Source of the DNA: Gammaproteobacteria bacterium
GTDB taxonomy: Bacteria; Pseudomonadota; Gammaproteobacteria; Arenicellales; JAJDZL01
Length of the DNA: 51,261 nucleotides
Assembly: GCA_022824665.1 (NCBI GenBank)
Contig: JAJDZL010000223.1
Coordinates: 1 to 51,261 of the forward strand
Direction: 5' to 3'
The notes below the pieces were generated by a model. It saw nothing but the letters and a program-made list of their open reading frames with translations, was not told the origin of the DNA and did no database searches. A program made the position numbers and the translations under genes. This document shows positions 1 to 51,261 of this stretch, one piece after another. Position 1 is the stretch's first letter. Each line of letters opens with the position of its first letter.

Positions 1-187
1 GGCCTGCGACGCTGCCGCAGACAGGATAGAAGGCTTTTTTTTGGAATAAAACTGGAATAGAATTGACTTGTAGAACAAATTGAGCAGCAACTGACTTACT
101 GTTGCCGAGAACAAGACTGAACTTCGTTCCGAAGCAGTGAGAATTGTGCACAGTCTGTTGATCACTCATTCCAATACGGAGGTCGCT

Positions 188-1780
188 ATGAAATCTATAA
201 GCAAGAATTTAAATCACTTCGCTGGCCGCAAAGTGTCACGCCGCAAGTTTATGCAGGCATCCAGTGCGCTGGGTTTGGCTGGCGCAGCACCGGGATTGTT
301 TCTTGGCAATGCAGCACATGCCGCGACTCCGGCAAGGGGCGGCCATCTGCGCGTTGCTACGGTGCAGGGCTCGTCGACCGATGCACTGGATCCAATTCGG
401 CTGACCAGTGGCCATACCAACTTTATGTTTTCGACGTTTCACAATGCACTGACCGAGATTGCTCCAAACGGGCAGCTGGTGCCATTGCTCGCTGAATCGT
501 ACGAAACCGGTGCCGATCCGTCTGAGTGGATTTTCAAACTGCGTCAGGATGTAACGTTTCACAACGGCAAGACTGTCACTTCTGATGATGTGGTTACGTC
601 TCTCAGCAGACACCGCGGCGAAGAGTCCGCTTCGTCCATGAAATCCTTCATGGAGGAAGTTGAATCAATCACCGCAGACGGTGATCGGGTCGTCAAGTTT
701 AAATTGAAGAGCCCAAGCGTTGACTTCCCGGTGATATTAAGTGCCAGCGTGTTGTCAATTCTGCCGACCAAGGACGGCGAGATTGCCGCGTTTGATGCTG
801 GCGCCGGTGCGTATATGCTGGATGCTTTCGAACCGGGTCAGTACTCAAGATATGTGCGCAATCCGAACGATTTCAGGTCTGATCGCGGCTTTGCAGATAC
901 TGCGGAAATCCTTACGATTGCAGATTCCACGGCCCGCCAGAACGCGCTGGTTACCGACGCGGTTGATGTGATTGGTGATGTTGATGCCACGACTGCGGAT
1001 TTGCTGGCCAGAAATGGCGACATTGGAATTTTGGATATTACCAGTACCCAGCACTACACGTTTCCCATGCGTACCGACCTTGCCCCATTTGATAACAATG
1101 ATGTGAGAATGGCGCTGAAATTATCGATCAACCGGGAAGATGTACTCGATACGATCCTCAGTGGCTACGGTTCTTTGGGGAATGACCATCCAATATCACC
1201 TGCGAACCGTTACTACAATCACGAGCTTGAGCAGCGGGTATATGACCCCGAAAAAGCCAAGTGGCATCTCAAACAGGCAGGAATGAGTAATCTGAAAGTG
1301 GAATTGAGCGCTTCTGACAGTCTGTATGCAGGCTGCGTTGATACCGTGGTTCTGTTCAGTGAGCACGCCAAGGCATCGGGCATTGAACTGGTTCCGAAGC
1401 AGGTTCCGGACGATGGCTACTGGTCTGATGTATGGCTCAAACACCCGTGGTGCGCAAGCTACTGGAGCGGTCGCCCGACTGAAGACTGGATGTTCACCCA
1501 GGGTTATTCGGCTGAATCCAATTGGAATGAAAGCTACTGGCGCAACGAGCAGTTCAACCAGCTTTTAGTTGCTGCCAGGGCGGAATTGGATGATGACAAG
1601 CGTCGTCAAATGTATTGGGAAATGCAGGCGATTACCCGCGATGACTGTGGATCGGTTATCCACGCGTTCGCGAACCACATCTCGGCTCATTCCAAAAAAG
1701 TGGGCGTGCCTGAGCAGGTTGCCGGCAACTGGGAGTTTGACGGCTACAAAATGATCGAACGGTGGTGGCTTGCGGGCTAG
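188..1780 (+). CDS. ABC transporter substrate-binding protein, family 5 (peptide/opine/nickel type), Tat-exported
   Basis: ORF 137-1780; the likely start at 188 gives MKSISKNL..SRRKFMQASSALGLAGAAPGLFLGNAAHA, a twin-arginine signal. The body has SBP_bac_5 features (LAESYETGADPSEWIFKLRQDVTFHNGK). Confidence 0.9.
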   Translation: MKSISKNLNHFAGRKVSRRKFMQASSALGLAGAAPGLFLGNAAHAATPARGGHLRVATVQGSSTDALDPIRLTSGHTNFMFSTFHNALTEIAPNGQLVPLLAESYETGADPSEWIFKLRQDVTFHNGKTVTSDDVVTSLSRHRGEESASSMKSFMEEVESITADGDRVVKFKLKSPSVDFPVILSASVLSILPTKDGEIAAFDAGAGAYMLDAFEPGQYSRYVRNPNDFRSDRGFADTAEILTIADSTARQNALVTDAVDVIGDVDATTADLLARNGDIGILDITSTQHYTFPMRTDLAPFDNNDVRMALKLSINREDVLDTILSGYGSLGNDHPISPANRYYNHELEQRVYDPEKAKWHLKQAGMSNLKVELSASDSLYAGCVDTVVLFSEHAKASGIELVPKQVPDDGYWSDVWLKHPWCASYWSGRPTEDWMFTQGYSAESNWNESYWRNEQFNQLLVAARAELDDDKRRQMYWEMQAITRDDCGSVIHAFANHISAHSKKVGVPEQVAGNWEFDGYKMIERWWLAG

Positions 1781-2077
1781 CAACGGCTGAGCGCTTGTTT
1801 GCTACTGCAAAATGCGTGCCGATTACCCGATTCCGGAAGACCGAAATTCGGGTGCTTTCGAGTTGACTGTGATTATGGTAAATTACCGGCTGCAAGTTTG
1901 TCTTGCGCCGGTAATTTATTGTCTGCGCACTAAGGTGAATTAATTTAGAATAACTCGGATTGGAACTTAGTTGCATGACTGATCAGTCGATATTCAGACT
2001 CAGGATTGAAACGATATGCTGAGCAAAAGAAATTGACGATAGTGAATATGCAAAATTGAATTTGAATAGGAGGAGTA

Positions 2078-3670
2078 ATGAACAATTCAAATAATCGTAT
2101 TTTTGATCTAGCAAATTCCAGGCTTTCAAGACGCAAGTTTCTGCAGGCATCGGGTGCGCTTGGTGTGGCCGGTGCTGCGCCTGGTCTTTTTGTTGGTTCA
2201 GCTGCACAGGCGGCTGCCCCGTCCATGGGCGGCCATCTTCGAATTGCGATGGTCCACGGATCATCAACCGATTCGCTAGACCCGATTCGTTTAATCAGTT
2301 CACACACCACAAAGCTGTTTTACTCGGTCCACAGTACACTGACAGAGATTGCGGCTGACGGTCAGTTGATGCCATTGCTTGCTGAATCTTATGAAACGGG
2401 TGCGGATCCATCTGAGTGGATTTTTAAACTCCATTCCGGTGTGACGTTTCACAATGGCAAGAGTTTGACTGCCGATGACGTTATCGCATCGCTCAACCGC
2501 CACCGCGGTGAGGATTCGGCGTCTTCCATGAAGTCAATTATCGAAGGCATCGAGTCAATCACAAAAGATGGAGATCTGGTCGTCAAGTTCAAACTGAGCA
2601 CGCCCAGTGTCGATTTTCCGGTCGTTCTAAGTGATGCGGTGCTGTCGATATTGCCATCTACCGACGGAAAAATTGAAACGTTCGATGTTGGCTGTGGACC
2701 TTATATGCTGGAAGCTTTTGAACCAGGCCAATACTCGCATTACCGGCGAAATCCGAATTCGTATCTCTCGGACCGGGCGTATGTGGAGACTGCGGAGTTG
2801 TTGACAATCGCTGATTCGACTGCGCGCCAGAACGCCCTGGTTACCGGTGTTGTCGATGTAATCAGTGATGTTGATGCGAGTACCGCAGGGTTACTTGGCC
2901 GCAATGACAACGTTGAAATTCTGAACGTTACCAGCACGCAACACTTTACGTTTCCCATGCGTACCGACCTGCCACCGTTTGACAACAATGACGTACGAAT
3001 GGCACTCAAACTGTCAATCGATCGGGATGTGGTGCTCGACACAATTCTGAGCGGTTACGGGAGCCTGGGGAATGACCACCCCATTTCACCTGCCAACCGC
3101 TTTTTCAACACGGAGCTTGAACAGCGTGTCTATGATCCGGAGAAAGCCAAATGGCATCTCAAGCAGGCCGGAATGAGCAACCTCAAGGTTGAGTTGAGTG
3201 CGTCAGACAGTCTTTATGAAGGCTGCGTAGATACCGTGGTGCTGTTCAGCGAGCATGCCAAAGCTTCGGGTATTGAGCTGGTGCCGAAGCAGGTTCCAGA
3301 CGATGGTTACTGGTCCGATGTCTGGCTCAAACATCCATGGTGCGCAAGCTACTGGAGCGGCCGACCGACCGAAGACTGGATGTTTACCCAGGGCTATTCG
3401 GCCGAGTCGAACTGGAACGAAAGTTATTGGAAAAATGATCGCTTCAATGAGCTGCTGTTGGCTGCCAGGGCCGAGTTGGATGATGACAAGCGTCGTCAAA
3501 TGTATTGGGAAATGCAGGCGATCACCCGCGATGACTGCGGTTCTGTTATCCATGCCTTTGGAGACCATATCATGGCGCACTCGCATAACGTCGTCGTCCC
3601 AGATCAGGTGGCAGGCAACTGGGACCTTGACGGGTTCAAGTTGATGCAGCGCTGGTGGATGAAAGCTTAG
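2078..3670 (+). CDS. ABC transporter substrate-binding protein, family 5, paralogue of the preceding gene, Tat-exported
   Basis: SRRKFLQASGALGVAGAAPGLFVGSAAQA Tat signal; co-linear with the 188-1780 protein and identical over long C-lobe stretches. Confidence 0.9.
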   Translation: MNNSNNRIFDLANSRLSRRKFLQASGALGVAGAAPGLFVGSAAQAAAPSMGGHLRIAMVHGSSTDSLDPIRLISSHTTKLFYSVHSTLTEIAADGQLMPLLAESYETGADPSEWIFKLHSGVTFHNGKSLTADDVIASLNRHRGEDSASSMKSIIEGIESITKDGDLVVKFKLSTPSVDFPVVLSDAVLSILPSTDGKIETFDVGCGPYMLEAFEPGQYSHYRRNPNSYLSDRAYVETAELLTIADSTARQNALVTGVVDVISDVDASTAGLLGRNDNVEILNVTSTQHFTFPMRTDLPPFDNNDVRMALKLSIDRDVVLDTILSGYGSLGNDHPISPANRFFNTELEQRVYDPEKAKWHLKQAGMSNLKVELSASDSLYEGCVDTVVLFSEHAKASGIELVPKQVPDDGYWSDVWLKHPWCASYWSGRPTEDWMFTQGYSAESNWNESYWKNDRFNELLLAARAELDDDKRRQMYWEMQAITRDDCGSVIHAFGDHIMAHSHNVVVPDQVAGNWDLDGFKLMQRWWMKA

Positions 3671-3761
3671 ATTAGCGTTAGGGTATAGTTTGACATTCTC
3701 GTAGAGTCCGGCAATTTTTTTTGATTTGCCGGACTTGCGAGTTGATTCTGTCAATTCTCCA

Positions 3762-5198
3762 ATGGCCAACTCTGAGCCGAACCGGTCAACTTCACGACGC
3801 AAGAAGGTTCAACGGCAGATTGAATCGCGCCAGCAAAGTACCAAGCTGACTCAGGGACTGTCGCTTGAACTGGTCGATTCAACTGCGGCAGAACAAATTC
3901 ATGATGCGGTCAAGAAAATCCTTTGGACCGTCGGTGTCATTGTTGAACACACCGCGACGCGCCGCGAGCTAATCAAAAACCATCAATGTGTTGAGGACGG
4001 GGAGTATATACGCCTGACTCCCGACCTGGTTGAACGGGCACTTGCTACGGTGCCGGGAAAAATCCTGCTCTACGACGCGGCGGGTGATTTGCAAGTTGAC
4101 ACATCCAGCAAGGTTTCCAGCTACTGTCCCGGCCACAACTGTGTACGAATTCTTGATTTTCGAACAGGTGAGCTGCGCCCTTGCCGACTGGAGGACATTC
4201 GCGAAACAGCCAGATTGTGTGAGCAGCTTCCCAACATCGATATGGTCTGTTCGCTCGGTTATCCGAGTGAAGTCCCGCCTGAGGATGAAGTTGTCGAAAC
4301 GACCCGGGCAATGTATGAAAACTGCACCAAACCCGCGGCACTGCTGGCGCATGATGATGAGATCCAAAAGCGGATGATGACGGTTATTGCTGACCGGGTT
4401 GGCGGGTGGAATCGACTTGCGGACAAGCCGGTTTCCATTGAATTGATGGGCCCGATTTCGCCGCTTCGGCTGCCCGATGAGCTGTGTGCACGACTGATTA
4501 ACTGCGCCAGGTGGCGAGTACCGGTGGTTTGCTATCCGGCCACCTTTCCTGGCATGTCCTGCCCGATTTCGATTGCCGGTGCGATTGCGCAATCCTCTGC
4601 TGAGGCGATTGCTGGAATCGTCATTCACCAACTGACCGAGCCGGGGGCGCCGGTTTTAAGCGGTTCAGCGGTCTTACCCATGGATTTGCGGCAGGCAAAT
4701 CTTGCCTATGGTTCTCCCGAATACATGCTTTCAGGTCTCGGCGCAGGCGAATACTTTCGACACATTGGCGTGCCTTCATGGGTCGGGGCCGGCTGCACGG
4801 ATTCGCACCAGTTTGATGCGCAGGCAGCCGCGGAAGCTGGTGCTAATTTAGCGGTCGCAGCGATGGCCAAGACCTCGTTTGTTCATAATCTGGGCTTTTT
4901 GTCTGGCGGGCGTACCGGATCACTGGAAATGCTGATGCTGTGTGATGAGATGGTTGGCTGGACTTCAAAAATGGCAAACGGATTAACGGTCGATGCTGAA
5001 AGCCTGGCAGTTGAGGTGATTGAAAGAGCGGCACCCGGTAATGAATTTTTGACCGATTTGCATACTCAGGACAGGTATCTTACAGAGAACTGGTATCCTA
5101 ATCTTTGCGAACGATCGGATGCTGAAGCGTGGCTTGAGACCGGTGGCGCAGATATGCAGGAAAGAATCCGTCAACGCTTGAGAGATCTGCTCGGTTAG
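3762..5198 (+). CDS. Trimethylamine methyltransferase (MttB/COG5598) family protein, apparently non-pyrrolysine
   Basis: ORF 3726-5198 (TTG start; ATG at 3762 more likely). MttB-family sequence such as LTPDLVERALATVPGKILLYDAAGD and GSPEYMLSGLGAGEYFRHIGVPSWVGAGCTDSH; no in-frame TAG. Confidence 0.8.
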   Translation: MANSEPNRSTSRRKKVQRQIESRQQSTKLTQGLSLELVDSTAAEQIHDAVKKILWTVGVIVEHTATRRELIKNHQCVEDGEYIRLTPDLVERALATVPGKILLYDAAGDLQVDTSSKVSSYCPGHNCVRILDFRTGELRPCRLEDIRETARLCEQLPNIDMVCSLGYPSEVPPEDEVVETTRAMYENCTKPAALLAHDDEIQKRMMTVIADRVGGWNRLADKPVSIELMGPISPLRLPDELCARLINCARWRVPVVCYPATFPGMSCPISIAGAIAQSSAEAIAGIVIHQLTEPGAPVLSGSAVLPMDLRQANLAYGSPEYMLSGLGAGEYFRHIGVPSWVGAGCTDSHQFDAQAAAEAGANLAVAAMAKTSFVHNLGFLSGGRTGSLEMLMLCDEMVGWTSKMANGLTVDAESLAVEVIERAAPGNEFLTDLHTQDRYLTENWYPNLCERSDAEAWLETGGADMQERIRQRLRDLLG

Positions 5199-5262
5199 TG
5201 GCCGGGTGAATCGGGTTAGCGGTATCAGCACGGGCGACAATTGCTTGATTGACTAAAGTTCA

Positions 5263-6219
5263 ATGACTTACATACTGAAAATGCTGCTGCAGCGCATATT
5301 GCTGGGCTTGCTCACACTGTTTGCCATTACACTCATCATTTTTCTGGGTGTTTCGATGTTGCCCGGTGACGCGGCCGAAGCCATTCTTGGCCAGGCTGCC
5401 ACGCCTGAAACAGTTGCAGCACTGCGTAAACAGCTGGGACTCGACTTACCCGCGCACACGCGCTACCTAACCTGGCTCGGTAATATATTGCAGGGCGATT
5501 TTGGGGTTTCGATCGGCAATGGCCGAGAAATCAACGAAGTGCTCGGCACACGACTCTACAACACAATTTTTCTGGCCGCTTTTGCAGCCTGCATTGCGGT
5601 ACCGCTCGCGGTGATTCTGGGTATTCTTGCCGCGCTTTACAGAAACAGCTTCTACGACCGAAGCGTCAATATTGTCACCCTGTCCTCGATTTCGACACCT
5701 GAGTTTTTTGTAGCCTATATTCTTTTGCTGCTGGTTTCGGTAAAGGCCGGCTGGTTGCCGAGTCTGTCCAACGTCAGGGTGGATACAACCTTTGCCGAGC
5801 ACCTGGAAAAAACCCTGTTGCCGGCATTGGTGCTCACGCTGGTTTCGATGGCACACATGATGCGCATGACCCGCGCGGCGCTGATTAATCTTCTGTCGAA
5901 TGCCTACATTGAGATGGCCACACTGAAAGGATTGAAGCGGTTTCGCGTCATCATCCATCATGCGCTGCCCAACGCCTGGGCACCGATTGTCAATGTGATC
6001 GTACTGAATCTCGCCTATCTTATTGTTGGCGTGATTGTCGTTGAAGTCGTTTTTGTTTATCCCGGCCTTGGGCAGTATCTGGTTGATGCCGTGCAGCGCC
6101 GTGATATGCCGGTAGTGCAGGCATGCTGCCTGATATTTGCTGCGACCTATGTGCTCCTGAATCTGATTGCAGACGTACTGTCTATTTTGACAAATCCTCG
6201 ATTACTGCATCCAAAGTAA
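5263..6219 (+). CDS. ABC transporter permease, DppB-like
   Basis: Typical DppB features: GDFGVSIGNGREI, hydrophobic helices, RMTRAALINLLSNAYIEMATLKGL EAA-like loop. Confidence 0.9.
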   Translation: MTYILKMLLQRILLGLLTLFAITLIIFLGVSMLPGDAAEAILGQAATPETVAALRKQLGLDLPAHTRYLTWLGNILQGDFGVSIGNGREINEVLGTRLYNTIFLAAFAACIAVPLAVILGILAALYRNSFYDRSVNIVTLSSISTPEFFVAYILLLLVSVKAGWLPSLSNVRVDTTFAEHLEKTLLPALVLTLVSMAHMMRMTRAALINLLSNAYIEMATLKGLKRFRVIIHHALPNAWAPIVNVIVLNLAYLIVGVIVVEVVFVYPGLGQYLVDAVQRRDMPVVQACCLIFAATYVLLNLIADVLSILTNPRLLHPK

Positions 6220-7103
6220 GTGATTTGAGATTGATTACTGCAGACAAAATATCGCTATCCGCTGACAGACTGAGCCGCGCATATCAGTTACTGACTGAGG
6301 CGCCGCTTAGTGCAAAATTCGGCATTATTGTCATTGCCGTTTATATCTTCGTTGCTTTGTTTGCGCCCTGGGTCGCTCCCTTTGGTGAATCCGAGATTGT
6401 AGGCAGAAAGTTTCAGCCCTGGGATGATCAGTTCTTTCTTGGCACTGACCATCTGGGCCGCGATATGCTGACCCGTATTGTGTTCGGTGCACGCAACACT
6501 GTTGGCATCGCACTTTTGACGACAATTCTTGCTTTTGTGCTAGGTGGCGTACTGGGTATATTGGCAGCTGTTGTCGGCGGTTGGGTTGATCAGCTGCTGA
6601 GCCGTATCGTTGATGTGTTCATGGCGATTCCGGCATTGATCTTCGCGATGCTGCTGCTGTCCATATTCGGCACTTCAATCGTCAATCTGATCGTAATCAT
6701 GAGTGTGATTGACGCGACACGAATTTTTCGAATTGCGAGAGCCGTAAGCATGAATGTTGTCGTGATGGACTATATCGAAGCGGCGCGCGTGCGCGGCGAA
6801 AAGCTGCCGTGGATCATCGTTCAGGAAATATTGCCCAACATTTCCGCGCCGCTGGCAGCGGAATTCGGCTTGCGATTCTGTTTCGTGTTCCTCACCATCA
6901 GCGCTTTGAGCTTCCTCGGGCTGGGCATTCAGCCGCCGATTGCTGACTGGGGCTCGATGGTGCGCCAGACCGCAGTGCTGATTACTTTTGATGACTATAC
7001 GCCGCTGATTCCTGCGGCTGCCATTGCCTTGCTGACTGTCGCGGTCAATTTTGTGATTGACTGGTTCTTACACAAGACATCGGGACTTAAAGATGAACAC
7101 TGA
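6123..7103 (+). CDS. ABC transporter permease, DppC-like (true start probably downstream of 6123, near 6220)
   Basis: LGTDHLGRDMLTRIVFGARNT, DYIEAARVRGEKLPWIIVQEILPN, SFLGLGIQPPIADWGSMV are DppC hallmarks. Confidence 0.9.
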   Translation: MLPDICCDLCAPESDCRRTVYFDKSSITASKVSDLRLITADKISLSADRLSRAYQLLTEAPLSAKFGIIVIAVYIFVALFAPWVAPFGESEIVGRKFQPWDDQFFLGTDHLGRDMLTRIVFGARNTVGIALLTTILAFVLGGVLGILAAVVGGWVDQLLSRIVDVFMAIPALIFAMLLLSIFGTSIVNLIVIMSVIDATRIFRIARAVSMNVVVMDYIEAARVRGEKLPWIIVQEILPNISAPLAAEFGLRFCFVFLTISALSFLGLGIQPPIADWGSMVRQTAVLITFDDYTPLIPAAAIALLTVAVNFVIDWFLHKTSGLKDEH

Positions 7104-8748
7104 TCACGGGCAATACCTGCTGGAGATGAACGACCTTCATATTGAAGGATTCAGTGATGGGCAGTGGCACGAGATTGTCAAGGGCTTCAATCTTGAATTA
7201 AAGCGCGGCGAGGTATTGGGACTGATCGGTGAGTCTGGCGCCGGGAAATCGACCATCGGCATCGCCGCGATGGGGTTTTGTAAAGCCGGTTGCCGGATCA
7301 AGGCCGGTCGTATTCGATTTGACGGCATTGAGCTCACCGATGCGAGCGAAGAAACAAAGCGAAAGTTGCGCGGCTCTCGTATTGCTTATGTTGCGCAAAG
7401 CGCCGCGGCCGCGTTCAATCCAGCGCACAAGTTAATCGATCAATTCAGCGAGAGTGTCATTCAGCACGGTGTCGGCACCCGTGAGGAAGCATACGCGGAC
7501 GCCAGGGATCTGTACGCGAAAATCAAAATGCCTGAGCCGGATACGATTGGCTTTCGTTATCCACACCAGGTTTCCGGCGGGCAGTTGCAGCGGGCGATGA
7601 CCGCGATGGCTTTATCGTGCCGTCCTGATCTGATTATTTTCGATGAGCCTACCACGGCGCTGGATGTTACGACTCAGATTGAAGTTTTGGCCACAATTCG
7701 AGATATTGTCGATTACTTTAATACGTCGGCAATCTACATCTCGCATGACCTGGCCGTGGTTGCGCAAATGGCTGACAAAATTGTCGTATTGCGCTACGGT
7801 GAGCTCATTGAGGAAGCCGAAACACGCCAGATGCTCGCTGATCCGAAAGAAAACTACACCAAATCGCTTTGGGCGGTGCGTACCTTTAAAAAGCTTTCGG
7901 TACCGCGAAGTACCCATTCTGAGCCGGTGCTGCGCGTCAATGACATCACGGCGAGGTATCCAAAGGCGACACAGCCGGTGTTAATTGATGTCAATTTTGA
8001 AATTCATCGCGGCGAGACCGTGGCGATCGTCGGAGAATCAGGCAGTGGAAAGAGCACAGCTGCACGGGTTATCACAGGACTTTTGTCGCCACAAGAGGGT
8101 AGTGTCGAATTCGAAGGTCAAACACTGCCTTCTGATTGTGGCAACCGCTCGCTCGAACAGCTCAAAAAAATCCAGATGATTTATCAGATGCCGGATACTG
8201 CGGTTAATCCGCGCCACAGAATTCGCAAAATTGTTGGCCGACCACTCAGCTTTTACCTGGGACTGGAAGGCAGTGAGAAACAGCAGCGACTCAATGAACT
8301 GATGGAGATGATCGAGATGGATCCGAAGCAGTTTCTTGACCGCTATCCGGGAGAGTTGTCAGGTGGACAGAAACAGCGGATTTGTATTGCCCGGGCACTG
8401 GCAGCGGACCCGGGTTTTATCATTTGCGATGAAATTACCTCGGCACTGGATCAGTTGGTCGCGGAAGGCATCCTCAGACTGCTTGACCGACTGCAGCAGG
8501 AGCTTGGTCTGGCATACATGTTCATCACGCATGATTTAGCCACCGTTCGCGCAATCGCGGATCGGGTTATTGTGATGCTGGACGGGCGCATCGTGGAGCA
8601 GGGACCGAAGTTAGAGGTCCTCACGCCGCCTCATCACGAATATACAGAGCTCCTGTTATCCTCGGTTCCTGAAATGAATCCCGACTGGATGGACAACATC
8701 ATGGCTCAGCGGGCCAGTCAAAAGGGCATACAAGCTGCCGGTAACTGA
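7093..8748 (+). CDS. Fused dual-NBD ABC transporter ATPase (DppD-DppF type)
   Basis: Two Walker A motifs ([18 protein letters not shown]), two signatures ([18 protein letters not shown]) and two Walker B regions ([24 protein letters not shown]). ORF opens at 7057; ATG at 7093 ([12 protein letters not shown]) preferred. Confidence 0.92.
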
Positions 8749-8778
8749 CGGTCGGGGATGGTCGGCTGACAGCCTAAA

Positions 8779-9369
8779 TCAGTACATACCGATCGACTCA
8801 TTGCCAAGGTTGATGCCCAACGCGTTGATGAACCGCACCCAGTAGGCAAAGTTTGCGGAGGTTTGCACAGCCTCCAGAATTTCTGTGTCGCTAACCCCTG
8901 CCTGTCGAAGTGTTTCGAGGTCTTCGAATACCATGTGTTCGGGTGTGCGCGAAAGTTTATTGCAGTATTTCAGCAGCGCGGCGTGTTTCGGGTTGAAGAG
9001 CTCCGTGCTATCGAATTGCTCGTCGCGGAGCGCCTGGATCATTTTGTCTCCTAGCTGTTCATCACCGAGCAGTGCCTTGAAATTCGCGCCGTGATGGGTA
9101 AACGCGTAATTGCAATCGGCAATGATTGCGCACTGGGTTGCCAGCAATTCCAAGAACCAGGGCTCTGAATGATTTGCGTCGTTGTGCAAAATGTCCCGGT
9201 AAAGCCGGTCAGCAGCCATAAGCGGTTTTGGCTGCAGAGAAAACGCCCGGTAAAGGTTGTGAATCTTGTTGTAGGAGGCGCCGAGTTCCTGGTACATTTT
9301 TCGCAACTCGGTATCCGCTTCGTCGGGATCGATCGTGTCAATCCAACATGGTGGCTGGGTGTTATTCAT
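8779..9369 (-). CDS. AhpD/carboxymuconolactone decarboxylase-like (peroxidase-related) protein
   Basis: CMD-like helical pattern with ATQCAIIADCNYAFTHH; the second Cys of the usual CxxCxxxH is Ala. Confidence 0.6.
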   Translation of the reverse strand: MNNTQPPCWIDTIDPDEADTELRKMYQELGASYNKIHNLYRAFSLQPKPLMAADRLYRDILHNDANHSEPWFLELLATQCAIIADCNYAFTHHGANFKALLGDEQLGDKMIQALRDEQFDSTELFNPKHAALLKYCNKLSRTPEHMVFEDLETLRQAGVSDTEILEAVQTSANFAYWVRFINALGINLGNESIGMY

Positions 9370-9572
9370 TGACGATGCCTCGCGTTCAAAATGTCATTTT
9401 TTAGTAGCCAGCAACTCGCAGCGAAGCGGCACTATGTTCAGGTAACTGAACTTTCGATAATACTACACCCCGGGAATTGGTATTGCTAAAATAAGAATCG
9501 ACCGTTGACGATATTGTGCATCGATCTCAAAAACATTGGCTTTACTTTTGTACAACTTTTGGGGCTGTCGAG

Positions 9573-10424
9573 ATGAATTATCAAAATATCAGTGTTACAC
9601 GCCGTTCTCCCCATTTAGGTGCTTTTATAGAGGGTGTAGATCTAAGTGCTCAGCTACCGGGGGAGACCATTCAGGAAATCAGGAATGCACTGCTGGAATT
9701 TGGCGTGCTGTTCTTTCGCAATCAGGACTTGAGCGAGACCGAGCACATTCACCTAGGAGAGCAGTTTGGTACGCTCGACGAGCCGCATCCCGTTTTTGAT
9801 TGCAATCAGGACGATCCGCGTCTTACCATCATCGAATCCAAGGGTCGAGCCGGTGATGCCGAGCACTACTGGCATTCGGATGTCACTTATCAGGTGGCAC
9901 CGTCGCTCGGTTCAATTCTGCTGGCAAGAAAAATTCCGGAATCCGGCGGTGATACGCTGTTTGCCAGTATGTATGCGGCTTATGACACATTGTCTGAACC
10001 GATCAAGAAAATGCTCGAGTCACTGACTGCCCAGCATTCGATTGAAAGGGGTTGGGGTACCGCTTTGAGAATGCGGCCAAATGGTGAGAAGGAAGTTCAG
10101 AAACTAAAAGAAGCGTTTCCGTTGCAAACCCATCCGGTGCTGAGAACCCATCCTGAAACGGGACGCACCGCGCTCTACGTTAATGAATATTACACTTCGC
10201 GAATCAATGAGCTGTCGGAGTCGGAAAGTGAGGGACTGTTAAGAATTCTGTTTCATCATTCCCAGTTACCGGATTTCCAGATTCGGCATCACTGGCAGGT
10301 TGGAGATGTTGCATTCTGGGACAATCGCTGTACCCAGCATTACGCATCCCACGATTATGGCGCAGAACACAGACTCATGAATCGGGTGACGATCGTGGGT
10401 GATCAGCCATACTTCAAACATTGA
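9573..10424 (+). CDS. TauD/TfdA-family Fe(II)/2-oxoglutarate dioxygenase
   Basis: YWHSDVTYQ (HxD), GDVAFWDNRCTQHYASHDY distal His region and TauD-like N-terminus GAFIEGVDLS. Confidence 0.9.
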   Translation: MNYQNISVTRRSPHLGAFIEGVDLSAQLPGETIQEIRNALLEFGVLFFRNQDLSETEHIHLGEQFGTLDEPHPVFDCNQDDPRLTIIESKGRAGDAEHYWHSDVTYQVAPSLGSILLARKIPESGGDTLFASMYAAYDTLSEPIKKMLESLTAQHSIERGWGTALRMRPNGEKEVQKLKEAFPLQTHPVLRTHPETGRTALYVNEYYTSRINELSESESEGLLRILFHHSQLPDFQIRHHWQVGDVAFWDNRCTQHYASHDYGAEHRLMNRVTIVGDQPYFKH

Positions 10425-10509
10425 TTTTGCCGCGGCAAAAACTCTGGTTGACCTGATTGCTCTGCCATATGGCTGAGTCGTCGCAACCGATGCGCGGGTT
10501 CAGATTCAA

Positions 10510-11601
10510 TTAGGCCGCGCGTAAAAATTGCGTCATGACTTCAATAGTAGTGGTCATTTCATCGTCGGTGCCGACAGTAAAACGCAATTTGTCAGAAAAG
10601 TCGCGCAGTGCGAACTGCCGTGGAATGATGCCGTTTGAATTCATATGCAGATTGGTTTCCTCAGCACTTCGACCGCACTCGGGCGGGAACCCAACCAGTA
10701 CAAAATTGGTCTGACTTGGATAGGTTTTAAGGCCAAGATTTGAGAACTCTCGGGTCACGGTTGCAATCCAACGCTGGTTATGATCAAGCACCATTTTGGT
10801 ATGTTCGGTATCTTCAATACTGGCGATACCTGCAGCATTTGCGACCGTGTTGACCGGAAATGAAGGGCCGATTTTAGTCAGCAGTTCGACGACCCACTTT
10901 GGGCCGTAGCACCACCCCAGCCGCAGCCCGGCCATACCGTGCACTTTCGAAAATGTTCGGGTAACGATGACGTTTTCGAATTCATGAACCAGCTGAGTTG
11001 CCGACTCGTAATCACTGACCAGGGCATACTCTTCATAAGCCGCGTCAATGATGAGCAGTACGTTGTCAGGAAGCGCGCGGTGCAGCCGGCGTACTTCCGC
11101 GCCCGACAAATAGGTCCCTGAGGGGTTGTCAGGATTGGCCAGCAACACAACGCGTGTTAATTCATTAATTTTGCTGACGATGAGATCAACGTTGTAATGC
11201 ATGTCGACATCGTCTGCGGCAATCGGCGTTGCACCCGCGAGCTTCGCATAAATCGGAAACTGCATGTATGCGTTTTTGCTGTGAACGAGCGCTTCGCCGG
11301 GACCGGCGAAGGTATTGACGAGTCTTTGCAGCAGCTCATCAGAACCCGGTCCGAATGCCATTCGGGCAGGATCGAGCTGATAGCGCTCGCCAATGACAGA
11401 CGCAAGTCGCTCTGTATCGACTTCCGGATACAGGTGGCTTTGCTGCAATGATTGCAAACTCGCTTCAAGCGCCCTTGGGCTCATGCCAAGCGCTGATTCA
11501 TTGGAGGAGAGTTTGATCGGTTTTTCAAACCCCTTAAGTTTCGATATGCCGACCATGTAATAGTCGATTGATTGCAGTACAGGTTTTGGCAATATAGGCA
11601 T
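10510..11601 (-). CDS. hisC: Histidinol-phosphate aminotransferase-like, PLP-dependent fold type I
   Basis: KLSSNESALGMSPRALEA, LANPDNPSGTYLS, RTFSKVHGMAGLRLGW (PLP-Lys region). Context is not a histidine operon, so substrate is uncertain. Confidence 0.8.
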   Translation of the reverse strand: MPILPKPVLQSIDYYMVGISKLKGFEKPIKLSSNESALGMSPRALEASLQSLQQSHLYPEVDTERLASVIGERYQLDPARMAFGPGSDELLQRLVNTFAGPGEALVHSKNAYMQFPIYAKLAGATPIAADDVDMHYNVDLIVSKINELTRVVLLANPDNPSGTYLSGAEVRRLHRALPDNVLLIIDAAYEEYALVSDYESATQLVHEFENVIVTRTFSKVHGMAGLRLGWCYGPKWVVELLTKIGPSFPVNTVANAAGIASIEDTEHTKMVLDHNQRWIATVTREFSNLGLKTYPSQTNFVLVGFPPECGRSAEETNLHMNSNGIIPRQFALRDFSDKLRFTVGTDDEMTTTIEVMTQFLRAA

Positions 11602-12064
11602 TTTCTTTAGTTTCAGTTGCGTGATGCTTCCAGCCGTTTGGATTTAATTTTAAAGCGGTTCGTACGGCGCGACGTTTAATGTCGCTGCTATCTTTGGTGG
11701 TTGACGCGACCAGATGTGCGCCCAATCAAGTGAATGAATTTTGTGGGAAGATTTTCATGGATTTTACTACAGCCGTCAATATGGCATTTTAGGATGGTCC
11801 TCGCAATTCGAACGATTGAAACCGCGGCTTTTTTGTCAGGAATTTGGTTTCGGCTGAATAAAGCTTTTTGTCTGAAAGATTCTATTGATTTGAACGGTTT
11901 ATAAAGGGTGTGTGCATGTCGGCGACTTCGGGGTCGATTTGCGTTATATTTTGAAGCGAAGAAATATGAAATGTTCGAGAGTTCGAGGCGCAGTCAATTC
12001 ATCCGCGTACGAGAATTCTCGAGCGTGATTCCAGCCTGTTCGTTTTGTGTTGCTTGAGGTGCAT

Positions 12065-13681
12065 ATGACAAAAACCTGTGGTGAAGCACTCGTTGATCTG
12101 TTAACCAAATACGAAGTCTCGGTTGTATTTGGAATTCCAGGAGAGCATACACTCGAGTTATATCGGGGCATCAGCACCAGCAATATTCGCGCTGTGACAC
12201 CGCGCAATGAGCAAGGTGCCAGTTTCATGGCGGACGGATACGCCAGAGTGACGGGTAAACCAGGGGTGTGCACGATCATCACCGGACCTGGAGTTACCAA
12301 CGCTTCGACAGGAATTGGGCAGGCCTATGCCGATTCAGTTCCCATGCTGGTTATCTCGAGCGCCAATGACAGCCGCTCATTGGGCAAGGGCTGGGGAAGG
12401 CTGCACGAAACGACAGATTTATGCGCAATCACCAGGCCAATGACCGCATTCAGTGCGATGGTACACCACCCGGATGAGTTGCCGGAACTGATTGCACGCG
12501 CATTTACAATCTTCAGTTCCGAGCGGCCTCGGCCGGTGCACATTGCAATACCAATTGATGTTCTGGAGATGCCGGTCGACGCTGAATGGCAGGTGTGTGC
12601 GCCATCATTCAAGCCGTTGCCGGACAATCATTCCATCCAATTGGCAGTCGACTTACTTGGCACTGCTGAAAGGCCAATTGTCTTGGTGGGCGGTGGCGCG
12701 CAGCACGCCTCGGGTGAGGTTACCATGCTTGCTGAGTTGCTGAACGCCGGGGTGATCGCGTCCAATGCAGGAAAGGGTATTGTTGCGGATTCCAATCCAT
12801 TGAGTCTGGGTGGCGGCATTATCAGCCCCGCCGTGCAGCGCTATCTTGGTGAGGCCGATGTAGTCCTGGCGATCGGCACTGAAATCGGCGAGTCTGACAG
12901 TTTTATTTACGACTTGCCGGTGAATGGAAAGGTGATTCGGGTCGACATTGATTCAGCTCGTTTCAACGATGCCTTTCCGGCTGCCGTCGCGGTACACGGG
13001 GATTCCAAAACAGCGTGCGAGATGATGATTGCCGAGTGGCAGACCAAAGGTTTTAGGTGCACTACCCGGGATGTCGCAGCAGAGCTTAAGCAGGTTCTAA
13101 AGCAGCAGGCGGTTGAACTTACCCCGGTAGAACGTCAGCACAAGGCTCTGCTTGACACGCTAAGAACGGTACTGTCCGACGATACAGTCATCATGGGTGA
13201 CATTGCTCAGGTGGTGTATACCGCAACCGCGTTGTGGAAAACTGAATTGCCCTGCACCTGGTTTTATCCGGCCGGTTTCGGGACACTGGGCTGTGCGGTA
13301 CCCGGCGCGATCGGTGTAAAAATTGCGAAGGCGGAAACACCCGTCGTAGCGCTGGTCGGAGATGGCGGCCTTATGTTTACGGTCAATGAAGTTGCCACCG
13401 CAGTTGAAGAACGATTGAGCATCCCCATCATCGTCTGGCATAACAACAGCTTTGCGATGATTCGAGATGGTATGGTTAAACGGGGCATCCCGCAGATTGG
13501 CGTCAACCCGGAGGCACCGGACTTCGTTAAATTGGCCGAGGCTTTTGGTTGCCCTGGAATCGAGGTTTGCGATCAGGAATCTTTTATCGATGCAATTGCT
13601 GAGGCGTTCAATTATCCCGGCCCATCGATTATTGTCGTAATGGAAGATTCTGAATGGCTGCGGCGCGATGCTGCTGGTTGA
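12065..13681 (+). CDS. Thiamine diphosphate-dependent enzyme, acetolactate synthase / 5-guanidino-2-oxopentanoate decarboxylase-like
   Basis: VVFGIPGEHTLELYRG, RNEQGASFMADGYARVTGKPGVCTIITGPGVTN, GDGGLMFTVNE..NN ThDP motif. Confidence 0.82.
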   Translation: MTKTCGEALVDLLTKYEVSVVFGIPGEHTLELYRGISTSNIRAVTPRNEQGASFMADGYARVTGKPGVCTIITGPGVTNASTGIGQAYADSVPMLVISSANDSRSLGKGWGRLHETTDLCAITRPMTAFSAMVHHPDELPELIARAFTIFSSERPRPVHIAIPIDVLEMPVDAEWQVCAPSFKPLPDNHSIQLAVDLLGTAERPIVLVGGGAQHASGEVTMLAELLNAGVIASNAGKGIVADSNPLSLGGGIISPAVQRYLGEADVVLAIGTEIGESDSFIYDLPVNGKVIRVDIDSARFNDAFPAAVAVHGDSKTACEMMIAEWQTKGFRCTTRDVAAELKQVLKQQAVELTPVERQHKALLDTLRTVLSDDTVIMGDIAQVVYTATALWKTELPCTWFYPAGFGTLGCAVPGAIGVKIAKAETPVVALVGDGGLMFTVNEVATAVEERLSIPIIVWHNNSFAMIRDGMVKRGIPQIGVNPEAPDFVKLAEAFGCPGIEVCDQESFIDAIAEAFNYPGPSIIVVMEDSEWLRRDAAG

Positions 13682-13850
13682 TTCGACCGGCTTCACGTCG
13701 CTCGAATTTCCAGAATTTTCAAACAGCGAATAGCTGCTGAGCGCAGTTGATCTGCAGTTGAATTGCACCGTTGGTCGGTTTGTTGCCAGCGGGTCAAAAT
13801 TCGCGTTATGTTCAAGACTCGAAATTGGCCCTGGCGCGGGGTTCAAAGCG

Positions 13851-15542
13851 TCAATTCGAAAGTTTGTCCGAATTGCAGCAGTAGTGTTCGAGACGACAGG
13901 CACACGACGCGTTAATTTCCATGTCGGCTCTTGCTGTTGCAAGGTTTAACCGGGCGCGATACAGCTTTGCCATTTGCACGTCACCCTGGCGTTCCAGGCA
14001 CTCGACCAGTCCATGCAAGCTCCACGGATTGTCAATGTGTTGCGATGTGCTGACCAAAGTGTCGGAGATCCCCAGATCATCCATATAAACTTGCTTGGCT
14101 TCATCAATTCGGTTCTGCTCAAGCAATAATGCCCCCAAGGCATGTCGGGCGGGCTGCATCCATCCCCAGGGTTCGTCATACTTGAGATTGTCATCCAGGT
14201 AGACAGCTTTATTCAAGTGATCAAAAGCTGCATCAAAGTTCTCCTGTCGATATTCAAGTTCTCCCTCCAGCATCCGCTCTGCAATTCTCAAAACATCCTG
14301 ACAGGAATTGTTAAACAGATAACGTGACTCGGGAACCTTTGCAACGGCGTGGTTGAACTTAAGCTGGACAGCCAGTGCGGCGTCGATTTCACCTCGTACC
14401 GCATGCGCGATTGCTTTCGCATAGTACCACACAGCCGTTGTCATGGCGTAAAGATCGGGGTCCTGAGGCAGTGGGTGCTCAATAATTTCCTGCCAGCGCC
14501 CGAAACGAATAAAAACATGGGCCTTGACGGCAATGTAGCCCTCCATCCAGTCTGCCATGGCGGGATTTTCAATTTTTAACAGCGCTTCAGGTGTGGTTTC
14601 GATCAATTCGTCTGAGGCTGAAAGCGCACTTTCAAATTGTCCCAGAAACATTGCCGCATATATTTTCAGGTGCAGGTTGTGGATTCGGGACAGGGTCTGA
14701 TCATTCATTTTTCCTTCGTTCATGACATAGATTCGGTCAGCTGCGATTGCCCTGTCGTTGGCAATGATGGCCTCGTAGTAGTGGCCGCATCGAACGTCAA
14801 TGTGTGAAGGCATGTGACACAGGTGCCCTGAGCCTGGAACCAGCTGGCGCAGTTTGTCGGCCGCGCGCAGCGCCTTTTCCGGAAAAGGCGACATTTCCAT
14901 TACATGGATATACAGGTGCAGCAGACCCGGGTGTGGCACGGTTTGCTGGCGTTCATTTCGTCCGAGCGCGACTTCCAGCACGTCAATCGCTTCGAGTGTT
15001 GACGCGCCTTTTGCAGGTTCGCCCGTACGCAAGTTCCACAGCGCCCATGGTGTCCGGGTCATCAGTGCTTCGGCAAACAGGGTGCAAATGTCATAGTTTT
15101 CCGGATAAGCCTCGTAGACTGCGCGCATCTGGTCTGCATATTCGTCATTCCAGCGATCATATTGCGCAGGATCAACCTTGACAGGTGACTGGTAGCGCGC
15201 CAGCAATGCATCAATCAACATCGCCTCGCGCGCTGATGCGTAGGTTATTTTGGACTTTGCCTGGCGGGAGTAGCGGTAGCACCGCTCGAGCTTTTCTCCA
15301 AGCTCGTCTGTTTGCATTCGCGTCCAGGGCTTGTTGTAATAAAGACCTGATGAATATGCGAGTCCCCAGTAAGCCATCGCATAATCCTGATCCAGGTCGG
15401 CGGCTTGCTCGAAACATCGATATGCGAGCTCAAGATCAAATCCGTAGAGCCAAATCAGACCTCGTTTAAACAGTGTCTCGGCCTGAGTGCTATTGCTGTT
15501 TATCGAGTCGAAATGTGCACCAAGATCGTAGCGATAGTTCAT
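13851..15542 (-). CDS. Tetratricopeptide-repeat protein
   Basis: ORF of 563 aa with repeated helix pairs, e.g. LELAYRCFEQAADLDQDYAMAYWGLAYSSGLY. Confidence 0.75.
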   Translation of the reverse strand: MNYRYDLGAHFDSINSNSTQAETLFKRGLIWLYGFDLELAYRCFEQAADLDQDYAMAYWGLAYSSGLYYNKPWTRMQTDELGEKLERCYRYSRQAKSKITYASAREAMLIDALLARYQSPVKVDPAQYDRWNDEYADQMRAVYEAYPENYDICTLFAEALMTRTPWALWNLRTGEPAKGASTLEAIDVLEVALGRNERQQTVPHPGLLHLYIHVMEMSPFPEKALRAADKLRQLVPGSGHLCHMPSHIDVRCGHYYEAIIANDRAIAADRIYVMNEGKMNDQTLSRIHNLHLKIYAAMFLGQFESALSASDELIETTPEALLKIENPAMADWMEGYIAVKAHVFIRFGRWQEIIEHPLPQDPDLYAMTTAVWYYAKAIAHAVRGEIDAALAVQLKFNHAVAKVPESRYLFNNSCQDVLRIAERMLEGELEYRQENFDAAFDHLNKAVYLDDNLKYDEPWGWMQPARHALGALLLEQNRIDEAKQVYMDDLGISDTLVSTSQHIDNPWSLHGLVECLERQGDVQMAKLYRARLNLATARADMEINASCACRLEHYCCNSDKLSN

Positions 15543-15933
15543 TTGTCGGGCACCTCAAATTACTGCGTCAGTCGGAGGTCGTTTGAAAGCGTTCATTTTT
15601 CTTGACTTAACATACTGACAGACTGCCAGCGACATTGACGACATTCAAACAATCACGGCAACTGTATCGGCAGTCAGGATTTTATGACAGAAAACGATTG
15701 CTGTATGGTACGTTAAATTCCCAAACCAGGCAAGAGAAAGCTTTGAGAACGTGGAGGTAGTGGTCCAACCCAATTGACCTGAATAGCGTGCAATTCATAT
15801 TGAACTTTGCGTAATACATGAAAATTCAGTCGTCAGGCCAGATGTGGAGAATGTATAAACTCGTCCGTAACCGTGTGTATTTCGTCAGACTCACCATTCG
15901 AAGTATTTACTTTACTGTAAGCTAAAACCATTC

Positions 15934-18345
15934 ATGAAAGACACTGCTCAGGTTGTTGTGATAGGCGGTGGGGTCGTCGGCTGTTCGGTTGCCTACCACC
16001 TGGCGAAGAACGGTTGGACCGACGTTGCGCTGCTCGAGCGCCAGGAGTTGACTTCGGGTTCCAGCTGGCATGCTGCTGGAGGACTGTTTACCTTGACTCG
16101 GCCGAGTTCGGTCGCCTGGATACATAAATACACGTTCGATATATACCGTCATCTCGAACAGGAAAGTGGCCAGTCCTGCGGGTTTCATTTGACCGGCGGC
16201 CTGAATTTATGCCGCACAGCGGATGAAGTCGACAGCAATCTGATTGTACAAAGTGCCGGTCGAAGGCTGGGTATTGAGAGCCATATGCTGTCGCCGCTCG
16301 AAGCCTGCCAAAAGGCCCCGGTACTTGAGCCTGACGGTATGATCTGTGCACTTTGGGAGGAAGAAGGCGGTCACGTTGACCCGGCCTCAGCAACCCAGGC
16401 CTTTGCAAGTGCGGCGCGGCAAATGGGCGTTCAAATTTACCGCTATACACCAGTAATTCAGACCCTTCAGCTGGATGACGGTACATGGCAGATTGGTACC
16501 GAAAACGGTACCATAAAGGCCGAGTCTGTTGTCAATGCAGCCGGACTTTGGGGTCGGGAGGTGGCTGCGCTTGCGGGCATTGAATTACCCCTTTTGCCGG
16601 TGGAACATCATTACCTGGTAACGGAAAACATACCTTGCATTGAGCAGCTGGATTTTGAGTTACCCCAGATAAACGACAACGAAATTGGCTGTTATGCGCG
16701 TCAGGAAGGCCAGGGACTGCTGTTTGGTGCTTACGAAAATACTTGCACCCACTGGGCAGTCGATGGCACGCCCTTGAGTTTTGGGCACGAACTTTTGCCT
16801 GACGACCTGTCCCGCATGGAGTGGAATTTCCAAAAAGCGGCCGAACTCATGCCATGCCTGGCAAAAGCCGGCATCAAGCGCGTGATCAATGGACCGATGA
16901 TTTTCTCACCGGACCTCGGGCCGTTGCTCGGACCGCACCCTGACCTCAAAAACTATTATTGCGCCAATGGCGTGATGACGGGCTTCAATCAAGGTGCTGG
17001 TATTGGTAAAGCGCTCGCCGAATGGATTATTCAGGGGGAGCCTGAATTTGATATTTCCTGCTGGGATGTTGCGCGATTCGGCAGTTGGGCATCGAAGGCC
17101 TATACCCGCGAGACCACACGATTCTTTTATGAAAATCGGTCCGAGAAGATTTATCCGTACCAGGAATTCGAAGCAGGCCGTCCGGTGCACAAACCGCCTG
17201 TCTATGATCAGCTGAAAGCTGCCGGAGGCGTTTTTGGAGCCTCTTTTGGGCTCGAACACGTTAACTGGTTTGCAACGGATGGTGCACACGCGTACGACTC
17301 CTCGACATTTCGCCAACCCAACTGGTGGCAGCCGGTCATTGAAGAGGGAAAGCGGGTGCGAAATGAAGTCGGACTGATGGAGTACTCCGGGATGGCCAAG
17401 TTTGAGGTCACCGGTCCGAATGCTGAGAGCTGGTTGAATTATGTGATGGCGAATCGCATGCCTCAGCCCGGCAAGGTGGTGTTGAGCCCGCTGCTCTCAG
17501 CTAACGGTCGGCTGATCGGGGATTTTTCAGTTTCACATATTGACGAGAACGCGTTTTTATTGCTTGGTGCAGACTATATGCAGCTCGCGCATCTTCGTCA
17601 TTTTCGGCAATTTCTGCCGCGCGATGGCGTGACAGTCAAGAATCTGTCTTACGACTACAGTGGCCTGCATATCTGCGGCCCCCAGGCGCAGTCTTTGCTC
17701 TCCCGCCTTGCCGCCTGCGATGTTGACACTCCAAGTTTTCCATTCATGCATGTGTCAAGAATGTCGGTCGGCAATGTTCCGGATGTGATCGTGCTTCGGG
17801 TATCTTTCACCGGGGAGACCGGCTACGAGATGTATATGCCTCGCGCACAGCAGAGAACCTTGTACGAGCTGCTGCTCAGGGAGGGACAGGGTCTGGGTAT
17901 CGGATTGGTCGGCACGCGCTGCCTGATGCAAACGCGCCTTGAGAAAAGCTTTTCTGCCTGGGGGCTTGAGTTGTCGCCAGACTATACCATTCATGAAGCG
18001 CGTATGGACCGATTTGTAAAATTGGATAAGGGCGATTTTGTCGGCCGAAGTGCCATTTTGAAATCAGCGCCGGCGCGCGAGAAGTTTATTACACTCACAG
18101 TTGATGCAGGGGATTTAGCGATCTGGGGCGAAGAGTCAATTTTCATTGACGGCACCCCGGCGGGTTACGTAACGTCAGGGGGCTTTGGACCGCAATCGGA
18201 GACGCATATTGCGCTCGGTTATGTTGATATCGATGCTTATGGCCAAGGTGAACGATTCAGTGTGGAGATTCTCGGCGAGCTGCGCGATGCCGAGCTTCAT
18301 AAACAGCCAATTTATGATCCGGCCGGTGCGAGAATGAGGGCCTGA
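15934..18345 (+). CDS. Dimethylglycine/sarcosine dehydrogenase-like FAD oxidoreductase with C-terminal GcvT (aminomethyltransferase) domain
   Basis: N-terminal GGGVVGCSVAYHLAKNGWTDVALLERQELTSGSSWHAAG (DAO/FAD); C-terminal GcvT-like GETGYEMYMP, GFGPQSETHIALGYV. Confidence 0.88.
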   Translation: MKDTAQVVVIGGGVVGCSVAYHLAKNGWTDVALLERQELTSGSSWHAAGGLFTLTRPSSVAWIHKYTFDIYRHLEQESGQSCGFHLTGGLNLCRTADEVDSNLIVQSAGRRLGIESHMLSPLEACQKAPVLEPDGMICALWEEEGGHVDPASATQAFASAARQMGVQIYRYTPVIQTLQLDDGTWQIGTENGTIKAESVVNAAGLWGREVAALAGIELPLLPVEHHYLVTENIPCIEQLDFELPQINDNEIGCYARQEGQGLLFGAYENTCTHWAVDGTPLSFGHELLPDDLSRMEWNFQKAAELMPCLAKAGIKRVINGPMIFSPDLGPLLGPHPDLKNYYCANGVMTGFNQGAGIGKALAEWIIQGEPEFDISCWDVARFGSWASKAYTRETTRFFYENRSEKIYPYQEFEAGRPVHKPPVYDQLKAAGGVFGASFGLEHVNWFATDGAHAYDSSTFRQPNWWQPVIEEGKRVRNEVGLMEYSGMAKFEVTGPNAESWLNYVMANRMPQPGKVVLSPLLSANGRLIGDFSVSHIDENAFLLLGADYMQLAHLRHFRQFLPRDGVTVKNLSYDYSGLHICGPQAQSLLSRLAACDVDTPSFPFMHVSRMSVGNVPDVIVLRVSFTGETGYEMYMPRAQQRTLYELLLREGQGLGIGLVGTRCLMQTRLEKSFSAWGLELSPDYTIHEARMDRFVKLDKGDFVGRSAILKSAPAREKFITLTVDAGDLAIWGEESIFIDGTPAGYVTSGGFGPQSETHIALGYVDIDAYGQGERFSVEILGELRDAELHKQPIYDPAGARMRA

Positions 18346-18355
18346 TACTGATTGA

Positions 18356-18502
18356 GAAGTGCCGAGTTGCCTTGCTTCTCATCTACAACTCACGGGCGAC
18401 CGAAACAGCGAGTGGAGTGTTACAGTTGCTGCAAATTGGCGGCTTACATTCAAAGTACAAAACAATGAAATCGAACGATTGAACTTAGAGGATTATCACT
18501 AA
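18356..18502 (+). pseudogene. higB: Truncated HigB-type toxin remnant lacking its N-terminus
   Basis: Manual translation upstream of higA: EVPSCLASHLQLTGDRNSEWSVTVAANWRLTFKVQNNEIERLNLEDYH*, a HigB C-terminus. An in-frame TGA lies at 18353-18355, and the stop overlaps the higA start (TAATG). Confidence 0.7.
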
Positions 18503-18789
18503 TGGCTGACAAATATATAAAGGTCGGTATGACCCCTCCCCATCCCGGGGAATTTATTCGCGAAGTTGCTGTCGAAGGATTACAACTGAGCATCACGAAG
18601 GCTGCAAAAATTCTTCAGGTGCGCCGTGCGACCCTTTCTGACCTGATCAACGGAAAAGCAAATTTGTCGCCTGAAATGGCACTGCGAATTGAGCAGGCTT
18701 TTGGCACTGATATGGATTTGTTACTACGGTGGCAGGCATGGTACGACGCATCACAAATGCGAAAGCAAGCCGATACGATTTCGGTATAA
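18502..18789 (+). CDS. higA: HigA-family addiction-module antitoxin (XRE HTH)
   Basis: MTPPHPGEFIREVAVEGLQLSITKAAKILQVRRATLSDLINGKANLSPEMALRIEQAFG is the canonical HigA pattern. Confidence 0.9.
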   Translation: MADKYIKVGMTPPHPGEFIREVAVEGLQLSITKAAKILQVRRATLSDLINGKANLSPEMALRIEQAFGTDMDLLLRWQAWYDASQMRKQADTISV

Positions 18790-18922
18790 AAATATGAGCC
18801 GGCCGGCACGGCAGCATTTCGCGATGTACCTCAAAAAACATAACTTTACCAATCAAGCAATAAATTCCTGATCTCCTGAAATCGAGCGTATACCGAACGG
18901 ATGATGAACATGAAGAATATTA

Positions 18923-19204
18923 TTGGGATTTCGCAAAACACGTCTGTCTGATTCAGGGCCGACCGGCTTTGAAGCGCTCAAAATTTACGCCGAAGACTCA
19001 GACGACAAAAACCCGCCACCCTATTTCGCGGGCCGACACCACATCATCTCCGATATTTGGGATAACTGCGTTGAAAGTTGGCAACGGCACTGCAACAACA
19101 AGCCACAGAAAATAGCTGCCACTTGGCTGTTCTACGGCGCACCCGGTGCGGGAAAAACTTCAACGTTAAATTACTTGGAAGCTAAGTGCAGTACAGGTTC
19201 ATAA
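18923..19204 (+). pseudogene. Truncated P-loop ATPase fragment
   Basis: 93 aa ending just after a perfect Walker A (FYGAPGAGKTSTLNYLEAK); no downstream Walker B or sensor region. Confidence 0.5.
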
Positions 19205-19543
19205 ACATAAGGAGGGCGACCCGTATGTTTGCCGTTTCCAATCTCCTTTTGAAATTGAAAACTGACTGAGTACAGTGCGCAAGTAGAGTCGACCGGGATT
19301 CTGAATGATCTCTACTCAGGACGCGGCCGAAAGAATCGGCCGTTCAATTCAAGTAACGATTATGTACAATAGTTTGCCAGGGGATTGTGGGTATGTGGTA
19401 TGTATCTATCTGTTTTAATGGATATATTACCACAAGTCAAATATGATATCCGCTATTTTGCAAGGCGTCCGGGCGACGAAGCATCTGACTGCCTGGCATA
19501 GCATCGAGTTTCATCAAGATTACCGGAAACAGGAGAAATTAAC

Positions 19544-21082
19544 TTGTCTCGTCGCCAGTCCAGGGCTCGCAGGAGCCGTCAGTCAAGCAGTGACAGGAAG
19601 TTTGTTCAGCGACCTTTTCAGGCATTGTCCAATCCCTACAAACCAATGGAAATCATATCCGAGGATCAGGTTGAATCGATCCATCAGGCCAGCCTGAAAA
19701 TTCTTCGTGATATCGGACTTCGGGTGGAAAGTGATACTGCGCTAAGGCTTCTGAGCGACGCAAGGGCGGATGTTGATATTACATCCAAAAGGGTTCGGTT
19801 CTGTCCCGAGATGGTCGAAGAGATGATGACTGATCTGCCTGGTGAGTTTACCATTCACGCGAGAAATCCACAGAAAACAGTTAGGCTGGGTGGAAATTCA
19901 ATTATTTTTGCGACCGTGTGTGGGCCATCATTTGTGACCGATCTTGATCGCGGCCGCCGTTCCGGTACGCATGCAGATATGGTCGATTTCATCAAGCTCG
20001 GCGGATCATTGAACGTATTCCATCAGGACGGCGGTAGCGGGCTGGAACCACTGGACTTGCCACCTGAGACCCGTCACCTTGACATGATGTATGCCCAGAT
20101 TACGCTGACCGATAAAACCTGGCAGCCGAACTGGATGAATACTGGGAGACGGGCTCGAGACTGTATAGAAATGGCAAAAATTGCCATGCAGACCGATGAT
20201 GAAGGACTTAAGAAACGACCTGCGATCATCGGTGGACTGAATACCAATTCACCGCTTTTGTTTGACGGCGGTCAAGCCGATGGCATGCGCGAATTTGCCC
20301 TTGCGGGACAACCCGTGCATATTACCCCATTTACATTGGCAGGCGCGATGGCGCCGGCAACTGTCGCAGGTGCAGTTGCGCAGCAAAATGCCGAGTGCCT
20401 CGGCTGTATCGCGTTAACCCAGGCGGCCGTTCCCGGTTCGCCGACGTTTTATGGGCATTTCACATCCAATGTCGATATGAGAACCGGGTCCCCGGCTTTC
20501 GGTACGCCTGAATACGCCCAGTCAGTCATTATGTCGGGACAACTTGCGCGTCGCTACGGACTGCCGCTTCGATCGTCCAGCACGACTGCATCAGCCTGCG
20601 TTGACCTGCAGGCGGTTTACGAAAGCGACATGTCGATCAACGCGTGCATACAGGCCCATGTGAACTACATGATGCATGCGGGCGGCTGGCTCGAGGGGGG
20701 CTTGACATGTTCATTCGAAAAACTGATTGTGGATGCTGAGCTGCTGCAGATGCAGGCAGCATTTCTTGAGCCGGTCGTCATAAATGATGACACACTGGGG
20801 CTGTCTGCAATTGAGGAAGCTGGTTTTGGCGGCCACTTTTTCGGTACGGCCCACACGCTCGAGCGGTACGAAAACGCCTTTTACGAACCGATTCTGTCCG
20901 ACTGGCGCAATTTTGAAACCTGGCGGGATGATGGCGGCCGTACTGCGGCGCAAAGGGCCAACAGAATCTGGAAGCAGATCCTGAAAGACTACGAAAAACC
21001 ACCTATCGACCCTGGCGTGGACGAAGAGCTTAAAGCCTACATGGCCGAGCGCAAGGAGCAGATCAGGATTGAAGGCGTTTAG
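19544..21082 (+). CDS. Trimethylamine methyltransferase (MttB/COG5598) family protein, second paralogue
   Basis: VESIHQASLKILRDIGLRVESDTALRLL, GTPEYAQSVIMSGQLARRYGLPLRSSSTTASACVD; no in-frame amber codon. Confidence 0.82.
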   Translation: MSRRQSRARRSRQSSSDRKFVQRPFQALSNPYKPMEIISEDQVESIHQASLKILRDIGLRVESDTALRLLSDARADVDITSKRVRFCPEMVEEMMTDLPGEFTIHARNPQKTVRLGGNSIIFATVCGPSFVTDLDRGRRSGTHADMVDFIKLGGSLNVFHQDGGSGLEPLDLPPETRHLDMMYAQITLTDKTWQPNWMNTGRRARDCIEMAKIAMQTDDEGLKKRPAIIGGLNTNSPLLFDGGQADGMREFALAGQPVHITPFTLAGAMAPATVAGAVAQQNAECLGCIALTQAAVPGSPTFYGHFTSNVDMRTGSPAFGTPEYAQSVIMSGQLARRYGLPLRSSSTTASACVDLQAVYESDMSINACIQAHVNYMMHAGGWLEGGLTCSFEKLIVDAELLQMQAAFLEPVVINDDTLGLSAIEEAGFGGHFFGTAHTLERYENAFYEPILSDWRNFETWRDDGGRTAAQRANRIWKQILKDYEKPPIDPGVDEELKAYMAERKEQIRIEGV

Positions 21083-21149
21083 CCGGAATGCTCTTTACAT
21101 ACCTTTCATATGCCCACAGTTAACAACGGAGGAACAATATACGAAAATA

Positions 21150-21423
21150 TCGGCGTGCAAATTGGAATGCGCCAATTTATTACCGCGGTGTGGCTCGTGC
21201 ACGGGTGCCGCCGGGACCCGACCCGACCATTCGCCAATTCGTCATTGATCTGGCGGGCATTGCAGGGTTTGATTCAAGGAAAAGTCAGCCACTGCCAGGC
21301 ACTCGAAAATTATGGGAAGCCTACGAGATATTTACACCGGCATTAATTTTTACAGAGGAAGAGATGAACAAAACTCGTCAAATTGATTCGAAATCTGTCT
21401 GCGAGTCAACTGTGGGTATATGA
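21150..21423 (+). pseudogene. Possible IS4-like transposase C-terminal remnant
   Basis: Manual frame: MRIPIYYRG-like start unclear, then PGPDPTIRQFVIDLAGIAGFDSRKSQPLPGTRKLWEAYEIFT, resembling the IS4-type ..GGFLGRKxDGEPGxxxLWxG.. tail. Confidence 0.25.
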
Positions 21424-21511
21424 AAGACGTGAATTCGTGCAACACAATTCAACATCCAAGTCCGGTCAAATATTCGGTCGCATAAATCGATTCGGCGATT
21501 TCATGATTATA

Positions 21512-21554
21512 ATATTAAGGTAAATAGGACTGTAATTCCGAATTACCTTAATAT
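21512..21554. repeat. Inverted repeat: 12-bp perfect arms (ATATTAAGGTAA/TTACCTTAATAT) with an overlapping inner palindrome GTAATTC-C-GAATTAC
   Basis: Direct reading of 21512-21523 versus 21543-21554, and 21532-21546. Confidence 0.8.
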
Positions 21555-21744
21555 ACCGGTGGGTTAATTCATAAAAAAGAAGCAGACGAGGCGGTAATTT
21601 CTAATGCAACTCGTTGTTATTATGATATTAACGAAAATATTATCGTCATTTTATCTCGCTTTCTATCGAGCAAGTGCAACACAGCCGGAAAAAATTTATG
21701 TATGATGGCGAAATTTTGTGATCAACCCACAAAACTGAAAGCCT

Positions 21745-23442
21745 ATGATCATTAAAAGAAATTTAGGCATAGACCTGCTCAATCCGGCCGAGCAATTTCC
21801 TGTACTGACGCTGAATGGTCCCCGCCAAAGCGGCAAAACGACGCTGGTTCGTTCACTGTTTCAAGACCATGCCTATGTCAGTCTTGAAGCGCCAGAGGAG
21901 AGAGCCTTAGCCCGAGAAGACCCGCGCGGATTTCTACAGCAATTCCTGGGCGGAGCCATCATTGATGAAGTCCAATATGTGCCGGATTTAGTCTCCTATA
22001 TCCAGGTCATTGTTGATGAGAACCCGATACCGGGAAGATGGATATTAACTGGGTCTCAAAACTTCACCATTTCACAAACAGTCAGCCAGTCTTTAGCGGG
22101 AAGAACTTCAATCAGCTGGCTGCTGCCTCCAACTTGGGACGAAATCAGGCAGTTCAAAAACCATCCTAAAGATCTTGAAGAGGCACTATATAAAGGCAGC
22201 TTTCCCAGAATCTTTAACGAAAATCTAGCACCAGGTAAGTGGTTTTCTTCATACGTGAATACCTTTATCGAAAGAGATGTGCGATCGCTTCGGAACATTG
22301 GCGACCTGACCGCGTTTCAGAACTTCATCCAACTTTGCGCAGGGCGAAGTGGCACACTGCTCAACTACTCATCGCTTGCCGACGACTGCGGGATCTCGCA
22401 AAAAACTGTGAAAGACTGGCTGAACGTGCTAGAGGCAAGTTTCGTTATTTTCCGGCTACCGGCATTTCATCAGAACATGCGTAAAAAAGTCGTCAAAATG
22501 CCGAAACTCTACTTCTATGACTCCGGATTAATGTGCTGGCTGCTCGGGATTCGAAGCCCTGCTCAAATTCGTACGCATCCACTGCGCGGCCAGATATTCG
22601 AGACTTGGGTCGCATCTGAAATTATCAAACACCGCACCAATTCCGGTGAGCGGGTAGGGGTGTATTTTTATCGCGATCACAACGGTGCTGAAGTTGAACT
22701 GGTCATTCCTGATGTTGAGAGCATTTCGCTGGTTGAAGCCAAATCTGCAACAACACCCTCACCCACCCTTTTTCGAGGAACGAATCGCATCCGGAAACAC
22801 TTTGGCCAACTGACTCAACGCATCGAAACCTCGGTTGTATACGGCGGAGACCAACCCTGGACAATCAAAAACAGTCAATTGATCCCATGGAAATGTCTGC
22901 GCTCGCTCGGAGTCGAAAAACAAGCGGTTGTTTCGATTACGACGAGTACGCAATTGAAGGCGGCTGCCGAGGTGCTGGCAATATTTCCGAACAAGACCTT
23001 TGTGCGGGCTGAGGCGAATGAACTCGGCATCGTATGGCTTGATCTGCATTGTCTGTTTCAACCAATGAAAGTTTACATTGCTGCCCGAGGCTTTGCAGCA
23101 CAATCAGTTACTGGCTGGATACCTGCAGAGCGAATCTTGCATGTCAGTCTAAACCCGTTGGCTGATGGTGGGTCGATCATATTTTCCAAACGCACAGGCG
23201 AGATTCCGGGAATGGCTGGATCCTTGGATCTCGTGTTGGATTCGGTTGATCGCACTTATCTTTACACCGATAACATTGCCGTTAACGGTGGCAAACAAAA
23301 CCAACCGGTCTCATTTGACTTCGGAGAACCATTGCATCTCGAAGATGCTGCCGGTCAAAGCGCCCAAATTCGAATTGTGGATGTTTGCGGCCAATCGGCG
23401 CTGCTGGAATATGATTTTACTTGTGCTCGGGATCATTCCTGA
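21745..23442 (+). CDS. AAA ATPase of the DUF4143-containing family with an unusual C-terminal extension of about 170 aa
   Basis: Walker A LNGPRQSGKTTLV, IIDEVQYVPDL, WILTGSQNF, FRLPAFHQNMRKKVVKMPKLYFYDSGL, FETWVASEIIKHR. Residues after about 390 are not typical of the family. Confidence 0.85.
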   Translation: MIIKRNLGIDLLNPAEQFPVLTLNGPRQSGKTTLVRSLFQDHAYVSLEAPEERALAREDPRGFLQQFLGGAIIDEVQYVPDLVSYIQVIVDENPIPGRWILTGSQNFTISQTVSQSLAGRTSISWLLPPTWDEIRQFKNHPKDLEEALYKGSFPRIFNENLAPGKWFSSYVNTFIERDVRSLRNIGDLTAFQNFIQLCAGRSGTLLNYSSLADDCGISQKTVKDWLNVLEASFVIFRLPAFHQNMRKKVVKMPKLYFYDSGLMCWLLGIRSPAQIRTHPLRGQIFETWVASEIIKHRTNSGERVGVYFYRDHNGAEVELVIPDVESISLVEAKSATTPSPTLFRGTNRIRKHFGQLTQRIETSVVYGGDQPWTIKNSQLIPWKCLRSLGVEKQAVVSITTSTQLKAAAEVLAIFPNKTFVRAEANELGIVWLDLHCLFQPMKVYIAARGFAAQSVTGWIPAERILHVSLNPLADGGSIIFSKRTGEIPGMAGSLDLVLDSVDRTYLYTDNIAVNGGKQNQPVSFDFGEPLHLEDAAGQSAQIRIVDVCGQSALLEYDFTCARDHS

Positions 23443-23570
23443 AACGCGTGGGGCAAAATGTGCGCTCAGGCTATCTAGCCCCGCAGCAGATGCGCTGATC
23501 TTTCAGACTCAGTTCTCATTGGAAACCGGTGTTATCGTGCTCACTTCTTGTTGGAAAACATACATACGCC

Positions 23571-24668
23571 ATGGCTGAAAAAACGTACCACTGGAATTGC
23601 TCCGATCTGTCAAGGGGAATCGACAACCTGCTGCAGCGTTGCGTCAAAATCAAACCAAGTGAGACATTGCTGCTGGTCGGTGAGACTGGCGAGGATGCCT
23701 ACTACGACACTGATTTATGTATGGCTGTCAAGCAGGCGGCGGATGGCCTTGGTGCCGTTGTACAGCTGGAGTATGCGAGGCCTGTTGCGGATGGCGCGAA
23801 TATTCCGCATGCTGTGCTGGACAAAATGATCAAAGCGGATGCCACCGTATTTTTCTCCAGGCTGGGTGATCAGACAAGGTTTACGGGTTCACCCGGTACC
23901 GGCAAGAAAGTGATGTGCTACACGCTGACAAAGGCACACTTGGGTTCGTCCTTTGCAACCATTGACCACAATAAAATGACACAAATGCTTGAGTTGCTCG
24001 AAGCGCACATGCTGACTTGCGACAGTTATCGAATTAGAACTCGCTGTGGTACCGATCTTGTCGGTGAGATCATCGCGAACAAGTCGTCGGAACCGACCCG
24101 GGAATTTCACCTTGAGCTCTTTCCGGTCATGATTTTCGAGCCCATCCGATGCCGTAATCTGAATGGGAGCATGACAATTTCCGGATTTATCACATCGACT
24201 TCAACCCGCGCCTACGAAAACAGTGTCTTGAAAATTGACGCTCCCGTTAAGGCCCTGGTTAAAGACTCCATGATTACATCCTTTGAAGGTGACGGAATAA
24301 CCGAGCAGCAGGTGATTCGACAGCTAGAAAAAGCCGCTGAGTTAACCGGCGGCGATCCCTACGCAATGCACTCCTGGCATACGGGCATCAATCCCGGCAC
24401 CTTTTATGAAGGAACCCCCTTTGATAATCTGGAAAAGTGGGGCACCGTTGCTTACGGCTCTCCCCGCTACACGCATTTTCACGGTGCTGGGCTTGAACCT
24501 GGTGACGCGGCTTACAGCCTGATGGATGCAACAATCGAGTTTGACGGCGAGCCGATTTGGCAGGACGGTCGATTCCTTTTCCTTGATAAACCCGAGGTGA
24601 GATCACTACTTACGCCACCTGAGCGAGCAGTATTGAATTCCAGATATCGTCTTGATATCGGAATCTGA
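23571..24668 (+). CDS. M29/NicX-like (aminopeptidase T / dihydroxypyridine dioxygenase superfamily) protein
   Basis: KIKPSETLLLVGETGEDAYYDTDLCMAVKQAADGLGAVV N-terminus; AYGSPRYTHFHGAGLEPGDAAYSLMDATIEFDGEPIWQDGRFLF. Confidence 0.5.
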   Translation: MAEKTYHWNCSDLSRGIDNLLQRCVKIKPSETLLLVGETGEDAYYDTDLCMAVKQAADGLGAVVQLEYARPVADGANIPHAVLDKMIKADATVFFSRLGDQTRFTGSPGTGKKVMCYTLTKAHLGSSFATIDHNKMTQMLELLEAHMLTCDSYRIRTRCGTDLVGEIIANKSSEPTREFHLELFPVMIFEPIRCRNLNGSMTISGFITSTSTRAYENSVLKIDAPVKALVKDSMITSFEGDGITEQQVIRQLEKAAELTGGDPYAMHSWHTGINPGTFYEGTPFDNLEKWGTVAYGSPRYTHFHGAGLEPGDAAYSLMDATIEFDGEPIWQDGRFLFLDKPEVRSLLTPPERAVLNSRYRLDIGI

Positions 24669-24686
24669 AAATAAATTGCGATATTA

Positions 24687-25565
24687 TTGGCTGTTTGTCA
24701 TTCATGTTTGTTGAACCAAGCGTTCTGTGATCGGAATTTGACTCGAATTATGCAAGTAAAACCATCTGGCAACGGTCATTCATCGACTGACTCGTACGCG
24801 GTCCAGCAGGCGGATATCGACGCATTCAATGTGGACGGTGCGGTGTTGCTGAAATCTGTTTTTTCGGAACACTGGATTTCCCGTTTGCGCGAATCCACAG
24901 ATCGGGCATTATCGATGTCAGAAAACTATTTCTGGCGCCAACGGGTTTGGGAGCAGGATGCAGCTTGCCGGGATTTTTGTATTGACTCCCTGGCAGCCGC
25001 ACTGGCGGCGACGTTTTTGAACTCCGGGAAAGTCAATTTACTTTACGATCAGGTCTTTGCCAAGACTGCAGGCGACCCAGCCACGCCGTGGCACAACGAC
25101 CTGCCATACTGGCCAGTGAGAAATGGGCGGGCAGTCACCGTCTGGCTGGCACTTGATCCAATCCGTTTCGATTCAGGTCCGCTTGAGTTTGTCGCCGGCT
25201 CGCATTTGTGGGACAAATGGTATCGGCCGTTTACGACTGGCGACGATGGCAGTCAGCAAGAATTCTATGCAAGTACTGAAGTTTACGAACCGCTGCCGGA
25301 CTTTGAGGCTGAGCGCGGCCGGCACCGGATACTGTGTTGGGAAATGGACGCCGGTGATGTGATCATTTTTGATGCGATGGCTGTGCACAGTGCAAGGCCG
25401 AACACCTCAACGGCCGTCAGACGGGGCTATGCGGTCAGATACACTGGTGATGGCATGACTTACCAGTCAGCCGCTGAAATCAATCCATTTATTATCAATC
25501 CTCAATTAAAAGACGGACAGCCGCTGGATAGCGATCAGTTTCCGATCGCACATCGCAGCACATAG
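24687..25565 (+). CDS. Phytanoyl-CoA dioxygenase (PhyH) family protein
   Basis: TPWHNDLPYWPV (HxD), GPLEFVAGSHLW, MDAGDVIIFDAMAVHSARPNTS. Confidence 0.88.
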   Translation: MAVCHSCLLNQAFCDRNLTRIMQVKPSGNGHSSTDSYAVQQADIDAFNVDGAVLLKSVFSEHWISRLRESTDRALSMSENYFWRQRVWEQDAACRDFCIDSLAAALAATFLNSGKVNLLYDQVFAKTAGDPATPWHNDLPYWPVRNGRAVTVWLALDPIRFDSGPLEFVAGSHLWDKWYRPFTTGDDGSQQEFYASTEVYEPLPDFEAERGRHRILCWEMDAGDVIIFDAMAVHSARPNTSTAVRRGYAVRYTGDGMTYQSAAEINPFIINPQLKDGQPLDSDQFPIAHRST

Positions 25566-25756
25566 TCAGTTTTTTTTGTCCTGTGTGAATGCATTCGCCA
25601 AGCACTCCTGCTGTTCGGTGTCAATGCAACTGATTTACCAAGACGAGTTCTCCCGTGAAGGGTTGCCAATGGTTCTAACAGCTGCTGCGTCCAGCATTGC
25701 AAAGATTCTGTGTGCTCAAAGGAAGGGTAGCGTCTGACGGAAGACCGGGTTGAGCG

Positions 25757-27121
25757 ATGACTAGGAAGGTTGCCATTATCGGTGCGGGGGTTTCCGGGCT
25801 CGGTGCTGCGTGGGCGCTTAATAAGCATCCCGACAAATTTGATTTTCGATTGTTCGAGGCGAATGCCCGAATTGGCGGTAACGCTGTCACGGTCGATATG
25901 TTGCAGGAAGACGGAACTTCTATCCCGTTTGATATTTCAGTGACCGCGTTTATCCCCTCCGCATATCATCACATTGTGCTGTTCTTGCAACAGCACGGAA
26001 TTGACATATGCGATACCCGCTTCAGTTACAGTGTGAAGTATCGCGGCAGCATTTACGCGCATGATTTAGATTCCGACATCAAGCGGCAGCTGCAGCCAGA
26101 GATAAGAAAGTTTCAGCAGCTGCTGAGATTCCTTAAATTGATGGGGCGTCTCAATCGGTCCACATCAAGAGTGCTGAATGCGATTAACCCGTTCAACTAC
26201 GTCAGTATGGGTGCGCTGCTCAACATGGGCCGGTTTTCCGGGGACTTTCGGTACAAGGTTCTAAAACCCATGTTCGTCAATTTCCTGATGGCGACCAACG
26301 TATTCGACATGCCCGCATCTCTTTTCACTCGATATCTTGAGTTTTTTGATATTGAATGCGCAACCCCGATGCAAACCTGGGATGGCGGTACGCGTCGAAT
26401 CTACCAAAATATGTCGGCTGATTTCAAGGAAAGGATCTACCTTGAACGGCCAGTTCGAAAAGTGCATCGGCAAAAATCCGGTGTGGTTATCGAAGATGAA
26501 GATGGCGATTCAGAATCATTTGACGACGTGATTTTTGCATGCAATGCGAATCAGGCTTTGATGTTGCTGGACAAACCGACTTTACTGGAAAGCTCGATTC
26601 TGTCTTCAATTCGCTATGAGAGTGAACTGCACAATCATACGATTGTGCATTCGGATGCCTCACTGTTGCCGGACAATTCGGCTAATCCGCTGACCACCCG
26701 CAGCAACCACATTGAGCAATATGGCGCGCGACCGGATAACTATGAAATTACATATATCATGCACAATCAACAGCCTTGGGTGAACCGATCAGACAAACCA
26801 TGCCTCGTAACCTACAATCCAGTCAACCCGATCGACGAGAACAAAATCATCAAGAAGTGGTGGTTTCAACATGTTGTACACGATGTGCGACAGGTGGTTC
26901 TCCTGATTCCTGCGTTTCGCTTGATTCAGGGCAGACGACGCACCTGGTACTGCGGTGCACATACGCTGATAAACAGTCAGGAGACCTGCTTTGTTACAGG
27001 CCTGCTTGCAGCGCGACAGCTTGGCGCAGATTACCCCTTTGAGGACCCTGAAGCGCGTCGGTGGTTCAACTTTTACGGGCGAGTGATGTACGGTTGGCGA
27101 TTCAGAAAGGCGTCATCGTGA
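25757..27121 (+). CDS. NAD/FAD-dependent oxidoreductase (COG2907-like, amine-oxidase fold)
   Basis: KVAIIGAGVSGLGAAWALNKHPDKFDFRLFEANARIGGNAVTVD dinucleotide-binding motif; WDGGTRRIYQNM. Confidence 0.82.
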   Translation: MTRKVAIIGAGVSGLGAAWALNKHPDKFDFRLFEANARIGGNAVTVDMLQEDGTSIPFDISVTAFIPSAYHHIVLFLQQHGIDICDTRFSYSVKYRGSIYAHDLDSDIKRQLQPEIRKFQQLLRFLKLMGRLNRSTSRVLNAINPFNYVSMGALLNMGRFSGDFRYKVLKPMFVNFLMATNVFDMPASLFTRYLEFFDIECATPMQTWDGGTRRIYQNMSADFKERIYLERPVRKVHRQKSGVVIEDEDGDSESFDDVIFACNANQALMLLDKPTLLESSILSSIRYESELHNHTIVHSDASLLPDNSANPLTTRSNHIEQYGARPDNYEITYIMHNQQPWVNRSDKPCLVTYNPVNPIDENKIIKKWWFQHVVHDVRQVVLLIPAFRLIQGRRRTWYCGAHTLINSQETCFVTGLLAARQLGADYPFEDPEARRWFNFYGRVMYGWRFRKASS

Positions 27122-27526
27122 TCATCTGATGCGTTATTGCAAATTCTAGTGGCATCGAAAATCCAATAGGCTTGAATTTAACTTCGGGCGTGTGTAAAAG
27201 GGTTGTCTGTTCGCTAAGGTAATTAGCATTTTGTATTGGCAACGCAGACGCTGGTGCGTTGACCATCTGCACAACTTGCAACATTGAGTTCAATCCGAAT
27301 CAAGTGGCAACACAGTAATGCCATCCGGTCATGACCAGGTATTTCGGCTTTAGTGGTCACACGAACCGCTTCTGAAAGCAGCGTCTCAAACCTGACTGAT
27401 ATCTACTTTTGTATATGCCGAGCACCATCGAGAATAAAATGGACGCATGATTCACACAATTTGAATCTCAAAAATCGTCAATCTAAATTGATACAAAGAT
27501 GTTAACAGCGAAGTTGACGAGCAATA

Positions 27527-28573
27527 ATGCGATCTGCTCGAAACAAACAGTTCCTATCTAAATCCAACAAACGGCAGAGCTTTCGTTCTCTTGCAGATCT
27601 GCGACCCGATCAGGTTGAACCCTCGATTCATCAGTACATCGAGATTTTTGAAGCTGGTTCAGAACACAGTAAGCATCACTATCAACAGTATGTCGATCAA
27701 TATTACAACCTGGTTACCGATTTCTATCGTTTTGGCTGGGGTCAATCCTTCCATTTTGCGCCGCGACAAAAGGGCGAGAGTGTCGAGGCTGCAATGCTCA
27801 GGCATCAGCATTTTCTCGCTGACAAGCTGTCACTAAAGCCCGGCATGCAAGTGCTGGATGTTGGGTGCGGAGTCGGTGGACCGATGCACGCCCTGGCACA
27901 ATATTGCGGCGCCAGTTTTATCGGGATCACCATTAATGCATACCAGATTAAATGTGCCAAAGTAAACACTCAGGACGTTCATTCACGATGCCAATTCATC
28001 CAGGGTGACTTCATGCAAATTCCAACCGCTGCTGATTGTTTCGATAGCGCGTATGCGCTCGAGTCGATTGTTCACGCTCCAAACAGGGCAAAAGCGTTTC
28101 AGGAGGTGTTTCGAGTCCTTAAACCTGGCGGCTGTTTTGCGGGCTACGAATGGTGCATGACTGATCTTTTTGATTCGGGCAATGCAAAGCACATAAGAAT
28201 CAAGAAACAAATCGAAATGGGTGATGCATTGTCAGGTATAGGGCATACATCAGAAGTTCGCGATGGTTTGCTGGCAGCAGGGTTTGAACTGCTTGAGGCT
28301 CGGGATTGCGCTCTGGAAGCTCACCTGGATATACCCTGGTACCGTGCTTTACAAGGTCGCGATTTCAAACTTCGCAGTATTCCACGTTCACCTGCGGGAC
28401 GCGCATTAACGAATATCGTGGTGAGAGTTGGAGAAAGGCTGCGGCTATTTCCGAAAGGTACCGCGTTAGTCAGCACTGTGTTGAATATGGCGGCAGACAC
28501 GCTTGTTGAAGGCGGTAAATCCGGAATATTTACGCCCGCGTATTTTTTTCTGGCTCGCAAACCGGAAAACTGA
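27527..28573 (+). CDS. Sterol 24-C-methyltransferase-like SAM methyltransferase (copy 1)
   Basis: YYNLVTDFYRFGWGQSFHFAPR (sterol-binding region I type), VLDVGCGVGGPMHALA (SAM motif), YALESIVHAPNRAKAFQEVFRVLKPGG, YEWCMTDLFD, C-terminal YFFLARKP. Confidence 0.85.
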   Translation: MRSARNKQFLSKSNKRQSFRSLADLRPDQVEPSIHQYIEIFEAGSEHSKHHYQQYVDQYYNLVTDFYRFGWGQSFHFAPRQKGESVEAAMLRHQHFLADKLSLKPGMQVLDVGCGVGGPMHALAQYCGASFIGITINAYQIKCAKVNTQDVHSRCQFIQGDFMQIPTAADCFDSAYALESIVHAPNRAKAFQEVFRVLKPGGCFAGYEWCMTDLFDSGNAKHIRIKKQIEMGDALSGIGHTSEVRDGLLAAGFELLEARDCALEAHLDIPWYRALQGRDFKLRSIPRSPAGRALTNIVVRVGERLRLFPKGTALVSTVLNMAADTLVEGGKSGIFTPAYFFLARKPEN

Positions 28574-28600
28574 GACGGGCGGGCTGAACCTGTTATAGAT

Positions 28601-31600
28601 TCAAGACGCCGTATCAGGCAGATTTACGGCAGTGCTAACGAGTGGTTCATACGAACTTTGACGTGCTCTGCATCGCTGCTCATAGAGTCCCAGCGCGTGC
28701 AAGGGAAAATATTGTCGGTACAAAACGTAATCCAAAAGAGCAGTACGAAAGAATACGCCGGTCATGTCCTGCTTTGGCCATGATCCATCGGCCTGCTGGG
28801 TACTGAGCAGGTGACTGGCACCCCGTGATATCGCATGCCAGTCGGGATCTTTTGCCTCAAGCAATGCGATCAGCGCCCATGCGGTTTGGATGACCTGACT
28901 TTCCGAATGCGCAACGTAGCGACCGGTTCTACAGCCGCTGTAGTGTTCACCCCAGCCTCCATCGTCGCGCTGGTGCTCCAGCAGCCACTGACAAGCCAGT
29001 CGCAATGCCGAGTCACCGGGTTTCGCACCGGTGGCTATCAGTCCCCGGATTCCGAACAGGGTGCCATAGATATATTGGATGCCCCAAACGCCGCGCCACG
29101 ACCCATCACTCAGCTGTGTTCTGCGAAGCCAGACTGCGCCCCGCGAGATGGCGGTTTGCGCCGCCTGATCCACAATTTGTGGGAAGTGCTGCCGGCAGGC
29201 CGCGAGTGCTGCCACAGAGGAAGCGGTACATTCAACAAAGGAGTGTTCAGTCATCGACTCGCCGAACATCTCACTTGGGTTCAGCCACTCAAGGTTCAGT
29301 CTTGTTCGCCGGGCCTCATAACTGCCAAAACCACCATCGCGGTTTTGGCCGCGCAAAATAAACTGAATTCCTTCACTGAGTACGCCTGTATCAACGCCTG
29401 CGTCCCGTTCGGCAATTAATCCGAGCATTGCTTCTGCAGTACAGTCTGTAACCGGCCAGCCATGCCAGCCTCCAGCGAAACACCAACCGCCTTTGGGATC
29501 ATTCCGGTAGGCATCCCGATACCCTTTGAAACTGCTGGTTATCTGGTTTCGATACAAAAAATCCGTCGCACGCTGCATCGCTGTCTGTAGCTGTTTTGAG
29601 CGATCGACGACTGCCAGAGACTGCAGTATAAACCCGGTGTCCCAAGAAGCACTTCTTGCCCCGGTGACCCGCGTGCCGTCTCGTTCATCCTCCCAAATCC
29701 ACCCTTCCAGTTGTGCGAGCGCCTGTTGGAGATCCAGGTCATTTTGATCGTGTAGCCAAATCGCGAGGATGTTTAGCAGTCCGCTCACTGGAGAGATACT
29801 CGTATGGTCGGTAGTTCGCAGCTCCCACCGGATGCGTTTTGTCAAATCGCTCACGCACCGGGCACGTAGTTTATCGGAGTGCAGCCAATTGTAAATTCTC
29901 GACAATCGGTAACCGAACCTCAGCGACATACTGGGTCGAAAAAGAAGATCCTCACTTCGAAGGCTATTTCGAGTTGCGGAAAATTTGACATTTTCGAATC
30001 CCTGAGGATATAGCTCAGCGCGCAGTTCAGTTGTAATATCAGTTACTTGGGCCTGATGCTGATGGGAGTATATGACTGCCATTGCCATGTATATCATTCG
30101 GGTGTGGCAGTACCAGTTTGAGGGGTGAAGAGCGATTCTGTGCGGCAGACACCACAACTCGGGCAAAATTGCGTGAACACCGCGCCAATCGTATAAATTG
30201 AGCAGTGCCAGCCAGAATTTCCCCCAACTTGGGATATTGAGCACTCCTTCAGTCAGAATAAATTGCTGCGCTGATGCGATTAAGGGGTCATCGCGCTGAG
30301 TACCTAGCAATCTCGCCGCGAGATAAACCAGGGTTGTAACAAAAAGATGAGGTCCCGAGTGTTCGTGCATTCCCCATAAACCGCTTGCGAGTTGGGTTTT
30401 CTCGAAATTGTGCAATATTAATTGCTGACGGCGAGGCTCTAGCGGCCGCCCGATGATGTGATGCAGCAGTACGTACTGAGCACTTAGCATCGGACACCAC
30501 ACCATCTCACCTTCCCAACTTCCATCGGTGTTTTGAAATTTCAAAAGACGTGTGACCGCTTTGTTCAAAGCCTCACCGACCTGCGGTGAGTCAAATTTCT
30601 TTCGATCTGGTTGCGGTTGACTGTCAGTTTGTGCCAGAGAGACCAGCAATGCTCGTGATAGGGACTTGACGATGCGCGCATTTTTTTTGCTGTCCGCTTT
30701 TGCATTCAAACGTTGTTCCAAAATACCTCGCACCAGCCATGTCAGTCTTACCAAGATCGAGCGAACGATGTGGTAGCTTCGGTGCCAGGCGAATTCATGG
30801 TGCGATTTTGGAATCTGCCTGCCGATTGTTTTACCGACGATCGATGTGAACGCCAGGGAAAGGTGTGTAACTGATGGGTCTTCGCAGGCAAGCAGCTTTA
30901 CGGTTCGGTCGCGAGCCTTTGAACCTGTTAGCCAATATTTATAAATTGAGTTTCTAAGTTCAGTCGATTCGAGTCGATGGTCGGCAAAAACTTCGTAGAG
31001 TCCGATTGCCAGCAGTTCTGGACCGCGGGTTGCCAAAACTCGTTTCGAGATGAATTTACGAAAGTTTTCCGCTTTAGCCAAATCGATTGCATCACCAAAA
31101 CCAAGGGTCATCCCCACCGCGGTCATGGGATGATAGTTTCCTGCAGCATCGCCAATCAGCACACGACGGGAGACTCCATTCGTGGTGCGCAGTCTTAACT
31201 CATTGGTTGCGGCGTAGAATTTGTCCGACCGCAGTGCTTTAATAAATCCTGGTCTAAGCGATTGAGGCAAAAATTCGGCATAGGACTCTGACAATAGTTT
31301 TACTCGGTCACGTGGAATCCAATGATTCAGGGGTACATCGATGATTATCCGGATGCGTTGATTTGCCAATTGATACACAAGAATTGGCCCTGGGCCGCCA
31401 AGTAAAACGTGCCCATAACCTGCAAAGGGTAATTCTGTTCCGGTAATCTCAACACCAACCATGCGCGAACAGATTCTTCGCTTGTTTGCAAGACCCAACG
31501 ACTTGCGTACCACCGAAGCACGTCCGTCTGCGCCGACAATTCTATCTGCCTGCAATGATTCAGCAACACCACTTTGGGAGAAACTGAGCTGTCCGTCTTC

Positions 31601-31999
31601 GACCATACAAACTCGGGCTGGTAGAAAAAAATCGATGCCTGGTTCATGCTCGACAGCCTTGTGAAGGGCTGAGACGAGCGTCGCATGCTCGCACGTCATA
31701 CCATATGATTCGGTCGGGTAGGGAAGCAGTATCGGCTCTGAGCGGTCTTCAGGAAATACGGCAAAACCTTTGCCCAAAGTGTGGTCGAATTCGTTGCCCA
31801 AATCAATGCCGACCTCGCGCAGCACTTTTAGCGCAGGTGGATGCAGCCATTCACCTGCGAGGCGTTTGGATGCCTTTGGATTCGCTTCAAGTAAAGCAAC
31901 GCGGGCACCCTTGTGTGCGTGGGCCAGTGCACATACGCTGCCGACTGGTCCGGCACCGACAATGGCAACGTCGTAGTGCCGAAGTGAATTCCTGTTCAT
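28601..31999 (-). CDS. Squalene epoxidase-like FAD monooxygenase fused to oxidosqualene cyclase (single 1132-aa polypeptide)
   Basis: N-terminal: VAIVGAGPVGSVCALAHAHKGARVALLEAN, AGEWLHPPALKVL, RVLIGDAAGNYHPMTAVGMTLGF. C-terminal: QW-type repeats (FQNTDGSWEGE, QNRDGGFGSYE, QLSDGSWRGVWG, QRDDGGWGEHY, QQADGSWP), WYCHTRMIYM, and VTDCTAEA, the OSC catalytic motif. No stop between halves. Confidence 0.88.
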   Translation of the reverse strand: MNRNSLRHYDVAIVGAGPVGSVCALAHAHKGARVALLEANPKASKRLAGEWLHPPALKVLREVGIDLGNEFDHTLGKGFAVFPEDRSEPILLPYPTESYGMTCEHATLVSALHKAVEHEPGIDFFLPARVCMVEDGQLSFSQSGVAESLQADRIVGADGRASVVRKSLGLANKRRICSRMVGVEITGTELPFAGYGHVLLGGPGPILVYQLANQRIRIIIDVPLNHWIPRDRVKLLSESYAEFLPQSLRPGFIKALRSDKFYAATNELRLRTTNGVSRRVLIGDAAGNYHPMTAVGMTLGFGDAIDLAKAENFRKFISKRVLATRGPELLAIGLYEVFADHRLESTELRNSIYKYWLTGSKARDRTVKLLACEDPSVTHLSLAFTSIVGKTIGRQIPKSHHEFAWHRSYHIVRSILVRLTWLVRGILEQRLNAKADSKKNARIVKSLSRALLVSLAQTDSQPQPDRKKFDSPQVGEALNKAVTRLLKFQNTDGSWEGEMVWCPMLSAQYVLLHHIIGRPLEPRRQQLILHNFEKTQLASGLWGMHEHSGPHLFVTTLVYLAARLLGTQRDDPLIASAQQFILTEGVLNIPSWGKFWLALLNLYDWRGVHAILPELWCLPHRIALHPSNWYCHTRMIYMAMAVIYSHQHQAQVTDITTELRAELYPQGFENVKFSATRNSLRSEDLLFRPSMSLRFGYRLSRIYNWLHSDKLRARCVSDLTKRIRWELRTTDHTSISPVSGLLNILAIWLHDQNDLDLQQALAQLEGWIWEDERDGTRVTGARSASWDTGFILQSLAVVDRSKQLQTAMQRATDFLYRNQITSSFKGYRDAYRNDPKGGWCFAGGWHGWPVTDCTAEAMLGLIAERDAGVDTGVLSEGIQFILRGQNRDGGFGSYEARRTRLNLEWLNPSEMFGESMTEHSFVECTASSVAALAACRQHFPQIVDQAAQTAISRGAVWLRRTQLSDGSWRGVWGIQYIYGTLFGIRGLIATGAKPGDSALRLACQWLLEHQRDDGGWGEHYSGCRTGRYVAHSESQVIQTAWALIALLEAKDPDWHAISRGASHLLSTQQADGSWPKQDMTGVFFRTALLDYVLYRQYFPLHALGLYEQRCRARQSSYEPLVSTAVNLPDTAS

Positions 32000-33384
32000 C
32001 CGAAAACGCTTGGTTCCTTACGGCGCTGATACCTAATCTTGCAGGGGGTTTTGGGCCCCGTCACCCAACTGCGGTAGTTGGGAGCGGGAACTGAAGTGTC
32101 AAGAAAAAAATCAAATCGATCAAGCAGCACGGTCCAGATTGCCTTTAACTGCAGGTAAGCGAAATGTTTACCCATACACATATGCTTACCACCACCGAAC
32201 CCGATGAGAGTATAGCGGTGTTGTTTATCTTCGCATGCAGGCGCAGCGAAACGCTCCGGGTCGAACCGATACGGATCTGCGAACAGATGTGGCAGCCGAT
32301 GGGAAACCGCTGGAGATACCATGGCCAGGGTGCCTGCAGGCACACGGTGGTTGCGAAACTCAAGGGGTTTGAGAACTTTTCGGACCAGCAAAATCAGGGG
32401 TGGATGCAATCGTTCATTTTCGCGAATCGCGAATTCCAGCGCGATCTGCTGTTTCAATCCGGCGAGGTTCATGACACCTTCGTTTGCGTAAACGCTGCGC
32501 ATCTCCTGCCTGATTGTCTCAATATACGTCGGCGCATTCAGCAGCTCCAGGCAAACCCAGGTCGCGAGCACCGCGCTGGTGTGCTGGCCTGCGAAAAGGA
32601 CGGTCAGCAAAATGCCTGTTACTTCGCTGTCGTCCAAGGGACGTCCATCCTGGTAGCGAGCATCCATCAACGTCTGCATAAAGTCGTCTGGTTTGATGCC
32701 TGTACGTCGCCGCTGTGCCATGATTTGGTTAAACAGTTGGGCAATGTTTTGCCGCGCGCGGTCGCGGCTTCGGTGTCCTGCCGTCGGCACTCTAGGGAGA
32801 AAAAACCCCAGCGTATTGATGCCTTTTTGCAGGTCGTGATAAGCATCCGCAAATCCCGTATCAAGTTGTTCCCGAACCTCTTCGCCGATGAGGCAGCGAC
32901 TGGCAATATTGATCGTGAGCTGATTCATGGCTTTAGGTAAATCCAACTGTCCAATGTCACCCATCGCAGCCGCGAACCGGCTGGTTTCTTCGAACATAAT
33001 GCCGGTAAATTTTTTGAGCGCAGACTCCCGCAGCGCAGGATAAAGAAATCCCAGTTGTTCGGCCATAAGTTCAGGTGAAGCGTCGTAAGCCACGCCGCGA
33101 CCGAAGATTGGTACCGTAAATTGATAGACCGCCTTGGCATTCAGTTGGTCTTGCGGCGCTCTGAAGAAAAAATCATGGGCTTCAGGCCCTGTAAACAGCG
33201 CGACATCACGGGTGCCGAGCCGGAAGCGGTACAGTTCACCGTGCTCGCGCCAACCGCGCTCCAGCATTGCAACCGGATTCCTGACAAATTCGGGCAGGTG
33301 GCCGAGCAACGGCCAGCCACCGGCAATTTTAGGAGCCACCATTGCTGGCTGTGCCGCTGCATTTGTCGAATTAAGGGGTGTCAT
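31996..33384 (-). CDS. Cytochrome P450, CYP51 (sterol 14-alpha-demethylase)-like
   Basis: FGRGVAYDASPELMAEQLGFLYPALRE, LLTVLFAGQHTSAVLATWVCLEL, ENERLHPP, FGGGKHMCMGKHFAYLQLKAIWTVLL heme motif. Confidence 0.87.
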   Translation of the reverse strand: MTPLNSTNAAAQPAMVAPKIAGGWPLLGHLPEFVRNPVAMLERGWREHGELYRFRLGTRDVALFTGPEAHDFFFRAPQDQLNAKAVYQFTVPIFGRGVAYDASPELMAEQLGFLYPALRESALKKFTGIMFEETSRFAAAMGDIGQLDLPKAMNQLTINIASRCLIGEEVREQLDTGFADAYHDLQKGINTLGFFLPRVPTAGHRSRDRARQNIAQLFNQIMAQRRRTGIKPDDFMQTLMDARYQDGRPLDDSEVTGILLTVLFAGQHTSAVLATWVCLELLNAPTYIETIRQEMRSVYANEGVMNLAGLKQQIALEFAIRENERLHPPLILLVRKVLKPLEFRNHRVPAGTLAMVSPAVSHRLPHLFADPYRFDPERFAAPACEDKQHRYTLIGFGGGKHMCMGKHFAYLQLKAIWTVLLDRFDFFLDTSVPAPNYRSWVTGPKTPCKIRYQRRKEPSVFG

Positions 33385-33414
33385 CCTGAAGTGACCTCAC
33401 ATACACCTGTTCAG

Positions 33415-34509
33415 CTAATGAACAAACGGCAGCATTGAAAAACGCACCTGCCTGGTATAGCGTTCCCACAGAGCGCCGTACTTGGCGCGGCAGCGGCGTT
33501 CATCGCGCCGCGAACGGTGCCACAAAAGACCGGTCAGCCACACCGGCAAGATGTACGGCAGCCACGAGTCAAACCCGGCGGTTAAGGCAAACGCGAAATA
33601 GATACAGATCTCCCCGGTATAGTTCAGATGTCGCCCGATGCCCCAAAATCCAGACACCAGCAGACGCCCGTCCAGTGTGTGGGCCGGTCGCCCCCAAATC
33701 CGGGTTTCGGGATTGCGTTTGAAGCGATGTTTTTGCTCGTTGGCCCCGCGAAAAAGCCAGAAACCGAAGCAAAATAAAAGAACGAGCGCGATTGTCGCGA
33801 CGGGCGTCAGGTCCCCGGTTGGGTGGACCAGCCACCAACCAACGAAGCAATAAAAAAACGGCACCAGAACGTAATCTCCCCAGATCAGCATCCAGCCGAA
33901 GCGCTCACTGACCATGTCCCAGGTGTGGATCATGCCCTGTTCAAACTGAAAGTAATTCAGCACATATAGAAACGTAAAGGCCTGATAGAGAATCATGGCC
34001 ACGGTGAGTTCACCATAGGTATCGTACTGCACTGCGGCAAACGATGCATTGAGAAGCGCGAGGCCTATCAGTGAAGGGCGGTAGCTGAACAGTTTCAAAT
34101 CCACGCCAAGCAAGGTCGGGTTTGCATCTACCCCAAAGAAATAGCCGTGCCAGCCCCCGGACAGGACAGGTCGCGTGTGCCTCCCTCTGAAGTAAAGCCA
34201 GCTTGACATGGCGAATGCGAAAAGGTTAGCGACAACAAAGAGCGCAGCAAAGTGTGTGTACAACATTGAAAGTGAGAACCAACCCGCGCTGTGGGCAAGA
34301 CCTGCGCTCAAGACGGTAAGCAGGAACAGGGTCAGTCCGTTAAGTTTGTAGGTGTGTGATTTTCCGCTACTGTCGGGTCCTGATATCTGTTGACCGGGAA
34401 TAACGACAGAACCAACGAATAATGCACCGAGAAACGCCCCGCACATCAGTGCCGCGCTAAGCAGACCAGCACTTGTCAAAGATGAGAACAGAACGGCTGA
34501 ATCAGGCAT
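33415..34509 (-). CDS. ERG4/ERG24/DHCR7-family sterol reductase (probable C-14 reductase)
   Basis: Polytopic; LLVSGFWGIGRHLNYTGE and LLWHRSRRDERRCRAKYGALWERY match the sterol reductase family signatures. Confidence 0.9.
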   Translation of the reverse strand: MPDSAVLFSSLTSAGLLSAALMCGAFLGALFVGSVVIPGQQISGPDSSGKSHTYKLNGLTLFLLTVLSAGLAHSAGWFSLSMLYTHFAALFVVANLFAFAMSSWLYFRGRHTRPVLSGGWHGYFFGVDANPTLLGVDLKLFSYRPSLIGLALLNASFAAVQYDTYGELTVAMILYQAFTFLYVLNYFQFEQGMIHTWDMVSERFGWMLIWGDYVLVPFFYCFVGWWLVHPTGDLTPVATIALVLLFCFGFWLFRGANEQKHRFKRNPETRIWGRPAHTLDGRLLVSGFWGIGRHLNYTGEICIYFAFALTAGFDSWLPYILPVWLTGLLWHRSRRDERRCRAKYGALWERYTRQVRFSMLPFVH

Positions 34510-35596
34510 TTGTATTGCTGACTTTAGCTTCGCGAGTCAGGTATTCCTGCCACTTGCGAACGGTTACCTTTTGAAAGGCCTTAACTACCGGATTAAATTC
34601 AATAGGTGGCGCGTCCCAGTGCTGCTCATACCCTTGCTGCTCTGCTTCAACCGCGATCTTGTCCTGGGTCAGCAAAGGAACGATAAGCAAACGGTTGGAG
34701 ATCTTCAAAGCTGCGCTCATCGCCATGCGGGGAATTCGAACGGGCAGCAGGGGAACTTTTAGAGATTTGAAATAAAACAGGAAAAATACCCGGGTGGTGC
34801 GTTCATCGACCGGTAGTACGAAAAGCCAGTGTTTGATTGCATTATCGGTATTGGACCACTGATAGGGATACTCAAAACACAATTCCATCTGGTTGGTATT
34901 GAGATTTTTGTGGTCTACAAACAGCCTTGAGAAGCGCCCGCGCCCGACTTTTGTGTCATAGGAAAGGTGTACGTTGTCGCCGATGGTCTCGCAGCGCGTA
35001 AGGATAGCATCCTGAAAGGGCTGGTATTTTCGGTGCAGATGTGCGTGCGTGAAATCACTGACATTGTCGATCACCATCGAATGGTGTGCCGACCAGGTGA
35101 AGCTGAGCGGTACGCAGGCCCAACGATCAGACCCCTCAAGTTCTGGAATTTCCGGGATTTCCCGTTGTTCAGCGATTCCGGGGTTGCCGGGAAACAGCCA
35201 CACCAGACCATAACGGACCTTCACCGGATAGCTTCTGATTGAGGGTTTTATTTGTTCCTGTTCAGTACGCCCTTGCGGCATATCAGCGCGCCGACCGGTC
35301 TCGTCATACTGCCAGCCATGATATGCACAAACCAGTCGGCAGCCTTGAACCTCTCCAAGAGACAGTTTGACCTGGCGGTGCGCACAGCGATTCTCAAGTG
35401 CATAAAATGAACCGTCGACTGCTCGGTAAAGCGCAATGGAATGCTTCCAGAAAATCACTTCGACAACTGTTCCCGGTTTAATTCGATGTGTCTGTTCTAC
35501 GGCGTACCAGTAATCCGGGTCCAATCCAGTTGCGCGTGCTTGCTGGCGCAGGTTGCCTGCCTCTTCAAAATCCGGTGGTGCTCGATACGCGTTCAC
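34502..35596 (-). CDS. Rieske [2Fe-2S] oxygenase, SdmA-like (putative sterol C-4 demethylation)
   Basis: CAHRQVKLSLGEVQGCRLVCAYHGW Rieske motif; NVSDFTHAHLHRKYQ mononuclear-iron region; located in the sterol operon. GTG start in a GTGA overlap with the upstream gene. Confidence 0.82.
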   Translation of the reverse strand: MNAYRAPPDFEEAGNLRQQARATGLDPDYWYAVEQTHRIKPGTVVEVIFWKHSIALYRAVDGSFYALENRCAHRQVKLSLGEVQGCRLVCAYHGWQYDETGRRADMPQGRTEQEQIKPSIRSYPVKVRYGLVWLFPGNPGIAEQREIPEIPELEGSDRWACVPLSFTWSAHHSMVIDNVSDFTHAHLHRKYQPFQDAILTRCETIGDNVHLSYDTKVGRGRFSRLFVDHKNLNTNQMELCFEYPYQWSNTDNAIKHWLFVLPVDERTTRVFFLFYFKSLKVPLLPVRIPRMAMSAALKISNRLLIVPLLTQDKIAVEAEQQGYEQHWDAPPIEFNPVVKAFQKVTVRKWQEYLTREAKVSNTNA

Positions 35597-36756
35597 ATCG
35601 AACCTCCTTCAGGGGAAATTTGTATGCTTTCCTCAAGCGAAGAATTTTCGATTGGATCGGTGCTGTTCAGAACGGGCGACTTCGCAAGCGGATTCGTGAT
35701 CGCGTTTCGTTGGTGGTGAAATGCGTAAGCTTCATGAACTGCCGCGCGAATGCTGGTTGGCTGATAACCAAGATCCCGTTTGGCTTTTTCGAGATTTGCG
35801 TGCCGACATTGTTTCAGCAGCCGGATTGCCCCGGGCGTGAAGCGTTGCGGAAAGCTCGGGTGAAACCGGCTCAGATAGAAACTCGCAATTTCCGAGAACG
35901 CGAGCATCACGGGTGCGGGGACTCGCCGCGCCGGGCGCGCGATACCAGAGACCTCTTCAAACAGATCCAGAATTTCAGAGATGGTTTTGTATTCGCTGCT
36001 GAAGATGTACTTTTCGCCTGAGCGCCCATAGCGCATACACAAAAGATGCCCTTCGACAATGTCCCTTGCTGCTACAAATTCGAAGCCGCCGTCAATGTAT
36101 GCCCTGAGTTTACCATTGGTGTAGTCGCAAAGCGTTCTCCCCAAACGGGATGGCAAGAAGTCTGCGGCTCCAATCACCGCACAGCATGTTGCAACGATCA
36201 CATCCTGACCCTGTGCGGCAGCGCGCCAGCACTCGTGTTCAACCAGCGATTTGCTGCGCTCGTAGGGCATTGTGCGAACCATGGGATAGAACTGCAGTGT
36301 TTCATCGCTAGGTGCAGAAGGATTGTCCAGGTTATAGCCAACCGCGCTGAACGATCCGGTTACAACCACCCGGCCGGCGGCGGTTTCGCGTGCAGCTTTA
36401 AGTACATTGCGGGTGCCGTATACGTTGCACTCAAATATTTCCCGACGATGGGCGAGATTTCCTTCGATGGTTGAGATCTTGGCTGCAACGTGGTAAACTC
36501 CTTGACAGCCTTCCATTGCATTCGTGATGGAATGCAATTCACGGATATCGCCATAGCGACGCTCAACTGCCAGATTCTCCAGCCCTTCGTTATTGTCTTC
36601 GTGTCTCAGCAAAACCCGAACCCGGAATCCATCCTGAATTAGCCTGCGCACGAGATTTGCACCGACATGCCCGGCCGAGCCGGTAACGAAAACCGGTGTC
36701 ATCGATGTATTGTCAGGATTTTTCAGATCTGGTTGCATGTGCGAGTTCACTGACAT
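35593..36756 (-). CDS. NAD(P)-dependent 3-beta-hydroxysteroid dehydrogenase/NSDHL-like SDR, SdmB-like
   Basis: VFVTGSAGHVGANLVRRLIQDGFRVRVLLR, YERSKSLVE (YxxxK), 3beta-HSD/epimerase-like C-terminus; first gene of the sterol operon. Confidence 0.8.
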   Translation of the reverse strand: MSVNSHMQPDLKNPDNTSMTPVFVTGSAGHVGANLVRRLIQDGFRVRVLLRHEDNNEGLENLAVERRYGDIRELHSITNAMEGCQGVYHVAAKISTIEGNLAHRREIFECNVYGTRNVLKAARETAAGRVVVTGSFSAVGYNLDNPSAPSDETLQFYPMVRTMPYERSKSLVEHECWRAAAQGQDVIVATCCAVIGAADFLPSRLGRTLCDYTNGKLRAYIDGGFEFVAARDIVEGHLLCMRYGRSGEKYIFSSEYKTISEILDLFEEVSGIARPARRVPAPVMLAFSEIASFYLSRFHPSFPQRFTPGAIRLLKQCRHANLEKAKRDLGYQPTSIRAAVHEAYAFHHQRNAITNPLAKSPVLNSTDPIENSSLEESIQISPEGGSM

Positions 36757-37234
36757 TGATCTGATTCAGACTCGTTCGGGCGGTACACCCAACAATCGTT
36801 CGCAAAATGATGCGTCAAATTTGCGGATGCACACTTGTATCAAGCATGCAGACATTTATGCATTTTCTACCTCAAGGGTTTATTGATTCATCAGCATCGA
36901 AAATGTACAAAGCTCAAATTTAATGATTAAATTGAAGCCATGGAACTTTCTCCTTTCGGATGCTGAATTCCGACAGTTGCCGCTGCAAGGCGGTTTCTGA
37001 CCGGTTTGCTTGTTTGATTCCTGAAGTAACTAGTTGTATATATTATGTTATTATGTTAATTTATCTGGCAAAGAATTATATCCATCTCTATAATTGTAGT
37101 TGCTTCATGTCCATAGATTTAACCTACCGATTATTCATTTGCTCAATTTTCGACGTTAACCGGGAAAGTGAGTGAAAGTGGTCGTGTGAACATCCCTTGA
37201 GCGCTAAACCGAATGATCTGCCGGATTCTTTGAA

Positions 37235-37960
37235 ATGACCGAACAATCTGTCAATCAAAAACATTTCGCACAAGACCAGGCAGGCCGAAAGATTACAGTA
37301 GGGCTGTTTGTGGCTCTGATTATTGCTATCGTGGCATTTGCAGGGATCGGTGCGCGCTATTTTATGTATGGAGACCTGAACGCAATTCACTGCCTTCTAA
37401 GCCTGTTTTTCTCAGTCAATTTGTTGATCTGCTACTGGGAAGTGTGTCTTTTTTTGCATCGAGATTATGTTAAAGAGCGTGCTATTTACTGGTTTGAACT
37501 TTGCCGTGAGAAAAATCAGTCTGCGGCGCGGTTATTTTTCTTCAGCAAGGTGCGGCCAAGGCAGTTGTTTGCGACCAGCACATGGGCTGATGTCTGGGCG
37601 GCCTATGCTCGGTATGATGGCTCCTACGCCGACCGAAAAACATTTGGCTATAGTGCGGACATCGCTAATGGTTTTGTGACGCCGATACCAACGTTGATTC
37701 TGTATTCAGCCTATACGTTCGAATTTATGCCCGCACTGTATGCAGGCATTGTCGGTGTTATGCTATTTTGGCAATTGGTGTACGTGACCTCGGTCTACTG
37801 GGTCAGTTTTTTCTCGGCAAAAAGACAACACAAACTCACCCGCCACGAGATCTGCATATACATCATTGCGATTAATTCTTACTGGGTGCTCTGTGCTCTC
37901 ATGGGCCTGTACGTATCGTTTCACCTGATCGTCAATGGCGACTACGCGGTCCTGGGATAA
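37235..37960 (+). CDS. Polytopic membrane protein, candidate EBP/EXPERA-like sterol isomerase
   Basis: About 5 TM helices; VWAAYARYDGSYADRKTFGYSADIANGFVTPI and IIAINSYWVLCALMG resemble the order and spacing of human EBP [33 protein letters not shown] and FVFMNALWLVLPG as remembered. Weak but positional. Confidence 0.4.
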   Translation: MTEQSVNQKHFAQDQAGRKITVGLFVALIIAIVAFAGIGARYFMYGDLNAIHCLLSLFFSVNLLICYWEVCLFLHRDYVKERAIYWFELCREKNQSAARLFFFSKVRPRQLFATSTWADVWAAYARYDGSYADRKTFGYSADIANGFVTPIPTLILYSAYTFEFMPALYAGIVGVMLFWQLVYVTSVYWVSFFSAKRQHKLTRHEICIYIIAINSYWVLCALMGLYVSFHLIVNGDYAVLG

Positions 37961-38166
37961 TGAATGAGAATTGCAGGCCTTGCCAAAGGCTGCATACCGC
38001 TGGCGACCTGACCGTCGGTTCGAAATGCAACTTGGTTTGGCGTGCAGCTGACCTTTTTGGTAGGTTGTTCAAAGAATGATTGCTGATAAAATCAGATTGT
38101 TTGGCACACCAAGAGGCAAGTTAAGTTTATCTTGCAAGAGTGAACAGACAGAGCTAAAGTGGCGGC

Positions 38167-40482
38167 ATGAAACTTGATTCACAAATTGCTTTTATTACTG
38201 AACGCCGTCTGCTGGCTTTCGTTTTTTCTTTGCTGCTCATTTTTGCTTTATCTGCAGGTGCTTCCAGGCTGCTGGTTGAGGACGTCGACTTTCGCAATCA
38301 TTTCAGTCAGGACGACCCTCGCTTGACTGCGCTTGAGCAATTTGAAGACACTTATGCGATTTCCGATACGGTTTTGGTTGTGGTCGCACCCGAGCGCGGC
38401 AACATATTCACGCGCGATGCGCTGCTGGTCGTTGAAAGTCTAACTGATCAGCTTTGGAAAACACCGTATGCGACCCGAATTGACTCGATAACAAATTTTT
38501 CGCACAGTGAAGGCATTGAAGATGACTTGATCGTTGAACCGCTGGTCAGCGATGCGGGTTCTTTAAGCGACAGTGATTTGGCGCGAATAGAGCAGATCGC
38601 GCTCGGCACCCAGGAAATTGCTGGTCGACTGGTTTCCCGAGACGGTTTGGTTGCCGGATTGGCGGTGAGCTTTGCAATGCCGGACGATAGTCGGCAGCAA
38701 GTTAAATTGGAGGTTGTTGACGTTCTCAACGCGAGAATTGATGAGTTTCGGGAGAAGCATTCGAATTTTCAATTTCACCTGGTTGGAGAACTTCTGCTTA
38801 ATCGTGCGATTAGCGATGCGCTGGTAGAGGACTTCAGCATCCTGGGACCGATTTCCCTGGGCACCATGCTGCTTGTGACGATTATTGTGCTGCGCTCGAT
38901 TTGGGGGACAATTGCCATTATCCTCATGGTGATGACAGTTGTGCTTTCTTCACTGGGCTTTACCGGCTGGATGGGGATGAAATTTTACGGTGAGAGCGGT
39001 GCTGGAGTATTTGTACTGATGGCAATCACCGTCGCGCATTGCGTGCACGTCATCGAGGCGGTGCTGTCAGGCTTGCGGCTGGATTTGGAACGAAAACAGG
39101 CTATTTCCCAATCATTGCAACAAAACGTGTGGCCTGTATTCCTCACCTCCGTCACGACGGCGATTGGATTTCTCAGCTTGAACTTTTCTGACATGCCGCC
39201 GTTCCGGGTGATGGGCAATATGGTGGCATTTGGTTCGCTCTTTGCATTTTGTCTGTCGGTTACTTTTCTGCCCTTCATTCTTTCAATCATGCCGTTGCGC
39301 GCCCGCTCTGAGCGCAGGGGGAAGACAGACCTAATTGATCGTCTCGGTCAGTTTGTGGTGTCCCGTCATCTCTTCCTTATCGTGTCCTTCGGCGCGGTAG
39401 TCATTGTGTTGCTGGCAGGTATTGCGCGGATAGAACTTGACGAAAACCCTCTTAAACTGCTTGACGACAGTTATGAGTATCGACGCTCAACGGATTGGGT
39501 AACAGACAACTTTAGCGGTCTCGAGCCATTTGAGTATTCGCTAAATTCCGGGCGAGAAGGGGGCATCAATGATGTCGGGTATCTTAATCAGGTTGATTCC
39601 TTTGCAAACTGGTATCGGGCGCAGCCTGAAGTCGCCCATGTCTTTGCAGTTACTGACATTATTAAACGGCTCAATAGAAGCCTAAATGGCGATGATCAGG
39701 ATTACTACCGTATTCCGGACAATTCCAATCTTGCCGCCCAGTACCTGCTGCTGTACGAGTTTTCTTTGCCGGTTGGTCTTGATCTCAACAATTTAATTGA
39801 TGTGGAGCGTGCCGCGACGCGTTTAACCGCCGTGCTGGACGACTTGTCAGCCAATGAAAAAATAGCACTCGATCAACGCGCGCGAGCGTGGCTGCAATCA
39901 AACGCTCCCGACCTGGAGACCAGTGCGACGGGTGTGGCTATCGTTGGGGCTCATTCCATCAATAGAAACATTGTGTTCATGCTGATCGGCACCATTACTG
40001 CAATGGGGATAGTTTCTTTTCTTTTATTTTTCGTCTTCAAAAGCCTGCGATTTGGATTGATCAGTCTAATTCCGAATTTCTTTCCCGCAGCCATGGCGAT
40101 GGGTCTTTGGGGATATCTGATTGGAGAGATCGGTGTCTCTGCCGCGGTGGTTACCGCAATTGCGTTCGGCATTATCGTAGATGACACAATACACTTCATG
40201 ACAAAATATTTGGCCGGCAGAACAATGGGGTTTACACCATCTGAGTCGATTCAATCGGCGTTCAATACAGTCGGTAAGGCGCTGGTTGCGACAACTGTTA
40301 TTTTCGGATTGGGTTTTATTGTGTTTGGCGCATCAGCAATGGCTAATAATCAGGCACTTGGCTTGCTTATGGGTATTACGGTCGTTGTTGCATTGTTGGC
40401 TGATTTTTTGTTTCTTCCGCCACTGTTGATCGTTCTCGACCGCAGGAAACCAAATCAGGAAACTAAACAAAGTACGGGTTAA
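38167..40482 (+). CDS. RND superfamily (MMPL-like) transporter, putative sterol/lipid exporter
   Basis: 771 aa with two TM-bundle/periplasmic repeats; GVFVLMAITVAHCVHVIEAVLSGLR, VTAIAFGIIVDDTIHFMTKYL. Confidence 0.88.
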   Translation: MKLDSQIAFITERRLLAFVFSLLLIFALSAGASRLLVEDVDFRNHFSQDDPRLTALEQFEDTYAISDTVLVVVAPERGNIFTRDALLVVESLTDQLWKTPYATRIDSITNFSHSEGIEDDLIVEPLVSDAGSLSDSDLARIEQIALGTQEIAGRLVSRDGLVAGLAVSFAMPDDSRQQVKLEVVDVLNARIDEFREKHSNFQFHLVGELLLNRAISDALVEDFSILGPISLGTMLLVTIIVLRSIWGTIAIILMVMTVVLSSLGFTGWMGMKFYGESGAGVFVLMAITVAHCVHVIEAVLSGLRLDLERKQAISQSLQQNVWPVFLTSVTTAIGFLSLNFSDMPPFRVMGNMVAFGSLFAFCLSVTFLPFILSIMPLRARSERRGKTDLIDRLGQFVVSRHLFLIVSFGAVVIVLLAGIARIELDENPLKLLDDSYEYRRSTDWVTDNFSGLEPFEYSLNSGREGGINDVGYLNQVDSFANWYRAQPEVAHVFAVTDIIKRLNRSLNGDDQDYYRIPDNSNLAAQYLLLYEFSLPVGLDLNNLIDVERAATRLTAVLDDLSANEKIALDQRARAWLQSNAPDLETSATGVAIVGAHSINRNIVFMLIGTITAMGIVSFLLFFVFKSLRFGLISLIPNFFPAAMAMGLWGYLIGEIGVSAAVVTAIAFGIIVDDTIHFMTKYLAGRTMGFTPSESIQSAFNTVGKALVATTVIFGLGFIVFGASAMANNQALGLLMGITVVVALLADFLFLPPLLIVLDRRKPNQETKQSTG

Positions 40483-40666
40483 CTGTTGAATTTGTACATG
40501 TTCATTTGACCGCCAAATTTGCCTGTATGAGTCCCCAGCAATTCACCGCGCGTGGTCATGCAGCATTTGACTGTCAGGTCTGCCGGCGGGAACATGCAAC
40601 GCGCTCAAACAAAAGGCAATCTGACCGTTCGCGTCGACACTTTGCGGTGCATTGAGAAAACATCTT

Positions 40667-42658
40667 TTACACCGGTAATTCGCGTCTTTGTTCGGTGATG
40701 CGAAACTTCAATTTCCGATTTGGCGACATCGATGGTAATGGATCAAAACCCAGCTTATAGTTGGCCGGTGTTAACTCAAGCGTGAAATAATGTGCAATCA
40801 TCATCAAGTTTATGGCCAGCTGGTCTTCCACGAAGTTTGCGCCGAGACACCTGTGAGTACCCAAACCATAAGGTGCGTAGCCCGGACTGCGATGCTCCTC
40901 GCGATCTGGTAAATAGCGATCAATGTCGAATTTGTATGGATCGGGAAACACACTGTCAATGTAGTGTGAAGCTGTTTGCGCTATATGGATTCTAGTACCA
41001 ATAGGCAACTCGAAGCCCTCGACCGTACAGGAATTCATTACGTTGCGAATAGACATTGGAATTATGGGATAAAGGCGTAAGCATTCCATTACGAAACGTT
41101 TTGTAACGTCAAACAACGAACTGCTGAACTGTTCAACATCCGGATCTCCATTTACAAACAATGCATCTGCTTCTCGGCTAATTTGGTTGTACATATCGGG
41201 TTGGCTAACCATGGCATAGAGTGCGAAACCCAATGCATCACCGACGTACACGCTGGCAAGCATTGGTGCTGAAAAATAAAATCCCAAGTTGGACTCCGGT
41301 AAAAACTGGGGATTGTTAGCATGGAGATTCAGCAGGTCATCAGCGAGATTTCTGGGACAGGCACTTCTCTGAGCGGGGGTATGGCTGCTTTGTACACGCT
41401 CCAGCGCCAAATTGACGGCCTTAGCCGCCCGCTTCATTCGCGGGGTATTCAGCATAAATTTTGGCAATACGTTTACAACATGGGTCATGAGTGCCCGCTC
41501 TTTGTACTTGATCAGTTGCGCCGAGATGTCCTGCGAATTAATGCCAATTAAAGTTGGCGCGATCTGTGCGTTAAGCAGCGACCGGCAAACTGTCGTTGCC
41601 TGTAGTGTGGAGCCCACTTTCCAATCTGCCATGAAACTGCGGATTTCACTCAAAATGACACCCATTGTTGCTCTGAATCTGTTTTTAGAGTAAGCTGAGT
41701 GCAAGGATTTACGAAGCTGGAAATGGTCTGCGCCATCAAGCGAGGGAAACAGTCCTGCAGCACCATAGACTTTTTCAAATTCTACAAAATAGTCTCGGCT
41801 TCTCAAGTAAATTCGCCCATTTCGATGTGCCCATCGGTTGCTCTCTGGTCCTGCTAAAAAGTACAGGGGTTCACGAAACGGCAGGCGAATCTGAAATACC
41901 GGTCCATACTCTTGCGCTAAATCACCAAATAGAGCTGGAATGTAGCCAATTCTTAAATTTCGGTTGAAAGGAAGTTTGTGCAGCGCAACGCTTGGAATTT
42001 TTTTTGTCAATCGGGAACGTCGAAGCAGGGGACTTGTAATGTTTTGTTTCACTGCAAGCGCGATTGACCGACCGATCAGTTCAATCTTGCAAATGGACTC
42101 AATGCGCGCTTGTGATTGCTCGTCCAGATCGTACATCAATCGAAACACATTGCACGCTTCACACAGGGAAACAATAATGGCGTCCTCTGGTTCTGGTATT
42201 TCGTTGGCGAAAATGCATTTACCAATTCGGCGTTTGATGTTGTTTGTGTACTGACTGTTTGGTGCAAGCGTCCAAAAATCGCCGTGGTGGTGCGTTAATA
42301 CTTTCAGTTGAACCAGTCGTTCCAGGGTTGAATCAATAATTGTCTCTGAATGTATCGATAGGTGTTCAATCCAGTAGGCGGTACTTCTTGGAGTTTTCTC
42401 ATTTGCAATTTTCTCCAAAATGGAATCCAGTATTGGTTCCCCCGTCGCGTCGCTGTTCAGCAGGTACAACAGATCTATGTCCGTATCAACGCGGTGTTGC
42501 AAGGACAGTTCCGCGAGTGCCGCGCCGGTTAGTGCACAGCTCAGGCTCCAACCGGGAACTTGGTAAAAATACCCCGATTCTTCATTGAGCAGCAGCAGAA
42601 TCAGCTCCGCCGCCAAATTCAACTTTGGCTGCTCAAGGCTGCTGGAATTACCGTTCAT
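40667..42658 (-). CDS. GPP34 (GOLPH3-like) domain fused to cytochrome P450
   Basis: N-terminal about 205 aa: LNLAAELILLLLNEESGYF..LSCALTGAALAELSLQHRVDTD..DATGEPILDSILEKIAN..DSTLERLVQLKVLTHH (GPP34 layout). C-terminal P450: ECLRLYPIIP (ExxR), YAPYGLGTHRCLGANF (heme Cys). Confidence 0.8.
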   Translation of the reverse strand: MNGNSSSLEQPKLNLAAELILLLLNEESGYFYQVPGWSLSCALTGAALAELSLQHRVDTDIDLLYLLNSDATGEPILDSILEKIANEKTPRSTAYWIEHLSIHSETIIDSTLERLVQLKVLTHHHGDFWTLAPNSQYTNNIKRRIGKCIFANEIPEPEDAIIVSLCEACNVFRLMYDLDEQSQARIESICKIELIGRSIALAVKQNITSPLLRRSRLTKKIPSVALHKLPFNRNLRIGYIPALFGDLAQEYGPVFQIRLPFREPLYFLAGPESNRWAHRNGRIYLRSRDYFVEFEKVYGAAGLFPSLDGADHFQLRKSLHSAYSKNRFRATMGVILSEIRSFMADWKVGSTLQATTVCRSLLNAQIAPTLIGINSQDISAQLIKYKERALMTHVVNVLPKFMLNTPRMKRAAKAVNLALERVQSSHTPAQRSACPRNLADDLLNLHANNPQFLPESNLGFYFSAPMLASVYVGDALGFALYAMVSQPDMYNQISREADALFVNGDPDVEQFSSSLFDVTKRFVMECLRLYPIIPMSIRNVMNSCTVEGFELPIGTRIHIAQTASHYIDSVFPDPYKFDIDRYLPDREEHRSPGYAPYGLGTHRCLGANFVEDQLAINLMMIAHYFTLELTPANYKLGFDPLPSMSPNRKLKFRITEQRRELPV

Positions 42659-42765
42659 CGTGAATCAATGCGTTTTAGAACAAAGCGTAATACTTAGAGT
42701 CCAGCGTTCTGCAGGATGAGAACCAAAGCTGCTGAATAAAGACCCGCAATTCATACTCTGGTGGT

Positions 42766-43611
42766 TTATCTGACTCGTTTAAGTGCCGTACGGGTAAAGT
42801 CACCGAGGTCGAGGTCGGTGCCGAACTCGTAATCGGACCACTGTAGCACGGTACTCTTACCGGTAAGGTGGTTGGTCATTTTTATCACGGAAGCGCGCCA
42901 AAAACGGTCGAGGTATTTCTGATAGTTCTCCACAGACATAGTTTTGAGATGCTCTTCCCTGCGATCGAAAAAGTGGATTTCTATGGTACGAAATTCTTGC
43001 TGATCGAGCCAGACCTTTTGGCGGGAGTAGCCGGATTCTTCATTATCGGGGATGCGCTCCAGAACGTAGCAGTCTAGTTCTCCGCACGATTCTTCACCCA
43101 GGTATCGGTGGGAGTACTTCTCGACCTCAGCAGTGCCAAGGTCTTCATAGGAAAATTCGCTGCCCATAAAAGAACCGGATTGATTCGATGAACTGATGCC
43201 TTTAACGCGTTTCAGTGCTGGGAGATAGAGCCACTGCCGGTCTGGTTCTTCTTTATGTGCATGGACCAAAAACGCGGTTCCCTTGACATCAGCAGGACGG
43301 TCGAAAATGAACAATGTACGGTCGCCGTCTCCTTCCACCTCAATGACTTTGAGACGCACTGCACGTTTACTCTCCCGACCCTGCTTATTGCGCAGCGTCA
43401 TGGTTAGATTTGCAGAGAAATTGCCGAATCCTCTCTGACGCTCGCGAGATTCCGTTGCTATTTTGTGTCCTGATTCTTCCGCAGTTCCAGCTAGCAGGTC
43501 GGTGGACGACTGCACAGTAAACGGGCACAGGACAAGCATAGTTGCGAATGCCAAATTCAATATGTTTGCAAAATTGAAATGCAAAATTGATACTCCTTGT
43601 TTTAGACTCAA
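42766..43611 (-). CDS. LolA-like periplasmic outer membrane lipoprotein-sorting protein
   Basis: FIFDRPADVKGTAFLVHAHKEEPDRQWLYLPALKRVKGISSSNQSGSFMGSEFSYEDLG is the typical family core; N-terminal hydrophobic signal. Confidence 0.85.
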   Translation of the reverse strand: MSLKQGVSILHFNFANILNLAFATMLVLCPFTVQSSTDLLAGTAEESGHKIATESRERQRGFGNFSANLTMTLRNKQGRESKRAVRLKVIEVEGDGDRTLFIFDRPADVKGTAFLVHAHKEEPDRQWLYLPALKRVKGISSSNQSGSFMGSEFSYEDLGTAEVEKYSHRYLGEESCGELDCYVLERIPDNEESGYSRQKVWLDQQEFRTIEIHFFDRREEHLKTMSVENYQKYLDRFWRASVIKMTNHLTGKSTVLQWSDYEFGTDLDLGDFTRTALKRVR

Positions 43612-44345
43612 TACTGGATTTTACTACGTGTCTGAAAATAGTATAGTTTTCCGTAAAAAAACCGCGTCATGCCGGGTGGCGATGGTATATTCAGATTAGG
43701 ACAAAATTAGTATGGCGCGCTATTCAGATGCTGAATTCTCTATGCGGTTTAAACCCCGGTACAAAGTTCCGGTCGGTCCAGTCATACGTTATAGCCCCTG
43801 GTGGTGCTGTAAGAACCTCTCTAATGGTAATTGAAAAATTATTCTCGCTGTACGGGGTGATCGCCGCCAATCATGAGGGTTTAGTGCGCCAAACTCGTTT
43901 GGTTCCTCACGAGTTACTTGCAGGTGCTGCAGACCCATCAGTCGTGTCGGGATATCTTCGCGCGACTTCGATTGATGACAAAGTAGCTGATGAAGGGGCC
44001 GTCCAGTTCAACCTTTGCGAATTCGATTTATTGCACGATTATGGCCTTGGGAGGTAGATTTACGTGCATGGTGAAAAAAAGGGACGGATTGCTATACTTG
44101 AATACCAACCACATTTGGCCAGCCGATATGACTCTTGAACTTTAAGTTGCAGTCATAATGATGGCACGCTCTTCGGAACGGCGCTTACCAACTCGCGGGT
44201 GGTCGAATTTATTTGTTTTGGCTGCTGTTGACACTCGACGGGACTAAACAGATGACTGAAGATACAAGGGGATAATGCAGCTGACGGGCAAATTAAGCCG
44301 ACAACCTGACGTTTTTTTCATTGATTCTTTCGAATTATTTCCGAC

Positions 44346-45383
44346 ATGAAACTTCGCAAATTATCCACCAGGTTAAAGCGCGTTTATCGCGGGTCGAACG
44401 TGGCTAGTCGGGTGCAGGTTTTCAACCAATGGACCGACAAGGCCTTCACTGAAGATTCTGGCGCCGCGGGCTACAATCACGTCGAAACCGTCAAGGAATA
44501 TTACGACCTGTGCAGCGAGTTCATGGCTTTCGGTTGGGGTGAATCCCTGCACTTTGCTCCACTGTCACCTAAGGAGAGTCTTGAAGACTCCAAGATCCGG
44601 CATCAGCGGCTGATGATAGACAAGCTGGAACTGCGGGAAGGTATGACAGTCATCGATGTGGGTTGTGGGTTTGGCGGCCCGATGCGTCGTGTCGTGACTG
44701 AGGCCGGTGTTCGGGTTACGGGGGTCAACAGCAACGAATTTCAGCTGGAAAAGGCTAAATCGCTTAATTTAGAAGCAAAGATCGATCAGCAGGTCGATTT
44801 GGTTGCGTGCAGTTTCATGGATATGAGCGTCATCGGAGACAACACTTTCGACCGGGGCTATGCGATCGAATCCACGTGCCATGCGCCGGACAAGGTGGGT
44901 GCGTTCGCTGAAATTTACCGTGTATTGAAACCCGGTGCCTATTTCTGGGGTCAGGAAATGTGTATAACGGACAGATTCAATCCGCATGACAGTCAGCACC
45001 GAGCCATCAAGCAGGAACTGATGCACGGTATAGCGCTCAAGGAAATCGCGACGATGGACGAGGTTGACCGAGCACTTGAAGTTGCCGGATTCCAGGTCAT
45101 TGAGGGGAACGACCATGCCGTCGGAGGGAATGCTCCGGCCACGCCGTGGTATCAGCCCATGGAGACCCGGCACGGAACGATTGGTAATGCCTTGCGTAGG
45201 ACTGCGCTGGGTCGCAAGGTGTTTCTCGGAGCATCCGGGCTAGCCGAGGCGGTGGGTTTCTTCCCGAAGGGCTCGAAACAGGTTCTGCGGCTGATGGATC
45301 GTACCGCCGAGGCCTATATCGCGGGCGGTCGGACAGGGATCTTCACGCCGTTGTATTGTTTCGTTGCGCGAAAACCGCTTTAG
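44346..45383 (+). CDS. Sterol 24-C-methyltransferase-like SAM methyltransferase (copy 2)
   Basis: YYDLCSEFMAFGWGESLHFAP, VIDVGCGFGGPMRRV, YAIESTCHAPDKVGAFAEIYRVLKPG, C-terminal YCFVARKP. Confidence 0.87.
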   Translation: MKLRKLSTRLKRVYRGSNVASRVQVFNQWTDKAFTEDSGAAGYNHVETVKEYYDLCSEFMAFGWGESLHFAPLSPKESLEDSKIRHQRLMIDKLELREGMTVIDVGCGFGGPMRRVVTEAGVRVTGVNSNEFQLEKAKSLNLEAKIDQQVDLVACSFMDMSVIGDNTFDRGYAIESTCHAPDKVGAFAEIYRVLKPGAYFWGQEMCITDRFNPHDSQHRAIKQELMHGIALKEIATMDEVDRALEVAGFQVIEGNDHAVGGNAPATPWYQPMETRHGTIGNALRRTALGRKVFLGASGLAEAVGFFPKGSKQVLRLMDRTAEAYIAGGRTGIFTPLYCFVARKPL

Positions 45384-45872
45384 GTGTCACGCTTCCAGAC
45401 GCTTTGATTGCACATCAGACGTTCGGTTCGCATCTTTACCGTCCATTACGAATCTTCAGTTTCTTACTTCGTTTTATCGACCGGAGCAGACTGAAGCGAA
45501 GCGTATGGTCAGCGGGAGTTTCCTTAAGGGTGAAGTGGCGCTAATTCATTAACTTGTTGACAGCCGGTTGCGGATTTATCGAGCAGTAGCCGAGTCGCGA
45601 CAATCTGAATGTGTTGTGCTGCGCTAATACGGTCACGCAATTCGGATCCTATCGAGTCTATTTTGTTATTGCTGTTCATATACAATTTCCTCAGTGCATT
45701 TTCTCAAGGTGCTCTGTTTTGAAGGCGACTATACCGATGATTTTCGGGCACCGGTGCCTTGTAGTGAAAGCGGAAGTACAAAATGACGCTTGGTTTCAGT
45801 TTACTGAGTAATTGCAGAACGCTTTACTTCTTCTGGTCCGGGTGAAGCACGGAGCCACCACCAGGTTCTTAT

Positions 45873-45948
45873 GGGCCGTTAGCTCAGTTGGCAGAGCAGT
45901 TGACTCTTAATCAATTGGTCCGGGGTTCGAATCCCTGACGGCCCACCA
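45873..45948 (+). tRNA. tRNA-Lys, anticodon CTT (CCA encoded)
   Basis: gggccgttagctcagttggcagagcagttgactcttaatcaattggtccggggttcgaatccctgacggcccacca: cloverleaf stems, T-loop ggttcgaatcc, anticodon loop ctCTTaa. Confidence 0.95.
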
Positions 45949-45974
45949 AATCCAGGGTGGTACGCACCAAAGTG

Positions 45975-46242
45975 GAAAAAAAACAATCTGCGTCAGTACC
46001 GGGCCCTGCCGCCTGCCACCACGAAGTGGCTGCGGATTTACCACAAACGAAGTGCAATGGAGCACATCAATTCCAGAGTGGCTGATGGGTTTATGTTGGA
46101 CAGCCATTATCTGCGCGGCGAGAAGTCGCTGGGACTGAAGGTCACGGTCTTGATGATGGTGATGATGGCGGCGGCCAATCTGGCGATGGAATTGAATAGA
46201 CCCGATGAGGTGCGATCGCTGGTTCCGTTCCTGGCAGCCTGA
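45975..46242 (+). pseudogene. Transposase C-terminal remnant (IS1182/IS5-type DDE)
   Basis: Frame reads NNLRQYRALPPATTKWLRIYHKRSAMEHINSRVADGF..LRGEKSLGLKVTVLMMVMMAAANLAM; the HKRSAMEHINSR segment resembles the KkRtaVErvnsR of DDE transposases. Confidence 0.55.
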
Positions 46243-46246
46243 GCTG

Positions 46247-46267
46247 GCCCCTGGGCGGGGCTTTTTC
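46247..46267 (+). terminator. Candidate rho-independent terminator
   Basis: gcccc-tgggc-ggggc stem-loop followed by ttttt. Confidence 0.6.
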
Positions 46268-46599
46268 TCCTAATCACTGAAAGTCGTAGCGGCGACGGAT
46301 TCGACGCACCTGTGATTCGGCTCGCAGCCAGAATTGAACGGAATTTGTTGATATCAATTGCCAAAGGCAATCAAGGTCAGCAAATTCTTCCGACATTGAG
46401 GTAATTGGTACTTTAGAGATGGCCTCTCACCAGATGGATCATCTCAACAAACGGCGCCAACGGAAACGCCTCGATCTTAGCTGGCGTGAACGCCGCGAGC
46501 GGGAACTTGCACTGAATGACGACTGCCGTGCTAAAAAGGCGGGCGCAAGACCGGGAGATTTCCGGGCTAATTGCCTATGTGAAACAAGGGTAATGAACG

Positions 46600-47070
46600 A
46601 TGCAAAATGAGTTGATTGATACTTTGACCGAGACTTTCGAGGGCCACGCCCAAGAGACGGAAAACGGTGTGGAGTACTGGCTTGCCAGGGACTTACAGCA
46701 ATTGCTGGTCTACACCAAGTGGGACAATTTTCTCAACGTCATCTCCAAAGCCAAGACGGCCTGTGAGGTATCGGGCCACAATATCGTTGACCATTTTGCC
46801 GATGTCGGCAAAATGGTTGAACCCGGCTCCTGCAGCCAGTGGGAAATCAGCAAGCTCCATCAGTTTAGCCGCCAGGCTGCGCGTAGACTGACAATTTTGG
46901 ATAATGCTGAAACGCTTTCAGATTTGGCGGCCTTACCGAGTAATCGGCTTGAAGAGCTTGGTGGAGACAGAGTTGGACAATACAGCATTCGAATTAACCT
47001 GCAATGGCGAGTATGTTTTCGATGGACGGTCGATGGTCCAGGTGAGGTCGAAATTGTTGATTATCACTGA
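46600..47070 (+). CDS. Chimeric ORF: DinD-like N-terminal segment fused in frame to HigB toxin C-terminal segment
   Basis: GVEYWLARDLQQLLVYTKWDNFLNVISKAKTACEVSGHNIVDHFADVGKMVEPGS (DinD-like) then RQAARRLTILDNAETLSDLAALPSNRLEELGGDRVGQYSIRINLQWRVCFRWTVDGPGEVEIVDYH (HigB). Confidence 0.75.
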   Translation: MQNELIDTLTETFEGHAQETENGVEYWLARDLQQLLVYTKWDNFLNVISKAKTACEVSGHNIVDHFADVGKMVEPGSCSQWEISKLHQFSRQAARRLTILDNAETLSDLAALPSNRLEELGGDRVGQYSIRINLQWRVCFRWTVDGPGEVEIVDYH

Positions 47071-47082
47071 AGAGTAATAAAA

Positions 47083-47385
47083 ATGAAAATTAAAAGTGGG
47101 ATGCATCCAATACATCCAGGTGAGATTCTTCGAGGAGAAATGAATGAGCTTGAACTTTCAGCCAGTACGTTGGCAAAAGCCCTATGTGTTCCGGTGAACC
47201 GCATCACTTTAATTGCAAATGAACAACGGGGCGTGAGTGCAGATACGGCGCTGCGATTGGCTAGTTACTTTGGTACATCGCCTGAGTTTTGGCTTAATCT
47301 TCAAAAGGCATGGGAGTTGCGTTGTGCAGAAATTGAGAAAGGCGAACGGATTGCCAATAGTGTGTTGCCTCGGGAAGTTGGATAG
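47083..47385 (+). CDS. higA: HigA-family antitoxin (XRE HTH)
   Basis: GMHPIHPGEILRGEMNELELSASTLAKALCVPVNRITLIANEQRGVSADTALRLASYFGTSPEFWLNLQ. Confidence 0.92.
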   Translation: MKIKSGMHPIHPGEILRGEMNELELSASTLAKALCVPVNRITLIANEQRGVSADTALRLASYFGTSPEFWLNLQKAWELRCAEIEKGERIANSVLPREVG

Positions 47386-47681
47386 AGAAACTGAAAATCA
47401 ATTCTGCTGGCGAAGATCGTATGATTTTAGGCAATTTAGGAGACGTTCGGCACGATTCGTTTACAACTAACGGTGTAGCATCTGTCTAGCATCAATCTGG
47501 TTAGTGATGCACTGACATCGGCAACGACTCGCAGACTTATCTCCAGTTTCGACAAAACAATTCGTCGTGTTTAAACTATGCCAGATGCATTAGTCTGGAC
47601 TTTTCTGATTCACCGGCGGCAACCTCAGTCGGAAAGACCGATTCAGGGAAGTAGTTTTTTTATTTAATCCCTCTATGCACC

Positions 47682-47835
47682 CTATACGATCAAATTGACG
47701 TAAGAATGACTCTCGAATACCTTTTTTGCCAAAGTAGTTTTTCCACTTTGCCGAGGACCCATTAGTGTAACGACTGGTGATTGGGTTGCAGCGCCTCGCA
47801 ATACTGGCGCAATATTTCTCTTTATAAACAAACAG
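47682..47835 (-). pseudogene. Decayed N-terminus of a DUF4143-family AAA ATPase
   Basis: Minus-strand manual frame: LFIKRNIAPVLRGAATQSPVVTLMGPRQSGKTTLAKKVFESHSYVNLIV*, parallel to the intact 21745 protein (KRNLGIDLLNPAEQFPVLTLNGPRQSGKTTLVRSLFQDHAYVSLEA). Confidence 0.7.
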
Positions 47836-48218
47836 CTGGTTCATAAAATCGTATTATTCAAAATAACATCTTTAAATATACGAAAAACAGCGAGAAATGA
47901 ATTTGTTTCCGCGACAAAGAGCAGATTTGAAATGTCGGTAAGGCCATTTCGGGAAGCTGTAGTGATTTAACCGCACTGGGAGCAAAAAGACGTCAATGGA
48001 ACCGATATTTTCGCAAAGCTGAATAATTAACGACAGATTTGAAGAATTTTGTGCGATAAACAACTGCTGAAATAGAAAGAGTCGGCAATGCGACCAACAT
48101 ACTCTTGCAGGTTGCCGGAAAGAGTTAAGCGCTGTGACCAAAAGTCTCAATGGACATTTGATTTTATTGGGCTAGAATACTGATGTATTGGTGTGGACAA
48201 ATCCTGGAAAACTGATCA

Positions 48219-48267
48219 TTGACTCTCAGCCAATTGATCCGAGGTTCGAATTCCTGACGGCCTGCTA
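48219..48267 (+). repeat. Degenerate copy of the tRNA-Lys 3' half (candidate att-site remnant)
   Basis: ttgactctcagccaattgatccgaggttcgaattcctgacggcctgcta versus tRNA 3' 49 nt: 40/49 ungapped identity, all 9 differences are transitions. Confidence 0.7.
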
Positions 48268-48385
48268 ATTCGTTTTTTTTAGCTTGATAATTGTTTTCAA
48301 TGTATGGGGTGATTGACACCGATCATGTTCGTTTAGTGGTGATAATTTCCGGAATTTCTGCGCCGCGGGCGAATTCGGGTGCAAC

Positions 48386-48952
48386 TCAGCATTGCTGATA
48401 CCGGTGACAGTCCACCAAGTGGTCATTAACCAATCCAGCTGCCTGCATGAATGCATAGCAAATGGTGCTGCCGACGAAGCTGAACCCTCTTTTTTTCAAG
48501 TCTTTGCTCATGCGATCTGACAACAAAGTGTTGTTCGGCACCTGGTCGAGGGATATCCAGGCGTTTTGGATGGGAGTGCCGTCGACAAAGTCCCAGAAAT
48601 AATCATCCAGTGTTAACCCAGAATCGCGCATCTTCAGACAAGCGCGGGCATTCTTGATAAACGCATTGACCTTTAACCGGTTTCGTACGATACCCGGATC
48701 ATTGAGCAGTGCTGTAACTTTCTTGTCATCATAGCGGGCGATTAAGTCAGGATTGAAGCCGTCAAAGACCTGCTTATAGTGTGCGCGTTTGCGCAGAATC
48801 GTAATCCAGCTAAGCCCGGCCTGTGCGCCTTCCAAACACAGCATTTCGAACAGTTTTGTACTGTCATACTCAGGAACACCCCATTCCAGATCGTGGTATT
48901 CGCGATATAGCGGGTCGCCATCGCACCACCCACACCGAATCAGGTCATCCAC
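48386..48952 (-). CDS. tag: DNA-3-methyladenine glycosylase I
   Basis: RCGWCDGDPLYREYHDLEWGVPEYDSTKLFEMLCLEGAQAGLSWITILRKR; C-terminal GLVNDHLVDCHRY. Confidence 0.95.
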   Translation of the reverse strand: MDDLIRCGWCDGDPLYREYHDLEWGVPEYDSTKLFEMLCLEGAQAGLSWITILRKRAHYKQVFDGFNPDLIARYDDKKVTALLNDPGIVRNRLKVNAFIKNARACLKMRDSGLTLDDYFWDFVDGTPIQNAWISLDQVPNNTLLSDRMSKDLKKRGFSFVGSTICYAFMQAAGLVNDHLVDCHRYQQC

Positions 48953-49184
48953 ATCAAGTGCTCCTGAATCGGTGTATCGACTGTCTGCCTGGCAGTGGAT
49001 GTTTTTGTCGAATTCTCATGTTGAATTTACCTGTCATTATGGTGTTGACTCGTACGACAACATTTGCCTTGCAACGACGCGACATATTAAAGATTACGCC
49101 CGAGATCCGGTACCTTTGCCATACCCGAATCGTGCAGCGGACTCTCGGCTGCTGTGATTCGGTAAGCTTGCCATTTATTTTTCA

Positions 49185-50489
49185 TCAATCCTGCGAGATG
49201 ATGCTTTTTCTGTCTCGGACAAAGTGTTCAAACGCATTGATCAGGTCAGTGACCTCCTTGTCGCCAATTGTCAGCATCAGCGAAATAAAGCCTCGCCGGG
49301 CAAAGTAAAACCCGGACTTTAGCATATCGAGAAACAGCAACTCCACAATTCGGTCATCACTTTGCTCAAGATCGTCAATACTGGTGATTGGATTCACCGT
49401 TGCGTGAATGCCGATCATTGACCCTAAACCGGTAAACTGGATTGGGATACCTTGCTGCGCTGCCACCCGGTTGAGGGTGCTGCGCAGTTCATTGCCGCGG
49501 CTGTTTAACGCCTTAAGCCGCGATTTCGTCAGAATACTCCCCAGTGCAGTTACGCCGGCCGCCATGGTCAGCACATTGTTGTTGAATGTCCCGGCGTGGG
49601 GCATGCTTTCAGGATGTGTCGGATCAAACAGATCCATGATTTCAGATTTCCCGCCAAATGCGCCAAAACTCAAGCCGCCACCCATGTATTTGCCGAATGT
49701 ACTCATATCCGGAATTATTCCGTAGTATCCCTGCATTCCCGCAGGAGCCAGTCGAGAGGTCATGATTTCATCAAAAATCAGGACGATTCTGGCCTCGCGC
49801 GCCTCATCGCGCAAAACTTGCAGGAACGTCTCGCTGGCAGGAATACAGCCTCCGGCACCTTGCACCGGCTCGACCAGGATGCAAGCAATATCTGCGGTAT
49901 GACTGCGAATCATCTGCCGGGTTTTCTCAATATCGTTATAGGTGCCGATCAGGTATTCAAAAGGTGCATTAACCGGATTTGTTCCGTGCGCAAAACTGAG
50001 CAGACCGCCATGATAAGCGCCCCGAAAAACCATCACCGACTGACGAGACGTGTAGTGTCTGGCCGCGGTAATCGCCAGCATGTTCGCCTCTGTGCCGGAA
50101 TTCGTGAAACGCACTTTATCTACTGAAGGAAACCTGTTACAGATCAATTGTGCGAGACGCGCCTCGTCCTGACAATGTCCGCTCAGACTGATACCGTTGT
50201 CCAGCGCCTGTACCACTGCATCTCTGATCGCCTGATTGTTATGACCAAAAAGCCCTGCCGTGTATTCACCTAAAAAGTTGACGTATTCGAAACCATCAAC
50301 ATCCCGAATTTTGCAGCCATCGCCGGACGTGATGCGCAGCGGAAACGGCTCGTAAAAAAGAACGGTACGCGTATTGCCGCCTGGCAGGTGCTGCTGGGCC
50401 GCGCTGAATTGTCGCCAAGATTCGGGGTGCGATGCGATGTAGTCTTCTCTCGCCGATGCCAGAGCAGTGTTCAAAGCGTGATTGTTGTC
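49185..50489 (-). CDS. Class III aminotransferase / glutamate-1-semialdehyde aminomutase-like
   Basis: VRFTNSGTEANMLAITAARHYT, FRGAYHGG, LIFDEIMTSRLAPAGMQGYYGIIPDMSTFGKYMGGGLSFGAFGG. Confidence 0.9.
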   Translation of the reverse strand, partial: DNNHALNTALASAREDYIASHPESWRQFSAAQQHLPGGNTRTVLFYEPFPLRITSGDGCKIRDVDGFEYVNFLGEYTAGLFGHNNQAIRDAVVQALDNGISLSGHCQDEARLAQLICNRFPSVDKVRFTNSGTEANMLAITAARHYTSRQSVMVFRGAYHGGLLSFAHGTNPVNAPFEYLIGTYNDIEKTRQMIRSHTADIACILVEPVQGAGGCIPASETFLQVLRDEAREARIVLIFDEIMTSRLAPAGMQGYYGIIPDMSTFGKYMGGGLSFGAFGGKSEIMDLFDPTHPESMPHAGTFNNNVLTMAAGVTALGSILTKSRLKALNSRGNELRSTLNRVAAQQGIPIQFTGLGSMIGIHATVNPITSIDDLEQSDDRIVELLFLDMLKSGFYFARRGFISLMLTIGDKEVTDLINAFEHFVRDRKSIISQD

Positions 50490-50741
50490 CATTGCTGGTC
50501 TCATCCGGTGTACTGACGGGACTTCGCCCGACTTATGTTTTATTTAGTGTCTGTCAGAAAACCCCGATTTTAAGCGAGAATTTAGAAAATATTGACCAAC
50601 AATGAGACCGATCACGGCGAGCAGCCGACAAGCAGAGTGATTGATGACGGGTATCAGCCAAAACAGGGCAAAATCACGAAATTTGCCGACCGCCTGCCCT
50701 CCGGCACCCGGATCGCGGTCTTCAATGAGTGTACGGGTCTG

Positions 50742-51261
50742 CTAAGCGGCGCGCAACCGCTGCTGCCGGGCGAGTTTCTTGCGCTCCTTGTCGCGCACGA
50801 TCCGCCCCAGGCGCTTCAGATTGGCAGCCAGTACCGACAGGGCCACGGCACGGGCAAACCCTCGTTTGCCGTGATCCCGTACCCGATCCAGCCCACACTG
50901 CTCCAAGTGGTTAATCGCCGATTCAATCGCAGGATGTTGCTGACGGGCTTGTTTGAACCACGTCTGCGATTGATGTTCCTGCACCTCGACGCTCAGATAC
51001 CCTTTTTTTGGCAGCGTGCACTCATCAAGCATCTCACCGAGCGTATGCTGATTGGCCGGTGAGTGGAAACCACGATCGAAGCTGCACGCCCTAAGGTCGG
51101 GAAAGCTTTGCTGGGCTTCACCAATCACCGGTACGGCATGGTCCACATCAGAGCCATCCCACATGATGCGGTGATGCAGAACAAACCGGTGCTGATCCTC
51201 AACCACGCAGACCGGTACGCCGAGCTCCTGCGAGACACCGGCCTTGCCTTTGACAATCCAG
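50742..51261 (-). CDS. Transposase (ISNCY-like), C-terminal part; truncated by the window edge
   Basis: Frame open to the window end (WIVKGKAGVSQELGVPVCVVEDQHRFVLHH..); DRGFHSPANQHTL, HGKRGFARAVALSVLAANLKRLGRIVRDKERKK. Confidence 0.8.
   Translation of the reverse strand, partial: WIVKGKAGVSQELGVPVCVVEDQHRFVLHHRIMWDGSDVDHAVPVIGEAQQSFPDLRACSFDRGFHSPANQHTLGEMLDECTLPKKGYLSVEVQEHQSQTWFKQARQQHPAIESAINHLEQCGLDRVRDHGKRGFARAVALSVLAANLKRLGRIVRDKERKKLARQQRLRAA

Follow-up and report, generated by a model that had tools for sequence, protein, structure and literature searches.

What does a bacterial cytochrome P450 gain from being joined to a GPP34 domain, familiar chiefly from the Golgi protein GOLPH3 of eukaryotes, and is such a joined protein genuine? 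The question arises from a gene in a 51,261-nucleotide contig of a gammaproteobacterium (JAJDZL010000223.1, analysed whole and here called the window), which occupies positions 40667 to 42658 of the minus strand and encodes 663 residues from an ATG start. A sequence-only reading of this DNA had placed both domains in one open reading frame and pointed to an ExxR motif and a haem cysteine in the P450, and the domain models and alignments bear this out. The GPP34 model (PF05719) scores 96.6 bits against a cut-off of 29.1 over residues 15-191 (42086-42616, minus strand, as are all parts of the gene; E 2.7e-27), and the p450 model (PF00067) scores 119.6 bits against 22.8 over residues 244-640 (40739-41929; 2e-34). 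Between them runs a basic linker, residues 205-243 (41930-42046), with eight K/R, no D/E and an invariant Pro222. The protein has the P450 fold, the Cys ligand and the ExxR motif: E525-C-L-R528 (41075-41086) and the haem ligand Cys604 in G-L-G-T-H-R-C-L-G (40847-40849) are conserved in 90/90 aligned fusion sequences, with E525, R528, H602 and C604 each invariant. No transmembrane segment was found in the fusion protein, in which the top hydropathy window coincides with the I-helix.

Structure comparison assigns both halves in the same way. A search of the PDB with a profile built from the N-terminal domain alignment returns no proteins other than GOLPH3 and Vps74 (3kn1, E 2.5e-16), and the AlphaFold model of the GPP34 domain alone (pLDDT 89.8) returns GOLPH3/Vps74 chains in all eight of its matches at E<=0.001, including GOLPH3 9qpq (E 7.3e-08, TMq 0.77), confirming the proposed identity of residues 1-210. 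The model of the whole fusion has a mean pLDDT of 84.9, with low values at residues 1-9, 208-217 and the haem loop 601-606, and finds P450 structures, among them the Methylococcus CYP51 domain (6mcw, target TM 0.83), which is also the closest solved structure to the P450 half by sequence. A search of a viral structure library yielded ordinary P450s and nothing else.

The fusion is real. Among 118 relatives searched, the window's genome and 11 others, 12 genomes of the same taxonomic order in all, carry it at full length and in a single open frame, with 47-58% identity to the window's protein in those 11. A scan of GTDB species genomes gave at least 503 confirmed relatives in about nine phyla, the best 80 of which show 54-60% identity and span the fusion completely or almost completely; their MAG labels are Chloroflexota, Pseudomonadota, Gemmatimonadota, Actinomycetota, Nitrospirota, Latescibacterota, Acidobacteriota, Verrucomicrobiota, Myxococcota and Binatia, and in one Chloroflexota class 32 of 295 genomes have the gene. 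An even sample of 399 genomes from the phylum of the window yielded no further fusion genome at E<=1e-50. Carriage on plasmids was rejected, as no plasmid record matched 80% of the protein at a single site. Nothing in the window itself suggests that two genes were merged through an assembly or frameshift error, and the one sign of that kind is a remote GPP34-P450 homologue in another genome (L054:9974-12000, G002), which has a stop codon within its GPP34 part and a canonical I-helix; full-length copies in many independent assemblies exclude such an error. Two loci, L131 and L142, each hold two GPP34-P450 copies.

Most record labels of these bacteria resemble sponge-symbiont MAG sets (isolate labels RHO, COS, IRC, APA, SB06xx, jk18x, p16x), and RHO, COS, IRC and APA match host genera in PMC8163846. 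Judging provenance by these record labels, most fusion bacteria apparently live in sponges.

The I-helix (residues 462-482; 41213-41275) departs from the textbook P450, a feature absent from the sequence-only reading. The acid position, 471, is Tyr in 89/90 aligned fusion sequences, and position 472, Val in the window's protein, is Thr in 2/90 and something else in 88/90, so that Tyr-Leu/Val replaces the acid-alcohol pair in nearly all of the 90. With Y471-V472, the protein does not have the I-helix of a canonical monooxygenase. Some P450s without the I-helix Thr are nonetheless monooxygenases, so more than one chemistry is possible for the fusion P450. The window's own CYP51 has a canonical I-helix, AGQHTS. 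Peroxygenase P450s likewise do without the acid-alcohol pair (PMC10988616).

On a tree of P450 domains the fused sequences form one group (support 97/88, recovered in 96% of bootstrap trees; 86 in a larger quick tree), two basal members of which sit on long branches, and this grouping favours a single origin: the fusion probably arose once. Long, well-supported branches set it apart from the window's own CYP51, and membership of CYP51 was rejected. In the closest unfused P450s the I-helix reads A-G-L-D-T; of the basal fused ones, G002 retains D-T and L055 has H-T; intermediates read A-G-H-Y-T (the second copy in L142) and A-G-H-Y-L (L057), and the main clade typically A-S-V-Y-L-G-D. As the basal fused sequences retain D-T or H-T, the order read from the sequences is fusion first, then loss of the acid, then loss of Thr. 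In some alignments the gaps of the I-helix could be placed in more than one way; we preferred the ungapped, N-terminal-side reading, which gives the series A-G-L-D-T, A-G-H-Y-T, A-G-H-Y-L, A-S-V-Y-L, since steps of this kind appear in the tree. Phylum labels require 15 changes on the tree against a minimum possible 8, a scatter that fits horizontal transfer, with mis-binned contigs or paralogues as factors that could raise the count.

The gene lies between an RND/MMPL transporter with a sterol-sensing-domain match (38167-40482, plus strand) and, past a LolA-like (PF17131) gene, the sterol-methyltransferase-like SMT2 (44346-45383, plus; Pfam Sterol_MT_C). The LolA-like gene (42766-43611, minus) is directly upstream of the fusion on the same strand, and is adjacent to it in G001 and G067 too. 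A sterol operon is close by. On the minus strand lie a squalene epoxidase-oxidosqualene cyclase fusion (28601-31999), the CYP51-like P450 (31996-33384), an ERG4/ERG24-type sterol reductase (33415-34509), a Rieske oxygenase whose best match is SdmA, below the cut-off of the SdmA model (34502-35596), and a 3-beta-HSD/SdmB-like dehydrogenase, below the SdmB cut-off (35593-36756); the plus strand carries an FAD oxidoreductase of the amine-oxidase family (25757-27121), which recurs beside the fusion across phyla, and a second sterol-methyltransferase-like protein, SMT1 (27527-28573). With cyclase, CYP51, methyltransferase and SdmA/SdmB-like genes all in the window, the suspected link to sterol genes holds, and the fusion lies within about 25 kb of a sterol operon in G001, G003, G005 and G067 as well. 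The squalene epoxidase-cyclase fusion is itself one 1132-residue open reading frame, with 56-65% identity in relatives. Elsewhere in the window, two adjacent and very similar genes (137-1780 and 2078-3670) resemble, as read from their sequences, solute-binding proteins of transporters.

Co-occurrence with oxidosqualene cyclase (OSC), which the earlier reading proposed as a check, holds among close relatives and fails across phyla. OSC occurs in 11 of the 118 relatives, all 11 with the fusion, and thus in 11/12 fusion genomes (Fisher 1.3e-14, a value inflated by shared ancestry). Across 40 cross-phylum fusion genomes, OSC was found in 10, SMT in 30 and the FAD oxidoreductase in 32; at the thresholds used, 10 lack SMT and 8 the FAD enzyme, some of these absences perhaps being assembly gaps. 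A strict tie to de novo sterol synthesis is thereby rejected across phyla, and with OSC in only 10/40 the sterols on which the fusion works probably often come from other organisms. The neighbours that recur in 80 cross-phylum loci are a Rieske oxygenase (45), the FAD oxidoreductase (42), SMT (38) and an 827-residue RND protein with a sterol-sensing domain (32); the Rieske protein has a KshA_C domain and best matches 3-ketosteroid 9-alpha-hydroxylase. Sponge-symbiont SMTs add methyl groups to the side chains of sterols in vitro (PMC10070321), and Ircinia symbionts belonging to 10 phyla have clusters of steroid genes that bear signs of horizontal transfer (PMC9531527).

The GPP34 half is as well conserved as the P450 half (mean pairwise identities 62.3% and 62.5%), which indicates a working domain. 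The sequence-only reading had it bind a phosphoinositide and anchor the P450 there, and the GOLPH3-like fold would suit this idea. However, the four residues that we take to be the PI4P contacts of human GOLPH3 (W81, R90, R171, R174) align to P35, T44, E105 and I108, all four replaced, the gap placement near P35 being uncertain and a conserved W37 lying two residues off; a GOLPH3-type PI4P effector was rejected on this ground. The domain is also net acidic (16 K/R against 28 D/E), and inositol-phosphate synthase (PF01658) was not found in the window's genome, which is 87% complete. The phosphoinositide idea is therefore unsupported, and we consider it very improbable. To our knowledge, no lipid ligand is known for any bacterial GPP34 domain. 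A membrane-targeting role is plausible as a putative function. Alternatively, GPP34 might serve mainly as a protein-protein scaffold holding the P450 by a pathway or redox partner, just as GOLPH3 scaffolds glycosyltransferase tails and COPI. In favour of this are GPP34 fusions to an MFS transporter (L061) and to a multi-pass membrane domain (L065, L044), a standalone GPP34 in the same genome, and a conserved aromatic motif specific to the fusion, G-Y-F-x-Q-V-P-G-W, near the former lipid site; neighbours differ between genomes, with no universal partner, and we hold a mainly scaffolding role to be possible but rather doubtful. It concerns the GPP34 half alone and is compatible with either reading of the P450.

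Other fusions of these domains were seen. The same genus has a second kind of GPP34 fusion, at L044:11376-14057 (G000:C34), L043, L037 and L040, in which the partner is a multi-pass membrane domain that contains His and the gene is followed by one for a multihaem cytochrome c; at L040 the pair was identified by similarity and position alone. The MFS fusion lies at L061:1495-3357, and at L060:658-3186 a P450 is fused with cyclic-nucleotide-binding domains.

The sterol-gene neighbourhood across about nine phyla, together with the rebuilt catalytic site, points to the fusion as a real and undescribed part of sterol handling in these bacteria. Our proposal, to which we give a probability of roughly 45%, is a cytosolic, membrane-peripheral sterol-tailoring P450 that is docked by GPP34 and has non-canonical haem chemistry. 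In place of the transmembrane segment that anchors membrane P450s, GPP34 and the basic linker would dock the haem domain at the sterol-holding membrane or on partner enzymes. From the gene neighbours we infer a sterol substrate, probably side-chain-alkylated and received from the neighbouring methyltransferases, on which the P450 would act with the FAD oxidoreductase and a KshA-type Rieske oxygenase, the RND and LolA-like proteins transporting the products; the module would usually operate without de novo sterol synthesis. Given the lost acid-alcohol pair, the textbook NAD(P)H/O2 cycle is probably not run, and the enzyme would rely instead on a peroxide or hydroperoxide, on isomerase-type chemistry or on a different proton path.

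The sterol gene neighbours, the CYP51-type fold and the invariant Cys and ExxR would equally suit a conventional sterol oxidase, similar to the side-chain hydroxylases or C22-desaturases, in which O2 is activated via protons from substrate or water in spite of the altered I-helix. This reading seems to us somewhat unlikely, since the near-universal and seemingly stepwise loss of acid and Thr after fusion suggests selection for a different chemistry. The absence of the catalytic I-helix residues could also mean that this haem protein is non-catalytic and serves to sense or carry sterols, but the Cys ligand, ExxR and haem loop are conserved in 90/90 sequences and the gene sits among enzyme genes, which makes such a role improbable.

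If the sterol-tailoring reading is extended to the history of the protein, a GOLPH3-type domain would have been captured once by a bacterial P450, which then lost its O2-activation pair and spread across phyla within a sterol-tailoring module; sponge symbionts would use it to remodel sterols mostly not of their own making, possibly contributing to the unusual sterols of sponges. We offer this wider scenario tentatively. The fusion places a GOLPH3-type domain of prokaryotes in a concrete enzymatic setting, marks out a P450 subfamily by a conserved altered I-helix, and points to a sterol-modifying module common to several phyla, apparently in sponge symbionts. Two questions thereby become testable: which organisms produce the sponge sterols with modified side chains that serve as biomarkers, and what role GPP34 has in bacteria.

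In line with the earlier reading's remark that it knew of no such fusion, our search of the open-access literature, a scope that leaves aside subscription journals, found no description of a GPP34-P450 protein; several known systems share parts of it. GOLPH3/Vps74 has the fold of the N-terminus, by profile and structure (PF05719), and differs in its PI4P contacts and eukaryotic loop insertions, both absent here, whereas the domain here is fused to an enzyme. CYP74, CYP8A and CYP5A are self-sufficient P450s in which the usual O2-activation residues are not needed. The same is true of the CYP152 peroxygenases (PMC10988616), in this respect like the fusion; none of these four families was found to have a close sequence relation to it, its own motif being S-x-Y-L-G-D. 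SCO4440 of Streptomyces coelicolor is, as here, a bacterial GOLPH3-like domain; in the available part of that paper it is tied to peptidoglycan and wall-deficient cells, no P450 fusion is described, and the authors state that GOLPH3-like proteins had not previously been described in prokaryotes (PMC12402492). The Ircinia steroid clusters and bacterial SMTs have the same core genes as here, the available parts of those reports describing no GPP34-P450 gene (PMC9531527; PMC10070321), and unlike those clusters most fusion genomes tested here lack a cyclase. The Methylococcus CYP51-ferredoxin (6mcw/7jj1), which of the solved P450s is closest in sequence and also ranks with the best fold matches, has a canonical His-Thr I-helix, unlike the fusion, and about 20% identity to it; it too is naturally fused and comes from an organism that produces sterols, with a C-terminal ferredoxin there and an N-terminal GPP34 here.
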